This document shows, in pieces, positions 1 to 64,000 of a stretch of 64,000 nucleotides of DNA. This stretch comes from Zymomonas mobilis (lineage in GTDB: Bacteria; Pseudomonadota; Alphaproteobacteria; Sphingomonadales; Sphingomonadaceae): NCBI RefSeq assembly GCF_006715975.1, contig NZ_VFOF01000001.1, positions 1,891,001-1,955,000 on the forward strand, written 5' to 3'. A program made the translations under genes and the position numbers. Within the stretch, counting starts at the first letter, position 1, and each line of letters opens with the position of its first letter. Under the pieces are notes generated by a model. It had not been told where the DNA came from and ran no database searches. It worked only from the letters and a program-made list of their open reading frames with translations.

Positions 1-1
1 C

Positions 2-33
2 AAAAAAAGCCGCCTGTAAAGGCGGCTTTTTTT
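2..33. terminator. Bidirectional intrinsic terminator
   Basis: A-tract, GCCGCC / GGCGGC stem with a short TGTAAA loop, then a T-tract. It is symmetrical, so it can stop transcription from both sides. It lies just past the end of the bamD gene on the minus strand. Confidence 0.85.
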
Positions 34-83
34 ATAGACGTTCCAAAATTTTAACCGAATTTTTGTTATCGCAAAAACCGCTA

Positions 84-1118
84 TTAATTACCAGAAGCAG
101 TGCCGTTTTTTGAGGAATCCTCGGCGGATGGTGCTGATGGCAACGGTGCGGAATTAACGGGCTTATTTGCCTGTTCTGGAGGATCTTCATGGCTTCCGAC
201 ATCATCTGATGGAACGGTTAGCTTGTCATCCTGTGAAGTCGCAGCAGCCGGAACCTTGGGATGGGAATCATCCGTGGTGTTTATGGCCGCATCAACCGTA
301 TCATTTTCAGGATTCTGTAAATGCACCTGCGTAAAGGCTTGTGGATAATGCTCTTTGATGAGGTGGTAGGCACGGCTATACCATTTTGAACCGGGGAAGT
401 TGGCACCCAAAACAGCCGCGGCATTACGGGCTTCGACACGTAAACCAAGTGCCAGATAGGATTCCGTCAAACGTTCCAAGGCCTCAGGCACGTAAGTCGT
501 CGTTTGGTATTCATCAATGACGCGCCGAAATCGCAGAGTGGCAGCCAGCCAGAGATGGCTTTGTTCATAAAAACGGCCAATCGCCATTTCTTTTCCGCCC
601 AAATGGTCATGAACCAAATCCATTTTTAATCGGGCATCAGCGGCATAGGCACTATCCGGATAACGCCGGATAAGATCATTCATGGAATCAAGGGCTAGCT
701 GGGTCGTATGCTGATCGTGGTTAACATCCTGAATCTGTTCATAATTATCCATCATGATCAGATACATCGCATAAGGCGCATCTTTGTTACCTGTATGGAT
801 AGATAAAAAGCGCTGTGCCGAGGCAATGGATGCCGAATAATTATGGTCCCGATAATTACAAAACGCACTCATCAACTGGGCACGCCGCGCCCAGATCGAA
901 TAAGGATGCTGGCGCTCTACTTCGTCAAAAAAAGCCGCAGCAGCCTTGTATTGGCTGTTATCCAGACTTTGTTTGGCGGCATTATAAAGCGTATCCACAT
1001 CCCGTGCGACATAACGGGTATCGGTCTTTTTTTTACCCCGACCAGCACAGCCAGCCATGGGCAAAATCGCAATAGCGGTCAAAGCTATTACCAAGGAACG
1101 AGAAAATTTTGAGGCCAT
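84..1118 (-). CDS. bamD: Outer membrane assembly lipoprotein BamD
   Basis: Likely BamD (ComL/YfiO), the essential lipoprotein of the BAM complex that inserts beta-barrel proteins into the outer membrane. The 344-residue product starts with a hydrophobic signal and a lipobox M-A-G-C with the lipidated Cys at residue 24. Residues about 38-255 have the TPR-like helical pairs of BamD (YNAAKQSLDNSQYKAAAAFF, then EVERQHPYSIWARRA). The last 80 residues are Pro/Asp/Ser-rich and low complexity, so the protein is longer than the E. coli one (about 245). The ATG is preceded by a purine-rich AGAGGCAG. The family call is firm; the role of the C-terminal tail is unknown. Confidence 0.88.
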   Translation of the reverse strand: MASKFSRSLVIALTAIAILPMAGCAGRGKKKTDTRYVARDVDTLYNAAKQSLDNSQYKAAAAFFDEVERQHPYSIWARRAQLMSAFCNYRDHNYSASIASAQRFLSIHTGNKDAPYAMYLIMMDNYEQIQDVNHDQHTTQLALDSMNDLIRRYPDSAYAADARLKMDLVHDHLGGKEMAIGRFYEQSHLWLAATLRFRRVIDEYQTTTYVPEALERLTESYLALGLRVEARNAAAVLGANFPGSKWYSRAYHLIKEHYPQAFTQVHLQNPENDTVDAAINTTDDSHPKVPAAATSQDDKLTVPSDDVGSHEDPPEQANKPVNSAPLPSAPSAEDSSKNGTASGN

Positions 1119-1313
1119 ATTCTGCCTCTATAATATTTTTTCGTTTAAGGAAACGGGACTCTTTCATTCACAGACGGTATTTTAACAGAAAAAGAGCGCT
1201 TTTGAGCTTGAAACGGACACATATTAAAATGCTAAAATAGCCGTTTCCATGAAAAATAATTATAGAATTAAAATTTTTAGCATGGCTATCGGATTAGAAA
1301 ACAACAACTCAAG

Positions 1314-1348
1314 ACCGGATATTCTCTGGTAGAACAAAAATATCCGGT
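1314..1348. repeat. Inverted repeat downstream of the LpoA-like gene
   Basis: ACCGGATATT and AATATCCGGT form a perfect 10-bp inverted repeat with a 15-nt loop, just past the stop codon of the minus-strand gene at 1379. No run of T follows, so it may be a processing or 3'-end stability hairpin rather than a standard terminator. Confidence 0.45.
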
Positions 1349-1378
1349 ATCTTGGTCTCAAAAAATTATATTTTCAGG

Positions 1379-2614
1379 TTATTTACTAAACCCCGATGGG
1401 GCGGGATCAATCACGTTAATACCGTCAGCAGAAACCTTTTGTATGGCTAGAGCATGTTCGGAAACGCCCTGATTATTAAAGCGGAAAGCGCCGTCGATGC
1501 CCATAAATCCATTGGGAGCAAACAGCTTCTTTTCAGGGAAATCACCATCAGACGGCCAGTTGGGTGAAATGCGAGCGGCTAATAATACCGCATCATATCC
1601 GAGGCTAGCCAAACGAGGAGGATTAACCCCGTAACGGGCTTTATATTTTACAGATAACTGACGAAACATACTGTCAGGGACAGAGGCGAACCAAGCATCA
1701 TAAAGAGCTGGAACATTTTTCAGCGTATTGTCATTTGACCATAATTCATTCCCCAATATCTGGGGTTTCACGCCGTCTTTCTTGGGCAATAAGGGTGCTA
1801 CCATTCGCGCGATCCGAGAAGAATCGGCAATCAAAACGGCATCATAATCCTGCCCCAGTTTGGTAACAGCATCGCTAATTTCTTGAGGTGTGCGATTGTA
1901 ATTAGCCATCGCGGCTACGCTACCACCGCTCGCGGCAACAGTGCGGAGCAAGGAAGCCGAGGCTTTCCGTCCATAAACGCCATTCGGGAGCAGCGCTGCA
2001 AAGCGAGATAATTTGTGATCCAAGGCGTATTTAACGACACGTTGAACACCGGGCCCAACGGTAAAGCTCATCGTATAAACGCCATTTCCGGCAATTGTGC
2101 TGTCATTGGAGAAGGTAATCATCGGGATATGCGCATTACGGGCAATCGGTGCCATTGCGCGAATATCACCGGAAAGAACGGGCCCTAGAATGAGTTTATT
2201 CCCGTCAGCAATCGCCTTGTTAACGGCAGCGACGGCACCCTTGGCACTATCGTAATAAGTGATTTTGATGCCTGTATGACGGTCGGCAATATCAGACACA
2301 GCCATTTGAGCGCTGTTCGCGATAGATTGGCCAATATTAGCAAAAGAACCCGATAAAGGGACAATGACCGCGACAGAATGCACAGCCTGTGCACGGGGCG
2401 CGTTAGGTGATTCCGAGTTATTAGAAAAAGAAGAATTATCCGCAGTCTGGTCTCGGTCAGACTGTTTTTCTATGGATGAAGAAGTGGGTGTATTGGAAGA
2501 GGCTGTTTTAGGATGAGATCCGGAAGAACCACCGCAGGCCGTTAACGTGGCGGTTAACAACAAACCGGATAAAAAAAGCATATTTTTTTTAAGCCGGTAG
2601 CGAAAAACATTCAT
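1379..2614 (-). CDS. LpoA-like lipoprotein, periplasmic-binding-protein fold (putative PBP activator)
   Basis: A 411-residue lipoprotein: signal with lipobox L-T-A-C (Cys 27), a Ser/Asn/Thr-rich linker to about residue 75, then a type-1 periplasmic binding protein fold (SVAVIVPLSGSFANIGQSI, later LILGPVLSGD and MITFSND). This is the architecture of the LpoA/YraM C-terminal domain, which activates penicillin-binding proteins in the cell wall. Context supports it: the gene is divergent from rsmI-yraN, as in the E. coli yraL-yraM-yraN locus. The N-terminal TPR domain of gammaproteobacterial LpoA is absent, so it could also be a plain branched-chain-amino-acid-type binding protein. A GAGGT ribosome site precedes the ATG. 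Confidence 0.75.
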   Translation of the reverse strand: MNVFRYRLKKNMLFLSGLLLTATLTACGGSSGSHPKTASSNTPTSSSIEKQSDRDQTADNSSFSNNSESPNAPRAQAVHSVAVIVPLSGSFANIGQSIANSAQMAVSDIADRHTGIKITYYDSAKGAVAAVNKAIADGNKLILGPVLSGDIRAMAPIARNAHIPMITFSNDSTIAGNGVYTMSFTVGPGVQRVVKYALDHKLSRFAALLPNGVYGRKASASLLRTVAASGGSVAAMANYNRTPQEISDAVTKLGQDYDAVLIADSSRIARMVAPLLPKKDGVKPQILGNELWSNDNTLKNVPALYDAWFASVPDSMFRQLSVKYKARYGVNPPRLASLGYDAVLLAARISPNWPSDGDFPEKKLFAPNGFMGIDGAFRFNNQGVSEHALAIQKVSADGINVIDPAPSGFSK

Positions 2615-2674
2615 ATTGACCTCATTCTTTTATACATTGCGGTGGGGGCCTCTCCTCTGCCATGACAAGAGACT

Positions 2675-3562
2675 ATGACTTTACCTGTTCAAGATAACGC
2701 CCAAGATATCCAACCCGACAAATTACAGCCCGGTTTGTATATCGTTGCGACCCCGATCGGCAATCTTTCTGATTTATCTTTAAGAGCTGCTGACATTTTG
2801 AAAAGAGCAGACCTTATTGCTGTAGAAGATAGTCGGGTAACTGCCAAATTATTACAGCATATGGGTATTAAGCGACCGATGATCGCCTATCACGACCATA
2901 ATGCGGATTATTTAAGACCACAACTTTTACCCCGCCTGAACCATGAAGCGATTGCTTTAGTATCGGATGCGGGCACCCCATTGATTTCTGACCCCGGATT
3001 TAAACTGGTTCGTGATGCGCGCCAAGCGGGCGCTTATGTCACCACCATTCCAGGGGCTTGTGCAGCCGTTGCAGCGCTGACTCTGTCCGGCCTTCCCTCG
3101 GATCGTTTTCTGTTTGTCGGCTTTTTGCCACCGAAAGAAAATGCCCGAAAAAAAGCACTGACGGAAATAGCGGCTATTTCAGCCACATTGATTTTTTACG
3201 AAACCAGTCCAAGGCTGGTATCGGTATTGACCAGTTTGCAAGAAATTTTAGGTAATCGTGAAGCGGCCGTTGTCCGCGAAATCACCAAAAAATTTGAAGA
3301 ATGTCAGACGGCACCGCTTTCGGAATTAATTACCCATTATGAGCAAAAGCCCCCCAAGGGCGAATTGGTTATTCTGGTGTCACCCGCCGATAAGAAAGCC
3401 GAAATAGGGCAAGATGAGGTCATCTCTCTGCTTCAGGCGGCGCTGGTAGACCATCCTGTCGGGAAAGCGGCGGCTTTGGTTGCCAAACAGACCGGATTAT
3501 CACGCCAAGATTTGTATGATCAGGCGATGCATCTACGCCAGCAATCTTCGGCTGATGAATAA
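2675..3562 (+). CDS. rsmI: 16S rRNA (cytidine-1402-2'-O)-methyltransferase RsmI
   Basis: RsmI (YraL) 2'-O-methylates C1402 of 16S rRNA with S-adenosylmethionine and supports decoding fidelity in the ribosomal P site. The 295-residue protein has the tetrapyrrole-methylase fold with family signatures: YIVATPIGNLSDLS near residues 22-35, VEDSR near 55, GTPLISDPGFKLV near 98, PGACAAVAALTLSGLP near 128. Length is normal. Its stop codon overlaps the start of the yraN-like gene by 8 bp, so the two are co-translated. Confidence 0.95.
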   Translation: MTLPVQDNAQDIQPDKLQPGLYIVATPIGNLSDLSLRAADILKRADLIAVEDSRVTAKLLQHMGIKRPMIAYHDHNADYLRPQLLPRLNHEAIALVSDAGTPLISDPGFKLVRDARQAGAYVTTIPGACAAVAALTLSGLPSDRFLFVGFLPPKENARKKALTEIAAISATLIFYETSPRLVSVLTSLQEILGNREAAVVREITKKFEECQTAPLSELITHYEQKPPKGELVILVSPADKKAEIGQDEVISLLQAALVDHPVGKAAALVAKQTGLSRQDLYDQAMHLRQQSSADE

Positions 3563-3932
3563 GAGCCGATATTTAAAAAGAAAAAAGGCAGAAAAGCTAG
3601 GTCGGCTAGGCGAGGTAATAGCGGTCTGGTGGTTAAGGTTGCATGGATGGCATATTGTTGAGCATGGTCGACGTGTTAAAACCCGATTAGGTGAAGTCGA
3701 TATTATTGCCAGACGGGGTAAATGCCTAAATTTTATAGAGGTAAAAACACGGAGATCGAAAGAAGAACTGGATCGAGCGATTGATTATGCGCGCCTAAAA
3801 CGGGTTGCTGCCGCAGCCCGTTATCTAGCGCCTCGCTTCATGCAGCCTGAAGACGATGTGACAATAGATGTTATCTTGTGGCAGCCATGGCATTGGCCAC
3901 GTCATCTTCGAAATGTTTGGCATGAAAATTGA
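3555..3932 (+). CDS. YraN family (UPF0102) endonuclease-like protein
   Basis: A 125-residue protein of the YraN/UPF0102 family, a small restriction-endonuclease-like fold of unknown precise function. The core motif is visible: GRLGEVIAVWWL, then RLGEVDIIARRG and FIEVKTRR, which supply the E...D-x-E-x-K-type residues of that fold. An upstream in-frame start at 3480 exists, but residues before the ATG at 3555 lie inside rsmI and do not resemble the family. The 8-bp overlap with rsmI suggests translational coupling. The rsmI-yraN pairing is conserved widely in proteobacteria. Confidence 0.88.
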   Translation: MNKSRYLKRKKAEKLGRLGEVIAVWWLRLHGWHIVEHGRRVKTRLGEVDIIARRGKCLNFIEVKTRRSKEELDRAIDYARLKRVAAAARYLAPRFMQPEDDVTIDVILWQPWHWPRHLRNVWHEN

Positions 3933-3984
3933 CTATAAACAAAATACAGACATTTATTTTGTGATTTTTCACATAAAAAATTTA

Positions 3985-4020
3985 AAAAAATAGCCTGACG
4001 CAGAAAAACCCGTCAGGCTA
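3985..4020 (-). terminator. Intrinsic terminator of the 4049-4669 lipoprotein gene
   Basis: TAGCCTGACG and CGTCAGGCTA form a perfect 10-bp stem with a 10-nt loop. On the minus strand it is followed by a run of seven T, directly downstream of the lipoprotein stop codon. It can also slow transcripts coming from yraN. Confidence 0.85.
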
Positions 4021-4048
4021 GATTATAAAAATAGAAAGCGATTAAAGG

Positions 4049-4669
4049 CTATTTGCCTCGTGAGCCACGGGCAATAGAATCTGCAATAGCCGCACTTTTT
4101 TTCATTTCAGCATTTTGCTTTTCAAGCTGATTTTTCTCGTTTTCTTTCTCTTCAGCTTCTTTTTTTTCTTTATTCTCTGGTTCGAGCACATTGCTCGGCG
4201 AGAGTTCTTTTACAGCTTTATGATACTGGTTATCATATTGTTCGTTGATAGATGGATCAGAAGGACGGTCGCCATCTTTAATATGTGCCGTCATCGGTGT
4301 CGTCATGCCCGTTGCCATGGCATCAGACATAATCTGGCTATCTTTAGATGTTTTGCCGTAACCTTGTTTAGATAGATCGGCAGTGCCTTTATCAATGACC
4401 TTGTCTTTCGGCAATTGTTTGGTCATCGCCTTGGTACCATCATCCGGCATACTGATAGGCTTTTCAGGAGCGGGTGCGCTGCTTAAAGGCCCGATTTCTG
4501 GCCCCGGTGGAACCGTGTTGGTTAACGGTTCCGTCTGCTCCATTTCTTTCGGAGTTAACGGGGTTTTATGATCAGCCTGATTTTGATCAGCTTTTTTATG
4601 ATGATCAGAACAACCGGTAACAACGACCCCTGCGGCTAAGGCCATCGCTATTAACCTGTGCATATTCAT
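4049..4669 (-). CDS. Putative lipoprotein, low-complexity charged protein
   Basis: A 206-residue protein with a signal peptide and lipobox V-T-G-C (Cys 20). The mature part is rich in Lys, Glu, Pro, Asp and Met, has no obvious domain, and ends in a Glu/Lys-rich predicted coiled coil (residues about 160-195). It is probably an envelope-anchored protein. It has its own terminator downstream and lies 50 bp after the L,D-transpeptidase gene on the same strand, so the two may be co-transcribed. I do not recognise a family. Confidence 0.7.
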   Translation of the reverse strand: MNMHRLIAMALAAGVVVTGCSDHHKKADQNQADHKTPLTPKEMEQTEPLTNTVPPGPEIGPLSSAPAPEKPISMPDDGTKAMTKQLPKDKVIDKGTADLSKQGYGKTSKDSQIMSDAMATGMTTPMTAHIKDGDRPSDPSINEQYDNQYHKAVKELSPSNVLEPENKEKKEAEEKENEKNQLEKQNAEMKKSAAIADSIARGSRGK

Positions 4670-4721
4670 AGCTGGAGAACGCCCCTATATAAAAAATAAC
4701 AAGAATTTTGCTGTGCCATAA

Positions 4722-6239
4722 TCAATTATTGTTGGATTGTCCCTGAACAGATTGCGCGATCGTTTCGATTTTTTGCGCCAGTAACTCGTCCCATTTATAA
4801 GGATCATTTCTGAAGCTGAGCGCATTTTCACCGTTACCGAAGGCTGTCCAGTAGAACAGGAAGACCGCAACAGGTTGTTTTAACCGAACGCGCTCGGTTT
4901 CGTTTTTGTCAATTTCACTGCGCAATCGATCGCCTGTCCATGCAGGATCGGCTGAAAGCAGTCGTTCCCCTAGGGCAACAGGATGTTCAAGGCGGATACA
5001 ACCATGACTTTCAAGACGGCTAAAGCGGCTAAATGCGCCGCGGCCTGGCGTATCATGGAGATAAACAGAATAGTTATTCGCAAAATCGAATTTCAACTGA
5101 CCAAGAGAATTTCTGGGGCCTGGTTTTTGTTGTAACCGTTGGCCCTGCCCATTTTCCCCGATAATTTTAAAGCCAGCCGACTGAAGATAACCCGGATGGG
5201 CTTTTTCTTTTGGCCATAATTCTTTTTTCGCAATGGAATCAGGCACATTCCAAGGTGGATTAATAACCAAGCTGTAGATGGTTGAACGCAGCATCGGCGT
5301 TTCATTACCTGGCCGACCTGTCACACTTTTCATCGACATGACAGGCTGATTTTTTTCAAACAGGGTCAAAACCGCAGCCGCGACATTCACCTGAATCCGA
5401 TTTTCCGGCAAGTTGCGGGGAAGCCAGCGCCAACGTTCCATATTCGCCATAATCTGATGAATTCGGAATTTAACGGATTGGTTCAAGGCTTCAACCGTTT
5501 GTCCAGAGACAACGCCGCTTGGGTTTAATCCGTAACGTTGTTGCGCCCGCCGAACGGCCGCTTTCAAACTGGCATCGAAATGGGATGAACCCGTATCCTC
5601 TAGCTCTTTATCTTCGATAGCGAGGCGCTTGCGAAGCGTTTTTACCCGCACACCTTCACTACCAACAGTTAAATCTGCCCCAACTGGAATAATCGGCCAG
5701 CCACCTTTTTCAGCGATTAAACGATAGTAAATCAAGCCGTTTTTTAGACCTGCATAACCAGAATAAGGCGGTGCTAAATTAGCGGCCCATTCGCCCAAGC
5801 TGTTATTATTGATAGCATTTTTAAAATCCGGCCATGGATCATAAAAATCTGGTTTCATACCCCAGTTTTTATCGAAATCATTGGAAGAAAGCCGCCCACT
5901 ATGAATAGCACGAGCGTAATCAAGGCTAGCCGCGATTAAGCTATCCCCGCTGAGATGATGCGCGCCAGCATCTTTTTTCTCACCAATCAGACCATCATCC
6001 CCTGCCCTATCGAGCAGATGATTGAGAAAAGCCGTCTGTTTTTCGGTTAAATTCAGACTTTCACGACGGGATGGCTGGGCCGCATTATGCGCCGTGGCCG
6101 TCTGCCCATTACCTGTTGCGGTCGTATTCGACTGAAGGGTTACTTGACCTTCAGTCGTATTACCTTGCGCAAAAGCAGGTATGGCTGACAAGAGGCAGGC
6201 TGGAAACAGAAAAGATTGATATAAACATTTGTGCTTCAC
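4722..6239 (-). CDS. Murein L,D-transpeptidase, YcbB (LdtD)-like
   Basis: Periplasmic L,D-transpeptidase that makes 3-3 cross-links in peptidoglycan. Visible parts: signal sequence (LYQSFLFPACLLSAIPAFAQ), an N-terminal domain, a PG_binding_1 repeat (GSEGVRVKTLRKRLAIED to GLNPSGVVSGQTVEALN), and the YkuD catalytic domain with the motif SHGCIR (His about 412, nucleophile Cys about 414) preceded by YLHDTPGRGAFSR. The order matches YcbB/LdtD, somewhat shorter than the E. coli protein (about 615). An ATG at 6299 gives 525 residues but has no ribosome site. The GTG at 6239, with AGGGGA nine bases upstream, puts the signal peptide at the true N-terminus (505 residues) and is preferred. Confidence 0.88.
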   Translation of the reverse strand: MKHKCLYQSFLFPACLLSAIPAFAQGNTTEGQVTLQSNTTATGNGQTATAHNAAQPSRRESLNLTEKQTAFLNHLLDRAGDDGLIGEKKDAGAHHLSGDSLIAASLDYARAIHSGRLSSNDFDKNWGMKPDFYDPWPDFKNAINNNSLGEWAANLAPPYSGYAGLKNGLIYYRLIAEKGGWPIIPVGADLTVGSEGVRVKTLRKRLAIEDKELEDTGSSHFDASLKAAVRRAQQRYGLNPSGVVSGQTVEALNQSVKFRIHQIMANMERWRWLPRNLPENRIQVNVAAAVLTLFEKNQPVMSMKSVTGRPGNETPMLRSTIYSLVINPPWNVPDSIAKKELWPKEKAHPGYLQSAGFKIIGENGQGQRLQQKPGPRNSLGQLKFDFANNYSVYLHDTPGRGAFSRFSRLESHGCIRLEHPVALGERLLSADPAWTGDRLRSEIDKNETERVRLKQPVAVFLFYWTAFGNGENALSFRNDPYKWDELLAQKIETIAQSVQGQSNNN

Positions 6240-6444
6240 CTGCTTTGGTCCCCTATTTGATGTCAGCACAACGCTTCCACGATCATTAAAATAGTGCATT
6301 TAAAAAAAACGAAAAATCAATGATTTATCCATCGATTTTGCATTCAATACTCGGTTAATTTTCTTTATTAAGTAAATAATCTTCTGTCTAGAGAATAGCC
6401 AATAGAAATAAACGCCGCCCTATTTTATCTTCGCTTCTGTGGCT

Positions 6445-7416
6445 TTAACGACGAAACCACTGCTTTTGGGCAAAATAAAGCGTAATAACAACGGCTATTA
6501 GAATACAAATCGCGATGACACCGTTAAATGCCCAAGGGGCATTGGCATAGGGAATGCCCGAGACATTCATACCGAGTAAGCCGGTTAAAAAGGTCAAAGG
6601 TAAAAATATTAAAGCCACAATAGAAAGTAATAAGCCACGCGTATCTATTTGTTCAGAGCGAAGATCAGTTAATTGTTCATGTAATAACGCTGCCCGTTCC
6701 CGAATAGCTTCGAGTTCTTCTGCCATACGGGCGAAACAGTCAGCGGCACTATGTAAATGAATACGGTCATCATCAGCGAGCCACGGCAAATGAGAATTAG
6801 CCATCGTTTCAAGCGCTTGACGTTGTGGCGTAGCAAAACGACGATAGCTGATCGCTTGCGAACGGACAGACGCAATGATGCGCCGCATTTCCCAAGCATC
6901 GTCTGAACTAAGGCGGGCTTCGCAGCTATCGACACGATCCCCCAAGGCCGCCACCACGGGATCAAGTGTATCGGATACTTTTTCAGCGATTAAGGCAATA
7001 AGATCGCCCGGATCATGAATTGCCCCGCTGTCCATAGCATCGACAATAGAGTTATTAGCCGCCAGCTCATCAAAGCAGACCGAAATAACAACGGAATGTT
7101 CGACCCATAAACGGATTGAGATCAATCCGTCAGGATCATCCTTTGGTGTAATGCCAAGACCACGAAGGTTAATTAAGGCGCCGGTATCGATAATTTGGAA
7201 ACGTGGGCGCGTTTCAACCGCACTTAAAGCCGAGATAGTCGGCTCTATAATCTTAGTATGACTTCTGAGCCATTCAGCGACTTTATCTGGACTGTCTTGC
7301 AGGCGAATCCAGATAAAGCTGTCACTGCTGTCATAGGGGAGAAAGGTAGAAAGCTTATCGATATTGATAATATCGACGGTTCCGTCTTTTTTTAAAAGAT
7401 AAGCTTTGATTTCCAT
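6445..7416 (-). CDS. CorA/ZntB-family divalent metal ion transporter
   Basis: A 323-residue member of the 2-TM-GxN family. A long cytoplasmic N-terminal domain is followed by two C-terminal membrane helices (about 257-280 and 295-315) separated by the G-M-N signature at 282-284. The following residues V-S-G-I-P-Y-A-N resemble the ZntB subgroup (GGIPG type) more than CorA proper, so zinc transport is likelier than magnesium uptake, but substrate cannot be settled here. The sequence just before the ATG carries a 21-bp copy of part of galU (see repeat entry). Confidence 0.82.
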   Translation of the reverse strand: MEIKAYLLKKDGTVDIINIDKLSTFLPYDSSDSFIWIRLQDSPDKVAEWLRSHTKIIEPTISALSAVETRPRFQIIDTGALINLRGLGITPKDDPDGLISIRLWVEHSVVISVCFDELAANNSIVDAMDSGAIHDPGDLIALIAEKVSDTLDPVVAALGDRVDSCEARLSSDDAWEMRRIIASVRSQAISYRRFATPQRQALETMANSHLPWLADDDRIHLHSAADCFARMAEELEAIRERAALLHEQLTDLRSEQIDTRGLLLSIVALIFLPLTFLTGLLGMNVSGIPYANAPWAFNGVIAICILIAVVITLYFAQKQWFRR

Positions 7417-7419
7417 GAT

Positions 7420-7440
7420 GCGCCCCGTGACAAAGATCAG
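7420..7440. repeat. 21-bp exact duplication, copy 1 (5' leader of the transporter gene)
   Basis: This 21-bp stretch, which begins GCGCCCCGTGACAAAG, is identical in sequence and orientation to 8196-8216 inside galU. It sits directly upstream of the transporter start codon, in the galU-transporter gap. A chance 21-bp match inside 64 kb is very unlikely. Confidence 0.85.
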
Positions 7441-7493
7441 CCTTCTTTGCCAACCTCTGTGGCGAGGCCATCATGTATCAAGAAAAGAAGGCT
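7439..7493. repeat. Inverted repeat downstream of galU
   Basis: AGCCTTCTTT and AAAGAAGGCT form a perfect 10-bp inverted repeat around a 35-nt loop that itself contains a TGGC/GCCA stem. It fills the gap between the galU stop codon and the transporter gene on the minus strand. No strong T-run follows, so it could be a weak terminator or a leader structure of the downstream gene. Confidence 0.5.
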
Positions 7494-7505
7494 TAATCCG
7501 TTAGA

Positions 7506-8372
7506 TTAAAAATTTTGACGATGCAGATATTCTCTGACCGCAGGGCCTATATCGGGCCTTTCCAAGGCTAAAGCAACATTGGCCTGAATAAATCCGGCTT
7601 TATCACCGCAATCATGCCGGATGCCGCCGAAGCGACAAGCATGGAAAGGTTGCTTTCCGATAAGCTGTGCCATGGAATCCGTTAACTGGATTTCGCCACC
7701 GACACCGCGATTATCCTGTGCCAATAAGTCCATAATTTCGGGCTGAAGAATATAACGTCCCGTCATAGCTAAACGCGACGGCGCTTTTTCTGGTTTTTCA
7801 ACCAATCCCTTGACTTCCGTGACATCGCCATCCGTCTTGCCTGGATCAATAATACCGTAACGATGGGTGTGTTCTTCGGGAACTTCCATCACCGTGACGA
7901 CATTGCCACCTTTTTCATTATAGGTATCGACCAACTGCGCTAAGCTAGGTTTTTCCGGATTCCAGAGCAATTCATCGGGCAAGAGAACCGCAAAAGGTTC
8001 GTCACCGATGAGATCACGAGCACACCAGACAGCATGCCCCAAGCCAAGAGGCTCTTGCTGGCGGATAAAGCAGGCGCGCCCCGGAGCGACCCGCGTCCCT
8101 TCCAGCAATTCCAGCATGGCTGTTTTGCCTTTGGAAACAAGAGAAGATTCTAACTCATAAGCGATATCGAAATAATCTTCGATGGCCTGCTTACCGCGCC
8201 CCGTGACAAAGATCAGTTCTTCAATACCGGCTGCCCGTGCCTCATCAACAGCATATTGTATCAAAGGTCGGTCAACGACCGGCAACATTTCCTTGGGCAT
8301 CGCCTTGGTCGCAGGAAGGAATCGAGTGCCTTGGCCTGCAACAGGGAAAATTGCTTTACGGACAGGTTTCAT
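7506..8372 (-). CDS. galU: UTP--glucose-1-phosphate uridylyltransferase GalU
   Basis: Makes UDP-glucose from UTP and glucose-1-phosphate in the cytoplasm, feeding polysaccharide, glycolipid and sugar-nucleotide synthesis. The 288-residue protein has the nucleotidyltransferase signature GQGTRFLPATKAMPKEMLP at residues 14-32, followed by DRPLIQYAVDEARAAGI, EQKPLGLGHAVWCA-type and GIRHDCGDKAGFIQANVALAL elements of GalU. Length is standard. The lysA operon terminator lies upstream, so galU has its own promoter. Confidence 0.95.
   Translation of the reverse strand: MKPVRKAIFPVAGQGTRFLPATKAMPKEMLPVVDRPLIQYAVDEARAAGIEELIFVTGRGKQAIEDYFDIAYELESSLVSKGKTAMLELLEGTRVAPGRACFIRQQEPLGLGHAVWCARDLIGDEPFAVLLPDELLWNPEKPSLAQLVDTYNEKGGNVVTVMEVPEEHTHRYGIIDPGKTDGDVTEVKGLVEKPEKAPSRLAMTGRYILQPEIMDLLAQDNRGVGGEIQLTDSMAQLIGKQPFHACRFGGIRHDCGDKAGFIQANVALALERPDIGPAVREYLHRQNF
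8196..8216. repeat. 21-bp exact duplication, copy 2 (inside galU)
   Basis: Same 21 bases as 7420-7440. Here they encode part of the conserved GalU segment LIFVTGRG, so this copy is the likely source and the one before the transporter gene the derivative. Confidence 0.85.
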
Positions 8373-8408
8373 AAAAAAACTTTTCTGCTGTTAGAATTAG
8401 ACAATTCA

Positions 8409-8440
8409 AAAAAGATAGTCCGCTATTTTGTAGGCGGACT
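8409..8440 (-). terminator. Intrinsic terminator of the argH-lysA operon
   Basis: AGTCCGC and GCGGACT form a 7-bp stem with a 10-nt loop. On the minus strand it is followed by ATCTTTTTTG. It lies between the lysA stop codon and the galU start. Confidence 0.75.
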
Positions 8441-8496
8441 CTTTTGAAGAACGCAAGACTAATCATAAAAGTTTCGAATGAATATAAGCTGATAGC

Positions 8497-9762
8497 CTAC
8501 AACCATTCCGGTTTTTGTTCATCCCGCATCAAATCTTCGACAGATTGTCTTTTCCGGATCAGAGAAGATTTATCGCCAGAGACCATCACTTCTGCAACCA
8601 GAGGACGAGAATTATAAACGCTGGCCATGGTTGCCCCATAGGCACCCGCAGACATGAGCGCCATAAGGTCATCCGCCTTTACAGTTGGGATATGGCGGTT
8701 GCGGGCAAAGATGTCTCCCGTTTCGCAAACAGGTCCAACAATATCAGCATGATAATAGTCAACGGCAGGCGTGACCGCTTTTATCTCATGATAGGCATCA
8801 TAAAGCGTTGGGCGAACCAGATCATTCATCGCCGCATCAAGGATAACAAAACGGGCAGTCTTGCTTTCTTTGACACGGATAACCTTTGATAACAGAAGAC
8901 CAGCATTCGCAATGAGTGACCGCCCCGGTTCAAAAATCAGGCGACAATTCCAGCCTTTGGTCACGCGCTTGATCATTTCGCCATAAGCTTCAATGCTGGG
9001 CGGTTCGGGTTGATCGTCCTTATACCGAACCCCTAAACCACCGCCAAGATCCGCCGTTTCGATGGGATGACCAGCTTTTTCCAAAGCCACAATGATTTCG
9101 TGAATACGCTGTGCTGCCGCTTCAAAAGGCGCAAGATCGGTAATTTGGCTACCGATATGGCTAGCGATTCCTTGTATTTTTAAAGACGGGTAGCAGGCTA
9201 CTTTTTCATAAGCTGATAAGGCTTGTTCGGCAGCGATTCCGAATTTTGTATCGGCCTTCCCCGTGGCGATTTTAGCATGCGTATGCGCATCGACATCGGG
9301 ATTAATCCGCAAGGCAACCGGTGCAACTTTGCCCAAGGAAGCTGCGACCTCTGCTAACATTTCGATTTCGGGAACGGATTCTATATTGAATTGCCCAATA
9401 CCGATTTTCAGCGCGTATTCCATTTCTTCGGCGGTTTTTCCAACGCCAGAGAAAACAATCCGTTCGGGCGGAATACCCGCAGTAACGGCACGCTGGATTT
9501 CTCCGGCAGAAACGACATCAGCGCCCAAACCTTCGGCAGCAAAACTTGCCAAGATCGCTTGGGATGGATTGGCTTTTACAGCAAAAGCAATCAGCGCTTT
9601 GCCTTTTCCTGCACCATCCAAAGCGTTGGTGAAACGGCGCGCGCGCTCGGTCAGATAAGCATGTGAATACACATAGCAAGGCGTCCCATATCGAGCGGCA
9701 ATTTCAGGAAGCGGAATATCTTCGACACAAAGGGTGCCGTTTTTCATCGAAAAAGGGATCAT
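8497..9762 (-). CDS. lysA: Diaminopimelate decarboxylase LysA
   Basis: PLP enzyme for the last step of lysine synthesis, meso-diaminopimelate to L-lysine. The 421-residue protein is a fold-type III decarboxylase: PLP-binding Lys63 in AFAVKANPS, HIGSQ near 203, the phosphate-binding GGGLG near 245, EPGRSLIANAG near 281, and the catalytic-Cys motif GPVCETGD near 346. Length is normal. It is the last gene of the argH-lipoprotein-lysA operon; the gap to the small lipoprotein gene upstream is 14 bp. Confidence 0.96.
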   Translation of the reverse strand: MIPFSMKNGTLCVEDIPLPEIAARYGTPCYVYSHAYLTERARRFTNALDGAGKGKALIAFAVKANPSQAILASFAAEGLGADVVSAGEIQRAVTAGIPPERIVFSGVGKTAEEMEYALKIGIGQFNIESVPEIEMLAEVAASLGKVAPVALRINPDVDAHTHAKIATGKADTKFGIAAEQALSAYEKVACYPSLKIQGIASHIGSQITDLAPFEAAAQRIHEIIVALEKAGHPIETADLGGGLGVRYKDDQPEPPSIEAYGEMIKRVTKGWNCRLIFEPGRSLIANAGLLLSKVIRVKESKTARFVILDAAMNDLVRPTLYDAYHEIKAVTPAVDYYHADIVGPVCETGDIFARNRHIPTVKADDLMALMSAGAYGATMASVYNSRPLVAEVMVSGDKSSLIRKRQSVEDLMRDEQKPEWL

Positions 9763-9776
9763 TGCTTATAACTTTT

Positions 9777-10037
9777 CTAACGGGGCGGAAGATCGAAATA
9801 GTCTTCTGTCCGAACGGTCGAATGTAACAGAATGTCTTGTGTACGTCCCGGTCGCGCCTGACTGGGCGGGTTCATCAAATCCTGTCGATCGGGCATTACG
9901 CGCGCGGTTTCCGGTTTCACAGGGGGAGAATGACCGGGCGGCATGGAAAGCGTACCACGCTGACCACAGCCACCCAGCATCAAAGCCGCTGGCATCAATC
10001 CCAGCGAGAAAACCGAAAAGCGGAAGAAGGCACGCAT
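9777..10037 (-). CDS. Small LptM (YifL)-like lipoprotein
   Basis: An 86-residue lipoprotein. The signal peptide ends in L-G-G-C and the mature N-terminus reads CGQRGTLSMPP, close to the CGxKGPLxxP pattern of LptM/YifL, which in E. coli assists LptD maturation. The rest is Pro-rich and non-conserved. The ATG at 10037 overlaps the argH stop (TGATG), which supports coupled translation; an in-frame TTG at 10040 is less likely. Small lipoproteins of this type commonly sit between argH and lysA in alphaproteobacteria. The LptM function is an inference from the motif. Confidence 0.75.
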   Translation of the reverse strand: MRAFFRFSVFSLGLMPAALMLGGCGQRGTLSMPPGHSPPVKPETARVMPDRQDLMNPPSQARPGRTQDILLHSTVRTEDYFDLPPR

Positions 10038-11443
10038 CAATGTAACCCTAAGGCCTGTTTGGCATCTTTGATGCGAAGACGAACCTGATCGGGGGCAGTT
10101 CCGCCATAGCTGCGACGAGAGGCAACGGAAGCATCAACCGAAAGCACAGCCTTCACAGATTCATTGATACGAGGATCAATGGCATTCAGATCATCAATAG
10201 ATAGCGCATCCAAAGCGACACCCTGGGTTTCTGCCAAACGCACAGCTGAACCCGTAATATGATGAGCCTCGCGGAAGGGAATACCTGCCTGACGAACCAG
10301 CCAATCGGCCAAATCAGTGGCAGTTGAGAAACCAGCTTCGGCGGTTTTTCTCATCTTTTCAGGAATAAAAGTAAGCGTTTCAATCATACCCGTCATAGCG
10401 GCAAGGGCTAAAGACAGAAGATCATGTGCTTCAAAAACGGGCGGTTTATCGTCTTGCATATCTTTTGAATAAGCAAGTGGTAAGCCCTTCATCGTCATGA
10501 CCAAGGCATTCATACAACCGGCAATGCGTCCGCTATGTCCGCGCACCAATTCAGCCGCATCAGGATTACGCTTTTGCGGCATGATGGATGAACCGGTGGA
10601 ATAGGCATCAGGCAAAGAAACAAAACCGTAAGGCTGGCTTGCCCAGATAATAATTTCTTCTGCCAAACGAGATAAATGGATCGCCGTTTGGGTCGCCGAC
10701 ATCAGATAATCTAAAGCAAAATCGCGGTCTGAGACGGAATCCAACGAATTAGCGGTAGGTGCATCAAAGCCCAGCGCTTCAGCTGTTTGATGACGATCAA
10801 TACCAAAACCGGTACCCGCCAAAGCAGCCGCGCCCAAGGGGCATTGGTTTAACCGTTTACGGGCGTCGTAAAAACGCGAACGATCGCGGGTAATCATCTC
10901 GTAATAGGCCATGAGATGATGCCCCAGCGTGATCGGTTGGGCGATCTGTAAATGGGTAAAGCCCGGCATGACAGTTGCGGCATGTTCTTCCGCCCGATTG
11001 ACCAAAGCCATTTGGAGCGCGGTAAGCCCTTTATCTACCATATCAATGGCATCACGAACCCATAATTTGAAATCGGTAGCGACCTGATCATTACGAGAGC
11101 GCGCCGTATGTAAACGACCAGCCGCCGCGCCGATTAGATCAGCGAGGCGTTTTTCCGTAACCATATGGATATCTTCAAGAGACCAATCTTCCGGCACACC
11201 TTTTTCAGCATATTCGGCAGCAATCTGGTTAAGGCCTTCAAGAATTTTTTGGCCATCTTCAGCCGTGACAATGTTACGGGAGACCAACATTTTCAGATGT
11301 GCCTTGGAACCGGCAATATCCTGCTGCCATAATCTCTTATCAAACGGGATGGATGCATTGATTTCCCGCATGATCGCTGTTGGCCCTTCGGAAAAACGGC
11401 CACCCCACATCGCATTCGAATCTGTCTGACGCTCAGTAATCAT
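10037..11443 (-). CDS. argH: Argininosuccinate lyase ArgH
   Basis: Cleaves argininosuccinate to arginine and fumarate, the last step of arginine synthesis. The 468-residue product is a full-length fumarase/aspartase superfamily member: [10 protein letters not shown] at the start, [14 protein letters not shown] near 115, the TGFTHLQ-type segment [10 protein letters not shown] near 161, and the superfamily signature [12 protein letters not shown] near 285 holding the catalytic Ser. It is the first gene of an operon with the small lipoprotein gene and lysA. Confidence 0.96.
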
Positions 11444-11745
11444 CTGTCTCCCGACTGGGTCATTATCCTGAATTTACCGTGATGAAGGTAAAACAGCCAT
11501 AATTATTCAGTAATATAATCGCCTATATCCATGGCCATAATGCAAAACACAACTGATTTTAAGCGATAATCCGGCTCTGTCTGGATAGTATCCAGAAAAT
11601 TATAATATCATTATGGCAGAGAAAAATATCTGAATAATATAATCTTTTCAGATGCGCCTTTTATAGAAGGCAGATTCAAGAAATGAAGTGATGGTTGCAT
11701 CCATCACGCCTTTATTTGAGCGGCAGCCCAATCAAGAAGATATAG
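11444..11745. other. Intergenic region upstream of argH
   Basis: No gene seen. AT-rich DNA that must hold the argH promoter. A 7-bp stem-loop (GTGATGG at 11688-11694, CCATCAC at 11701-11707, loop TTGCAT) is present; it lacks a T-run and its role is unclear. Confidence 0.5.
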
Positions 11746-11783
11746 AAAAACGGTGCATCAGAATATCCGACACACCGTTTTTT
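11746..11783 (-). terminator. Intrinsic terminator of the YqhD-type dehydrogenase gene
   Basis: AAAAACGGTG and CACCGTTTTT arms separated by a 17-nt loop; on the minus strand a run of T follows, about 30 bp past the stop codon. Confidence 0.75.
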
Positions 11784-11810
11784 CAATTCTTGGTTTAGCT
11801 GATTAGGTGT

Positions 11811-12968
11811 TTACAGGCTGGCAAGCAAAATAGCACGGCTGACCTCTGGCGTGATGGCCTTGTGTTCGCCTAGCTGGGTCATGCCATGGGCTTCCAATTC
11901 CTTAATCAGCATATCGATAGAATCTTTACCCACATCATAATCTTTTAAATGGGTAGGAATCCCTAATTCTTCAAAGAAATTGCGGGTTTTTTCGATGGCG
12001 GCATCAATACGCTCATCATCAGAACCTTGATCGATATGCCAGACATTTTTGGCATATTGAAGCAGCTTATCTTTTTTGACGGGTCGTTGATTTTGCAACA
12101 GCGCTGGCAAGATAATTGCCAAGGTACGACCATGGTCAATACCAAAAGCCGCCGTTAATTCATGGCCAATCATATGGGTAGCCCAATCCTGCGGCACACC
12201 GGCACCGATAAGACCGTTCAAAGCCAGAGTCGCTGTCCACATAAAATTAGAGGCGAGATCATAATTTTGGGGGTCTTTAAGTAATTTGGGGCCTATTTTG
12301 ATTAAAGTGCGAAGCAAGCCTTCTGCAAATTCATCCTGAACCAGACCGTTCACCGGATAGGTCAGATATTGTTCAGTGATATGGATAAAGGAGTCAACCA
12401 CCCCATTGGCCAATTGGCGCGGAGGCAAAGTGTAAACCTTTGTTGGGTCAAGAATTGAAAAGACCGGAAAGACATGGTCATTATGGAAGCCCCGTTTCGA
12501 TTTGATCGATTTGCGGGTAACGACGCTGTTCCTGTTCATTTCAGAACCTGTCGCCGGTAAAGTAAGGACAGTTCCGACCGGCAAGGCTTCTTTGATCTTT
12601 TTACCGTCGGTTTCTAAAATTTCCCACGGATCACCTTCATAAGGCACGGCGGCTGCGACGAACTTCGTCCCGTCAATGACCGAGCCACCACCGACAGCTA
12701 ACAGGAAATCAACCTTTTCCTGTTTTACCTGCTCGACAGCCTTCATCAAGGTTTCGTAGCTGGGATTGGGTTCGATGCCGCCGAATTCAAAATAGGTTCG
12801 GTTACCAAGCGCTTTTCTGACTTCATCCAAGGTGCCCGTCTTTTGCGCGCTGGAGCCACCATAAAGAACAAGAACACGGGCATCTTTCGACAAGAGCGTA
12901 TCAAGCTGTGCAATACGGCCTTCACCGAAAACAATATGGGTCGGATTATAATAATCAAAATTCAGCAT
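11811..12968 (-). CDS. yqhD: Iron/zinc-dependent alcohol dehydrogenase, YqhD type
   Basis: A 385-residue group III alcohol dehydrogenase that most resembles E. coli YqhD, an NADPH-dependent aldehyde reductase acting on short-chain, lipid-derived and furan aldehydes. The dinucleotide motif GGGSVIDG is at 93-100. The metal ligands of YqhD are all present: Asp192, His196, His265 and His279. This is not the well-known ethanol-forming iron ADH II (AdhB) of Zymomonas, which has a different N-terminus and sequence. It has its own terminator, and two further oxidoreductase genes lie close upstream. Aldehyde detoxification is the likely role; exact substrates are not visible. Confidence 0.9.
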   Translation of the reverse strand: MLNFDYYNPTHIVFGEGRIAQLDTLLSKDARVLVLYGGSSAQKTGTLDEVRKALGNRTYFEFGGIEPNPSYETLMKAVEQVKQEKVDFLLAVGGGSVIDGTKFVAAAVPYEGDPWEILETDGKKIKEALPVGTVLTLPATGSEMNRNSVVTRKSIKSKRGFHNDHVFPVFSILDPTKVYTLPPRQLANGVVDSFIHITEQYLTYPVNGLVQDEFAEGLLRTLIKIGPKLLKDPQNYDLASNFMWTATLALNGLIGAGVPQDWATHMIGHELTAAFGIDHGRTLAIILPALLQNQRPVKKDKLLQYAKNVWHIDQGSDDERIDAAIEKTRNFFEELGIPTHLKDYDVGKDSIDMLIKELEAHGMTQLGEHKAITPEVSRAILLASL

Positions 12969-13187
12969 CAGTCTCTTCCGCCTTATTATGCGTCGTAGGA
13001 ATTATCAGCGATTATTTCCGTTATTTGGCAATCAACCTTTGACCGGACAAGAGATGTCCTATCTTTATGAAAGAAAAAAGATGGCCTGCCTGTTGTGAGA
13101 TAACCCAATACGCCAATTTTATTGGGATAGCCTTATCAGAGAACACTGTCTTTAACGATTTTATCGGATGCGCAGGAGAATATGAGA

Positions 13188-14183
13188 ATGACAGAAAAGA
13201 CGATGAAAGAAGTCATTATCAAAGAAGCGGGTGCTGCCGATGTGTTAGCCCTCCACGAGGCCGCGATCCCTGCCCCGAAATCAGGTGAGATATTAGTTAA
13301 AATTGCGGCAGCAGGCATCAATCGGCCAGATATTATCCAACGCATGGGACAATATCCATTGCCACCAGAGGCATCCCCGATACCCGGCCTTGAAATTGCA
13401 GGGATCGTTGTTTCAGTCGGTCGCGATGTGATCGGATTTAAAGCTGGTGATAGAGTATGCGGCCTGACAAACGGTGGCGGCTATGCAGAATATGGCGTTA
13501 TTCCAGCACAACAAGCCCTTCCCATCCCTGAAAATCTGTCGATGATCGAGGCAGCTGCCATACCAGAAACCTATTTTACGGTATGGGCTAATCTGTTTGA
13601 TATTGGTCAGGCGAAATTGGGGGAAAGCCTGTTGGTGCATGGCGGCAGCAGCGGCATTGGAAGCACCGCTATTTTATTGGCACAGGCTTTTGGTTTGAAA
13701 GTTTTTACGACTGTTGGGAGTCCAGAAAAAGCGGCTGCTGTCGAAAAGCTGGGTGCAAAAGCCATCAATTATAATGATCAGGATTTTCTGGAGGTGGTAA
13801 AAGAAGAGACCGAAGGGAAAGGCGTTGATATCATCCTTGATATTATCGGTGGCCCTTATTTTTCACGGAATATGAAAGCTTTGGCCTTTGGTGGAAGGCT
13901 GATCATTATCGGTGCCATGGGAGGACGCATTGCCGATAAATTCGATCTTTTGCCCCTGTTATTCAAACGAGCAACGGTAAGCGGCTCAACTATGCGCGCA
14001 AGAAGTTTGGAAGAGAAAGCCGAGATTGCCCAAGCTTTAAAAACAAAGATCTGGCCGCTTTTGGAAAAAGGGTTATGCCGCCCCCTGATTGATAGCGTCT
14101 ATCCGTTGCAACAGGTACAAGATGCCCATAGACGAATGGAAAGCCGCGCCCATTGTGGAAAGATTGTTTTGACGATGGAATAG
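13188..14183 (+). CDS. Zinc-free quinone oxidoreductase / medium-chain dehydrogenase (Qor, PIG3 type)
   Basis: NAD(P)H-dependent quinone or enal reductase of the MDR superfamily. The 331-residue protein has the GroES-like N-terminal half (MKEVIIKEAG to AGDRVCGLTNGGGYAEY) and the Rossmann half with HGGSSGIGSTAILLAQAFG. The Cys/His zinc ligands of classical alcohol dehydrogenases are missing, as expected for quinone reductases of the TP53I3/PIG3 group (NRPDIIQRMGQYP). ATG codons lie at 13182 and 13188; the AGGAG at 13174-13178 is 9 bases from the second and only 3 from the first, so 13188 is preferred. It is divergent from the YqhD gene. Confidence 0.88.
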   Translation: MTEKTMKEVIIKEAGAADVLALHEAAIPAPKSGEILVKIAAAGINRPDIIQRMGQYPLPPEASPIPGLEIAGIVVSVGRDVIGFKAGDRVCGLTNGGGYAEYGVIPAQQALPIPENLSMIEAAAIPETYFTVWANLFDIGQAKLGESLLVHGGSSGIGSTAILLAQAFGLKVFTTVGSPEKAAAVEKLGAKAINYNDQDFLEVVKEETEGKGVDIILDIIGGPYFSRNMKALAFGGRLIIIGAMGGRIADKFDLLPLLFKRATVSGSTMRARSLEEKAEIAQALKTKIWPLLEKGLCRPLIDSVYPLQQVQDAHRRMESRAHCGKIVLTME

Positions 14184-14241
14184 CCGCTCCTGATCATTTT
14201 CAGGAAGGCCAATTAAGTGTTTCACGATTTAAGACATCCCA

Positions 14242-14272
14242 GACAGACCGGTATCAAACCGGTCTGTTTTTT
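14242..14272 (+). terminator. Intrinsic terminator of the quinone reductase gene
   Basis: ACAGACCGGT and ACCGGTCTGT, a perfect 10-bp stem with a 5-nt loop, followed by TTTTT. It sits between two convergent genes. Confidence 0.9.
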
Positions 14273-14289
14273 AGGAAGATGAAATCGAT

Positions 14290-15120
14290 TTACAGGATAG
14301 CCAAATGTTGTTTTCGGGTGGGTGCTGGAAAAAGTTCATCCAATTTTGCTAGAACCGCCTCATCCAAAACGATATCCAGAGCGGCAAAATTCTCTTTTAC
14401 ATGGGAGACATGGCCTGCTTTCGGGATAACCATGATATCTGGATGGCGCATGACCCATGCCAACCCCAACTGGGCAGGCGTAATACCTAATTCCTGTGCC
14501 AGTGCTATCAAGGCGGGATTCTTCAACAGGCGACCTTGTTCAACCGGACTATAAGCCATGATCGGAATCTGGCGTTTTCTGAGCCAAGGAATAAGGTCAA
14601 ATTCAGGCCCGCGACGGGTCAAATTATAAAGAATTTGGTCAGTTGTGCAGGCTTGACCACCGGCAGCAACCCATTCTTCCATATCATCGGTATCAAGGTT
14701 ACTGACACCCCAACGGCGTATCTTTCCAGCCGCCTGCAAAGCTTCCATGGCCTCGATCGTTTCCGCAAAAGGCACACTGCCCCGCCAATGCAAAAGATAA
14801 AGATCAAGGTAGTCCGTACCAAGACGTTTCAGGCTGGCTTCGCAAACTTTGGGAAGCGCTTTCCGTGAAGCATTTTGAGGATAGGCTTTACTTACCAAAA
14901 AAAGGCTTTCGCGTGGGGTGCCTTTAATCGCTTCACCGACACAACTTTCAGCAGCGCCCTCGCCATACATTTCGGCGGTATCAATCAGGGTCATGCCAAG
15001 GGCAATGCCTTCTTTCAGCGCCGCGACTTCGGTAGCGCGGTTATGCGCACTGCCCATCATCCATGTACCTTGCCCCAAAGCAGGCACTTTGGTGCCATCC
15101 GGTAGCTTCACATATTTCAT
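14290..15120 (-). CDS. Aldo/keto reductase
   Basis: A 276-residue NADPH-dependent aldo/keto reductase with a TIM-barrel fold. The full catalytic tetrad is present: Asp47 and Tyr52 in LIDTAEMYGEG, Lys78 in LVSKAYP, His111 in YLLHWRG. The C-terminal coenzyme-binding part reads VIPKAGHVSHVKENFAALD. It resembles the YeaE/2,5-diketogluconate-reductase-like group. Convergent with the quinone reductase gene. With the YqhD-type and quinone reductase genes it makes a cluster of three NAD(P)H reductases, which suggests carbonyl-compound detoxification. Substrates cannot be named from sequence. Confidence 0.9.
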   Translation of the reverse strand: MKYVKLPDGTKVPALGQGTWMMGSAHNRATEVAALKEGIALGMTLIDTAEMYGEGAAESCVGEAIKGTPRESLFLVSKAYPQNASRKALPKVCEASLKRLGTDYLDLYLLHWRGSVPFAETIEAMEALQAAGKIRRWGVSNLDTDDMEEWVAAGGQACTTDQILYNLTRRGPEFDLIPWLRKRQIPIMAYSPVEQGRLLKNPALIALAQELGITPAQLGLAWVMRHPDIMVIPKAGHVSHVKENFAALDIVLDEAVLAKLDELFPAPTRKQHLAIL

Positions 15121-15384
15121 CTTATCCTCGCTATGACAGGAATCGAGAAGATCAGTCTATCAAAACTATGCCGAGTCCATGAAGCGATAACCAGCAAGAA
15201 GGATATCCGCTTTGCTGGCTTTCTGCGGAAAGAAAAAGCCGAAAAAAGGCAATATTGACCAGCCCCAATCCGAGGCAGACAGAAAGAGCCGTTTTCGAAA
15301 GTCTAAAGATTTTATTTGGAGATAGAATGACCAGAATAAGATGCAAAACGGGATAAATTACAGCCATTATATTCAGGAAATGGC

Positions 15385-15460
15385 TGGTGGAGCTGAGGGG
15401 AATCGAACCCCTGACCTCTGCAGTGCGATTGCAGCGCTCTCCCATCTGAGCTACAGCCCC
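15385..15460 (-). tRNA. tRNA-Ala (anticodon CGC)
   Basis: Complete 76-nt cloverleaf on the minus strand with encoded CCA. Acceptor arms GGGGCTG / CAGCTCC; anticodon stem CTGCA / TGCAG with loop ATCGCAC, so anticodon CGC reading GCG; T-arm with GGTTCGATT. The 5' GGGGCTGTAGCTCAG start is typical of tRNA-Ala. Confidence 0.95.
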
Positions 15461-15625
15461 GTTTAGCGCATGGTGTTTAGCGTTCTAACCGATATCTTGC
15501 AACTATCCTTTTCTGCTTTTTTGAAATTTTAATAAAGACAAGCTGAATTATTTCTTTTTAAGGATGGGTAATAGGGATGTTTTGTCATGCCTTGTTCGCC
15601 TGTTTGATCCTGTCTCCCTAGATTG

Positions 15626-15934
15626 TTAGCTAAAGAAACAGAAAAAGCCGAAGGCAAAAAGCGGAATTGACCATAATTCCATCGGCAGACAGAGGAATTG
15701 ATGCGGCGCATTATAGAAAATACGTAACCAGAACCCCTTCTTGGTTTCCAACGTCCTTCGGTTCAAATAGCGTCCAAGACTCCAATTGACGATCGCGACA
15801 GACCAAGCAAAAAGAGCGGAGTGGTCACTTCTAGATGTCCAGCCGATTTTCTTTATCAAAAAATCTTCGGCGGCAATAACAAGAATAAAAATAAAAAAGG
15901 TAAGAAGACCACGACCCCGATAGAGAATAATCAT
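15626..15934 (-). CDS. Small integral membrane protein, unknown function
   Basis: A 102-residue hydrophobic protein with an N-terminal membrane helix (LLTFFIFILVIAAEDFLI), an amphipathic middle and an aromatic-rich C-terminal helix (LPMELWSIPLFAFGFFCFF). An upstream ATG at 15973 gives 115 residues but has no ribosome site; the ATG at 15934 is preceded by GGAAG. I do not recognise a family. It stands alone with no obvious partner, so function is open; coding status is likely but not certain. Confidence 0.55.
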   Translation of the reverse strand: MIILYRGRGLLTFFIFILVIAAEDFLIKKIGWTSRSDHSALFAWSVAIVNWSLGRYLNRRTLETKKGFWLRIFYNAPHQFLCLPMELWSIPLFAFGFFCFFS

Positions 15935-16408
15935 TACCGCTTCCAGCCTTTCTCTATTATCCGGCCCCTGCATTTCGTTTATTATAATATTTTATAAAGC
16001 AGAAATTTTAATTTCCACATTCTCTACTATCTGTTATGCCCGAGAACGTAAATAACCCATTTTAAATTGATAGGTCATTGTTCTCTTCAAGGATCATAGC
16101 ATGGTTGCAAGCCTTTTTCAGGATGAACCGGAATTTATAATTTCCAAATTGGTATAGAAATCCATAAATTTTTATAACAACGAAACAAAAATAATGAACT
16201 TTTTATCCTGATAGACGTTTTGTTAGGGATAGGTTTAAACAGTGTAAAAATCGCTATGGAAGCAAGATCACAATTAATAAAGATTAAATATAAAATTGTC
16301 TTTATATAATAATGCAACTCTTCATAAAAAGTGATTTATTTACATAATACAATGGCATAGCATTATTATTATTTATAGATGATGTGCCAAGCTTTTAAAG
16401 GTGCCTTA
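15935..16408. other. AT-rich intergenic region upstream of the M1 aminopeptidase gene
   Basis: No gene or clear RNA seen. Very AT-rich, with several TTATAAT- and TATAAT-like runs that could serve as -10 elements. The only defined signal is the AAAGGTG ribosome site at 16397-16403 ahead of the aminopeptidase ATG. Confidence 0.4.
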
Positions 16409-19027
16409 ATGTTCAGGAAGTCCCGATTAAAATCTTTTCTTCGGCATGCCCCTCTCCTCTTATTGCCTGCATTGGCGACAGCCGCCTTTGCCAATCCGGA
16501 TGGCCGTCTGCCCGAAGACATCAAGCCCCTTCATTATGATATCTCGGTCGAACCCAATGCCAAAGATCTCATCTTTAGTGGCCGTGAAAAGATTACAATC
16601 AATGTTCAGGCACCTGAGCATGTAATCGCCATGAACGCCGCCGATTTGGTGATCGACAACATCACGTTGGATGACCAAAAAGTCGAATGGAAGTTGGATG
16701 CGGCGGCTCAACAGCTTTTGATCAACACGACCAACAACGGCAATATTCCGGTTGGTCAGCATGTGTTGACGATCAATTACCGTGGCAGAATAAACCAGTC
16801 TTCAGCCGGTTTGTTTGCGGTTGATTATCAGGATAATGATGGCCCGCAGCGGATGTTGGTCACCCAGTTTGAACCTGCCGATGCGCGTTATTTCGCGCCG
16901 ATGTGGGATCAGCCGGATGACAAGGCTACCTTTACCATGGCAGTGACGGCTCCAGCTGATGAACTGGCCTTTTCTAACATGCCGGTTGTAGCAACGGAAA
17001 AGCATAGCAAAGATCTGGTCACCACCCGTTTTGCCGAAACCCCGAAGATGTCTAGCTATCTTCTGTTTTTGGGTGTTGGTAAGCTTGACCGTAAAGCCGT
17101 CAAAGTCGGTGACACGGAAATCGGTATCATTACCCGCCGTGGTGCCAGCGATCAGGGCGATTATGCTTTGAATGCGGCTTCCCAGATTCTGACATATTAT
17201 AACAACTATTTCGGCACGCCGTATCCTCTACCCAAAATGGATATGATTGCCGTCCCAAGTTCTTCGCAGTTCTTCTCTGCAATGGAAAACTGGGGCGCTA
17301 TCATGTATTTTGATCGCGCCGTGTTATTCGATCCAAAGCGCAGCCCTGAAAGCGCCCATCAGACCATTTTCAATGTGGTTGCCCATGAAATGGCACATCA
17401 GTGGTTTGGCGATCTTGTCACCATGCAGTGGTGGGATGATTTATGGCTGAATGAAGGCTTTGCTTCATGGATGGCCGCCAAGGTTTCTGGCGATCTGAAC
17501 CCAGGTTGGAATGTGCCTGCTCAGACAGTGGCTTATGCCCGTCAGGCGGCTTTCTCGATGGACGCCAAATCAACCACCCATCCGATTATCCAGCATGTCG
17601 GCACGGTTGATGAAATCGATCAGGCTTTCGATACGATTACCTATTCCAAGGGTCAGGCTGTTATCCGTATGATCGAAGCCGCGATCGGCCCAGATCAGTT
17701 CCGTGACGGTTTGCGCCAGTATATGGCCGCGAATAAGTATAACAACACCACGACCAACGATCTTTGGACGGCATTAAGCCAAGCATCTGGCAAAGACGTG
17801 AAACGTTTTGCGGATACCTTTACCCTGCAAGGGGGTGTTCCGTTGATCCGTGCCAGTGAACCGGTAACGGCAGGCGGCGTCACTCGCATCAATCTGGCTC
17901 AGGATCGCTTTGCTCTTGATCCGGCATCCCATACGTCACGTAGCTGGGTTGTGCCGGTTGCCATCGGTGCTGCTGGACAGCAGCAGCCTGCTGCTACGGT
18001 TACGGTCAGTGGTCCAACTTATCAAACGGTTCAGGCTCCGGTAGATTCTTTACCGATCCTAAATCCGGGTCAGTTTGGCTATTACCGGACACTTTATGCG
18101 CCGCAGCATTTCAAAGCACTCAGCGATAAATTGCCGAGCCTGCCTTTGTCTGATCAGATTGGCTTTGTCAGCGATAGCATGGCGTTAGCCGGTGGCGGAT
18201 ATCAGAGCTTTGACCAGCATTTAGCTCTGTTAGAGCAGATTTCACCGGATTCCGATCCACTGTTATTGAATGTTGTTTCCGATCAGATCGCCAGCTTTGA
18301 TGGACGGCTTGATCACAGTGCTGTTCAGACGGCTTTCCGTCAGAAAGCTTTGGCTCGACTGAGACCTGAATTGGCTAAAATTGGTTGGACGCCTTCGGTG
18401 AGTGAATCGACCGCAGCCAGCGATTTGCGGGAAAGCTTAATTCCGTTGCTTGGTAAAATGGGCGACAAGGAAACCATCGAAACGGCACAGCGCTATTTGA
18501 ATAGCGGCGTCGATTCAATCCCAGGCTCCATTCGCGAAGCTGTTCTGACTGTTGTAGGCTATAATGCCGACAATGACATGTGGGACAAGCTGCGTGATAT
18601 GGCGAGAAAAGAAAAAGACCCGAGCGGTCAGCGTCAGCTTTATCATGCCTTGGCTTCGACCAAGAGTGATGAGTTAGCGAGAAAAACGCTTGAGCTGGCT
18701 TTGTCGGATGAAACCAGCACGCCTATTCGGGCCGCCTTGGTTTCCATCGTTGCACATAATCACCCTGATCTCGCCTTCAACTGGGCTGTCGATCATCGTG
18801 AAAAGGTCAATGCCTTTATCGAAGAGACCGCACGGGCGCGCTTCATCGTCAATCTGGCTTTGATGGGTGATAACATGCGTCTGGCAGGTCAGGTAAAGAC
18901 CTATTCCCAGAAGTATTTGCCAGAGCGCTCACGTCAGTCTGCGCAGCGGGTTATCAACCAAGTGACCTATAACAGCGTACAGCGTCGATTGGTTGAACCG
19001 GCCTTACAGCGTTGGGCTAATCAATAA
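16409..19027 (+). CDS. pepN: M1-family zinc aminopeptidase, exported
   Basis: Zinc metallo-aminopeptidase that removes N-terminal residues from peptides. Of 872 residues, the first 28 form a Sec signal peptide (PLLLLPALATAAFA), so it acts in the periplasm or is envelope-bound, unlike cytoplasmic E. coli PepN. The zinc site is HEMAH (His326, Glu327, His330) with the third ligand Glu349, all in correct spacing. The exopeptidase motif reads S-A-M-E-N (290-294), where most M1 enzymes have G-A-M-E-N. A C-terminal helical ERAP1-like domain fills residues about 530-872. An ATG 30 bp upstream is in frame, but 16409 has the ribosome site. Confidence 0.93.
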   Translation: MFRKSRLKSFLRHAPLLLLPALATAAFANPDGRLPEDIKPLHYDISVEPNAKDLIFSGREKITINVQAPEHVIAMNAADLVIDNITLDDQKVEWKLDAAAQQLLINTTNNGNIPVGQHVLTINYRGRINQSSAGLFAVDYQDNDGPQRMLVTQFEPADARYFAPMWDQPDDKATFTMAVTAPADELAFSNMPVVATEKHSKDLVTTRFAETPKMSSYLLFLGVGKLDRKAVKVGDTEIGIITRRGASDQGDYALNAASQILTYYNNYFGTPYPLPKMDMIAVPSSSQFFSAMENWGAIMYFDRAVLFDPKRSPESAHQTIFNVVAHEMAHQWFGDLVTMQWWDDLWLNEGFASWMAAKVSGDLNPGWNVPAQTVAYARQAAFSMDAKSTTHPIIQHVGTVDEIDQAFDTITYSKGQAVIRMIEAAIGPDQFRDGLRQYMAANKYNNTTTNDLWTALSQASGKDVKRFADTFTLQGGVPLIRASEPVTAGGVTRINLAQDRFALDPASHTSRSWVVPVAIGAAGQQQPAATVTVSGPTYQTVQAPVDSLPILNPGQFGYYRTLYAPQHFKALSDKLPSLPLSDQIGFVSDSMALAGGGYQSFDQHLALLEQISPDSDPLLLNVVSDQIASFDGRLDHSAVQTAFRQKALARLRPELAKIGWTPSVSESTAASDLRESLIPLLGKMGDKETIETAQRYLNSGVDSIPGSIREAVLTVVGYNADNDMWDKLRDMARKEKDPSGQRQLYHALASTKSDELARKTLELALSDETSTPIRAALVSIVAHNHPDLAFNWAVDHREKVNAFIEETARARFIVNLALMGDNMRLAGQVKTYSQKYLPERSRQSAQRVINQVTYNSVQRRLVEPALQRWANQ

Positions 19028-19053
19028 TCTTTTTTAACCCAATTATCACATTG

Positions 19054-19087
19054 AAAATCCCGTCTTCTTTATGAAGGCGGGATTTTT
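19054..19087 (+). terminator. Intrinsic terminator of the aminopeptidase gene
   Basis: AAAATCCCGTCTTC and GAAGGCGGGATTTTT arms with a TTTAT loop, about 25 bp past the stop codon. Confidence 0.85.
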
Positions 19088-19540
19088 GATTCTATGGTGG
19101 CAGAACAAAGATATTTTAAAGTTAAATGACTCAATAAACAATTTTTTCTAGCCGCTTTGTCTTTACAATTTCATGCGCAGTTGCGCGTGATAGACAAAGA
19201 GCAAAAAATCGAATTAAATTGTTAAATATAAATAAAGATAAATCCACAAAATTACCAATATTTAAACAAAGCATAAAATTAACCAATATTATATAATACT
19301 TAAAAATACTTCCAAATGCTCAAAAATAATCGAGCAACAAAGCCGAAATAAAACCCCAAAAACAGTTAAATATTGTTTCAAACTGTCCTTCTTTAGGGAG
19401 CATTTCTTCTAATAAGTATTTACCGAATCACTTCAACGGTATCTAGATTAGGGGCAGAGAGAAAATCTTTTTGCTTAGTAATCATTTTACTACCCAAAGC
19501 GTCAATTTTGGGCGGTAAAATCCAAGAAGACTGTCCCGCC
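19088..19540. other. AT-rich gap containing a long imperfect hairpin
   Basis: No gene seen. The notable element is at 19155-19199: outer arms CTTTGTCT / AGACAAAG, inner arms CATGCGC / GCGCGTG around AGTT, with a 9-nt bulge on one side. The rest is AT-rich DNA and must hold the promoter of the following gene. Confidence 0.45.
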
Positions 19541-20665
19541 GTGAAAATTGCATTCATTTATATAGCTGAACCTTACCAGTGTTATCATACGGCTTCGGTT
19601 GCCAGTAAATTAGCTGCCATGCCGAATTGTGAGGTCACAGAATATTATAGTTTTCCAGAAACAATGGAGCATTTAGTCAGGATTAGAGCTGCCTTGAATG
19701 AGCCTAATCTTGAGGCGCATCCCCTGAAAAAATCATGGAAAGCAAAGTTTTTAAAATTAGCCAAAAGGCTAGATCAAGAACGCATATTAGTATTGCGGGA
19801 GAATGTTCAGGCATTAAACTGCTATGACGCGATTGTCGCGACCGAATATACAGCGGGCATTCTGAAAAAAATGGGATTGAAAGCCAAGCTCATTTTAATG
19901 ATGCATGGTGCAGGTGATCGATATGTTAATGATGAACATCTGGTCAAAGAGTTTGATTTAACCCTTATTTCCGGCAAGAAAACCAAAGAGGATTTCAAGC
20001 GTAAGGGCTTTATAAAAGACGAGACAACACGTGTTGTAGGCTATCCTAAATTTGATGTTTTCGAAGCCATACGGAAAAAACAAGCGCATCCCTTTAGCGA
20101 TGACTGCTCTTTTGCGCTTTATAATCCCCATTATAAAAGGAATTTGAATTCTTCTCCCGTTTTTATGAATGCCTTAATCAAAGGCTTCACGGAGCAGCAT
20201 AAATATAATTTGGTTGTCGCCCCACATATCAAGCAATTTTATAAAAGTTTCGGAATCAAGAAATATCGGCTTAAAAGGCTGCAATCGGCCAAAGTATTGA
20301 TTGATACAGGCTCTCCAGCCATGCTGGATATGACCTATACATCCCAGACATCGCTTTATATCGGTGATGTCAGCAGCCAGATATATGAATTTTTGGCTAT
20401 TCCCCGCCCCTGTATCTTTTTAAATCCACAGAAAATAAAATGGCAGGATGATCCGCATTTCCTGCATTGGACGATGGGGGATGTCGTTGAAGATATTGAT
20501 GATCTGATGCCTGCGGTAGAACAAGCCATAGAACGGCATGCTCTCTATCGCCCGACCCAAGAAAAACTATTCAAAGAAACATTCGGCTACCCTTTGTTGG
20601 GAGCATCCCAACGGGCAGCCGATGCGATAATGGATTTCGTGGCCAAAAGCATGGCCTCTAGGTAG
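19541..20665 (+). CDS. Putative CDP-glycerol glycerophosphotransferase / GT-B-like protein
   Basis: A 374-residue soluble protein. The N-terminal VKIAFIYIAEPYQCYHTASVA and the C-terminal half (VVGYPKFDVF, NPHYKRNLNSS, DVSSQIYEFLAIPRPCIFLN, then DDPHFLHWTMGDVVEDID) resemble the CDP-glycerol glycerophosphotransferase (TagF/TagB) domain, a GT-B fold that transfers glycerophosphate to polymers or glycolipids. In a Gram-negative this would act on a surface glycan. Family assignment is by overall pattern and moderate. A TTG at 19508 is in frame but lacks a good ribosome site; the GTG at 19541 begins the conserved region. Confidence 0.65.
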   Translation: MKIAFIYIAEPYQCYHTASVASKLAAMPNCEVTEYYSFPETMEHLVRIRAALNEPNLEAHPLKKSWKAKFLKLAKRLDQERILVLRENVQALNCYDAIVATEYTAGILKKMGLKAKLILMMHGAGDRYVNDEHLVKEFDLTLISGKKTKEDFKRKGFIKDETTRVVGYPKFDVFEAIRKKQAHPFSDDCSFALYNPHYKRNLNSSPVFMNALIKGFTEQHKYNLVVAPHIKQFYKSFGIKKYRLKRLQSAKVLIDTGSPAMLDMTYTSQTSLYIGDVSSQIYEFLAIPRPCIFLNPQKIKWQDDPHFLHWTMGDVVEDIDDLMPAVEQAIERHALYRPTQEKLFKETFGYPLLGASQRAADAIMDFVAKSMASR

Positions 20666-20677
20666 AATAAGAGCAGT

Positions 20678-21697
20678 TTAATTTGTCAGATTGCGGCGGT
20701 TCATCATGATCGAATAGATTAAAGAACCCCCAATCCAGACAATGCCGCTCAAGCCGCTGATGATCTCAGGTACTTCGATTTTGACATTAAGCGCCGTGAT
20801 AAACGCCAAAGTGACGATGGCGTAAAAGGCACCGGCTTCAAGATAGGGATATTGGGATAAATGGCCGCCTTGAACCAAGGCAACGGTCATTGACCGGACA
20901 AACATGGCACCAATGCCAAGACCGATCGCAATCAGCACAATGTCATTGGTTACGGCAAAAGCACCGATAACCCCGTCAAAAGAAAAAGAGGCATCCAAAA
21001 ATTCCAGATAGATGAAGGTCGCCAATCCGCCGCCACCTTGGGTTGGCCGCCCCATCAAATGCTCGAATTGTTCCAGCAGGAAATAGGCAACCATGCCGAA
21101 TAAAGCTGCGATTGAAAAAGAATAGCCATCTTTGTGATCAAACCAGAGGACAAAACCAGCTAGAATAGCAAAAGTTAGAATATAGCTGACAAAAGGAATG
21201 ACGCGCAGTTTCATCAAGGGGCGTTCGATACAACTGATCCAGACCGGAGAATGGGTATCTTTGACAAAGAAGCTTAAGCCTACCAGCATTAAGAAGGCGC
21301 TACCAAATCCGGCGATGCTGGCATGGGCGGCGGTTACGACCTCTTCATAGCGTTGATGATGGAATAGTGCGATTTTAGTGGCTTCCCAAGGATCCACCCA
21401 AGCCGAAAAGGAAACAATTAACAGCGGGAATAAAATGCGCATCCCAAAAACCGCGATGACCATACCCCAAGTCAGAAAGCATTTTTGCCATTTGGCTGTA
21501 AGATTTTTCAGAACGGAAGCATTAACAACCGCGTTATCAAAGCTGAAAGCGGTTTCTAAAATAGCTAAAAGAAAGGCTAGAAAAGCGGCGTCAAGACCAG
21601 CAACAAGACTATGGCCTTGTGCATAATAACCAAAACAGAAAGCCGCCACTAACCCTAGGATTGTAACAATAAAAGATTCTCGAAAATGCCTCAGCAT
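20678..21697 (-). CDS. DUF475 (TerC/YkoY-related) integral membrane protein
   Basis: A 339-residue membrane protein with about nine predicted helices. Two related acidic motifs, ETAFSFDNAVVNASVL near residue 48 and LEFLDASFSFDGVIGAFA near 230, show an internal duplication and are the hallmark of the DUF475/TerC superfamily, whose members are linked to metal-ion (mainly Mn) export. The acidic residues in the membrane motifs would bind the ion. Convergent with the glycerophosphotransferase-like gene, with a 12-bp gap. Ion specificity is not known. Confidence 0.82.
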   Translation of the reverse strand: MLRHFRESFIVTILGLVAAFCFGYYAQGHSLVAGLDAAFLAFLLAILETAFSFDNAVVNASVLKNLTAKWQKCFLTWGMVIAVFGMRILFPLLIVSFSAWVDPWEATKIALFHHQRYEEVVTAAHASIAGFGSAFLMLVGLSFFVKDTHSPVWISCIERPLMKLRVIPFVSYILTFAILAGFVLWFDHKDGYSFSIAALFGMVAYFLLEQFEHLMGRPTQGGGGLATFIYLEFLDASFSFDGVIGAFAVTNDIVLIAIGLGIGAMFVRSMTVALVQGGHLSQYPYLEAGAFYAIVTLAFITALNVKIEVPEIISGLSGIVWIGGSLIYSIMMNRRNLTN

Positions 21698-21833
21698 GTA
21701 AATTTTCCCGCCTGAAAAAGGATGTCATCTTTTTTTGGATTGCGTCGGACATCCTATTGGCAAGATTATTCGTTGAAAAGAAGCGTATTCTGGTTCTTTT
21801 CACTCTTTGAAATATAAACAAAGGTCATAATGC

Positions 21834-21873
21834 AAAAAAGTTGCCGCTGTCTTTCAACAGCGGCAACTTTTTC
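21834..21873. terminator. Bidirectional intrinsic terminator after the ABM genes
   Basis: AAAAAGTTGCCGCTGT and ACAGCGGCAACTTTTT form a long perfect stem with a 6-nt loop, about 20 bp past the stop codon of the minus-strand ABM gene. Confidence 0.88.
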
Positions 21874-21894
21874 AAGTCAGATTAAATTCTGAAT

Positions 21895-22296
21895 TTAGAA
21901 AATGGTTTTCAGTTTCGTGACGTCAGATTTGCCGCCCTGAACCTGGTTGACCAGAGTTTTGTTGAAAGCAACGGTGTGGGCAGAATTGATATGCTTCTGG
22001 AAAGCATCTTCACTGCGGTAAACTTCATAGACAACATAGCTGTTATCAGCAGCGTTACGGGTCGGCATGAAAGCAACGTTACCGGCTTCGGCACGAACCT
22101 GTGCAGCGAGACCTTTTAATTCGGTACCAACCTGCTGGTCATACTGAGGCAGCGGATGCATAACAGCAACGATCGTTATATAGGCTGGATTGTCAGCAAT
22201 AACGGAAGGACGGGCAGAAGCCGGTGCGGAAACGGCAGAAACGGCACCAACAGCAGCTAAACCTAAAGCGGCATATTTATAAAAAGAACGTAACAT
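21895..22296 (-). CDS. Secreted antibiotic-biosynthesis-monooxygenase (ABM) domain protein
   Basis: A 133-residue protein with an N-terminal signal peptide (KYAALGLAAVGAVSAVSAPASA) and one ABM domain, the small ferredoxin-like dimeric alpha+beta barrel (ITIVAVMHPLPQYDQQV, then NSYVVYEVYRSEDAFQKHI). Such domains occur in quinone- or haem-handling monooxygenases, and often have no known substrate. It is a clear paralogue of the next gene, which lacks the signal, so one product is cytoplasmic and one exported. The ATG at 22296 has GAGG 7 bases upstream; the in-frame ATG at 22308 has no proper site. Confidence 0.82.
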   Translation of the reverse strand: MLRSFYKYAALGLAAVGAVSAVSAPASARPSVIADNPAYITIVAVMHPLPQYDQQVGTELKGLAAQVRAEAGNVAFMPTRNAADNSYVVYEVYRSEDAFQKHINSAHTVAFNKTLVNQVQGGKSDVTKLKTIF

Positions 22297-22345
22297 AGTA
22301 ATCCTCATCCTTTTAAAGATTATTTTGATTTTCTTGAATTAAAAA

Positions 22346-22654
22346 TTAAAGAATATCGCTTACTTCCAAGACCTGCGACTTGCCACCTTTTGCAGTGGTT
22401 TCCAACATTTTGTTAAATGACCTTGTGTAATGGGCATTAACATGCTGCAAAAACGCAGTCTCGTCCTGATAAATCTCATAGACAATGTAGCTATGACTTT
22501 CAGAAAGATTCCGATAGGGCTTAAAAGTAATATTGCCCGGTTCCGCTTTAACCTTCAGCGCTAGATCACCCAGGCCTTGCTCAATTTCTTCATCATGACC
22601 CGGTAACGCATTAATTACAGCGACAACCGTTTTATAATCTTTTTTATTTGGCAT
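22346..22654 (-). CDS. Cytoplasmic ABM-domain protein
   Basis: A 102-residue single ABM domain without signal peptide (KTVVAVINALPGHDEEIEQ, then HSYIVYEIYQDETAFLQHV and TRSFNKML). It shares the same layout as the exported paralogue 50 bp downstream, which indicates tandem duplication followed by gain or loss of the signal peptide. The two are probably one operon ending at the 21834-21873 terminator. The biochemical role is unknown; related small proteins include quinol monooxygenases (YgiN). Confidence 0.8.
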   Translation of the reverse strand: MPNKKDYKTVVAVINALPGHDEEIEQGLGDLALKVKAEPGNITFKPYRNLSESHSYIVYEIYQDETAFLQHVNAHYTRSFNKMLETTAKGGKSQVLEVSDIL

Positions 22655-22805
22655 TGCTGCACCCGTCGTATGATTCTTTTGTCAGGACAACAGAAAAATA
22701 TTTATCCTGTTGCTGCCTGAATAAACACCTGAAAAATGAAAAAGTAATCATCCTTATTGATAAATTTTTATAATGAGATGTAATTCAATCATTTTCCGTA
22801 GGATA

Positions 22806-23936
22806 TCAACTATTGGAACCCTCTATTTTCCCTGTATTTTCAGCATTATAGTTATAATTTGTCACAGTCGGATAGGCGAGCTCGATCCCTTCCTTTTCAA
22901 GGCGTTTCAAGATGTTGATACAGGCCTGTGTCCGGACTGAAAAATAGTCGTCAAAAGAGCCTGATTGGACATCACAAACGACTTCAAAATCGAAAGAAGA
23001 AGCACCGATGCCCGTCATGCAGCTGCGGGCAACCTGACAGAGAGAAATTTTTGAGGTTTCTTCTCGTAAGATCGAGATCAGCTTTTCACATTGATCGGGC
23101 GTCGTGGAACAAACGACACCGATTTGTAATGAAAAACGCCGTCTGGTCTGTTCGCTGAGATTATGCATTTCAACATTGACCAACATATTGTTGGCAACAA
23201 TGATCTCTTCACCGGTTCCAGCACGGACTCGGGTCGTTTTCAGACCAATTTTTTCGACAGTTCCGGTGTTATCTTTCCAGCTGATAAGATCACCCTTCAT
23301 AAAAGGCTGATCAAAAATGATGACCAAAGCAGAGAAAAGATCGTCAAAGATACCTTTAGCAGCAAGACCAATGGCGATACCGCCAATACCGAGACCCGCG
23401 ACCAGCCCTGTTACATTCACGCCGAGATTATCAAGGATAACAACCGAAGCGATCGCAAAGAGAGCCACCGTCACCAAAAGCCGGATCAGATTAAGCGCGC
23501 TATCAAGATTACGATTGGCGTTATTTGACTGTTCAACCCGATAGCCGATTAGGCCAAGAATTAACTGACGTGCCCAGATCGCAAATTGTAACGTGCTGGC
23601 AATCACCCATAAAAATTGGATAACATCCGAGAGTCGCGAGGTATGTCCAAAATATTCGGTGACCAAGCGGATAGTCAGAATCGCCAAGAAAAAAGCGGTG
23701 GTTTTTCCTACAGCCTCTCCGGCAAGCGTCGTCCATTCAGTTAAGAATGCGCTGCGCTTGAGAGAGTTTTCTATGAAACGTCGGAACCAGAGAAGGCCGA
23801 AAAAGATGAGGACGCCTACCCCGAGGGCACAGAGTAGCTGAATATAATGTCCCAAGAACCATTCACTTATTTGATGGTTTAGGATGGCTATTTCCTGAGG
23901 TGAGGTCAGAATAGCGGTGTGATTTTGTTCCTGCAT
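22806..23936 (-). CDS. MscS-family mechanosensitive channel
   Basis: Small-conductance mechanosensitive channel that releases solutes on hypo-osmotic shock, in the inner membrane. The 376-residue protein has three to four N-terminal helices. The pore helix with small residues GLVAGLGIGGIAIGLAAKGIFDDLFSALVIIF corresponds to MscS TM3 plus the following beta domain (FMKGDLISW, VEKIGLKTTRVRAGTGEEIIVANNMLV), and a C-terminal alpha/beta domain follows. Length is slightly above E. coli MscS (286) because of an extra N-terminal helix. The ATG follows a GGGAAAAG site. Confidence 0.9.
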   Translation of the reverse strand: MQEQNHTAILTSPQEIAILNHQISEWFLGHYIQLLCALGVGVLIFFGLLWFRRFIENSLKRSAFLTEWTTLAGEAVGKTTAFFLAILTIRLVTEYFGHTSRLSDVIQFLWVIASTLQFAIWARQLILGLIGYRVEQSNNANRNLDSALNLIRLLVTVALFAIASVVILDNLGVNVTGLVAGLGIGGIAIGLAAKGIFDDLFSALVIIFDQPFMKGDLISWKDNTGTVEKIGLKTTRVRAGTGEEIIVANNMLVNVEMHNLSEQTRRRFSLQIGVVCSTTPDQCEKLISILREETSKISLCQVARSCMTGIGASSFDFEVVCDVQSGSFDDYFSVRTQACINILKRLEKEGIELAYPTVTNYNYNAENTGKIEGSNS

Positions 23937-24150
23937 TCTTTTCCCTGAAAAAAATTATCGGGTGAAATCCACTTTCAAGTGAAGGAATATTCACGTTAAA
24001 AAATCTTTATCACAGCAGGGTAATAGATTTTTTCTTAAATACGCCAGAATGCAATGTTAATTATTTAATCGTTTTTATCCGTTAAAGCTATGAATCTGAT
24101 TTTGCCGAATGAAATCTATGGAGAACGCCGAAATGGCAGGGGTAAAGCCA

Positions 24151-25104
24151 ATGGAAGAAAAGAGAGAAAAACGGCTTGTCGTTCTTTCTTCCGGTATGTT
24201 TGCGGTGGCAGCTGTCTTTTTCTGGATAGCGATGCCAGCTGAGATTTTTGCCAGCTTGACCCGCAATACGGCGGTCGCTTGGATTACCGGCGATATAGAG
24301 GGGTACCGTCTGTTATCCCGAATACGTCTGGCGATTCCTCTGGCCGCGATTCTCGGCGGAATAGTTGCTTTTATAATGTCAGGGTTATTTGCCTATCATC
24401 GGTATAGGGCAGCCTTCAATTTAAGAAAAGAAAATCCTGAAGGCGCATTCTATCCTGAAGATTCATCGAATCAAGTGCAGGAAAAGGATCTGTTCGAGGA
24501 TAATTTTTCATCCTCTGATTTAAGAGAAGCGAGAGGCGTTATCATTGATAACGATGAAATTATCTTGATGCCGGCAGCTTCTGAAAATTTTTCTGCACAA
24601 GAAGAGCGATTCTCTTTCGAAGAGCAGACGAAAAGTCAGGCGGCCGTTATCATTCTGGATAACAAGGCGAGCTTTTCAGAAGCCGACAACGAAACGCCGT
24701 TGCAGTCTGATAATCAGACAGAAGCAGATATTGGTCATAAAGATTTAAAAGAAGACGTTTTGTCACTGTCTCAAACGCCCCTTACGCCTGTGAATGAAGA
24801 GCAGGGTAAAAGCACACCGAATAATTCAATCGGCACAGAAACAGAAGAAGCCATAACGCTGTCAGTTAATAAGGCGCAAACGACCAACCTCATCGAACAC
24901 AATCCAAAAGCCGAAGAGACCCTTTTCTTGTCTTCTGAACAGATTTTACAAAACCCGATACAGGACTCCCCTTATCCTGTATCGGCACCCCCGACGACGG
25001 CGATAAAGCTGTCTCAATTAGACCGCGATCAAGCTCTTCATCAGGCATTAGCTTTAATAAAAGAAATGCGTGAACAACTCATCTCGGCGACGGAACTGCA
25101 ATGA
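24151..25104 (+). CDS. Hypothetical membrane protein with acidic low-complexity tail
   Basis: A 317-residue protein: two membrane helices near the N-terminus (LSSGMFAVAAVFFWIAMPAE and AIPLAAILGGIVAFIMSGL) separated by a short loop, then a long Glu/Ser/Gln-rich, probably disordered, cytoplasmic region and a short C-terminal helix (DRDQALHQALALIKEMREQL). I recognise no family. In-frame ATGs at 24109, 24118 and 24133 lie upstream; 24151 is preferred because AGGGG lies 8 bases before it. Single gene, divergent from mscS. Confidence 0.6.
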   Translation: MEEKREKRLVVLSSGMFAVAAVFFWIAMPAEIFASLTRNTAVAWITGDIEGYRLLSRIRLAIPLAAILGGIVAFIMSGLFAYHRYRAAFNLRKENPEGAFYPEDSSNQVQEKDLFEDNFSSSDLREARGVIIDNDEIILMPAASENFSAQEERFSFEEQTKSQAAVIILDNKASFSEADNETPLQSDNQTEADIGHKDLKEDVLSLSQTPLTPVNEEQGKSTPNNSIGTETEEAITLSVNKAQTTNLIEHNPKAEETLFLSSEQILQNPIQDSPYPVSAPPTTAIKLSQLDRDQALHQALALIKEMREQLISATELQ

Positions 25105-25174
25105 GATAGTTTTATATCCCTAAATGGATTTAAATTTTTAACATTCTGACTAGAAATTTTCCGCCATTTTGAAT

Positions 25175-25414
25175 CTAAATTGAAACATTATGACGATGCG
25201 ATAAAATAAAAGGCGTTTTTTTCCTTTCGCGACGGATAAAGGCGCCATGTTCTTCCAAATAGGCAAGAACCCGTCCCAAGGTACGACGCCGTGGTTCGCG
25301 ACCGCGCCGCAAATCAAGCACAAAACGGGGGTCATTAAGAGCATCCCGCCCAAAGCGCGTTGGGGTCATGCCTGTAGCACTCAGATATTTTTCAATTTTG
25401 CCTAACAAGTACAT
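25175..25414 (-). CDS. Small helix-turn-helix-like basic protein
   Basis: A 79-residue basic protein (LLGKIEKYLSATGMTPTRFG, then DPRFVLDLRRGREPRRRTLGRVLAYLEEHG). The layout (helix, TPTRFGRDAL turn, RRTLGRVLAYLEEHG helix) resembles a phage-repressor-like HTH of the type found as short conserved proteins in sphingomonads, so a DNA-binding role is plausible but unproven. The ATG at 25414 has AGGAG 8 bases upstream; an upstream GTG is less likely. A strong inverted repeat lies about 130 bp upstream. Confidence 0.65.
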   Translation of the reverse strand: MYLLGKIEKYLSATGMTPTRFGRDALNDPRFVLDLRRGREPRRRTLGRVLAYLEEHGAFIRRERKKTPFILSHRHNVSI

Positions 25415-25707
25415 GATTATCACTCCTAGTTTAATTTTACTTTTTTAACCGTTTGTTCTCCTTATGTTCTCAATACTTTCCTACTTGTCCATCAATTTTC
25501 GTCGCCTAATTCCACCATTTTGAATTTTTTTGTTTAAAAATGCTAATTAATCCAGATTCGGTGAATCTGGATTAAAGACGGCTGAAATTTTTGAGAAAAT
25601 AAGTTTGAAAAGATAATAAATGCTTAATTTTGGATATATTTTGCCTTTTTTTTATAAAAATTACATTTCATCTCAAAAACTACCCGACAGGTCTTTCAGA
25701 AAAGTTA
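25415..25707. other. AT-rich gap with a perfect 12-bp inverted repeat
   Basis: No gene seen. It contains the inverted repeat at 25548-25574 described separately and several T-runs. Confidence 0.45.
25548..25574. repeat. Perfect 12-bp inverted repeat with a 3-nt loop
   Basis: TAATCCAGATTC and GAATCTGGATTA flank GGT. It lies about 130 bp upstream of the small HTH-like gene and is separate from the terminator of the TPR gene. No immediate T-run follows on either strand, so an operator is as likely as a terminator. Confidence 0.7.
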
Positions 25708-25740
25708 AAAAGCGTTAATTGAGTAACTAACGCTTTTTTC
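25708..25740 (-). terminator. Intrinsic terminator of the TPR-protein gene
   Basis: AAAAGCGTTA and TAACGCTTTT arms with T-runs on both sides, 25 bp past the stop codon of the minus-strand gene at 25766. Confidence 0.75.
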
Positions 25741-25765
25741 CTCCATAATGGACTATGTTTTAACC

Positions 25766-27634
25766 TTAGCTGACGGTCGAAGATGAGGAATTATATATCA
25801 CGTTCGGCAAAGGCGCATTTTGGCGAAGCTGGAATTTTTCAGGCAGAATACGGCCATTTTTTAAGAAGGCGCGCTCAACCGCAGGCATGGCGGACAATTT
25901 TGACCAGACCGCACGGGAATATTGAGGCCGGATATCAGGAAAGCGACCTTCTGGTTGCAACAGCTTTAAGAGAGACTCGGCCTGTGAAGGGTTATCTAAC
26001 GTTGAGATAGCCAAATTAACCGCTTCTTCGGATTTTCCAGCACAAAATAACGCTTCAATAACAGCCTGTTTGTTGTCGAGATGGCTTTGGCGCATTTCTT
26101 CCGCCATTTGATTCGCTTGCCCCCGCTGCCCTAATTTCATCATTGAACAAACAGCACTGCGCTGGAACCATGCAATGTCGGTTGGGGTCAGAGACAGACT
26201 GAGATTGGACAGCATCTTTTCGGAAAGATTACGAGATTCGTAATATCGCCCTGATTGGCCGAGCCATTCGGACAAGCGAATATCCACAGGTAAGATAGTT
26301 TGGCGACGAGTAGGGTCGAGTCGGCTCAAAGGCTGTAGCCGCCCGATGGCGCCAGATATAGCGCCGCCCCCACCCAGTGCGAAACGAGCATCAGCCGAAC
26401 GGACAATGGCCTTGATATTATTATCAGAGATATGCGGGGTGATTTTGACGGAATCACCCAGTTGCACGGCCTCTTGAAGATGACCAGCCAGAATAAAAGC
26501 GCGTATGGATTGGTTAATAAAGACCGCATTATCGGGCTGATTAGCATAAGCATTAAGCCACAGACCGGCAAATTGCCGTAAGCTATCCTGACTATGTGTG
26601 CCAAGCCGACGTTCAATTTCTGGCCAAATCACTTCATAGCGGCGGGAAATTGCCATTTCCATCAGCCGTTCAGGATCTGCAATTTCCCTTAACAGATCAG
26701 CAGCATCTTCATTCTGATGCTTTTCAAGATAAACAGTAACTGCCTGTTGGATTAAAGGATCACGGGTATCAGGCCCTTCCGCAATGCCCCAACTGCTCCG
26801 CGACAGGCCGAGAACCAATTCTTGCCAAACTGTAGGATCTTTCTGTTTTTGCGCCTGACTTAAAATCGCCTGCACCATATCGCGATCAAATCGGGCAATA
26901 CGGGCTGGATCTTTATCTGTTAGCAGCAGCAATCTTTCCGCCGCTTTGGGGAAGTTATCCTGAGAAAGGGCGATCAAGATACCAACGCTGATGACGGCAC
27001 CGTTATCAGGCTCGATAGAGACGATATCTTCATAGGTAGAGATGATTTTGCTGTCATATCCAAGGCTTGCCAAACAAGGGATGCGCAAAAGCTGGACAGA
27101 AACCCGGTCATGACCTTTCAAAGAAGGCAGTATCGGATCAAGTATGGTGAGAGAATCCGCACATTTATTCTGACGATTTAAATCTGTCGCTTGGGCAATT
27201 TTTTCCTGCAAAGCCTGTGGAGACAATGCCGTAGTGGAACTTGTTGAGGCCACAGACTCTTTTGCCAAAGAGGCGTTTTGAACAGAATTCGTTGCCGCCG
27301 TGGCAGAGCTATTCGCGTCTGAGGGAGGCGTTGATTGACTGTTAGATTTATCCTTACGGCTATTCTCGATTGGTTTTTCTATCTGGCTGTCAGAAGCGGT
27401 TGGAGAAGTTAATGCCCCCTTCTGTGCAGCGATAAAAGAGAATGATGCCGCCTGTTTTTTATCCGTAGCTGTTTTTAAAGGGCTTTCATTCTCAGTTGAG
27501 AAAGCTGGGTCAAAAATAATTTTCGATAATAAAGGCATCCTACCAGAAGCTGAGCAAGGTGTGGTCAGGGCGGGTAAAACAGTCAACATGGCCATGACGG
27601 GCATATTGCTCAAAAGTCTAGGAAAAATCGGCAT
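25766..27634 (-). CDS. Exported TPR-like repeat protein, unknown function
   Basis: A 622-residue protein with an N-terminal hydrophobic segment (MPVMAMLTVLPALTTPCSAS), a Ser/Thr/Ala-rich linker to about residue 150, then helical repeats of the TPR/Sel1 kind to the end (LNRQNKCADSLTILDPILP, IRAFILAGHLQEAVQLG, EALFCAGKSEEAVNLAI). The C-terminal region resembles the NfrA/bacteriophage-adsorption and cellulose-synthase-associated TPR proteins, but no specific motif settles this. It is likely envelope-localised. An in-frame TTG at 27637 precedes the ATG used here. Confidence 0.65.
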   Translation of the reverse strand: MPIFPRLLSNMPVMAMLTVLPALTTPCSASGRMPLLSKIIFDPAFSTENESPLKTATDKKQAASFSFIAAQKGALTSPTASDSQIEKPIENSRKDKSNSQSTPPSDANSSATAATNSVQNASLAKESVASTSSTTALSPQALQEKIAQATDLNRQNKCADSLTILDPILPSLKGHDRVSVQLLRIPCLASLGYDSKIISTYEDIVSIEPDNGAVISVGILIALSQDNFPKAAERLLLLTDKDPARIARFDRDMVQAILSQAQKQKDPTVWQELVLGLSRSSWGIAEGPDTRDPLIQQAVTVYLEKHQNEDAADLLREIADPERLMEMAISRRYEVIWPEIERRLGTHSQDSLRQFAGLWLNAYANQPDNAVFINQSIRAFILAGHLQEAVQLGDSVKITPHISDNNIKAIVRSADARFALGGGGAISGAIGRLQPLSRLDPTRRQTILPVDIRLSEWLGQSGRYYESRNLSEKMLSNLSLSLTPTDIAWFQRSAVCSMMKLGQRGQANQMAEEMRQSHLDNKQAVIEALFCAGKSEEAVNLAISTLDNPSQAESLLKLLQPEGRFPDIRPQYSRAVWSKLSAMPAVERAFLKNGRILPEKFQLRQNAPLPNVIYNSSSSTVS

Positions 27635-27851
27635 CAAGGATGCACCTCAAAATCATAACGGAATATTCACTACGGATAAAGAAAACGCTCTTAATGCATC
27701 ACAGGTTCATTCATTTTTTTCTTTTGGTAGCAAAAAATGATATCTCGCTTGCAATAAAACGCATTTTCAGGCTTTTCAGCGCAAGCCGGTTTTAAAGATA
27801 CTCTTCATAAATATCTTTATAGAAGGGGCAAACGAAATCAGGAATAAAATC

Positions 27852-29630
27852 GTGAAGCAATCGACAAAAGCGATGCCGAAAAAAAGACAGAATATTAGCC
27901 AATTACGAATGCTGTGGCAGTTTGCCAGTCGCTATCCCGCATGGATTATCGGGGCATTGCTGGCGCTTCTTCTGTCTTCAACGGCCACTATTGCGATACC
28001 GGCTGCCTTTCGGATGGTAATTGATCGCGGTTTTAGCAATAGCGGGGCGCATGATATCAATCTCTATTTCTGCTATATGCTGGGGATTATTGTTCTGTTA
28101 GCAATGGCAACAGCCGCTCGTTTTTATTGTGTTTCATGGCTGGGTGAGCGCGTCATTGCTGATATTCGGGTAACCATCAACCGCCATTTGATGAAAATGC
28201 CGCCTGCTTTTTTCGAACAAAATCGCCCGTCCGAAATTGCATCCCGTTTGACGACTGACACGACCCTGATTGACCAGATCGTTAGTTCCACCGCATCCGT
28301 TGCGCTTCGCAATCTGATTACCGGCATTGGGGGCACCCTCTATCTGTTTATGTTGGCACCTCACCTGACGGCGATGTTGCTGGCTGGTATTCCGGTTGTG
28401 GTACTGCCCATTATTTTTCTGGGACGCCGATTGCAGAAGCTATCCCGCAAAAGTCAGGATCGAATAGCGGATTTAAGCAGTTTGCTTAATGAAACTTTAG
28501 GCGCGATGAAAATTGTGCAGGCTTTTGGACAGGAAGAGCGCGAATCCGATCGTTTTGGACAGGCCGTTCATCTAACTTTTGAAACGGCAAGAAAGAGGAT
28601 TACCCTTCGCTCCTTCATGACCGCACTGGTCATTTTACTAGTCTTTACAGCGATTATCCTGATCATGTGGCGCGGAGCGCTCGATGTTGCCGCCGGTTTG
28701 GTTTCAGGCGGTACGATCGCAGCATTTGTGCTGACGGGGGGTGTTGTTGCAGGTGCCTTCGGGGCGTTGAGTGAAGTCTATGGCGATTTGCTCCGTGGTG
28801 CGGGGGCAGCTAGTCGGTTGAATGACCTGTTAGCCGAGCAGCCTATTATCCATTCGCCTAGCCACCCGCAGGCGTTGCCTCATACATCCCAAAGCCATTT
28901 AAGCTTCCGTAACGTTTCTTTCCGTTACCCATCCCGTCCCGATACAGATGCCTTAAAAGATTTTCATTTTGAATTGAAAGCTGGCGAACGGTTGGCAATT
29001 GTGGGCCCTTCTGGTGCAGGGAAAACGACTTTATTCCAGCTTATCCAACGTTTTTATGACCCGACGTCGGGCGCAATCGAGATGGAGGGTGTTGACCTAA
29101 AGCAGGCATCCTTAGAAGATATTCGCACCCATATTGCGGTCGTTCCCCAAGAAACGGTTATCTTTGCGGCCTCTGCCCGTGATAATTTGCGATATGGGCG
29201 ATGGGATGCCAGCGACGAAGAGATCTGGCAAGCGGCTCGAGCGGCCAATGCCGAAGAGTTTTTAAAAGTCCTTCCCGAAGGACTGGATAGCTTTTTAGGA
29301 GAAGGCGGCGCCCGATTGTCAGGGGGGCAGCGGCAGCGTATTGCCATTGCCCGTGCTCTTTTACGGGATGCGCCGCTATTGCTGTTGGATGAAGCCACAT
29401 CAGCACTGGATGCGGAATCGGAACAGGCCGTTCAACAGGCTTTAGAAAAATTGATGAAAGGCCGGAGTTCGATTATTATTGCCCATCGTTTGGCGACAGT
29501 GCGCCATGCGGATAGAATTATTGTCATGGATAAAGGACAGATTGTCGAAGAAGGCAACCATGATCAGCTGACCAAGCAAAATGGTCTTTATGCTCGTTTA
29601 GCACAGCTACAATTCAATGGTCAGGAATAA
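27852..29630 (+). CDS. ABC exporter, fused permease/ATPase (MsbA-like)
   Basis: A 592-residue half-transporter: six-helix ABC transmembrane domain (residues 30-320) fused to an ATPase domain. Walker A GPSGAGKTT is near 383, the Q-loop in VVPQETVIF, the signature LSGGQRQRIAIARAL near 488, and Walker B plus D-loop LLLDEATSALD near 510. It works as a homodimer in the inner membrane. Sequence type is that of MsbA/lipid-A or multidrug exporters; substrate cannot be named. A GTG start is supported by AGGAA 7 bases upstream. A 130-bp gap separates it from the following GT-C-like gene on the same strand. Confidence 0.88.
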   Translation: MKQSTKAMPKKRQNISQLRMLWQFASRYPAWIIGALLALLLSSTATIAIPAAFRMVIDRGFSNSGAHDINLYFCYMLGIIVLLAMATAARFYCVSWLGERVIADIRVTINRHLMKMPPAFFEQNRPSEIASRLTTDTTLIDQIVSSTASVALRNLITGIGGTLYLFMLAPHLTAMLLAGIPVVVLPIIFLGRRLQKLSRKSQDRIADLSSLLNETLGAMKIVQAFGQEERESDRFGQAVHLTFETARKRITLRSFMTALVILLVFTAIILIMWRGALDVAAGLVSGGTIAAFVLTGGVVAGAFGALSEVYGDLLRGAGAASRLNDLLAEQPIIHSPSHPQALPHTSQSHLSFRNVSFRYPSRPDTDALKDFHFELKAGERLAIVGPSGAGKTTLFQLIQRFYDPTSGAIEMEGVDLKQASLEDIRTHIAVVPQETVIFAASARDNLRYGRWDASDEEIWQAARAANAEEFLKVLPEGLDSFLGEGGARLSGGQRQRIAIARALLRDAPLLLLDEATSALDAESEQAVQQALEKLMKGRSSIIIAHRLATVRHADRIIVMDKGQIVEEGNHDQLTKQNGLYARLAQLQFNGQE

Positions 29631-29760
29631 GAGTAACCCGACAGTCATCAAAAATAATCCATAATATAATAACAATATCAGTCAAAATTTTTGACAAAAA
29701 ATCTATTATGGTTATTTCTAACAGGGGGCTTTTTTAAACGTAACAACTTAGAGGCGCGTT

Positions 29761-31224
29761 TTGCCTATTTTTGATAATTTTTCTTTCCGCCGCCCTTCTT
29801 TTCATTTCCTTATCACTTTAGGAATTTTGGTAGGATGGATACTTGTCTTACTTTTAATATCAGACCGAATTAGTCTGATATTCACCCATATCCCTTTTGA
29901 TTATAATGAAGGGTGGAATGCCTATCTGGGTGAACGGGCAGTCGGACTGGTAAAGGCGCCACTTTATCCCGATCCCGATGGCAGTCTTATATTTAATAAC
30001 TACCCGCCCCTTTCCTTCTACCTTGTCGGAGGGTTAGGTTATCTGATCGGGGATATGGTCTGGGCCGGCCGGATATTGTCTTTGGTTGCATGGCTTGGCA
30101 CGATGGGGCTTGTTTATCGCCTAATTTTGCAGGCCGGTGGCAATCGCTTGGGCGCCCATATCGGCATTTTGCTTTTTGCTCTTTATAGCAGTTATTTCTT
30201 TCACAGCTATATTGCCATGAATGACCCGCAATGGATGGCTCATTTTTGCATGATGCTGGGGTTATCGCTGATTATCAAAAAACAGACCACAAGCCGCGTT
30301 ATAATGGCAGCACTGTGTTTTATTACAGGCGGTCTTATCAAGCATAATCTGCTCGCCTTGCCATTGGCTGTGACAGGATGGCTTTTTCTTCGTGACAGAA
30401 AGCTAGCTATGCTTTGGCTTGCAATGGGATTGTCTGGAATCCTTATTGCGTTGGCTGGCTTTACATCGCTCTATGATAGCCATTTTATGATAGCCGATAT
30501 TCTTCATCATAAACGGGTTATTACATTCAACCGATTGCCAAGAGCTTTGGGGCGGTTGGTTATTTTTATCCCTTTAGCTATTTTAGCCTTTCCGCTCCTG
30601 ATAAAAAGCTTTCGGTCATCTGGGAATAAAACAGCTATAATGCTGGCGGCTTTCGCGCTTTTATCCTTATTTTTCGGGATTTTTGAATCTCTGGGTGAAG
30701 GCGTTTCCTATAATGCTTTTTTTGAAACCCTCATTGCTTTCAGCATTATCACGGGTTTGATATTTTCCAACCGAATGCCCAATACGCGGTCTTTTCTATT
30801 TTCCGCTGTGGCCGCTTTCTTGCCCGTGTTGGCGACGGCTGTTTTTTGTTTACCGCATATTCTGGATCACGAATATCAGCTCCAGAATGAAAAGCAGCAA
30901 TGGAATGATGTGATAACCCGCATAAGAGCGACCAAAACGCCGGTTATCTGTGACATTTCAGAAATATGTTACTGGGCAGGCAAAGACTATCGCCTTGATT
31001 TTTTTAACTATTATCAGGCGGTGAAACGGGGCGCGTCATTGGAACCTTTAAATCGGGCTATTATAACGCCGATACCAGCGACAATGGTGAAGGTAACAAT
31101 ATCAAAAAAATGCCCGACGTTTCTTCTTCTATGGCAGATGATTTTATCCCATCCTCATAAAACACAGACTCTGTCGCCTCATGTTGAAATGATAGAGATG
31201 ATCCCGCCGAAACAGAAGAATTGA
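29761..31224 (+). CDS. Polytopic GT-C-like membrane glycosyltransferase, putative
   Basis: A 487-residue protein with about ten to eleven predicted membrane helices. An acidic residue in the first external loop (FDYNEGWNAYLGERAV) is followed by NNYPPLSFYLVGGLGYLIG, the pattern of GT-C enzymes such as the PMT/ArnT (GT39, GT83) families that use polyprenyl-phosphate sugars. The C-terminal 120 residues form a soluble periplasmic part. It lacks an ATG at the right place; the TTG at 29761 has GAGG 6 bases upstream. Family is inferred from topology and motif. It may act with the upstream exporter in envelope glycan or lipid modification. Confidence 0.65.
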   Translation: MPIFDNFSFRRPSFHFLITLGILVGWILVLLLISDRISLIFTHIPFDYNEGWNAYLGERAVGLVKAPLYPDPDGSLIFNNYPPLSFYLVGGLGYLIGDMVWAGRILSLVAWLGTMGLVYRLILQAGGNRLGAHIGILLFALYSSYFFHSYIAMNDPQWMAHFCMMLGLSLIIKKQTTSRVIMAALCFITGGLIKHNLLALPLAVTGWLFLRDRKLAMLWLAMGLSGILIALAGFTSLYDSHFMIADILHHKRVITFNRLPRALGRLVIFIPLAILAFPLLIKSFRSSGNKTAIMLAAFALLSLFFGIFESLGEGVSYNAFFETLIAFSIITGLIFSNRMPNTRSFLFSAVAAFLPVLATAVFCLPHILDHEYQLQNEKQQWNDVITRIRATKTPVICDISEICYWAGKDYRLDFFNYYQAVKRGASLEPLNRAIITPIPATMVKVTISKKCPTFLLLWQMILSHPHKTQTLSPHVEMIEMIPPKQKN

Positions 31225-31304
31225 GAATGGGTAATTTTTCAGAATGCTTAGAGAGATATTCTGGCAGCGTCCTTTGATGCTGCCAGAATAAAAGATTTTT
31301 GTTT

Positions 31305-33164
31305 CTAGGAATTTTGCTCGAGCTGATTAACATCACGAACAGCGCCACGTGCCGCATTCGTCGTTAAGGCCGCATAGGCTTTCAAAGCCGAAGATACTGG
31401 ACGTTTACGATTTTGCGGTTTCCATGCCGCAGCCCCCTTCGCTTCCATTTGGGCGCGACGGCCAGCGAGAACAGCATCATCTACATCCAGATGGATAACC
31501 CGCTCAGGGATATCGATCACAATCGTATCGCCAGTTTCAACCAAAGCGATCAATCCACCTTCAGCTGCTTCTGGTGAAACATGGCCGATAGACAGACCCG
31601 AACTACCACCCGAGAAGCGACCATCTGTAATCAAGGCGCATGATTTACCAAGGCCTTTCGATTTCAGATAGCTGGTCGGATACAGCATTTCCTGCATACC
31701 AGGGCCACCTTTGGGGCCTTCGTAGCGGACAATCACGACTTCACCAGCTTCGACATCGTTACCCAGAATACCGGCAACGGCGGCTTCCTGACTTTCGTAA
31801 ACTTTGGCTTTACCGGTGAATTTCAGGATGGATTCATCCACCCCTGCGGTTTTGACGATGCAGCCTTCAGGTGCCAAATTACCAAATAAGACAGCAAGAC
31901 CACCATCGGTAGAAAAGGCATAGTCTTTTGAACGGATAACGCCTTTTTCGCGATCGGTATCCAGTTCATTGTAACGGGAAGATTGGCTAAAGGCCTGTTG
32001 CGTCGGAACCCCGCCCGGAGCAGCGCGATAGAAGAAGCGGGCGGAATCGCTGCAGCTATTACGGCTGATATCCCATTCTTCTAAGGAAGCCCCTAAGGTT
32101 GGAGAATGAATGGTAGCCAAGCTCGTATTGATCAATCCGGCGCGATCAAGCTGACCTAAAATGGCCATAACGCCCCCTGCCCGATGGACGTCTTCCATAT
32201 GGACATCATTTTTGGCGGGTGCCACCTTACATAAGCAAGGAACATGACGCGAAAGTCGATCAATATCGGCCATTGTGAAAGGCACATTGCCTTCTTGTGC
32301 GATTGCCAGCAAATGCAAGACGGTATTGGTGGAACCGCCCATTGCGATATCGAGACTCATGGCATTTTCAAAAGCGCCCAGTGTCGCAATAGAGCGCGGC
32401 AATACCGAGGCATCATCTTGTTCGTAATAACGCCGTGCCATATCGACGATTGTCCGCCCCGCTTTCAGGAAAAGCTGTTCCCGATCGCTATGGGTTGCCA
32501 ACATCGAACCGTTACCCGGTAAGGAAAGCCCCAGAGCTTCGGTCAGGCAATTCATGGAATTGGCGGTAAACATGCCCGAACAAGAACCGCAAGTGGTGCA
32601 AGCAGTCCGTTCAATGGTCGTAACTTCTTCATCAGCGTAGTGATCGTCGGCAGCAATAATCATGGCATCAACCAGATCAAGTGCGCGTTCAACGCCTTTC
32701 ACAACAGCTTTACCGGCTTCCATAGGGCCACCGGAGACAAACACAGTCGGGATATTCAGGCGCATCGACGCCATCATCATACCAGGCGTAATCTTGTCGC
32801 AGTTGGAAATACAAACCAAAGCATCAGCGCAATGGGCGTTCACCATATATTCGACGGAATCGGCAATCAATTCGCGTGAAGGCAAAGAGTAAAGCATTCC
32901 GCCATGACCCATGGCGATACCGTCATCAATAGCGATTGTATTGAATTCTTTGGCAATGCCGCCGGCTTTTTCAATTTCTCTGGCAACGAGCTGCCCCATA
33001 TCTTTTAAATGGACATGACCCGGGACAAATTGCGTGAAGCTGTTGGCGATAGCGATAATCGGTTTGCCGAAATCTTCGTCTTTAACACCGGTGGCGCGCC
33101 ATAAGCTTCTGGCACCGGCCATGTTACGACCATGAGTCGTGGTTCTGGAACGATAGGGAGGCAT
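31305..33164 (-). CDS. ilvD: Dihydroxy-acid dehydratase IlvD
   Basis: Iron-sulfur enzyme of branched-chain amino acid synthesis that dehydrates 2,3-dihydroxyisovalerate and its methyl homologue to the 2-keto acids. The 619-residue protein matches the long-form (E. coli-type) IlvD. Cluster cysteines lie in [20 protein letters not shown] near 118 and [20 protein letters not shown] near 187. The C-terminal active-site region includes [22 protein letters not shown]. The gene is divergent from a LysR-type regulator 101 bp away, which may control it. Confidence 0.96.
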
Positions 33165-33265
33165 TATTCTTCCTGTAGAAATTTGAATAAATCTGTTTTA
33201 AGCCATCTGGAAAGCAGAGTGAAATATATTATTCTCTTCAAATAAAGTCGTAAAAAATATTAAAA

Positions 33266-34180
33266 ATGGATATTCGTCAGCTTAGACATTTTCTTGCTGT
33301 GGCTGAAAATTTGCATTTCGGAAAAGCGGCCGAGCAAATTGGCATCACACAGCCCCCGCTTAGCCAATCCATTATGGCCTTGGAAAAGGAGCTGGGCACG
33401 CCGCTTTTTCTGCGAAGCAAGCGTCATGTCTCTTTGACATCCTTTGGCCTTGAATGGCTGAATTATGTCAAAACCGCCTTGGAAGGCGTGGATGCGCTAC
33501 CTCAAATTGCAGAAAGATTGAGAGAAGGCACAAAGGGGCATCTGGATTTATCTTTTGTCAGCACGGCTGATTTTAATATCCTGCCCATATTGGTCAGGCG
33601 CTATCGTTCGCTTTATCCTGATGTCGAATTGTCCTTGAGTGAAGCGACCAGCGATATTCAAATATCGGATCTGACTAAAGGCCTTCGCCATGCAGGGATT
33701 ATTATTCCGCCAAGAAGCAGCGAATTACCGGCTGGATTATGTTATAAAAAGCTGGTTTCCGAACCGTTAATTGCGGCGGTTCCTGCGCTTTGGATTAAAG
33801 AACAGCGTTTTTCCCTGATCAATCGAAAGTTATCACCAGATTCCGTACGGGATGCGCCGCTGATTATTTTTCCGCGCCATTTTGCTCCCGCTTTTTACGA
33901 TCTGGTTATCGATTATTATCAGGCCTGTGGTGCCTATCCTAATATTGCCCAGCAAGCGATCCAGATGCAGACGATCATCAGCCTTGTTGCCGCTGGTATG
34001 GGGATTGCACTTGTTCCGAGATCGCTGCGTCATATGGCGCGCCGAGATGTCCGCTATATTGAATTACAGAAACCGGCGGCTTTTTTGGAAACAGGAATTG
34101 CTTGGCGAAAAGATGACTACACGCCGACCCTAACCCGTTTTTTAGAAGTTACCCGCGAAATGCTGGCGGTTATTTCCTGA
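33266..34180 (+). CDS. LysR-type transcriptional regulator
   Basis: A 304-residue LTTR: N-terminal winged HTH (MDIRQLRHFLAVAENLHFGK, then AAEQIGITQPPLSQSIMALE) and a C-terminal periplasmic-binding-like effector domain from about residue 90. It belongs to the BenM/CatM/HcaR-like subgroup by sequence pattern. It shares a 101-bp promoter region with ilvD; ATTTGAA at 33181-33187 and TTCAAAT at 33238-33244 are inverted, but a clear T-N11-A box is not certain. LTTRs usually regulate the divergent gene, so control of ilvD is a reasonable inference. Confidence 0.9.
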   Translation: MDIRQLRHFLAVAENLHFGKAAEQIGITQPPLSQSIMALEKELGTPLFLRSKRHVSLTSFGLEWLNYVKTALEGVDALPQIAERLREGTKGHLDLSFVSTADFNILPILVRRYRSLYPDVELSLSEATSDIQISDLTKGLRHAGIIIPPRSSELPAGLCYKKLVSEPLIAAVPALWIKEQRFSLINRKLSPDSVRDAPLIIFPRHFAPAFYDLVIDYYQACGAYPNIAQQAIQMQTIISLVAAGMGIALVPRSLRHMARRDVRYIELQKPAAFLETGIAWRKDDYTPTLTRFLEVTREMLAVIS

Positions 34181-34331
34181 AAATGTGTCGATTTTAGCCG
34201 TGATGGCGGACTTTTCAGAATAGGCCGCCGTCAAAATATCAAAAGTGCGATTGCGGATATAATGGATAAAAAAAGGTAAGCGAGGCCTGAAAAAAATAGT
34301 CCAAGAGGAAAGCTGGGCAGAAAGCAGACAT

Positions 34332-34360
34332 AAAAAAACCGCATCTAAATGCGGTCTTTA
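34332..34360 (-). terminator. Intrinsic terminator downstream of tRNA-Ala(GGC)
   Basis: ACCGCAT and ATGCGGT stem with a short loop; on the minus strand seven T follow. Placed right after the 3' end of the tRNA gene. Confidence 0.85.
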
Positions 34361-34365
34361 AAAAT

Positions 34366-34441
34366 TGGTGGAGCCGAGGGGGATCGAACCCCTGACCTTC
34401 GCAATGCCATTGCGACGCTCTCCCAGCTGAGCTACGGCCCC
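34366..34441 (-). tRNA. tRNA-Ala (anticodon GGC)
   Basis: Complete 76-nt cloverleaf on the minus strand with encoded CCA. Acceptor arms GGGGCCG / CGGCTCC; anticodon stem TCGCA / TGCGA with loop ATGGCAT, giving anticodon GGC for GCC and GCU; T-arm AGGGG-TTCGATC-CCCCT. With the CGC isoacceptor at 15385 this window holds two alanine tRNAs. Confidence 0.96.
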
Positions 34442-34524
34442 AATTTTATGCCTCTGTTTTTTAACAGGTGCGCGCTCTCTATAAACAATCTGCGCGCCCC
34501 TGCAAGTGTTAATTTTAATTTTTT

Positions 34525-34848
34525 TTAGTTATTTTCATCTTCATCGTCAGAAGTATTGACGCCGATATCTTCATTTCCACCCAAATCATCGACATCATCA
34601 TCAGGGGAAACATCATCGGTATCATCCAGATCCAGATCTGCTTCCAGATCCGTATCGTCGGATTTGCTCGAATCCTCGGTCTTTTTCTGTTCTTCAAAAG
34701 GTAAAGGCTGTTTTGATTTGAGAATCGGATCAGGATTCCATTCTGTACCGCATTCGATGCAGGTCACAGGATCTTCATTGCCGAGATCATAGAAACGGGT
34801 TCCACATTTTGGGCAAGTCCGCTTGGTGCCCCATTCAGGCTTGATCAT
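34525..34848 (-). CDS. TIGR02300 family zinc-ribbon protein
   Basis: A 107-residue protein with an N-terminal zinc ribbon (C12-x2-C15 and C30-x2-C33; KPEWGTKRTCPKCGTRFYDL) and a long acidic Asp/Glu-rich tail. This is the TIGR02300 family, nearly confined to alphaproteobacteria and of unknown function. The longer reading from 34893 is rejected because family members start with M-x-K-P-E-x-G-T-K-R, and the ATG at 34848 has GGAAGGA upstream. Divergent from aroA, an arrangement common in the class. Confidence 0.88.
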   Translation of the reverse strand: MIKPEWGTKRTCPKCGTRFYDLGNEDPVTCIECGTEWNPDPILKSKQPLPFEEQKKTEDSSKSDDTDLEADLDLDDTDDVSPDDDVDDLGGNEDIGVNTSDDEDENN

Positions 34849-35139
34849 GAACCGTCCTTCCAGAGTTTTCCGATGATTGAAAGTTTTACACAAAATTTAC
34901 GTAAAAAATAAACTGAAATGCCAAAGCAAAATAGAGTATGAGGATTTATCCTACCGGATTAGAACTGCACCAGCCTTAAAAAACAAGGCATTCAGAAATA
35001 ATCCGAACAGATGAATATCGCGCGCCTTGCCATAGCCTAGGCCACATGTCAAAAGCCAACGCCGGTTTTCTAGGCCGTTTTGTCATTTTTTTCTATATTC
35101 GGCTGTTAAGATAACATTGATACGAGATGAGATTAGCTG

Positions 35140-36498
35140 ATGACCCGTCTTTCCTCCTGCCCTCTTGTTAGTCGCAAGGCGCCGCCACTTTCTGGTAAGG
35201 TGCATGTCCCCGGTGATAAATCCATTTCCCATCGGGCCTTAATGCTGTCCGCTTTGGCGGTGGGTGAAAGCTTTGTCGAAGGCCTTTTGGAAGGCGAAGA
35301 TGTGCTGGCAACGGCAGAAGCCATGCGCGCCATGGGTGCCGATATCCGAAAAGACGAAAAAGGGTGCTGGCATATTCATGGTGTCGGCGTTGGAAGCCTT
35401 TTGCAGCCGCAGACCGCTTTGGACATGGGTAATTCTGGAACCTCTACACGTTTATTGATGGGTGTTGTTGCATCTCATCCGATTACGGCCACCTTTATTG
35501 GTGACGCGTCTTTATCCAAAAGACCGATGGGACGTATTTCGACCCCGCTTTCTCTTATGGGGGCGCGTTTTTCAGGGGCAGAAGGTAACCGCTTGCCGAT
35601 GACAGTAACCGGACTTTATCCGGCGGTGCCGATTGAATATCGTCTTCCGGTCGCATCCGCGCAGGTTAAATCGGCTATTTTGCTGGCTGGTTTGAACACC
35701 CCCGGTGTCACACGCGTCATCGAACCGGTGCCGACTCGTGACCATAGTGAGCGGATGTTAAGGGGCTATGGCGCCAATCTTTCGGTCGAAGAAAATGATG
35801 GTGTTCGCATTATCTCTATCCATGGTGAGGCCGAATTAAAGCCGCAGCATATTATAGTGCCAGGTGATCCTTCTTCTGCGGCTTTCTTGGTTGTAGCAGG
35901 CTTGATTGTCCCCGGTTCCGATATGATTGTCGAGAATGTCGGTCTCAATCCGACACGCGCAGGGCTTTATACCATGTTAAAAGCCATGGGTGGCCAGATT
36001 GAATATCTCAATCCGCGCGAAGTTGGCGGCGAGCCAGTGGCTGATATTGCGGTTAAACATTCCAATTTGAAAGCCATCGAAGTGCCACGGTCGATTGTGC
36101 CGTCAATGATTGATGAGTTCCCGATCTTGTTCATTGCCGCCGCCATGGCAGAGGGTAAAAGCACCTTACAAGGTTTGGCAGAATTACGGGTCAAGGAATC
36201 TGACCGTATTGCGGTAATGGCAGAAGGCTTGAAAGCCTTAGGTGTTTCTTTGGAAGAGAAAGAAGACGGCTTGGTTATTGAAGGCTCGGCGGGTGAAATG
36301 CTTGGCCAAAAAGATAAAATGGTTTCGATCGCCTCCCATCTCGATCACCGCATTGCCATGAGCTTTGCGGTTGCGGGTCTGGTTTCAAAAGGCGGTGTCG
36401 AAATTGATGATCGTCGCCCGATTATGACGAGCTTTCCGGTCTTTGGCGAATTGTTCAAAGAATTAGGCGCTGAATTCGAAATGGGACTTGTTAAATGA
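35140..36498 (+). CDS. aroA: EPSP synthase AroA (class II type)
   Basis: 5-enolpyruvylshikimate-3-phosphate synthase of the shikimate pathway. The 452-residue protein has VPGDKSISHRALMLSALAVG at residues 24-43, GNSGTSTRLLMG near 98, KRPMGRISTPLSLMGARF near 128, and LRVKESDR plus DHRIAMSF near the C-terminus. Sequence follows the alphaproteobacterial class II enzymes (CP4-like). At the position where CP4 carries the Ala that lowers glyphosate binding, this protein has Gly (GNSGTS), so that feature is absent. Its last 4 bp overlap cmk, so the two genes are co-translated. Confidence 0.96.
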   Translation: MTRLSSCPLVSRKAPPLSGKVHVPGDKSISHRALMLSALAVGESFVEGLLEGEDVLATAEAMRAMGADIRKDEKGCWHIHGVGVGSLLQPQTALDMGNSGTSTRLLMGVVASHPITATFIGDASLSKRPMGRISTPLSLMGARFSGAEGNRLPMTVTGLYPAVPIEYRLPVASAQVKSAILLAGLNTPGVTRVIEPVPTRDHSERMLRGYGANLSVEENDGVRIISIHGEAELKPQHIIVPGDPSSAAFLVVAGLIVPGSDMIVENVGLNPTRAGLYTMLKAMGGQIEYLNPREVGGEPVADIAVKHSNLKAIEVPRSIVPSMIDEFPILFIAAAMAEGKSTLQGLAELRVKESDRIAVMAEGLKALGVSLEEKEDGLVIEGSAGEMLGQKDKMVSIASHLDHRIAMSFAVAGLVSKGGVEIDDRRPIMTSFPVFGELFKELGAEFEMGLVK

Positions 36499-37127
36499 TT
36501 ATTGCCATAGATGGCCCCGCCGCATCGGGAAAAGGCACAATCGCCCGCGCTTTGGCACGTCATTATGATTTGCCCTATCTCGACACTGGCTTGCTTTATC
36601 GCGCCGTGGCAGCGTCCCTTTTAGATAAACAAGGCGATTCCGGAAAGGAATCAGATGCCTTGGAAGCCTGTGATTTTTCAGACTCACTCTTGTCCGATTC
36701 CCGACTCCGCACCGAAAAAACTGGAAAAGTCGCTTCAGAAATTTCTGCCTTTCCGAAAGTCCGGCAAGCATTGATTAAAAGACAGCGTGATTTTGCTACC
36801 CAGCAAAGCGGTGCGGTTCTGGACGGACGAGATATCGGAACAGTCATTGTTCCTGATGCGGATGTAAAACTATTTATCACGGCATCGCCCGAAATTAGGG
36901 CAAAAAGACGCTATGATGAATTGGTAAAAAATAATCCGGATTTGACCTATGATACCATTCTGGACGATATCAAAACTCGCGATCTGAGGGATAGTAGCCG
37001 GAAAGAAGCGCCCCTGAAACAGGCTGAAGATGCAGACTTGCTCGATTCAAGCTTACTCGGTATAGATATGGCCATCGAGCGTGCAGTGGCGCTTGTAGAA
37101 AAACAGCTAAAAACGGTGCAGGGCTGA
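36495..37127 (+). CDS. cmk: Cytidylate kinase Cmk
   Basis: Phosphorylates CMP and dCMP with ATP. The 210-residue protein has the P-loop GPAASGKGTIARAL at 7-20, the substrate-binding DTGLLYRAVA near 35, DGRDIGTVIVPDADVKLFI near 115-133, and the R-D-x-x-D-S LID motif RDLRDSSR near 165. It overlaps aroA by 4 bp and precedes rpsA by 265 bp, the classic aroA-cmk-rpsA order. Confidence 0.96.
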   Translation: MIIAIDGPAASGKGTIARALARHYDLPYLDTGLLYRAVAASLLDKQGDSGKESDALEACDFSDSLLSDSRLRTEKTGKVASEISAFPKVRQALIKRQRDFATQQSGAVLDGRDIGTVIVPDADVKLFITASPEIRAKRRYDELVKNNPDLTYDTILDDIKTRDLRDSSRKEAPLKQAEDADLLDSSLLGIDMAIERAVALVEKQLKTVQG

Positions 37128-37392
37128 TTGAAAAACGGCGATCATTTTTTGCCGTAGACCATCAGAGCTGGCCGTGTTTTATGCTGCGGTTATTAGAAAG
37201 AATCGAAGGTCGGCTATCATTTTTGTCGGTTTTTGAACTGTGGATAACCCTAAAATCTGCAAACGTTGCCTTATCGGGGCAAGCTGTATGAACGGTGCTA
37301 TACGAGGTATGAGGCCTGTATAGCGGTTCGGCCAAAAGACCTCCGGATACAACCGGATGGCCGGAAAAATTTCTCAAGGAATATAGAACTGC
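37128..37392 (+). promoter_or_regulatory. Leader region of rpsA
   Basis: A 265-bp gap between cmk and rpsA with no coding sequence. It should hold the rpsA promoter and 5' leader. E. coli S1 represses its own translation through its mRNA leader; whether that occurs here is not visible. Structure prediction of this stretch would be needed. An AAGGA at 37375-37380 lies upstream of the ATG. Confidence 0.4.
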
Positions 37393-39099
37393 ATGGCCAC
37401 TATGGCAAATCCTACTCGCGATGATTTTGCAGCATTGCTTAACCAGACGCTTGGTGAAGAAGAAGGCTTTGAGGGACGTGTTGTAAAAGGCACCATCACA
37501 GCTATTGAAAATGACATGGCTGTTATTGATGTTGGCCTGAAATCTGAAGGCCGCGTGCCGTTGCGCGAATTCGCAGCACCGGGTCAGAAAGCCGAATTGA
37601 AGGCTGGCGACGAAGTCGAAGTTTTCGTTGACCGCGTTGAAAACAGTCAGGGTGAAGCAATGCTTTCCCGTGACCGCGCTCGTCGTGAAGCGGCATGGGA
37701 CAAACTGGAAGCTGAATTTGCTAACTCCAGCCGCGTTGAAGGCGTCATCTTTGGACGGGTAAAAGGCGGTTTCACCGTTGATCTTTCCGGTGCCGTTGCC
37801 TTCTTGCCTGGTAGCCAGGTTGATATCCGTCCGGTACGCGATGTTGCTCCGTTGATGGACATCCCGCAGCCTTTCCAGATTTTGAAGATGGATCGTCGTC
37901 GTGGGAATATCGTGGTATCCCGCCGTGCCGTTCTGGAAGAAACCCGCGCAGAACAGCGTTCCGGTTTGATCCAGTCTTTGGCTGAAGGTCAGGTCATCAC
38001 CGGTGTTGTCAAGAACATCACCGACTATGGTGCCTTTGTTGACTTGGGTGGTATTGACGGTCTGTTGCATGTAACCGACCTTAGCTATCGTCGCGTTGGT
38101 CATCCGAGCGAAATGATCGCTATCGGTGACAGCGTTACGGTTCAGATCATCCGCATCAACCGTGATACGCAGCGTATTTCTCTCGGCATGAAGCAGCTTG
38201 AAACCGATCCTTGGGAAGGCGTTGGCGCCAAATACCCAGTCGGTGCCAAATTCATGGGTCGCGTCACGAACATCACCGAATATGGTGCGTTTGTTGAGCT
38301 GGAACCCGGCATCGAAGGTTTGGTTCACGTTTCCGAAATGTCATGGACGAAGAAAAACGTTCATCCGGGCAAAATCGTTTCCACCAGTCAGGAAGTCGAA
38401 GTTGTCATCTTGGAAGTGGATGCCGAAAAGCGTCGTATCTCCCTTGGTCTGAAACAGGCTCAGCCGAATCCGTGGGAAAGCTTTGCTGAAGCTCATCCGG
38501 TTGGCTCCACTGTTGAAGGCGAAGTCAAGAACTCAACCGAATTCGGTCTGTTCATCGGTCTCGACAATGATGTTGACGGTATGGTTCACATGTCCGACAT
38601 CGCTTGGGGTATGTCCGGTGAAGAAGCTTTGAGCCTCCACCACAAAGGTGAAGTCGTTAAAGCTGTTGTTCTCGACGTTGATCCTGAAAAAGAACGCATT
38701 TCTCTCGGTATGAAGCAGCTGGAACGCGGCAATGTACCGGCAGCGAATGCTGGTAGCTCTTTGCAGCGTAATCAGGTTGTCACCGTTACCGTTCTTGCTG
38801 TCACCGATGGTGGTTTGGAAGTTCAGGCTGGTGATGATGGCGCCATTGGCTTCATCCGTCGCAGTGACTTGGGCCGTGATCGTGACGAACAGCGTCCGGA
38901 TCGCTTCCAGGCTGGTCAGAAGCTCGATGCTATGGTGGTCGGTTTCGATCGTCAGAAGAAGCCGAACTTCTCCATTAAAGCCATGCAGGTTGCAGAAGAA
39001 AAAGAAGCAGTTGCTCAGTATGGTTCGTCAGATTCTGGCGCATCCTTGGGTGATATTCTTGGTGCAGCCCTCAACAAGGCTCGCGATCAGCAGGACTAG
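37393..39099 (+). CDS. rpsA: 30S ribosomal protein S1
   Basis: RNA-binding ribosomal protein that brings mRNA to the 30S subunit. The 568-residue product consists of six S1 (OB-fold) repeats; repeats 3-5 carry the clear signature GVVKNITDYGAFVDLGGIDG, GRVTNITEYGAFVELEPGIE and GEVKNSTEFGLFIGLDNDVD, followed by HVSEMSW-type strands. Length equals that of other alphaproteobacterial S1 proteins. Codon use is strongly biased (rich in GTT, CGT, AAG), as expected for a highly expressed gene. The terminator follows 20 bp downstream. Confidence 0.97.
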   Translation: MATMANPTRDDFAALLNQTLGEEEGFEGRVVKGTITAIENDMAVIDVGLKSEGRVPLREFAAPGQKAELKAGDEVEVFVDRVENSQGEAMLSRDRARREAAWDKLEAEFANSSRVEGVIFGRVKGGFTVDLSGAVAFLPGSQVDIRPVRDVAPLMDIPQPFQILKMDRRRGNIVVSRRAVLEETRAEQRSGLIQSLAEGQVITGVVKNITDYGAFVDLGGIDGLLHVTDLSYRRVGHPSEMIAIGDSVTVQIIRINRDTQRISLGMKQLETDPWEGVGAKYPVGAKFMGRVTNITEYGAFVELEPGIEGLVHVSEMSWTKKNVHPGKIVSTSQEVEVVILEVDAEKRRISLGLKQAQPNPWESFAEAHPVGSTVEGEVKNSTEFGLFIGLDNDVDGMVHMSDIAWGMSGEEALSLHHKGEVVKAVVLDVDPEKERISLGMKQLERGNVPAANAGSSLQRNQVVTVTVLAVTDGGLEVQAGDDGAIGFIRRSDLGRDRDEQRPDRFQAGQKLDAMVVGFDRQKKPNFSIKAMQVAEEKEAVAQYGSSDSGASLGDILGAALNKARDQQD

Positions 39100-39120
39100 T
39101 TCCTACTGACACGGAATAAC

Positions 39121-39157
39121 AAAAGGGCATGGGCTGTTTTCAGCTCATGCCTTTTTT
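39121..39157 (+). terminator. Intrinsic terminator of rpsA
   Basis: AAAAGGGCATGGGCTG and CAGCTCATGCCTTTTTT form a long stem (one G-T pair) with a TTTT loop. Confidence 0.9.
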
Positions 39158-39247
39158 GTAACTATTGAATATAAGAAAAAAGGAATCTTAAAGGACGCGG
39201 TTTTTCGTTGTTCGATAACCCGCTTGTTCAAGATTATTTATTGAAGT

Positions 39248-40087
39248 TTAAAGCGACAGCCGACCCGTTATATTCGATACGGTAGCGCCGCCAATCCAAA
39301 TGGTATCGTCGATTTGATCGACATAGATTCGACCATCACGTCCCAAAATTTTACCTTGGCTTACAACATAACTTTTTGGTGCCAAACCGCTACCGATTAA
39401 CCATTGTGCCATGCTGGCATTAAGGCTTCCACAGACGGGATCTTCATTGACTCCATGCTTCATGGCAAAGGCTCTAACTTCAAATTGAGCATCGTTACCG
39501 TCTTTTTCGCCATCCCATGCGCCAATCACACCAAAAGCAAGATCAGACATAGAAGCAAAGTCAGGTTTTAGTGCCAAAACCGCTTCACGGGATTTCAACA
39601 TAATACCGATCCAACCAGGGCCATTATCCACCCATGCCGAAGCAAGAATAGAAGAAACCGGAATGCGCAAACCCTCCGCAATTCTTTCCAGTAAGGTTTG
39701 CTCAACATCCCCTGATCGAACCAAAGTGGGTGCTGCAAAAGACAGGCGGTTATTTTCAGATCGAAGAGGAATAAGGCCAGCCTGACATTCTTGGATAATA
39801 ATATTCTTTTTGGGTTTCCCTCCCGCCGTCATCCAAGCATGGCAACTTCCTAATGTAGGATGTCCGGCAAAAGGAAGTTCTGATTGCGGTGTAAAAATAC
39901 GCAATCGGTAATCAGCCTCAGGCGAAGTCGGTTTAAGAAGAAAAGTCGTTTCGCTCAAATTCGTCCAAATGGCAAAAGCCTGCATTTCTTCGGTCGATAA
40001 ATTATCGGCAGCAGACACAACCGCGACAGGGTTACCTTTGAATTTTCCAGATGTAAAAACATCCACTTGCTGGAATCCATATTCCAT
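39248..40087 (-). CDS. PhzF-family isomerase-like protein
   Basis: A 279-residue member of the PhzF/diaminopimelate-epimerase-fold family, cytoplasmic. Visible signatures: N-terminal VDVFTSGKFKGNPVAVV, the catalytic-Glu region NLSETTFLL near 46-53, FTPQSELPFAGHPTLGSCHAW near 66-86, and the second-half motif GVNEDPVCGSLNASMAQWL near 215-233. Most members have no known substrate, and no phenazine genes are near. It is inverted between rpsA and ihfB, which are adjacent in many proteobacteria. Confidence 0.88.
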   Translation of the reverse strand: MEYGFQQVDVFTSGKFKGNPVAVVSAADNLSTEEMQAFAIWTNLSETTFLLKPTSPEADYRLRIFTPQSELPFAGHPTLGSCHAWMTAGGKPKKNIIIQECQAGLIPLRSENNRLSFAAPTLVRSGDVEQTLLERIAEGLRIPVSSILASAWVDNGPGWIGIMLKSREAVLALKPDFASMSDLAFGVIGAWDGEKDGNDAQFEVRAFAMKHGVNEDPVCGSLNASMAQWLIGSGLAPKSYVVSQGKILGRDGRIYVDQIDDTIWIGGATVSNITGRLSL

Positions 40088-40361
40088 AATGGCAACTCCT
40101 GAATAAGTTAACGGTTATTGGAACCGGATAAACAGTAATGCGAATCAAAATATGAAAACAATGCTGTTTCATTGATGCATCAGGATGACTTTAATCCCGA
40201 TAATCTCAGGATCTTTTTATCATCCGTTATTAATTCTAACTTTTCGATGACTTTATTTAACAAAAAATATATTTTATTGTCGTTGGTTAAGAAGATTCTG
40301 TCCGGTGAATATTTTCTCACCCGGGATAATAAGACCGGACTGATCAGGAAAAGGAAATGCG

Positions 40362-40646
40362 ATGATTCGTTCCGAACTGATCCAGACATTAGCAAATGAT
40401 AATCCCGAACTCTCATCAGAAGAAATAGAACATATTATCGATGTTTTTTTTGACGGGATTACCCATCATCTGGCCAAAGGTGGTCGGGTAGAGATTAGAG
40501 GCTTCGGCGCTTTTTCCACCCGTTTTCGGGACGCTCGTATTGGCCGAAATCCAAGAACCGGCACGCAAGTTGAAGTGAAAGCCAAACGTGTCCCCTATTT
40601 TAAACCGGGAAAAGAGGTAAGAGAGCATCTTAATATTGAAATTTAG
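40362..40646 (+). CDS. ihfB: Integration host factor beta subunit (IhfB)
   Basis: DNA-bending nucleoid protein of the HU/IHF family; pairs with IhfA. The 94-residue product reads MIRSELIQTLA, a long helix pair, RGFGAFSTRFRDARIGRNPR with the DNA-minor-groove Pro in GRNPRTG, and VPYFKPGKEVREHL. The IhfB-type N-terminus and its position near rpsA separate it from HU. IHF bending is usually needed for NifA/sigma-54 promoters such as those further along in this window. Confidence 0.93.
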   Translation: MIRSELIQTLANDNPELSSEEIEHIIDVFFDGITHHLAKGGRVEIRGFGAFSTRFRDARIGRNPRTGTQVEVKAKRVPYFKPGKEVREHLNIEI

Positions 40647-40694
40647 CTTGCATTTTACCCCCAAGCACCGCTATGCGGATTCGGCATAATGTTG

Positions 40695-40995
40695 CGGGCG
40701 TGGCGGAATGGTAGACGCTACGGACTTAAAATTTTGAGTGCCCTTTTGGAAACGAAAGGTGCAGAACTGCTCAAATTCGGGGAAAGCTGTAAAATGCTAA
40801 TCCCGAGCCAAGCCTGAAATATTTCAGGAAGGTGTAGAGACTAGACGGGCAGCACCTAATCCCTTGTAAAAGGGTATGGTGAAGGGATAGTCCAGACCCC
40901 AAACACTGTTTTGGCAGTGGCGGTGAAAGCCGTGGTAGGTAAGAAAATCCGTTGGGCATTTGCCCGTGAGGGTTCGAGTCCCTCCGCCCGCACCA
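40695..40995 (+). tRNA. tRNA-Leu (anticodon UAA) interrupted by a group I intron
   Basis: The 5' exon (40695-40728) starts with acceptor GCGGGCG and ends in the anticodon loop after U34. The 3' exon (40944-40995) begins with AAAATCCGT, completes the anticodon stem ACGGA / TCCGT, has a class II variable arm (TGGGCATTTGCCCG), a GGGTTCGAGTCCC T-arm, acceptor CGCCCGC and encoded ACCA. The mature tRNA would be 86 nt with anticodon TAA. The split after U34 is the same site as in the well-known cyanobacterial and plastid tRNA-Leu(UAA) introns. Confidence 0.94.
40729..40943 (+). ncRNA. Group I self-splicing intron in tRNA-Leu(UAA)
   Basis: A 215-nt insertion with no open reading frame for a homing endonuclease. 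P1 pairs exon ACTT with intron GAGT, giving the expected U-G wobble at the 5' splice site; a P2-like hairpin CCTTT/AAAGG follows. The conserved core is readable: GTGTAGAGACTAGACGGGC (R element, 5' half of P7) and AAGGGATAGTCCAGACC (S element, 3' half). The last base is G (40943), the omega-G, directly before the AAAATCC exon. Structure and length match the small subgroup IC3 tRNA introns. Subgroup and self-splicing are inferred. Confidence 0.9.
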
Positions 40996-41150
40996 TAATG
41001 CTAGATTTGAATAAGACGGTTTTTAATTCCGGAATATTTGCACTATTTATGCAAATATTGTCGGGATTCGATGGTGTTTATCTATTTTATAACTAGGGTT
41101 CCCTTGACCCACCTCCCCTTTTTACGGCAAAAGGCCAAAAAGGGGACTGC

Positions 41151-42584
41151 ATGTTAAAAAAATATTTTGGCTCTCGTAAAAAATTTCATTCTCTTACTTC
41201 TAAACAGTCTCATCCCAACAAAGATAACCAAGCCCTTTCCCGTAATTTATCTTGGCCGCATCTGATTGCTTTAGGTGTTGGTGCCATTGTCGGAACCGGA
41301 ATTTATACATTGGTAGGTGTCGGCGCAGATCGCGCGGGACCTGCAGTGGTTATTGCCTTCATTATCGCTGGCCTTATCTGTGCGACGGCTGCCCTTGGTT
41401 ATGCTGAACTAGCCACATTGATACCAGAAGCCGGTGGTGCTTATACTTATGCTTATATGGCCATTGGTCGTCATATGGCATGGATTGTCGGCTGGAGTCT
41501 TATCCTTGAATATTCATTAGCCAGCTCGACGGTTGCAGTTGGTTGGTCCGCTTATCTTGTCGGATGGCTCCATTCCTTTGGAGTAAATTTACCGGCAGCC
41601 TTGTTAGCGGGCCCCCATGATGGCGGTATCATCAATTTACCCGCCGTTATCGTGGCGTTATCCATCGCTTTATTATTAACAGCCGGCGCAAAAGAAAGCG
41701 CCACCCTGACTTTGGGATTGGTTATTCTGAAATTGGCGGCATTGGTCTTATTCGTTATTCTTACCCTGCCCGCTTTTCATTTTACTTATTATCATCCCTT
41801 TATGCCTTATGGATTTATCAGCCATCTTTCACCTGATGGGAAAGTCCGAGGTGTTATGGCCGCCGCCGCTATCTTGTTTTTTGCCTTTTACGGTTTTGAT
41901 ACTGTTGCAACGGCAGCGGAAGAAACCAAAAATCCGAAACGCGATTTAACGATCGGCATTATTGGTTCGATGACTCTATCCGTGCTGATTTACATTGGTG
42001 TGGCAGCTTGTTTGTTAGGCGCAGCGCCTTTTACCAGCTTTGTTTCAAGCGGTGAGCCATTAGCGCTTATTCTAAGAAATCTGCATCATGAAACCGCGGC
42101 AAAGTGGATTGCTGCGGCCGCCCTTGTGGCTTTACCATCTGTGATTATGGCAATGATTTACGGTCAAAGCCGTGTATTTTTTGTGATGGCCAGAGATAAC
42201 TTGCTCCCGCCTTTTTTGGCGAAAGTCAACAAAAGCGGAACGCCTAGTCAGGTGACATTGTTCACGGGTGTTATTATCGCTTTGATTGCTGGTTTTTTCC
42301 GTTTGGATGAATTGGCTGAATTAGCCAATGCAGGCACCTTGCTGGCCTTTATTGCGGTCGGTCTTTCCCTGATTATTCTGCGCGTTCGGGAAAGCGAACG
42401 GGTACGGCGTTTTTCTTGCCCGTTTCCCTTTGTTGTAGGCAGCATTACCATTGTCGGCTGTCTGTATTTGTTTAGCAGCTTGCCTTTGCATACGACGGTT
42501 CGCTTCTTTTTATGGAATGCGATCGGTCTCGTTTTTTATGGCAGCTACAGCCTGTATAAACGCTGCAAACAGCGTTCAGCCTAA
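41151..42584 (+). CDS. APC-family amino acid permease (cationic amino acid transporter type)
   Basis: A 477-residue inner-membrane amino acid transporter with 12 or so predicted helices. Helix 1 contains the APC substrate/ion motif GVGAIVGTGIYTLVGV near residue 48, and helix 6 the FFAFYGFDTVATAAEE segment near 244, characteristic of the CAT/YfnA/GerAB-like cationic-type subgroup. Substrate is not certain. The ATG has AGGGG upstream. Stands alone downstream of the tRNA-Leu gene. Confidence 0.87.
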   Translation: MLKKYFGSRKKFHSLTSKQSHPNKDNQALSRNLSWPHLIALGVGAIVGTGIYTLVGVGADRAGPAVVIAFIIAGLICATAALGYAELATLIPEAGGAYTYAYMAIGRHMAWIVGWSLILEYSLASSTVAVGWSAYLVGWLHSFGVNLPAALLAGPHDGGIINLPAVIVALSIALLLTAGAKESATLTLGLVILKLAALVLFVILTLPAFHFTYYHPFMPYGFISHLSPDGKVRGVMAAAAILFFAFYGFDTVATAAEETKNPKRDLTIGIIGSMTLSVLIYIGVAACLLGAAPFTSFVSSGEPLALILRNLHHETAAKWIAAAALVALPSVIMAMIYGQSRVFFVMARDNLLPPFLAKVNKSGTPSQVTLFTGVIIALIAGFFRLDELAELANAGTLLAFIAVGLSLIILRVRESERVRRFSCPFPFVVGSITIVGCLYLFSSLPLHTTVRFFLWNAIGLVFYGSYSLYKRCKQRSA

Positions 42585-42654
42585 CACGCTTATTTCTGGT
42601 TATTTTGCTTATAGAGTGAAGTTATTTCATTCTATAAGCAAAACAGAATGCGGT

Positions 42655-43308
42655 TTAGGCGTTGAGTTTTTTCTCTAGAAAATCTGTAATTGATGTAAAA
42701 TCAGGGCAGGAAACCTCGATCGGGAAATCCGATATCGGGGTGCCATATCCATAAGAAGCAAAAACGAACGGAATGCCCAACAAGGCCGAAGCTTCCTGAT
42801 CCGTTTCACCATCACCGATAAACCAGCAATTCTTCTGCTCGCCCTTCATTTCATCCAAGGCAATATTGAGTAATGCCGGATCTGGTTTGCGAGGCAATTT
42901 GGGTCGTGCCCCCACCATAGCGGTCATATATTTATCAAAACCCAAATCACTCATGATCTTTTCGACCATATTTTGAGGTTTATTCGAGCAAATAGCCATT
43001 TTCATACCCAAGGCATGAAGTCTTTCGATGCCTTTTCTAACACCGGGGAAAAGGCTGTTGTCATCTGTATCACGTCCCAGACAAAGCCGCCGATATTCGG
43101 TAACATCCGCCAAGGCATCAATGCAGTCATCACCGAACAAACCTGCGATCATCGCTTCACCGCCCAATGTAACGAGTGGCCGCGTTTCTTCCGGTTTAAT
43201 AACCCGCTGGCTACCGCGTTTTTGCAGCATTTCATTTAAAACATCAGAAGTGACATAGACGGTGTCGACCAGCGTCCCGTCCAGATCGAATAATAAATCA
43301 AAAGTCAT
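42655..43308 (-). CDS. gph: HAD-family phosphatase, phosphoglycolate-phosphatase-like
   Basis: A 217-residue HAD subfamily IA hydrolase. Motif I is DLDGT with the nucleophile Asp8 and Asp10 (FDLLFDLDGTLVDT). Motif II is the Ser in AICSNKPQ, motif III the Lys in RKPDPALL, motif IV GDGETDQEASALLG. This order fits phosphoglycolate phosphatase (Gph), but related PgmB-type or pyrophosphatase activities are possible. The reading from 43392 adds 28 residues that do not match the family; the ATG at 43308 has GGGAAGA upstream. Confidence 0.82.
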   Translation of the reverse strand: MTFDLLFDLDGTLVDTVYVTSDVLNEMLQKRGSQRVIKPEETRPLVTLGGEAMIAGLFGDDCIDALADVTEYRRLCLGRDTDDNSLFPGVRKGIERLHALGMKMAICSNKPQNMVEKIMSDLGFDKYMTAMVGARPKLPRKPDPALLNIALDEMKGEQKNCWFIGDGETDQEASALLGIPFVFASYGYGTPISDFPIEVSCPDFTSITDFLEKKLNA

Positions 43309-43491
43309 AATTCTTCCCAACCCGAAGTTGAAGATACGCCACGTATAGAATGAGCCTTCATCTTGCTTAAAGAGCAGAGAGATTTTCAGCAAGACAGCCG
43401 GACTGTTGAGAAGAACCTACCGCATTATGGCGCGCACGTCGTCACGGGTAACGCGAAATTATGTATTTTTTGTTTGCTCAAATGTAATGAA

Positions 43492-43525
43492 ATTTTATTG
43501 CAATAAATGTGAAATAAAATTGCAA
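43492..43525. repeat. Paired repeats upstream of the TonB-dependent receptor
   Basis: ATTTTATT (43492-43499) and AATAAAAT (43513-43520) are inverted, and the palindrome TTGCAA occurs at 43498-43503 and again at 43520-43525, 22 bp (two helical turns) apart. It lies about 75 bp upstream of the receptor ATG and may be an operator. The regulator is unknown. Confidence 0.4.
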
Positions 43526-43599
43526 CCAATCATATTTAAGAGGTCGATTTATATAAAACAACGCACTTTTTAATAGTGGCAGGATCAGAAAGTATTTTA

Positions 43600-45966
43600 A
43601 TGTCTTTCCAAGCACATTCGAAGGCCGCTATTATTATAACTACTTTCAGTTTTGGAACGATCTTATTACCACCATCGCTACAGGCGCATAAATCTTCTGT
43701 TAGTCACTATAACAAAGAATCGCTTCATAAAGCATCTGCAACCGATAATAAAAACAATAGCGATACTATAGATAAAGATAAATCAAAAAACACAGAAAAC
43801 AATTCTGGTGATAATAAAAATATCTACTGGAATGGTAAAGAAATAACCGTCATTGGAAAAGCTGAACGGTTAGCGCCATCTTCAGTTCCTTTGAATATTA
43901 TTCAACCGACATCCATTGTTCAAAGCGCTTTCATGGCGAATAATATCATACCATTGGCTAGCGTGGACGACATTATCAAATACCAGCCAAGTGTCTGGAC
44001 CCAAAATCCGAATGGCCCTGGTATTGGTAAAGCCGAAACCATGAGTTTGAGAGGGTTTCAGGATGGCCAATATAATATGACATTTGACGGAATCCCCTTT
44101 GGAGATGCCAGTGATTTACACCATTCAACATCCTCTTTGTTCATTGCCCATTTCTTGGGACAGGCTGAAGTAGATCGAGGCCCCGGTACCGCATCGACCA
44201 TCGGCGACGCGACCTTTGGCGGCACGATCGGCTTTACATCAAGAACACCGGCTTCGAAATTCGGCATTACGCCCTATGGCACCTATGGCAGCTATAATAC
44301 GCGGGCGGGCGGTTTAGAAATTGACAGCGGAGAGACCATTGCCGGTAAAATGGTTCTCGATTTACAGCATGAAGCGACCGATGGTTATTTGACCCATTCG
44401 AATGAACGCCGCAGTAACATCATGTTTAAAGATGTTGTAAAATTAGGCCCTGATATAACCCTGACCGCGGCGACGACCTTTAACAAAGAACATCAATATA
44501 CAACCCAAGGGGCAACCTTGGCGGAATATTCTAAATATGGGAATAATTACGGCCTATGCGATGATCGCAGCCTGCAATGTTACTATGGTTATAACCCCAG
44601 CACCTATAAATCGGATTTTAGTTACATCAGCTTGAAAGCTAAACCCTTATCTTGGCTGGAATTAGAGAATAAAGTCTATTCGGTTGGCTTTGAGCATTCT
44701 TATACGAAATCGACAGATGCCAGCCAGAATGATCCATCAGCAAATGGCGTCACTTTTTATAACGCAGCGGGTAAAAAAACGGGCAGCTATGCCAATGATG
44801 TTCCTGGTAAATATGCCGATGCTACTTTCCGATCTTATGGCGATACGCTGGCATTAAAAGCTACAACGCCGGTTGGTGAGATTTTGACCGGTATCTGGGC
44901 AGATGTACAAAATGATCGGCGCTATACATATGCGGTTGATCTTTCGCAAAATTCTATCATGGTTCCAGGCAAGAATGGATCCGCCTACAGCTACAATATC
45001 CATGACATCAACACGACGTTACAGCCTTATTTAGAATTTGATTGGCACCCAATTAAAGGGATGACGATCAAACCAGGCATCAAATATTCCTATTTCCATC
45101 GGAATTACGATGCCTCCATGAACAAGAATACAAAAACACCTTTAAAAGACCAACAGACCTTCAAATCTTGGCAACCTTCAATCGCGATCAATCAGATGTT
45201 GATGAAGGGGTGGAGCGCTTATGCACAAGTTGCACGCGGTTTTCTGGCTCCCCCTTTAAGCGTATTTCAGACCCAGAATGTTGGTTATGTTAAGCCGGAA
45301 ACAACTTGGAATTATCAAGTCGGAACGGTTCTTCAAAAGAAGAATTGGACGATTTCGGCCGATGGTTATTATATTGATTTTTCGAACTATATTGCCTCGG
45401 CACAAATCAATGTTCCCAATATCGGGACTGAAACTACCTATGTGAATAGTGGTGGTGCTGTTTATAAAGGGCTGGAAATCGAAGGCCAGTATGCCGTCGG
45501 GCATGGCGTATCATTATATGGGAATTACAGCGTCAACAGCGCCCATTATAAAGAATCCAAAATACGGGTAGCCGCTTCGCCCAAATCACTGGCTTCTTTT
45601 GGTGTGTTGTATGAGAAGAAGAATGGCCCCTATTTCTCCTTTATCGGAAAATATGTTGGCAACCATTGGGGATTGGATAGCACCACCGACAGTGCAGGTA
45701 ATACGGTTTTCAAAAATCAGTATTTAATACACAGCAACCTTACGGCTGATCTTGCCTTTGGTTGGCATTTCAAAAATGTTGGCGGCAATATTCTGCGGAA
45801 TATCACGCCCAGCATTAAGGTATCGAATATTTTCGACAGCCATGCCATCAGCGATTTTGCTGGTAACCAGTCAAAAACCAGTTCGGAATATCCGAATGGT
45901 GCGCCGCTCTATTGGCGGCTTTCCGGAAGAAGCATCTTCTTCAATTTAACGATGACAATTTTATAA
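43600..45966 (+). CDS. TonB-dependent outer membrane receptor
   Basis: A 788-residue TonB-dependent transporter: signal peptide (AAIIITTFSFGTILLPPSLQ), an Asn/Lys/Asp-rich spacer, a TonB-box-like GKEITVIGKAE near residue 90, a plug domain (SLRGFQDGQYNMTFDGIPFG; VDRGPGTASTIGDATFGGTI), and a 22-strand barrel ending in an aromatic strand (LSGRSIFFNLTMTIL). It takes up a metal chelate or another large solute; ligand unknown. An in-frame GTG at 43576 exists, but the ATG at 43600 starts the signal peptide. Transcribed alone, with a terminator right after. Confidence 0.9.
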   Translation: MSFQAHSKAAIIITTFSFGTILLPPSLQAHKSSVSHYNKESLHKASATDNKNNSDTIDKDKSKNTENNSGDNKNIYWNGKEITVIGKAERLAPSSVPLNIIQPTSIVQSAFMANNIIPLASVDDIIKYQPSVWTQNPNGPGIGKAETMSLRGFQDGQYNMTFDGIPFGDASDLHHSTSSLFIAHFLGQAEVDRGPGTASTIGDATFGGTIGFTSRTPASKFGITPYGTYGSYNTRAGGLEIDSGETIAGKMVLDLQHEATDGYLTHSNERRSNIMFKDVVKLGPDITLTAATTFNKEHQYTTQGATLAEYSKYGNNYGLCDDRSLQCYYGYNPSTYKSDFSYISLKAKPLSWLELENKVYSVGFEHSYTKSTDASQNDPSANGVTFYNAAGKKTGSYANDVPGKYADATFRSYGDTLALKATTPVGEILTGIWADVQNDRRYTYAVDLSQNSIMVPGKNGSAYSYNIHDINTTLQPYLEFDWHPIKGMTIKPGIKYSYFHRNYDASMNKNTKTPLKDQQTFKSWQPSIAINQMLMKGWSAYAQVARGFLAPPLSVFQTQNVGYVKPETTWNYQVGTVLQKKNWTISADGYYIDFSNYIASAQINVPNIGTETTYVNSGGAVYKGLEIEGQYAVGHGVSLYGNYSVNSAHYKESKIRVAASPKSLASFGVLYEKKNGPYFSFIGKYVGNHWGLDSTTDSAGNTVFKNQYLIHSNLTADLAFGWHFKNVGGNILRNITPSIKVSNIFDSHAISDFAGNQSKTSSEYPNGAPLYWRLSGRSIFFNLTMTIL

Positions 45967-45972
45967 AAGAAA

Positions 45973-46002
45973 AAAGCCTGCCCTTAAAAAGGGCAGGCTT
46001 TA
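45973..46002. terminator. Bidirectional terminator between the TonB receptor and rnf genes
   Basis: AAAGCCTGCCC and GGGCAGGCTTT, a perfect 11-bp stem with an 8-nt loop, A/T-flanked. It lies between two convergent units and can end both. Confidence 0.88.
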
Positions 46003-46017
46003 AAGCCGATGCGTTGG

Positions 46018-46284
46018 CTATGCTTTTTTCTTCTTTTTCGGTACGGTTTTTGGATCGACAGTAAGCGGACGATAAATTTCGATCCGCGTTCCTTCTGTTA
46101 AAGGTGCATCGAGTTTTGCAACCTTGCCGAAGATACCAACCTTTTGTTTTTCTAGGTCAATATCAGGGCAACGTTTCAATATACCAGAGGCGTTAATCCC
46201 GTCTTCGATCGTCGCCCCGTCTTCTACTTCACATTCAAGCCATAACTGGCGTTCCGGTTTGGCATAGACGACTGATATTTTCAT
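46018..46284 (-). CDS. rnfH: RnfH family protein
   Basis: An 88-residue RnfH/UPF0125 ubiquitin-like-fold protein (ISVVYAKPERQLWLECEVED, then VGIFGKVAKLDAPLTEGTRI). It ends the rnf operon, a position seen in Rhodobacter-type loci. The family also occurs without rnf, so its exact role in the complex is unclear. The C-terminus is Lys-rich. 12-bp gap from rnfE upstream. Confidence 0.88.
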   Translation of the reverse strand: MKISVVYAKPERQLWLECEVEDGATIEDGINASGILKRCPDIDLEKQKVGIFGKVAKLDAPLTEGTRIEIYRPLTVDPKTVPKKKKKA

Positions 46285-46296
46285 CTTTTTGCCCCT

Positions 46297-46971
46297 TTAA
46301 GCCCCATGTGCGCCGGACATGGAGATTTCCTTGCCCTGTGCAACATCAATCATTCTTTTCCCGACTAAAACAAAGCCGGTAACAAGGAAACCACCCGGTG
46401 GTAAGACCATCATCAGAATATGGCAATCAGCCGGTAACAGATGGCATTCAAGAAACTTGAAGCTTGAACCCAACAGCAAAGCGGCATTGGAGAAAAGCGT
46501 TCCTGAACCGATGATTTCACGAACGCCACCGATAACCGTCAAAGCAAAGGTGAAGCCCAATCCAGCAAAGACACCATCGACCAAGGATGCCGCCGGTGGT
46601 CTTTTTCCAGCGAAAGCTTCAAGATGCGCCAGAGGCAAACAGTTTGAAACGATCAGCGGAATAAACAGACCCAGCACCTTATAGAGCGGATGCATATAGG
46701 CATTCATGACCAGATCGACCAAGGTCACCATGGCCGCGACAATCAGGATATAAACCGGAACGCGGACTTCATAGGTAATATGATGTCTAAAAACAGAGAC
46801 CAAAAGATTGGAAGCCGCCATCACTGCGGCGGTTGCCAATCCCATGCCCAAGGCATTCGTGGCGCTGGTGGTAACTGCCATGGTCGGGCACAAACCCAAC
46901 AGCATGCTTAAAATACCGTTATTATCCCAAAGCCCGTCTTTGGCGATGCGGAAATACTCGTTATTGGACAT
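46297..46971 (-). CDS. rnfE: Electron transport complex subunit RnfE
   Basis: A 224-residue membrane subunit of the Rnf complex, which couples ferredoxin/NADH electron transfer to ion movement. About six helices; family motif GLCPTMAVTTSATNALGMG near residue 22 (with the conserved Cys next to Pro) and GVREIIGSGTLF near 155. The reading from 47043 adds 24 residues absent from the family; ATG 46971 overlaps the end of rnfG by 11 bp. Homologue of RnfA and of NqrD. Confidence 0.93.
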   Translation of the reverse strand: MSNNEYFRIAKDGLWDNNGILSMLLGLCPTMAVTTSATNALGMGLATAAVMAASNLLVSVFRHHITYEVRVPVYILIVAAMVTLVDLVMNAYMHPLYKVLGLFIPLIVSNCLPLAHLEAFAGKRPPAASLVDGVFAGLGFTFALTVIGGVREIIGSGTLFSNAALLLGSSFKFLECHLLPADCHILMMVLPPGGFLVTGFVLVGKRMIDVAQGKEISMSGAHGA

Positions 46972-47671
46972 TCGAACTCTCCAACAGAGTGCTTTTATGC
47001 GTCTCGAAAAATTCCAGACCGCGATGGATAGCAGCAACAACACCGCGCGGCGTTATCGTCGCACCGGAAAACTGGTCAAATTGACCGCCGTCTTTTTTGA
47101 CTTTCCATTTGTTTTCCGATGGGTTGGTCAGAGAAAGACCCGTGAAACGCAAAATCCAGTTTGATTTATTGGCTTCGATTTTATCACCAAGACCCGGCGT
47201 TTCCTTATGTGCCAAAGCACGAACACCGAGAATATGACCTTGATCGTCAACCCCCATCATCAAGCGGATTTCGCCGCTATAGCCGCTGCCAGAAATTTCA
47301 TAGGCAACGCCCGTGACATGACCCGCTTTTGTCGCCCGAAAGACGGTGACATCATGGCCTTCTGCATCTTTTAAATGCAGTGGGTTTGCCGAAATGTCAT
47401 TGTCGTGAATGGAGGCTGGAATAACCTGCTCCAAAGAAGCCTGTTGATCTTCTACACCCCTCGCAACAATTGTTTGCGCCGTCAGATGATAGGTTAACGC
47501 CAATAAGGCACCGAAACCGAGACAGAAGACTGCCAACACAAGGCCGTGGATGAAAAACGGTTTTTCTTTTTCCGTTTTATCATCTTCATGCATCGCTTCA
47601 TCTGCTCGAAATAAAGCGTCTTCTTCAACGGCTTCTTTCCGGTCTTCCGCTTCGTCCTTGTGATCGGTCAT
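46961..47671 (-). CDS. rnfG: Electron transport complex subunit RnfG
   Basis: A 236-residue flavoprotein subunit with one N-terminal membrane helix (IHGLVLAVFCLGFGALLAL) and a periplasmic FMN-binding domain. The covalent FMN site S-G-A-T is present in FDQFSGATITPRGVV near residue 208. The roughly 40-residue N-terminal extension, rich in Asp/Glu/Lys, is unusual; RnfG usually begins close to the membrane helix. The start overlaps rnfD by 4 bp. Confidence 0.92.
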   Translation of the reverse strand: MTDHKDEAEDRKEAVEEDALFRADEAMHEDDKTEKEKPFFIHGLVLAVFCLGFGALLALTYHLTAQTIVARGVEDQQASLEQVIPASIHDNDISANPLHLKDAEGHDVTVFRATKAGHVTGVAYEISGSGYSGEIRLMMGVDDQGHILGVRALAHKETPGLGDKIEANKSNWILRFTGLSLTNPSENKWKVKKDGGQFDQFSGATITPRGVVAAIHRGLEFFETHKSTLLESSNVQ

Positions 47672-48744
47672 TTCTTGTCCCCAAATGCCACCGGTTGTCC
47701 TTGGCGAGTGCGACCGAACACACGAGGGCGGCTGTAATGATCAATGATCGGGGTCGTCGCATTCATCAGCAACACGGCAAAGGCCACCCCTTCCGGATAA
47801 CCGGCGAAACTACGAATAATCCATGTCAGGAAGCCGACCCCAAAGCCGAAAATGATCTGACCTGTTTTCGATACCGGAGACGTCACATAATCGGTTGCAA
47901 TAAAGAAAGCGCCGAGCATCGAAGCCCCTGACAGTAATTCAATCATACCAGAGGCATAGCGTGCTGGATTGATAGCTGAAAACAGCGTCCCCAATAAGAA
48001 CAGCGTCAACAGCATCGATACAGGCGTATGCCAGCTGATAATCCGCCGCCACATGAGAAATAAGCCACCCAAAAGGATGAAAATGGCCGAGGTTTCACCC
48101 ATGGAACCAGGCTTAATGCCCAGAATCATTTCTTTTAATCCCGGCAAACTTTGCACCGTATGCGTAACCGGAATACCCCGCGTTAATTCGGTTTTGATAT
48201 GCCCAAGAGCAGAAGCCGCACTTAATGAATCCAGATTACCTTCACAGCCCAAGGTGATTTTTAAACCTGTCAGGATATCCGGTGCGTGAGCGGTGAATAT
48301 CGGATGCGGGGCTGCAAATTGCGTCATCTGTAAAGGGAAGGAAATCAGCAAGGCCACACGGGCAACCATGGCCGGATTAAACAGATTTTGTCCTAATCCG
48401 CCAAAAACCTGTTTTGCCAAAGCGATAGCAAAAACAGCGCCCAAAAGCGCAATCCACCAAGGCGCCCAAGGCGGCAAACTCATTGCAATAAGCCAGCCGC
48501 TCAAAATAGCAGAACCATCTTTTAACGCTGGAAGAACCGGACGTTTCGCCAGCATCAGGCATCCGGCTTCAACGGCCAGACAAAAAAGAATGGTCAGACC
48601 AAAAAGGAAAATGGCAGGCCAACCAAATAACCACAAATCAAATGCAGTGGCGGGAAGAAGTGCCAGCATGACCATCTGCATGGTGCGCGAGACACTGTTA
48701 TCAGCATGGGTAAAGGGCCCACTGATTGCGATACTGCCACTCAT
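47668..48744 (-). CDS. rnfD: Electron transport complex subunit RnfD
   Basis: A 358-residue membrane flavoprotein of the Rnf complex (homologue of NqrB), about ten helices. The flavin-attachment region GSMGETSAIFILLGGLFLMW lies near residue 205-225, with the Thr in G-E-T-S-A as the expected FMN phosphoester site. Start codon overlaps the rnfC stop by one base, and its end overlaps the rnfG start, so the three are co-translated. Confidence 0.93.
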   Translation of the reverse strand: MSGSIAISGPFTHADNSVSRTMQMVMLALLPATAFDLWLFGWPAIFLFGLTILFCLAVEAGCLMLAKRPVLPALKDGSAILSGWLIAMSLPPWAPWWIALLGAVFAIALAKQVFGGLGQNLFNPAMVARVALLISFPLQMTQFAAPHPIFTAHAPDILTGLKITLGCEGNLDSLSAASALGHIKTELTRGIPVTHTVQSLPGLKEMILGIKPGSMGETSAIFILLGGLFLMWRRIISWHTPVSMLLTLFLLGTLFSAINPARYASGMIELLSGASMLGAFFIATDYVTSPVSKTGQIIFGFGVGFLTWIIRSFAGYPEGVAFAVLLMNATTPIIDHYSRPRVFGRTRQGQPVAFGDKK

Positions 48745-50207
48745 TAAACTGCCTTTTCCTCTTTATTGGCGGCTGCTTTGGCGGCTTTTGCGCGCTCTGC
48801 TGCCAATTGCCGCTGACGTAAGACTTCAGCCAGACGCGCTTCTTTGGCGGCGGCCAGTGCCTTGATTTTATTCTGCTTTCTTTCTTCGTCGCGACGATTC
48901 CAGATTTCGCCTTTGGCGTAATTAAAATATTGAACCAAAGGCAAATGGGACGGGCAAACGTAAGAGCAGGAACCGCAAGAAAAACAGTCCATCACCTGAA
49001 GCTGTTCGGCTTCATCCAGTTTATCACGCCGGATAAGGCTGGACATTTCAACCGGACTGAGACCGCAAGGGCAAACATCGACACAACGACCACAACGCAA
49101 GCAAGGTTCGGCCGGACGATGATCCATCTCTTCGGAAGTCAAAGCCAGAATACCAGCAGTGCCTTTGATAACCGGCACGTCAATATTGGGCAGTCCGACG
49201 CCCATTAAGGGGCCCCCTGTCACAATCTGTTCGGCTTTTTCATTCATGCCGCCACAATATTCGATCAGGGCTTTGACGGGTGTGCCGATAGGTGCATCCA
49301 GCGTTTTGGGATCATTCATGCCGCCGCCGGAAACTGTGACGATGCGTGAAATAAGCGGTTCGCCATAATGAGCTGAGCGCCAGACCGCACGCGCCGTTCC
49401 GACATTTTGCACCAACACCCCGACATCGGCGATACGGGTACGTGCTGAAATTTCAAGGCCGGTTAAAGCCTGCACCAAATGACGGGCAGAGCCGACTGGA
49501 TATTGAGCCGGTAAATCAGCGATTTCTACATTATCATAGGCTTCGGCAGCCTTTTTCATGATCGCGATGGCTTCTGGTTTATTGCGTTCAATACCGATTA
49601 CAACTTTGGGTGCGCCGACCGCATAGGCAATCAATCGGCCGCCAGAAATTACCTCATCGGCATATTCCTGCATCACCCGATCATCACCCGTCAGATAGGG
49701 TTCGCATTCGGCACCATTCAGCACCACCATTTTAATGGGTTTTTGGCTGCTCTGTTCTAATTTAACCGCCGCAGGAAAAGCCGCACCGCCTAAACCGACA
49801 ACCCCAGCCCAAGCAACGCGTTCACGAATTAGCTTTGGATCGACCGAGAAAGGATCCGAATAGGCTTCGGGTAATTCAGCCCAGCTATCTTTTCCATCAG
49901 ATTCCAAAACGATCGTCATGCCCGGCAAACCCGAAGGATGCGGCGCGGTCATATTCTGGATTGCGCGAACAATACCGGAAGTCGGGGCATGAACCGGTGC
50001 CGATATCCGACCAACCGGAGCGGCAAGCAACTGTCCCTTCCCTACGTGATCGCCAATATTGACGACGGCTTCTGCCGAAGCGCCTGAATGTTGGCGCAAT
50101 GGCAGAAAATAAAACGGAACAACGGGTAAAGGCTCAATCTTTTTTGCGGTTGTTGCCTGTTTTCGGTAACTGGGATGAATACCGCCACGGACTGAAAATA
50201 ATTTCAT
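48744..50207 (-). CDS. rnfC: Electron transport complex subunit RnfC
   Basis: A 487-residue peripheral subunit, NADH- and FMN-binding by similarity to the NuoF-type fold (GVVGLGGAAFPAAVKL; NGAECEPYLTGDDRVM). Two [4Fe-4S] sites are in CLRCGRCVDVCPCGLSP near 376 and CFSCGSCSYVCPSHLPL near 415. The last 40 residues are Ala/Lys/Glu-rich and look like an extended helix. RnfC is the entry or exit point for NADH electrons. 10-bp gap from rnfB. Confidence 0.94.
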   Translation of the reverse strand: MKLFSVRGGIHPSYRKQATTAKKIEPLPVVPFYFLPLRQHSGASAEAVVNIGDHVGKGQLLAAPVGRISAPVHAPTSGIVRAIQNMTAPHPSGLPGMTIVLESDGKDSWAELPEAYSDPFSVDPKLIRERVAWAGVVGLGGAAFPAAVKLEQSSQKPIKMVVLNGAECEPYLTGDDRVMQEYADEVISGGRLIAYAVGAPKVVIGIERNKPEAIAIMKKAAEAYDNVEIADLPAQYPVGSARHLVQALTGLEISARTRIADVGVLVQNVGTARAVWRSAHYGEPLISRIVTVSGGGMNDPKTLDAPIGTPVKALIEYCGGMNEKAEQIVTGGPLMGVGLPNIDVPVIKGTAGILALTSEEMDHRPAEPCLRCGRCVDVCPCGLSPVEMSSLIRRDKLDEAEQLQVMDCFSCGSCSYVCPSHLPLVQYFNYAKGEIWNRRDEERKQNKIKALAAAKEARLAEVLRQRQLAAERAKAAKAAANKEEKAV

Positions 50208-50217
50208 TGCTGCTCCC

Positions 50218-50880
50218 CTAGCCTATGGCTTCTTCTTTGGCTTCTTTTTCAAGAGAAGCTTTGTAGGCCTTACCCTGACCACCGTCGGATTCTTCCGTTA
50301 TCCGGTTAGCCAAAGCCTGTGCGGCGAAAGCAGGATTAGCTAAGCTGTCCTGTATGGCGAGATTGGGTTTGTCCCAATGCCAATTGTCCAAGGTGACCGC
50401 AACAGGCACCATTTCAATTGCACCTGTCGGGCAAGCGGTTTCGCATTTGCTGCATCCATGGCAGACATCACCGATAACCGTATGCACCTGACGGGCGGCA
50501 CCGATGATGGCATCACTGGAACAGTCACGGATACAAGCCGTACAACCGATACATAAATCTTCGTGGATCAAGGCCGTTTTGGGGCCAATATCTTCGGCAT
50601 CGGAGAGATCAAGGCTGACCCCCAAAGCCTTTGCCAAAGCTTCGGCAACGCTTTTACCGCCAGGGGTACATTGAGTAACGGGTGCACCATCATGCGCCAA
50701 AGCGGCAGCATATTGGGAACAACCGACATAACCGCATTGTCCGCATTGTGATCCCGGCAACAAGGCTTGAAGCTGGCCTTCAATCGGGTCTTCTTCTACC
50801 CGAAGCAATTTTGAGGACAGACCCAGCATCAGGCCAAGCGCCAGCCCCATCACGCTCAGGCTTATAATGGCTATCAACAT
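50218..50880 (-). CDS. rnfB: Electron transport complex subunit RnfB
   Basis: A 220-residue iron-sulfur subunit: one N-terminal membrane helix, a four-Cys cluster motif CGQCGYVGCSQYA near 47, and two ferredoxin-like [4Fe-4S] motifs in CIGCTACIRDCSSDAI near 113 and CHGCSKCETACPTGAI near 142. It is likely the docking site for ferredoxin. It sits between rnfA and rnfC, all tightly spaced in the operon. Confidence 0.94.
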   Translation of the reverse strand: MLIAIISLSVMGLALGLMLGLSSKLLRVEEDPIEGQLQALLPGSQCGQCGYVGCSQYAAALAHDGAPVTQCTPGGKSVAEALAKALGVSLDLSDAEDIGPKTALIHEDLCIGCTACIRDCSSDAIIGAARQVHTVIGDVCHGCSKCETACPTGAIEMVPVAVTLDNWHWDKPNLAIQDSLANPAFAAQALANRITEESDGGQGKAYKASLEKEAKEEAIG

Positions 50881-50896
50881 CGTTCTTTCTTCCCGT

Positions 50897-51478
50897 CTAG
50901 TGGACAGACATTCCAGAAAAGCCCATAAAAGCCAGCGCCAGCAAGCTTGCCGTCACAAACCCAATAGGCGGACCTTCGAACAAACGGGGCGTTACCGATA
51001 ACGCCAATCTTTCACGTAATCCCGCAAACAACACCATCACGAGGCTGTAGCCTATCGAGGATGCGAAAGCGAAAACCGTGCTGTCCACAAATCCATAATG
51101 CTGTTCTACCAACAGCAAGGTAATGCCCAATACGGCACAGTTGGTTGTGATAAGTGGCAGATAAATGCCCAAAAGCCGAAATAACGTCGGCGAAAATTTA
51201 CGAAAAAACGATTCTGTCAGCTGCACAGCCGAAGCGATAATCAGAATAAAGGTAACTGTCCGGAGGTATCCAAGGCCAAAAGGCGTCAACAACCAATGTT
51301 CCAAAGCCCAACTGGCCATTGAAGAGGTGGTAATAACGAAGGTACAGGCAGCCCCCATTCCGACCGCCGTATCAACACGCGTCGTCACCCCCATAAAGGA
51401 ACATAAACCTAAAAAGCGCGTTAGAATAACATTGTTGACCAGACAGGCACTTACCACCAGAAGTAGTATATCCGTCAC
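50897..51478 (-). CDS. rnfA: Electron transport complex subunit RnfA
   Basis: A 193-residue membrane subunit with six predicted helices, homologous to RnfE and NqrE. Motifs: NNVILTRFLGLCSFMGVTTR near 15 and TTNCAVLGITLLLVE near 110 with the conserved cysteines that carry the intramembrane iron centre in NQR/Rnf complexes. The start codon is GTG. First gene of the rnfABCDGE-rnfH unit, downstream of a sigma-54 promoter. Confidence 0.93.
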   Translation of the reverse strand: MTDILLLVVSACLVNNVILTRFLGLCSFMGVTTRVDTAVGMGAACTFVITTSSMASWALEHWLLTPFGLGYLRTVTFILIIASAVQLTESFFRKFSPTLFRLLGIYLPLITTNCAVLGITLLLVEQHYGFVDSTVFAFASSIGYSLVMVLFAGLRERLALSVTPRLFEGPPIGFVTASLLALAFMGFSGMSVH

Positions 51479-51600
51479 TGTTTTCTTCCTTCCTCAGGAG
51501 GTCTGAAGGCGAAAAACTACGCCCCCCCTTGTTCATATTCCCGCCGGATATATCAACTGACAGACGAAATATGTAATGGGTTCTTTGTAAATTTTTTTGA

Positions 51601-51615
51601 GCAAAATTTATGCCA
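51601..51615 (-). promoter_or_regulatory. Sigma-54 (RpoN) -24/-12 promoter of the rnf operon
   Basis: On the minus strand TGGCAT-AAATT-TTGC, a near-consensus -24/-12 element with correct 5-bp spacing and intact GG and GC. It lies about 120 bp upstream of the rnfA start, placing the transcript start near 51588. Confidence 0.75.
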
Positions 51616-51678
51616 CTCTCATATTTAACGCTAAATTGGTGATTTTTCAGATCAAATGCTGGCCAAATCCGCGTTTAT

Positions 51679-51694
51679 TGTCGCAAAAGTGACA
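51679..51694. promoter_or_regulatory. NifA upstream activator site for rnf
   Basis: TGT-N10-ACA (TGTCGCAAAAGTGACA), about 70 bp upstream of the rnf -24 element, the usual NifA distance. Confidence 0.72.
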
Positions 51695-51958
51695 AAACAA
51701 ACACATTATGTCGCTAAAAAAAACCTTTTGGGCGAAAAAGGCAAAGCGCCATTTTGAAATTTAAATTTATTAAACGACAAAATATTCAAAAAATATTTCA
51801 AAAATATCTGATTATGTAAATTTTTTGGAAAAATCAGAAAAGAGCTTTCACGCCTTTACATTTCTTAATAATGATACAGTCATTAGGCCGGAATTTTTTT
51901 GAAAAAACACCGGCCTAACATGACTTCTCTGCGGTTGAGATAAGAAAAAAGCGAATCC
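51695..51958. other. AT-rich gap between the rnf promoter and the broken receptor gene
   Basis: No gene seen. AT-rich with repeated AAAATATT/AATATTTT runs. A short inverted pair around 51883-51915 (TTAGGCCGG and CCGGCCTAA), followed on the minus strand by further A/T, may be the terminator of the receptor gene. Confidence 0.5.
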
Positions 51959-54248
51959 TTACAAGGTGCATTCCAGCGTGAACTGATAGGTACGCGGCAG
52001 ACCAGCATAAGCGCTGTTGGTGCCACCCGCTGCCCCGTTGATAGAAGACGGATAGACCGAAGCCCAATAATGTTCATTCATAATGTTGTTGACGGTAAAG
52101 CGGGCAACCCATGGTTTGTTCGCCATTTTGAAAGGATAGCGGATACCAATATTGGCGGTCACAAATTGAGGTGCGTAGGTTGTATTGAGATTATTGGCCG
52201 CCCGTGTTCCAGTATATCGAACGCTACCATTGATAGCCAATCCGTTTGCAAGACTTTGCTTGGAAAATGGCAGAGTATAGTCAATCAAGATATTGGATTG
52301 GACAGGCGGAACGCCAACGATTTCTTTATGGGAAGTGGTTAAATCACCCGTTGAACCCACCTTGGCATTCAGCCATGTGACACCGCCCAATACGGACAAA
52401 TCATGCCGGATATGCCCCGCCATCTGGAATTCGAAACCCCAGTTCCGTTGGGTGCCATACATTCCATAGACATTGGTTGTTGTATCCACATAGGCATAAG
52501 GACGAGTCATTCTGAAACCATCGATATTCAAAGACAGATTGCGCCATTTCACCTTGTAGCCGAGTTCGTATTGCTCGCTTTCATAAGGGTTGAGAATCTG
52601 GCTTACATTGGCGCTTCCAGCAGGTGCGGTCATGCCTTGCTGAATGCTGCGTCCCCATGTGAAATAGGCAGTATGATTTTCAATGGGATGGTAGATCAAA
52701 CTGGTATTCGGGCTAAACGCGCCTTGAGTATAATTATGGGCGGTACGCGCCCCCGTTTTTCCCCAGCTTGAAGAGGTCATCCAGCTCCAGCTAAAAGCAC
52801 CCAAGATTGACCAATGCTTATTAAAGGTAATGGTGTCACTGACAATCAAAGACTGGTTACGGGCAATGGCAGAACGATAACTGCCAGAAGAATAAGGCTT
52901 GCTCCCCGTAAATTTGGTCGGATTATATATTGCTGGTACCGAGCGAAAAGTTCTGGCTAGTCAGAGGGTTATAGTTACTCATGACATAGCCATTGGTACC
53001 CAAAGCGACATCATGCCGAACAAATCCGGTATGAAAATGGCCATTTAAATAAGCAAGGTTACTGGCAATTTTGAAACGATAGGCAGTCGCAGCCGAGGCA
53101 ATATTCTGTTTATAATCTCCAGCATTATCAATCAGAGTATTGGCATTTGAGAAAACGTCGCGCCAAGCATTTTGGAACAGGCCACCCGCAACAAGGCTCC
53201 AATTATCCCCGAATTGATGTTTGATCTTACCCGAAGCTGTATCGGTTTGCGCATGATAACCAGCATAGCTTTGCCCCAGATAAGGGGTGCTTAAATCCGG
53301 TGCCGTCGGAAGCTTGATAGAATTGCTGTAAGAAAATCCCGGTGCGCCGCCTTTGGTGTCATACACATAATGGCTGGCATTCAATTCGATAACAGTTTGC
53401 GGATCGATATGGATGTCAAAGCTGCCACTGACCAAATTACGGTTGAGATGGCCTGTTCTGACATAATTTGAACCAGCACCATGAACCAAATTAACCCGAT
53501 AACCGAACCAATTGCTTTTTCCGGTTGAGCCGGAGAGATCAACCGCTTCGGTTACAGTTCCACGGGAATCAATACCGACAGAAAAATCTTCCATCATTTC
53601 GGTAGTTGGTCTTTTTAGAGTATATTCAAAAGTACCGGCTGGATTTTGAGGACCATAGATCGCGCCGCTTAGACCATTCAAAACCTGAAGATTTTCAAAT
53701 TGCTCGGCAGCATATGGTGTCGTCGTCGCTATATTGAAGCCGTCCATACGACTATTGGCGATAACATCGGCTTCAAAACCACGTGATTGCGGACGAGATG
53801 TTCCGGGATCGCCGCGCATTTCCAATTGCACCGAAGGCAGATATTGCATCAAGTCATTAACATTACGCGCTTGCTGGTTACGAATAACATCATGCGGCAC
53901 GCTCATGATAGAAAATGGTGCGTTTTCTGGCTTCATGTCTCCGAGAGGTCCAAAATTGACGGATGATAATGCCGTTCGAGCCGCAGTACCATTTTCGATT
54001 TTAGCGTTAACGGTAATATCCTGCGAGGCGACTTCTGTCGGCGCATCTTTATCGTTTTGATGATTCCAGTCGGTAGTTTTCTTTTTATTCGAATCTTTTT
54101 GAGAAGAATCGCCCCCAAGAATAGAATCATTTTTACTATAGGTTGTCGGCGTCTCTGCTTTGCCTTCTGCTATCAATCCTATTGATAACATTGCAGAATA
54201 TAAAACTAATTTTTTATAGGAGTGCCATTTTATCATTCGCCCACCCAA
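51959..54248 (-). pseudogene. TonB-dependent siderophore-type receptor, disrupted by a frameshift
   Basis: Two reading frames cover one receptor. The 5' part (52923-54248) encodes the signal peptide, a TonB-box-like SQDITVNAKIE, the plug (SRGFEADVIANSRMDGF) and the first half of the barrel, then stops. The 3' part (51959-52849 and its in-frame extension back to the junction) encodes the rest of the barrel to a C-terminal aromatic strand (YQFTLECTL). At the junction the first frame ends SLGTSNI-stop; the second frame continues as YNPTKFTGSKPYSSG. Restoring two bases in the AT run at 52922-52931 makes one frame reading SNIYNPTKF. It is FhuE/FpvA-like, about 760 residues intact, and lies between rnf and nifA. 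Confidence 0.82.
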
Positions 54249-54923
54249 TCAACAAAAATATCAACAATCATTTTATTTTAAAAATTTTATTACAAAAATA
54301 AAGCCCACACAAACATAAATATTTAAAACAAGGCAAGTAATGATTATTAAATTTAAAATTACAAAGGATAAGAGCAATAAAAATTCAAAAGACTCGGAAT
54401 GATGTTGGAAACATTTTTAACAACGAAATATCAATAAAAAATAATTTATTATAATTTTATATTTTTATAATATTAATTGTTAAAAAAATACCGCATATAG
54501 TCAATCTTCAGGATTTAAAGGAAATTTATAATTGATGACTATTGTTTGATTTTTTATAAAGATTAATATCATTTTTTATTATTATATAATTTATAAATTA
54601 GTCTTTAAAATAACAAATACCCTTTTTGATTCAATTATACTTTCATTGGAGCCGATCCAATATTTTGATAAAGCGAACTTTCAAGTAACCGTGCGCCCTG
54701 TCTAGTCGGAAAAATGGCGCTAAAGCGTCACCTGAAAATGATAATAACTTATTTATATTTATGGTGTTTTTAATCTTATAAAAATTTATATATTATGCTA
54801 AATTTATTTTATTGTTGCACTTTCTTTGCAGTCGGTTATCTTATTTTCAAATAAGGTTTGAGTAATTTCGACCCAATAAACAGTAGTTATTCTCCCCCCG
54901 TTAGACGAAGTAGGGGATCTGAC
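54249..54923. other. Long AT-rich region between the receptor gene and nifA
   Basis: About 670 bp of very AT-rich DNA with no convincing gene. It must hold the promoters of the receptor and of nifA. A poor sigma-54-like element TTGCAC-TTTCT-TTGC lies at 54815-54829, with T for G at the -25 position and no TGT-N10-ACA nearby; I do not claim it as a promoter. An in-frame TTG at 54858 could extend nifA. Confidence 0.45.
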
Positions 54924-56651
54924 ATGTCTGCAAAACAACTTATCTACAAACAATACCCCGTCGAAGGTCAATCCGGTTGGTCTGATATGGCCTTGTTCGG
55001 TCTTTATGAGATTTCGAAAATCCTGTGCGCGCCAATGGAAACGGTGACGCTGATCAAACGGGTAATTGCGGTTCTGGAAAGCTTTATTGACTTGCATCAC
55101 GCAGTGATTGCGCTGTTCGATGATCGTCAGGAAGCCGAAATTATAGCAGGCGCCAAAAGCGACCAACAGGGCGCTAAAATCTATTTCGATTCCATCCCTG
55201 AACAAATCATCGGACAAATTGTTACCGGAAAAATGCCGCTCATTATCAGGGATATTTCAAAGAATCCTCACTTTCTGAATGCCCGCTCCCATATATGGAG
55301 CATTAACAAAAAAAGCTGCGTTATCGGCGTGCCAATTATGACCCGCGATAAGGTGTCGGGTATCTTGTTTATAGATCGTCCAACGCCTCGTAACGACAAG
55401 GAATCTCTGGCACCTGACAGAGACGCCCGCATGTTAACGATGGTCGCGTCTTTGTTAGGACAAACGGTCAGATTGCATCAAATGGTGCGGCTTGAGCATG
55501 AGTTTTTGTTAAGACAGTCACTGTCTCAGCCTGCCAAAAATGAAGAAAAGACAGAAACTGGCCGTCGAGAGATTATTGGCGAAAGCCCTGTTATTCGGGC
55601 TATTCTGGAAAAGATTAATCTGATTGCCAAAAACAATGTCACAGTTTTGCTGCGTGGGGAATCCGGCACGGGAAAAGAGCTTTTTGCGCAAGCGATCCAC
55701 CAAGCATCCCCGAGAAAAGATCTTCCTTTTATAAAGTTAAACTGTGCAGCTTTACCGGAATCGGTGTTGGAATCTGAATTATTTGGCCATGAAAAAGGGG
55801 CTTTCACCGGCGCCGTCAATATGCGGAAAGGCCGTTTTGAACTGGCCGATGGCGGGATTCTATTTCTTGATGAAATTGGCGAAATATCGCCTAACTTTCA
55901 GGCAAAGTTACTACGTGTTCTGCAAGAAGGCGAGTTTGAACGGGTCGGGGGCACCAAAACATTAAAGGTGGATGTTCGTGTTATCGCGGCGACTAATGTT
56001 AATTTGGAAGAGGCGGTTAGTCGCGGTAATTTCAGAGCCGATCTTTATTATCGCTTGAGCGTTATTCCAATTTCGCTGCCTCCGTTAAGGGAACATCCTT
56101 CTGATATTCCGTTGCTGGCAAAACAATTCTTGAAAAACTTTAACCAAGAAAACAAAACCAGCCTGACCATAACGGACACGGCCTTGGAGGTTTTATCCCG
56201 TTGCTATTTCCCCGGTAACATACGGGAGCTTGAAAACTGTATTCGGCGGACAGCGACTCTCGCCCGAGGTTCAAAAATTTCGGTGGAAGATTTCACTTGT
56301 TATGAAGATAACTGCTTATCTTCTATTTTCTGGCAGCGTCCTGATGAAAATAAGGCCAAACATATTTGTAAAACGGTCAATTCGGATGGCGAAGTCAATG
56401 AATGTCCTTCTTCGGCCAGTTGCCAGACAGCGGCTGCGACGCCTTCTGAAGCAGAAAAAGGAAATCACTCAGCCCCTTCATTCAAAGAAAATGCGCCATC
56501 GCCTGAACCCCGAAGCCAGAGAGATGAATTAGTGGATGCGATGGAAAGAGCTGGTTGGGTGCAGGCGAAAGCCGCGCGTATTCTGGGAATGACCCCGCGG
56601 CAGATAGGCTATGCTCTACGTAAAAATGGTATATCCATTAAAAAATTCTAA
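54924..56651 (+). CDS. nifA: Nif-specific transcriptional activator NifA (oxygen-sensitive class)
   Basis: Sigma-54-dependent enhancer-binding protein that activates nif genes. The 575-residue protein has an N-terminal GAF domain (residues about 30-180), an AAA+ domain with Walker A GESGTGKE near 245 and the sigma-54 contact loop GAFTGA at 292-297, and a C-terminal Fis-type HTH (QAKAARILGMTPRQIGYALR). The interdomain region has the full cysteine pattern C427-x11-C439-x19-C459-x4-C464 typical of oxygen-sensitive rhizobial-type NifA; further cysteines follow in the linker. The ATG at 54924 has AGGGG 7 bases upstream; a TTG at 54858 is in frame. No nifL is present. Confidence 0.96.
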   Translation: MSAKQLIYKQYPVEGQSGWSDMALFGLYEISKILCAPMETVTLIKRVIAVLESFIDLHHAVIALFDDRQEAEIIAGAKSDQQGAKIYFDSIPEQIIGQIVTGKMPLIIRDISKNPHFLNARSHIWSINKKSCVIGVPIMTRDKVSGILFIDRPTPRNDKESLAPDRDARMLTMVASLLGQTVRLHQMVRLEHEFLLRQSLSQPAKNEEKTETGRREIIGESPVIRAILEKINLIAKNNVTVLLRGESGTGKELFAQAIHQASPRKDLPFIKLNCAALPESVLESELFGHEKGAFTGAVNMRKGRFELADGGILFLDEIGEISPNFQAKLLRVLQEGEFERVGGTKTLKVDVRVIAATNVNLEEAVSRGNFRADLYYRLSVIPISLPPLREHPSDIPLLAKQFLKNFNQENKTSLTITDTALEVLSRCYFPGNIRELENCIRRTATLARGSKISVEDFTCYEDNCLSSIFWQRPDENKAKHICKTVNSDGEVNECPSSASCQTAAATPSEAEKGNHSAPSFKENAPSPEPRSQRDELVDAMERAGWVQAKAARILGMTPRQIGYALRKNGISIKKF

Positions 56652-56664
56652 AAGCAGAATCGAT

Positions 56665-56694
56665 ATTCTGTCGCAATCTGCGCGCTCACAGAAT
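56665..56694. repeat. Inverted repeat between nifA and nifB
   Basis: ATTCTGT and ACAGAAT are inverted around a 16-nt GC-rich centre, just past the nifA stop. No T-run follows. It may be a weak terminator or a 3'-end hairpin. Confidence 0.4.
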
Positions 56695-56733
56695 GTCTGA
56701 TTATTCCAAAAAATTTACCTATACCGACAATTT

Positions 56734-56749
56734 TGTAAGGGTTAAGACA
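56734..56749. promoter_or_regulatory. NifA upstream activator site for nifB
   Basis: TGT-N10-ACA (TGTAAGGGTTAAGACA), about 55 bp upstream of the nifB -24 element. Confidence 0.75.
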
Positions 56750-56803
56750 ATTATGTTTGAAATAATCACAGCATTATCCCGATTTTAAGGCGATGTCAGA
56801 TTA

Positions 56804-56819
56804 TGGCACGCCCGTTGCA
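56804..56819 (+). promoter_or_regulatory. Sigma-54 promoter of nifB
   Basis: TGGCAC-GCCCG-TTGCA, a perfect match to the -24/-12 consensus with 5-bp spacing. It lies about 40 bp upstream of the nifB start codon, so transcription starts near 56831. Confidence 0.9.
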
Positions 56820-56857
56820 TATCCTTAAGGCAAAGACAGTCAGCCGTTAGGAATGTT

Positions 56858-58330
56858 ATGTCCCAGCTCATCAATATCCAGCCTTTGGAACCGGAACGGG
56901 GAAATATCCGCGCGTCATCACCGGAGCAACCGAGTTGCGCTTCATCGGCTTGTGGCAAGGCGTCCGCGCCAGAAAGCCTTGATCCTGATGTCTGGGAAAA
57001 AGTGAAAAATCACCCCTGCTATTCAGAAGACGCCCATCAATATTTTGCCCGTATGCATGTTGCAGTCGCCCCTGCCTGCAACATCCAATGTCATTATTGT
57101 AACCGGAAATATGATTGCGCCAATGAAAGCCGTCCCGGCGTTGTTTCCGAACGCATGACACCAGAACAGGCCGTTCGCAAAGTTGTGACGGTAGCGAATG
57201 AAGTTTCCCAGCTTTCTGTTCTTGGCATCGCAGGGCCTGGAGATGCTTGCTATGACTGGGCAAAGACAAAAGAAACTTTTGAACAGGTTGCAAAGGTCAT
57301 TCCTGATATCAAATTTTGTCTATCTACTAATGGTTTGGCATTGGCTGATTGCATTGATGATATCACACGGATGAATATCGACCATGTGACCTTGACGATC
57401 AATATGGTTGATCCCGAGGTCGGTGCCAAAATCTATCCGTGGATTTTCTTCAATAACAAACGTTGGACGGGCATAGAGGCTTCCCAAATTCTGCATGAAA
57501 GGCAGATGTTGGGATTAGAAATGCTGAAAAAACGCGGTATTCTTGCCAAAGTTAATTCGGTCATGATTCCCGGTGTCAATGACGAGCATTTGTTAGAAGT
57601 TAATCGGGTCGTCAAAGAAAAAGGTGCCTTTCTTCACAATGTGATGCCGTTGATTTCTGATCCGGCGCATGGAACCCATTTTGGTCTGACAGGGCAAAGA
57701 GGCCCGACCAATCAGGAATTGATGAACTTACAAAACCGATTATCTGATGGCACAAAATTAATGCGCCATTGCCGCCAATGTCGGGCAGATGCCATTGGTT
57801 TGTTGGGTGAAGATCGTGGGCAAGAATTCACTATGGATAAAATCCCCGAAGAGGTGGCCTATAATCCTGCCAATCGTGACAGCTATCGCGATATTGTCGC
57901 CCAAGAACGGGGCGAGCATTTGGAGCAAAAGCAATCCGCCGATAAAAAATTGGCTGTTTTAGAGGAAAAGCCAACCATTTTAGTGGCTGTTGCCTCGAAA
58001 CAAGGTGGGCGGATTAACCAGCATTTTGGTCATGCCCAAGAATTCCAAATTTACGAGGCGTCGCCTGATGGCGTAAAATTAATCGGTCATCGTAAAATTC
58101 CGCCCTATTGCACGGGAGGAAATGGCGAAGATGAGGTTCTGGATAGAATTATTTCAGCCCTTGACGGGGTTCAAGCTGTTCTATGTGCCCGCATCGGTGA
58201 TTGTCCTCGTGAAAAACTGGAAAAGGCTGGTATCAAGGTGAGTGACGCTTATGCCCATGACTGGATAGAAAGTGGTATTTCTGCTTGGTATTCTGCTTGT
58301 TTTTCGGAAGAAAAACGGCAGATAGCCTGA
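56858..58330 (+). CDS. nifB: FeMo-cofactor biosynthesis protein NifB
   Basis: Radical SAM enzyme that builds NifB-co, the 8Fe-9S-C precursor of FeMo-co. The 490-residue protein has the radical SAM cluster motif C74-x3-C78-x2-C81 in [15 protein letters not shown], further conserved residues GIAGPGDAC, and a C-terminal NifX/NafY-like domain ([20 protein letters not shown] near 378 onward). This fused form is the common proteobacterial NifB. First gene of a tightly packed operon with the ferredoxin, nifZ, nifT and SIR2-like genes. Confidence 0.97.
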
Positions 58331-58377
58331 GTGTCGATTTGCAAAAGAGTACTTTTTCAAGGAAAGGATTAGATTTT

Positions 58378-58572
58378 ATGTCTTATAAAATTGTCGTTGA
58401 AAACTGCACGGCCTGTGGCGCTTGTGAATTCGAATGCCCGAATTCTGCTATTTCCATGAAGGGCGATGAATTCATCATCAATGCAGATAAATGCACCGAA
58501 TGCGAAGGTCAGTTTGACTCCCCGCAATGTGCCGATGTTTGCCCAATGCCTGACACCTGCATTCCGGCCTGA
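58378..58572 (+). CDS. fdxN: 2[4Fe-4S] ferredoxin, nif-associated (FdxN type)
   Basis: A 64-residue ferredoxin with two cluster motifs: C10-x2-C13-x2-C16-x3-C20 and C39-x2-C42-x8-C51-x3-C55. The longer spacing in the second motif is typical of the Alvin/FdxN group found after nifB. It likely donates electrons to NifB or nitrogenase. The reading from 58285 adds 31 residues unlike any ferredoxin; the ATG at 58378 has AAGGA upstream. Confidence 0.94.
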
Positions 58573-58609
58573 TTTTAATCCGGTTTGTTATTACCCAAGG
58601 GAGGGCAGT

Positions 58610-58864
58610 ATGGACGATGAAAATGAAATTCAAAGACCGCCTGCCTTTCCTGTCGGGACGAAAGTCAAATCAAGACTGCATATCAAAAATGACGGAACCT
58701 TTATCGGTGCCGATATCGGAGAAATCCTGATTAACAAGGGCGATGTCGGCTATATTCGCGACGTCGGCGTCTTTCTTCAACGCTATTATATCTATGCTGT
58801 TGATTTCATTGATCGCGGCAAAATTGTCGGAATGCGAAAACGAGAAATAGAAATCGAGCCTTAA
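58610..58864 (+). CDS. nifZ: Nitrogen fixation protein NifZ
   Basis: An 84-residue NifZ domain protein (FPVGTKVKSRLHIKNDGTFIG, then GEILINKGDVGYIRDVGVFL and YYIYAVDFIDRGKIVGMRKREIE). NifZ assists formation of the second P-cluster of the MoFe protein. It is short; many NifZ proteins run to 100-150 residues, but the core domain is complete. The longer reading from 58466 overlaps the ferredoxin gene and is rejected; GGGAGGG lies just upstream of the ATG at 58610. Confidence 0.9.
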   Translation: MDDENEIQRPPAFPVGTKVKSRLHIKNDGTFIGADIGEILINKGDVGYIRDVGVFLQRYYIYAVDFIDRGKIVGMRKREIEIEP

Positions 58865-58886
58865 ACATTATTTCCGGAGAAAATTG

Positions 58887-59099
58887 ATGAAGATAATGCT
58901 GCGCCAAACAGCGAGAGGGCTTTCTGTTTATGTTCCGAAAAAAGACCTTGAAGAACCCGTTGTCGAACAAGAAAATCCCGATATTTGGGGCGGCTGGGTG
59001 CGATTAAAAAATGGTTGGACATTGGCCTTGCCCGAAATGGCCGCCGACACAAAACTGCCAATTACTGTAGAAGCGCGCAAACTGGCAGAAGATAGCTAA
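58887..59099 (+). CDS. nifT: Nitrogen fixation protein NifT (FixT)
   Basis: A 70-residue NifT/FixU protein (KIMLRQTARGLSVYVPKKDLEE, then WGGWVRLKNGWTLALPEM). Small conserved protein of nif clusters; its role is not settled. The ATG at 58887 has GGAG 8 bases upstream. Its stop codon overlaps the start of the next gene (TAATG), so the two are translationally coupled. Confidence 0.9.
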   Translation: MKIMLRQTARGLSVYVPKKDLEEPVVEQENPDIWGGWVRLKNGWTLALPEMAADTKLPITVEARKLAEDS

Positions 59100-59929
59100 T
59101 GGATATCTTTTCTGACATCTCAGATCTTTTACGCCACCATGAACTGGCTTTTTATCTGGGGCCAGATGTCAGTGCCATTACTGCCAAAGAAGGCACGCCC
59201 GTTTCGACAAAAGAACTTGCTGATTTTTTAGGGCAAAAAGTTGCCCTTCCCAGACGAGCAAAAGGTAATCCTTGGGTCGCTGCTCAATATATTGAAAGCC
59301 ACCGTCATCGGAAAACCCTGACTACGATTATGAATGCCGCCTTTGAAACGCCGGTTCCCCCTTCCCCCCTCCATCAGGTAATTGCGGATCTTCGCCCTCC
59401 TATTATTGTGGATAGTTGGTATGATGGCGCAATGCGTCAGGCGCTATCGAATGACACGGCATTAAATTGGGGCGAAATTCAAGGCATTAACCATGCAGTG
59501 ATTAATGAATATCGTTGGTTCGCTGCCTATAATGCCACAGGTGAAGAAGTCCCGATCGAAACAGCTGAAGAATGGCAGACGGTTCTTTATAAACCGCATG
59601 GTTCGGTGACGCCGCATCAGAATTATTTAGTTTCAGACTCTGACTATGTCGAAGTCTTGACCGAAATTGATATCCAGACCCCAATTCCCGAAGTTGTGCA
59701 AAAAAGGCGCGCCTCTTGCGGCTTCTTATTTATCGGATGTCGCTTTTATGATCAGATGCTTAGAAGTTTTGCACGGCAGATCATAAAGAGATCAAAAGCA
59801 CCGCATTTTGCAGTGGTCGATATCGAAAGCCTGACCAAAAACGAGTTACGTTTTTTTGAAGAGTTACAGATAACCCCCATCCCTCTTTCCCTCGAAAAGA
59901 TAGCCGATCTTTTATCCCTTAACCTTTGA
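59099..59929 (+). CDS. SIR2-fold protein linked to nitrogenase genes
   Basis: A 276-residue protein of the prokaryotic SIR2-like superfamily. Three sirtuin landmarks are readable: the Rossmann start AFYLGPDVSAIT (residues 17-28), where sirtuins have G-A-G-x-S; VDSWYDGAM (104-112), where active members have T-N-Y-D or T-Q-N-x-D; and YKPHGSV (164-170) with the catalytic-type His167. A FIGCRFYDQMLRSFARQI segment matches the F-x-G-Y-S-F-x-D-x-x-I/L motif of bacterial SIR2 domains. The Asn of the active site is replaced by Trp107, so NAD hydrolysis may be lost. Start overlaps the nifT stop. Similar genes occur beside nifB/nifZ in other diazotrophs, to my recollection; function unknown. Confidence 0.78.
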   Translation: MDIFSDISDLLRHHELAFYLGPDVSAITAKEGTPVSTKELADFLGQKVALPRRAKGNPWVAAQYIESHRHRKTLTTIMNAAFETPVPPSPLHQVIADLRPPIIVDSWYDGAMRQALSNDTALNWGEIQGINHAVINEYRWFAAYNATGEEVPIETAEEWQTVLYKPHGSVTPHQNYLVSDSDYVEVLTEIDIQTPIPEVVQKRRASCGFLFIGCRFYDQMLRSFARQIIKRSKAPHFAVVDIESLTKNELRFFEELQITPIPLSLEKIADLLSLNL

Positions 59930-60000
59930 TGGTCTATCCATCCAATTCGGCTAAATAAATGGCGATTGTTCCCTAAAATTCTTCGCCATTTCAACTAATA

Positions 60001-60030
60001 ACGGGCAGTGTGAAAGCTGCCTGTTTTTTT
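60001..60030 (+). terminator. Intrinsic terminator of the nifB operon
   Basis: GGGCAG / CTGCCT stem (one G-T pair) with an 8-nt loop, then TTTTTTT, about 70 bp past the SIR2-like gene. Confidence 0.8.
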
Positions 60031-60268
60031 ATTTATGCCTAGGAAAAAATCGATTGAGCATTCAGAATATTTGCCATTAAGCGAGGCGCCCAGAGCAGGC
60101 TCTACTTTCCCCAAAATGGGCTTATGTAGCCCTTTGGAGCCGATAGTTTGGTTATTCTCGTGATTTGTCCCGCTTTATTTATGTTTTAGAATATACAGCA
60201 TCATTTTATAATAAAATAATATCATTCATAAAGGGAATGTATTTTTGCGACATTGGCAATGTATGATT
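60031..60268. other. Non-coding region between the nifB operon terminator and the nifH control region
   Basis: No gene seen. A small 5-bp hairpin GGGCT-TATGT-AGCCC lies at 60118-60132. Otherwise AT-rich. Confidence 0.45.
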
Positions 60269-60284
60269 TGTCGTGCTTCGAACA
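60269..60284. promoter_or_regulatory. NifA upstream activator site for nifHDK
   Basis: TGT-N10-ACA (TGTCGTGCTTCGAACA), 85 bp upstream of the -24 element. Confidence 0.78.
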
Positions 60285-60324
60285 ATTAACCTTACAATTT
60301 ATAAGTCGATCCGTTTTTTCATAA

Positions 60325-61335
<1,011 letters not shown>

Positions 61336-61346
61336 GGAGACGCAAG

Positions 61347-62822
61347 ATGAGCTTGAACGAAGAAGAAACCATCTTCAACACGCGCCTCATCGAGGAAGTG
61401 CTTGAAGCTTATCCGGAAAAAGCCAAAAAGCGCCGTCAGAAACATCTGACGGTTGCTAAGGCGCCGGATACCGAAGCCGATCCGGGTGCCTTGAGCGAAT
61501 GCACGGTTAAATCGAATATCAAATCGATTCCGGGTGTGATGACGATCCGTGGTTGCGCCTATGCCGGTTCAAAAGGTGTGGTTTGGGGCCCTGTCAAAGA
61601 CATGGTTCATATCAGCCATGGTCCGGTCGGTTGTGGCCATTATTCATGGTCGCAACGTAGAAACTTTTATACGGGTACTACCGGCGTTGACAGCTTTGTA
61701 ACGATGCAGTTCACGTCCGATTATCAGGAAAAAGATATTGTTTTCGGCGGTGATAAAAAGCTGAAAAAAATTCTGACTGAAATTGACGAATTGTTTCCGC
61801 TTAATCACGGCACGACGATCCAATCAGAATGTCCGGTTGGGTTGATCGGGGATGATATTGAATCCGTTGCCCGTGAACAAAAGAAAATCAGTGGAAAAAC
61901 CATAGTTCCGGTGCGTTGCGAAGGTTTCCGTGGCGTTTCCCAATCTTTGGGACATCACATTGCCTGCGACGTCATTCGTGACTGGGTATTAGATCAAGAC
62001 GGTAATCAGGTTCCCTTTGAACCATCACCCTATGATGTCAACATCTTGGGCGATTACAATATTGGTGGTGATGCGTGGTCTTCCCGTATTCTTTTAGAAG
62101 AAATGGGATTGCGGGTTATCGGTAGCTGGTCTGGTGATGCCACCTTGGCTGAAATCGAACGCGCCCCTAAAGCCAAAATGAATCTGATCCATTGTTACCG
62201 GTCGTTGAATTACATCAGCCGCCACATGGAAGAGAAGCATGGCATTCCGTGGATGGAATATAACCTTTTTGGCCCTAGCCAGATTGCAGCCTCCCTTCGC
62301 AGTATTGCCGAGCATTTCGATGACAAGATCAAAGAAGGTGCCGAGCGCGTTATTGCCAAATATCAACCTCTGGTCGATGCGATTATTGCGAAATATCGCC
62401 CACGTCTGGAAGGCAAAAAAGTGCTGCTTTATGTCGGTGGTTTGCGGTCACGCCATGTCGTGAATGCCTATACCGATTTGGGCATGGAAATTGTCGGAAC
62501 CGGTTATGAATTTGCCCATAACGATGATTATCAGCGCACCGGACATTACGTCAAAGAAGGCACGTTAATTTACGATGATGCCTCCACCTATGAACTTGAA
62601 AAATTCATCGAGGCGATCCGCCCTGATCTCGTAGGTTCCGGCATCAAAGAAAAATACGCTGTGCAGAAAGCGGGCATACCATTCCGCCAGATGCATTCAT
62701 GGGATTATTCAGGCCCCTATCATGGCTATGACGGCTTTGCCATTTTCGCCCGTGATATGGATTTGGCTATCAATAGCCCAGTCTGGGGCATGTTCAAAGC
62801 GCCTTGGAAAACTGCCGCTTAA
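61347..62822 (+). CDS. nifD: Nitrogenase molybdenum-iron protein alpha chain NifD
   Basis: Alpha subunit of dinitrogenase, holding FeMo-co. The 491-residue protein has the P-cluster ligands Cys70 (TIRGCAYAG), Cys96 ([10 protein letters not shown]) and Cys162 ([11 protein letters not shown]), and the FeMo-co ligands Cys283 (IHCYRSLNY) and His450 ([14 protein letters not shown]). These identify it as the Mo-type enzyme. A GGAG site precedes the ATG, 11 bp after nifH. Confidence 0.98.
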
Positions 62823-62881
62823 TTGATCGGCCTATGGCAGGGCACCGCCCCTGCCACCCCCTGATAAAAGAGGATTCGAGA

Positions 62882-64000
62882 ATGCCTCAGTCTGTTGAAA
62901 AAACGCTTGATTACTCCTCTCTTTTTCTTGAGCCAGAATATAAAGAGATGTTGGCAACCAAAGGCAAACTTGAAAATATGCCTGAGGCTGACAAAGTCAA
63001 AGAGATAGCCGAGTGGACGAAAAGTTGGGAATATCGCGAGAAGAATTTTGCGCGTGAAGCCCTGAAGATCAATCCAGCCAAAGCTTGCCAGCCATTGGGG
63101 GCGGTTTTCGCCGCCGCCGGTTTTGAAGGCACGTTAAGCTTTGTTCACGGTTCGCAGGGATGCGTTGCTTATTACCGTTCGCATCTTGCCCGCCATTTTA
63201 AAGAACCGGCTTCGGCTGTTTCTTCATCCATGACCGAAGATGCCGCCGTTTTCGGTGGTCTCAATAATATGGTTGATGGTTTGGCAAATGCCTACAGCCT
63301 GTATAGCCCGAAAATGATTGCGGTTTCGACCACTTGCATGGCTGAAGTTATCGGTGACGACCTTCAATCCTTTATCAATACCGCCAAGGACAAAGGATCG
63401 GTTCCGGCTGATTTCAACGTACCTTTTGCCCATACCCCCGCCTTTGTTGGAAGCCATGTCACGGGCTATGACAATATGATGAAGGGTATTCTAGAAAATT
63501 TCTGGAAAGGCAAAACGCGCACGCCCAATAATTCCATCAATATCATTCCGGGTTTCGATGGCTATGCTGTCGGTAATAACCGCGAATTAAAACGTATTCT
63601 TGATCTGATGGACGTTGAATATACGATTTTATCGGATGTTTCCGACCAGTTTGACACCCCTTCAGACGGTGAATTCCGTATGTATGACGGTGGCACCCCA
63701 TTGGAAGCTGTCGGCGGCGCCATCAATGCCAAAGCCACGATTTCGATGCAATCTTACTGCACGCCGAAAACCTTGGAATATATCGGAACATTTGGTCAAG
63801 AAACCGCTGCTTTTCATTATCCATTAGGCGTGACGGCAACCGATGATTTGTTGATGAAGGTTTCCGAACTGACCGGAAAAGCTATTCCGGCAGAACTAGA
63901 AAAAGAACGTGGCCGTTTGGTCGATGCCATAACCGATAGCCAAGCCCATCTGCATGGCAAAAGCTATGCGATTTATGGCGATCCTGACTTTGTTTACAGC
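62882..64000 (+). CDS. nifK: Nitrogenase molybdenum-iron protein beta chain NifK (partial, 3' end outside the window)
   Basis: Beta subunit of dinitrogenase. The frame is open from the ATG at 62882 through the last base: 373 codons of an expected 510-520. P-cluster ligands Cys69 ([11 protein letters not shown]), Cys94 ([12 protein letters not shown]) and Cys152 ([13 protein letters not shown]) are present. It follows nifD by 59 bp with no terminator between, so nifH, nifD and nifK form one operon. Confidence 0.97.

Follow-up and report, generated by a model that had tools for sequence, protein, structure and literature searches.

A group I intron in the anticodon loop of the single tRNA-Leu(UAA) gene found in a Zymomonas genome and its patchy occurrence in proteobacteria

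Why the gene for a leucine tRNA is interrupted inside its anticodon in an alphaproteobacterium, and whether the cell depends on removal of the insert, are the questions raised by a locus on contig 1 of a 2.1-Mb Zymomonas genome assembled in 7 contigs. The window, that is, the whole 64-kb stretch of DNA that was analyzed, covers positions 1891001-1955000 of this contig. A 5.5-kb piece of another contig has matches in 29 plasmid records, 24 of them from Zymomonas (97.6% over 632 bases in the Zymomonas matches listed), which points to Zymomonas mobilis or close kin as the host. We have little doubt that the answer is a group I ribozyme without a reading frame that splits tRNA-Leu(UAA) at an ancestral locus next to ihfB, would splice itself out and so serve the UUA codon, and belongs to a family repeatedly gained and lost at this one site in proteobacteria.

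The whole gene lies on the forward strand at 40694-40995 and consists of a 34-nt 5' exon (40694-40727) ending in C32, U33, and U34, an intron of 216 nt (40728-40943) assigned by Rfam model RF00028 and covariation and ending in a terminal G at 40943, and a 52-nt 3' exon (40944-40995) that encodes CCA. The initial annotation had started the gene at 40695 and given the intron 215 nt; the sequence places the start at 40694 and gives 216 nt. Its identification of the gene and of the insertion point after U34 is borne out, as the exons join to an 86-nt tRNA with the acceptor strands GCGGGCG and CGCCCGC, the loop CUUAAAA, a UAA anticodon, a long variable arm, and the encoded CCA, and the intron lies between U34, the end of the 5' exon, and A35, the start of the 3' exon. 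The 5' exon boundary is the same as in the window in 120 of the 123 loci in which it was parsed for, a count in which the CTT end, the terminal G, and the AA start are the search criteria themselves. ARAGORN did not call the split gene at 40694-40995, an example of how tRNA finders can miss split genes, such that genomes may falsely seem to be without tRNA-Leu(UAA). A weak scan of 40200-41200, in which shuffled sequences average 1.8 promoter-like and 1.5 terminator-like matches, gave no match of either kind.

The insert scores 64.6 bits (E value of 4.3e-14) against the Rfam model Intron_gpI (RF00028), above the gathering score of 50, and the claim that it is a group I intron is upheld by this check. 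Two stretches that we take to be the R and S elements of the group I core, GUGUAGAGACUA and GGGAUAGUCC, are present in the intron, and the R and S motifs, the U-G pair at the 5' splice site, and the terminal G described at the outset can all be read in the sequence. The minimum-energy fold of the pre-tRNA is -120.2 kcal/mol (z = -5.95), a value equaled by 0 of 100 shuffles, and most of the nested helices are recovered in this fold. A search pattern that combines the tRNA-Leu exon with the intron core, and that was derived from this same tRNA-Leu intron family, had one match in the window and none in 100 shuffles.

Helices P1 to P9 were assigned in the window sequence, and their pairs were then tallied in 66 sequences aligned with MAFFT, including that of the window, hand-picked from 101 dereplicated loci. 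Standard pairs make up 94.5% of the 3,795 cells in the 66 rows, the structure having been drawn on one row of the alignment on which it was scored, and changes on both sides are seen at 38 of the 59 pairs. Cells changed on both sides number 494 against a shuffled mean of 140, and the covariation score of 0.365, compared with 0.120 after shuffling, beats all 500 shuffles and all six controls with a slid structure, the best of which pairs in only 43.2% of cells. Because a sequence pattern (for most rows, the end of the exon and the beginning of P4) was used to collect the rows, invariance at these positions is partly a matter of selection.

All helices lie on the forward strand. P1 (40724-40739) pairs the exon sequence ACUU (40724-40727) with the guide GAGU (40736-40739) and puts a U-G pair at the 5' splice site in 66 of 66 rows, the exon U being part of the search pattern. 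It is followed by P2 (40740-40762), a hairpin with a GAAA loop and both-side changes at 8 of 9 pairs, and by P3 (40767-40772 with 40847-40852), which is 100% paired with both-side changes at 4 of 6 pairs and whose letters differ between alpha- and gammaproteobacterial rows while the pairing is kept. Within 40776-40807, P4 (40776-40781 with 40802-40807) is paired in 99.7% of cells in the alignment and P5 (40785-40787 with 40796-40798), the weakest helix, in 72.2%, and P6, which together with P6a occupies 40808-40832, is paired in 100%. P7 (40839-40843 with 40888-40892), presumably the guanosine-binding helix, is 100% paired and has 4 of its 5 pairs invariant. P8 and P8b (40853-40881) are paired in 99.6% and 91.6% of cells, and the letters of P8b vary within the genus while its pairing stays. 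The region 40904-40932 holds P9a (40904-40908 with 40915-40919) and P9b (40921-40932), a CGGU-GAAA-GCCG hairpin that is 100% paired in the alignment with both-side changes at 4 of 4 pairs. The full group I core of P3, P4, P6, P7, and P8 is formed, including the P3/P7 pseudoknot.

An intron of this structure would be expected, once transcribed, to fold into P1 to P9 and to bind an external guanosine in P7, which would attack at the P1 U-G pair, just after U34. The released end of the 5' exon would then attack after the terminal G of the intron, and ligation of the exons would give the 86-nt tRNA-Leu(UAA).

The cell seems to have no substitute for this product. The genome gives 46 uninterrupted tRNA matches, 45 of them named by ARAGORN and one that is truncated by a contig end and reads by eye as tRNA-Ala; the leucine anticodons that ARAGORN reports are CAA, UAG, GAG, and CAG, none being UAA. 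The halves of the joined exons match 100% at the locus, the next long match (78%) is tRNA-Leu(CAA), and elsewhere in the genome only short pieces of 17-18 bases match. A pattern for the intact gene has no match in the host genome (G000). The absence of a second leucine tRNA reading UAA, on which the initial annotation had made the need for splicing depend, thus agrees with the tRNA matches, the joined-exon search, and the intact-gene search alike; no second tRNA-Leu(UAA) was found in the 2.1-Mb assembly of 7 contigs, and the single-copy claim depends on its completeness (99.86%). In the 41 window open reading frames of at least 200 aa, UUA accounts for 322 of 16,444 codons and for 20% of leucine codons, and it occurs in 40 of the 41. 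Reading of UUA should need splicing, since no other leucine tRNA with a UAA anticodon was found, and because UUA is also frequent in these reading frames, splicing is probably essential to the host.

The same observations bear on two other accounts of the insert. It could be a dead remnant in a pseudogene, with another tRNA reading UUA, and the failure of ARAGORN to call the gene fits this, but no other UAA anticodon was found in the genome, the exons are intact, P8b has kept its pairing within the genus despite changed letters, and UUA is common. We rejected this account on the lack of a second UAA tRNA in the genome and regard it as extremely improbable. The location in the anticodon loop would also suit removal by protein enzymes, as for archaeal and eukaryotic tRNA introns, without any self-splicing; such introns are hard to reconcile with a complete group I core that includes P7 and P3, a U-G splice site, a length of 216 nt, and a position at 34/35, and we give this route practically no credence.

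The intron is not confined to one genome. It is present in 4 of 4 genomes examined in the host genus, and its pattern is matched in 35 of 397 genomes and 12 of 96 genera of the family and in 7 of 385 genomes of the class, where the intact-gene pattern is matched in 166 of 385; both patterns are strict, with more than half of the 385 class genomes matching neither. The intron pattern overlooks real cases, as G014 has an intron (L041) without matching it. A scan of named genomes with the strict pattern gave at least 117 stretches; among the matches listed (117), 76 are from Alphaproteobacteria, 28 from Gammaproteobacteria, and 13 from other or unranked groups, many of the latter being metagenome bins that are possibly misbinned. 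With such numbers in named genomes, family, and class, the earlier view of the tRNA-Leu intron as a rarity in alphaproteobacteria finds no support. The same insertion site was parsed for 115 of the 117 matches listed, the two exceptions being L082, which runs off its record, and L111, which has an extra T before AAAA; L093 is without its 5' end, and L185, parsed at 835 nt without an HNH frame, is possibly misparsed. Both the intron and the intact-gene pattern were matched in G197, G176, and G334. An apparent second intact tRNA-Leu copy in G197 was rejected as a 5' fragment running into other sequence. Extra copies of the tRNA-Leu 5' exon are found near the intron-bearing genes at L089, L149, and L234, and they may be scars left by elements that integrated into it.

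The surroundings of the gene are conserved with and without the intron. A gene on the same strand (40362-40646), which we take to be ihfB from its likeness to integration host factor, lies 47 nt upstream of tRNA-Leu(UAA). In the family, ihfB is found at most 200 nt upstream in 28 of 34 distinct intron-bearing loci (window excluded; counted by hand after dropping three duplicate loci and leaving out two matches in G768), and 6 of the 34 have no ihfB match nearby. From the family genomes that the intron pattern did not match, we also hand-picked 24 as intron-less, knowing that four (G017, G043, G109, and G420) hold an intact gene somewhere. All 24 have ihfB, which is followed within about 210 nt by an intact tRNA-Leu(UAA) in 16, again counted by hand; no tRNA-Leu follows ihfB in the other 8, and an Rfam scan of two of these (L244 and L248) found no intron. 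In genus g2, the intact gene L253 (G754) agrees at every position, over 85 nt, with the joined exons of L203, L204, L206, and L208 and shows one or two differences when compared with L038, L207, and L205, and this identity of an intact gene with the joined exons of its congeners fixes the splice sites in the genus.

On a host tree of 55 loci, built on short proteins and with 21 of 55 rows having under half the columns, intron presence or absence changes 8 times, at least 5 of these by starred branches, although such counts cannot separate gain from loss. In a tree of 101 introns, most alphaproteobacterial rows stand apart from the gammaproteobacterial rows (100/89, starred). Two introns from the host family, L222 and L223, group with those of Rhodobacterales, Hyphomicrobiales, and Caulobacteraceae (99/99, starred) and share the exon type of that group, yet they stand behind ihfB; the simplest reading would be transfer of the intron with exons alongside. 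The nearest relative of the window intron outside the genus is L189 (G197), from another family and with unstarred support of 91/87, and there is no close relative from outside the genus among the 101 introns in the tree.

The window intron has no open reading frame and at 216 nt is too short for an endonuclease, and the endonuclease expected of a mobile (homing) intron was accordingly not found in it. Seven tRNA-Leu(UAA) introns of 684-706 nt (L077, L080, L098, L118, L142, L145, and L191), in contrast, have a frame of about 154 aa on the antisense strand, in the region corresponding to P6 and P6a of the window intron. Six of them are among the 115 parsed loci listed and come from five Gammaproteobacteria bins and one Muproteobacteria bin; the seventh, L191, comes from the class search and thus from the class of the host, and its genome, possibly a mixed bin, has a match to the intact-gene pattern too. 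L142 has in addition an open stretch of 113 codons on the sense strand. Of two frames searched against Pfam, both scored above the cut-off for HNH_3 and one also for HNH, and the one frame compared with PHROGs matched phrog_10822, an HNH endonuclease, with an E value of 4.7e-47. The intron pattern is also found in 30 viral contigs (L260-L289), 23 of which parse to the same site and seven of which do not; by eye, an HNH-like frame can be read on the antisense strand of L268 and one resembling LAGLIDADG on the sense strand of L271. The HNH frames and the phage contigs are a plausible vehicle for the spread of the intron. In the titles and abstract openings available to our literature search, in which subscription journals are thinly covered, neither a tRNA-Leu(UAA) intron in Zymomonas nor an HNH-bearing tRNA-Leu intron is named.

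Split tRNA-Leu(UAA) genes are also carried by plasmids. A copy of the Phyllobacterium/Rhodovulum type (92.8% and 89.1%) has a match in 1,280 of 72,556 plasmid records, the match covering at least 80% of the copy in 1,257, and this alphaproteobacterial-looking copy is matched in 635 of 5,426 complete E. coli genomes as well (624 over at least 80%). It scores 33 bits in Rfam, below the cut-off of 50. The nearest of the loci compared, L184 of Phyllobacterium phragmitis (92.8%), is similar over about 430 bases at the tRNA, and this similarity stops short of aac(3). In the two records examined, from enterobacterial and Acinetobacter plasmids, at most about 2.2 kb separates the copy (L290:5001-5298 and L291:4001-4300) from aac(3)-II, and the copy looks like a putative passenger of the aac(3)-II segment. 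No feature is annotated under it among the 6 E. coli and 12 plasmid matches listed, of which only the E. coli rows are informative, as the plasmid annotation tables do not include RNA genes.

That 1,257 plasmid records hold a split gene of another lineage over at least 80% of the gene, and that a split tRNA-Leu gene was parsed in 23 of the 30 pattern-bearing viral contigs, shows that such genes travel and could speak for acquisition of the whole tRNA-Leu locus together with its intron, for example, from a cyanobacterium or a plasmid. Whole-locus transfer is, however, disfavored because the order of ihfB and then tRNA-Leu(UAA) is common to 28 of 34 intron-bearing and 16 of 24 intron-less loci, with ihfB 47 nt upstream here, and we regard it as very unlikely; it is the intron that would appear to move. 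Of the two forms of lateral transfer offered by the initial annotation, the one of the whole locus is therefore the less probable. Strictly vertical descent of the intron from an old ancestor of the proteobacteria, with numerous losses and no repeated gain, would explain the orthologous site, the presence of the intron in all four Zymomonas-like genomes examined, and the separation of most alpha- from gammaproteobacterial introns. Against it are the at least five changes forced by starred branches in the family, in which gain and loss are indistinguishable, the placement of L222 and L223 with the introns and exon type of other orders, and the endonuclease frames in relatives, and we consider it unlikely, if worth keeping in mind. 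We favor an intron family that would have been gained and lost repeatedly at one site in proteobacteria, gain possibly occurring by homing or recombination. A bolder version, which we put forward tentatively and as a serious possibility, is that the intron is still mobile in proteobacteria and their phages: the antisense HNH endonuclease would drive homing into the anticodon loop, most copies, including that of the window, would have lost the endonuclease and be kept for want of another tRNA reading UUA, and phages and resistance plasmids would spread copies between orders, E. coli included.

The window intron is a solid case of a familiar kind of element; what surprises is the frequency of its family at the same site beyond cyanobacteria, together with the hints of its mobility. 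The cyanobacterial and plastid intron, of subgroup IC3, interrupts the same tRNA and, as we assume, at the same point after U34. The host here is an alphaproteobacterium, unlike the hosts of that intron. Other group I introns in proteobacterial tRNAs are those in tRNA-Ile(CAU) of Azoarcus and in tRNA-Arg(CCU) of Agrobacterium and other alphaproteobacteria, likewise small ribozymes in anticodon loops but in other tRNAs, and tRNA-Arg(CCU) is uninterrupted in the present genome (L017). The other alpha- and gammaproteobacterial tRNA-Leu(UAA) introns share the site of the window intron (115 of 117 among the matches listed) and, in the 66 aligned, its structure, and the seven relatives from alpha-, gamma-, and other proteobacteria differ by their antisense HNH frame. 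The view of the intron as a cyanobacterial specialty with a few proteobacterial oddities is weakened, because the same site is patchily occupied across alpha- and gammaproteobacteria and intron-less alleles of this locus exist in congeners. For a tRNA intron that looks essential, gain, loss, and dependence become directly testable, and a Zymomonas-like host, in which UUA decoding should rest on one ribozyme, is tractable. The likeness to the cyanobacterial and plastid intron is drawn from published descriptions; PMC4033280, which cites Reinhold-Hurek and Shub 1992 as well as Tanner and Cech 1996, gives the tRNA-Leu(UAA) intron one shared position in cyanobacteria and plastids and places most bacterial tRNA introns at 37/38. 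Small size and lack of a reading frame are common to the window intron and the cyanobacterial and plastid introns; in PMC1995217, a reading frame is recorded in 0 of 242 plastid trnL entries.

Other group I introns were also found. Within the order of the host, tRNA-Lys(UUU) and tRNA-Arg(UCU) hold such introns at L034:1501-1704 (G086) and L033:1501-1823 (G090), respectively, the anticodons being read by eye, and a weak match of 26 bits at L042:1501-1661 (G028) lies outside tRNA and possibly in a protein gene. The host genome itself has a second group I intron at G000:C1:501735-502116 (L002:1501-1882), which scores 50.1 bits and sits inside a prophage major capsid gene whose exons, by eye, keep one reading frame across the ISPT/ETPF junction. 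Among 50,697 phage records, 297 match the protein so joined, and the eight matches listed are annotated as major capsid protein. This capsid intron is present in 4 of 4 genomes of the genus (also L043, L044, and L045), the copy in G001 scoring 45.1 bits, below the Rfam cut-off.
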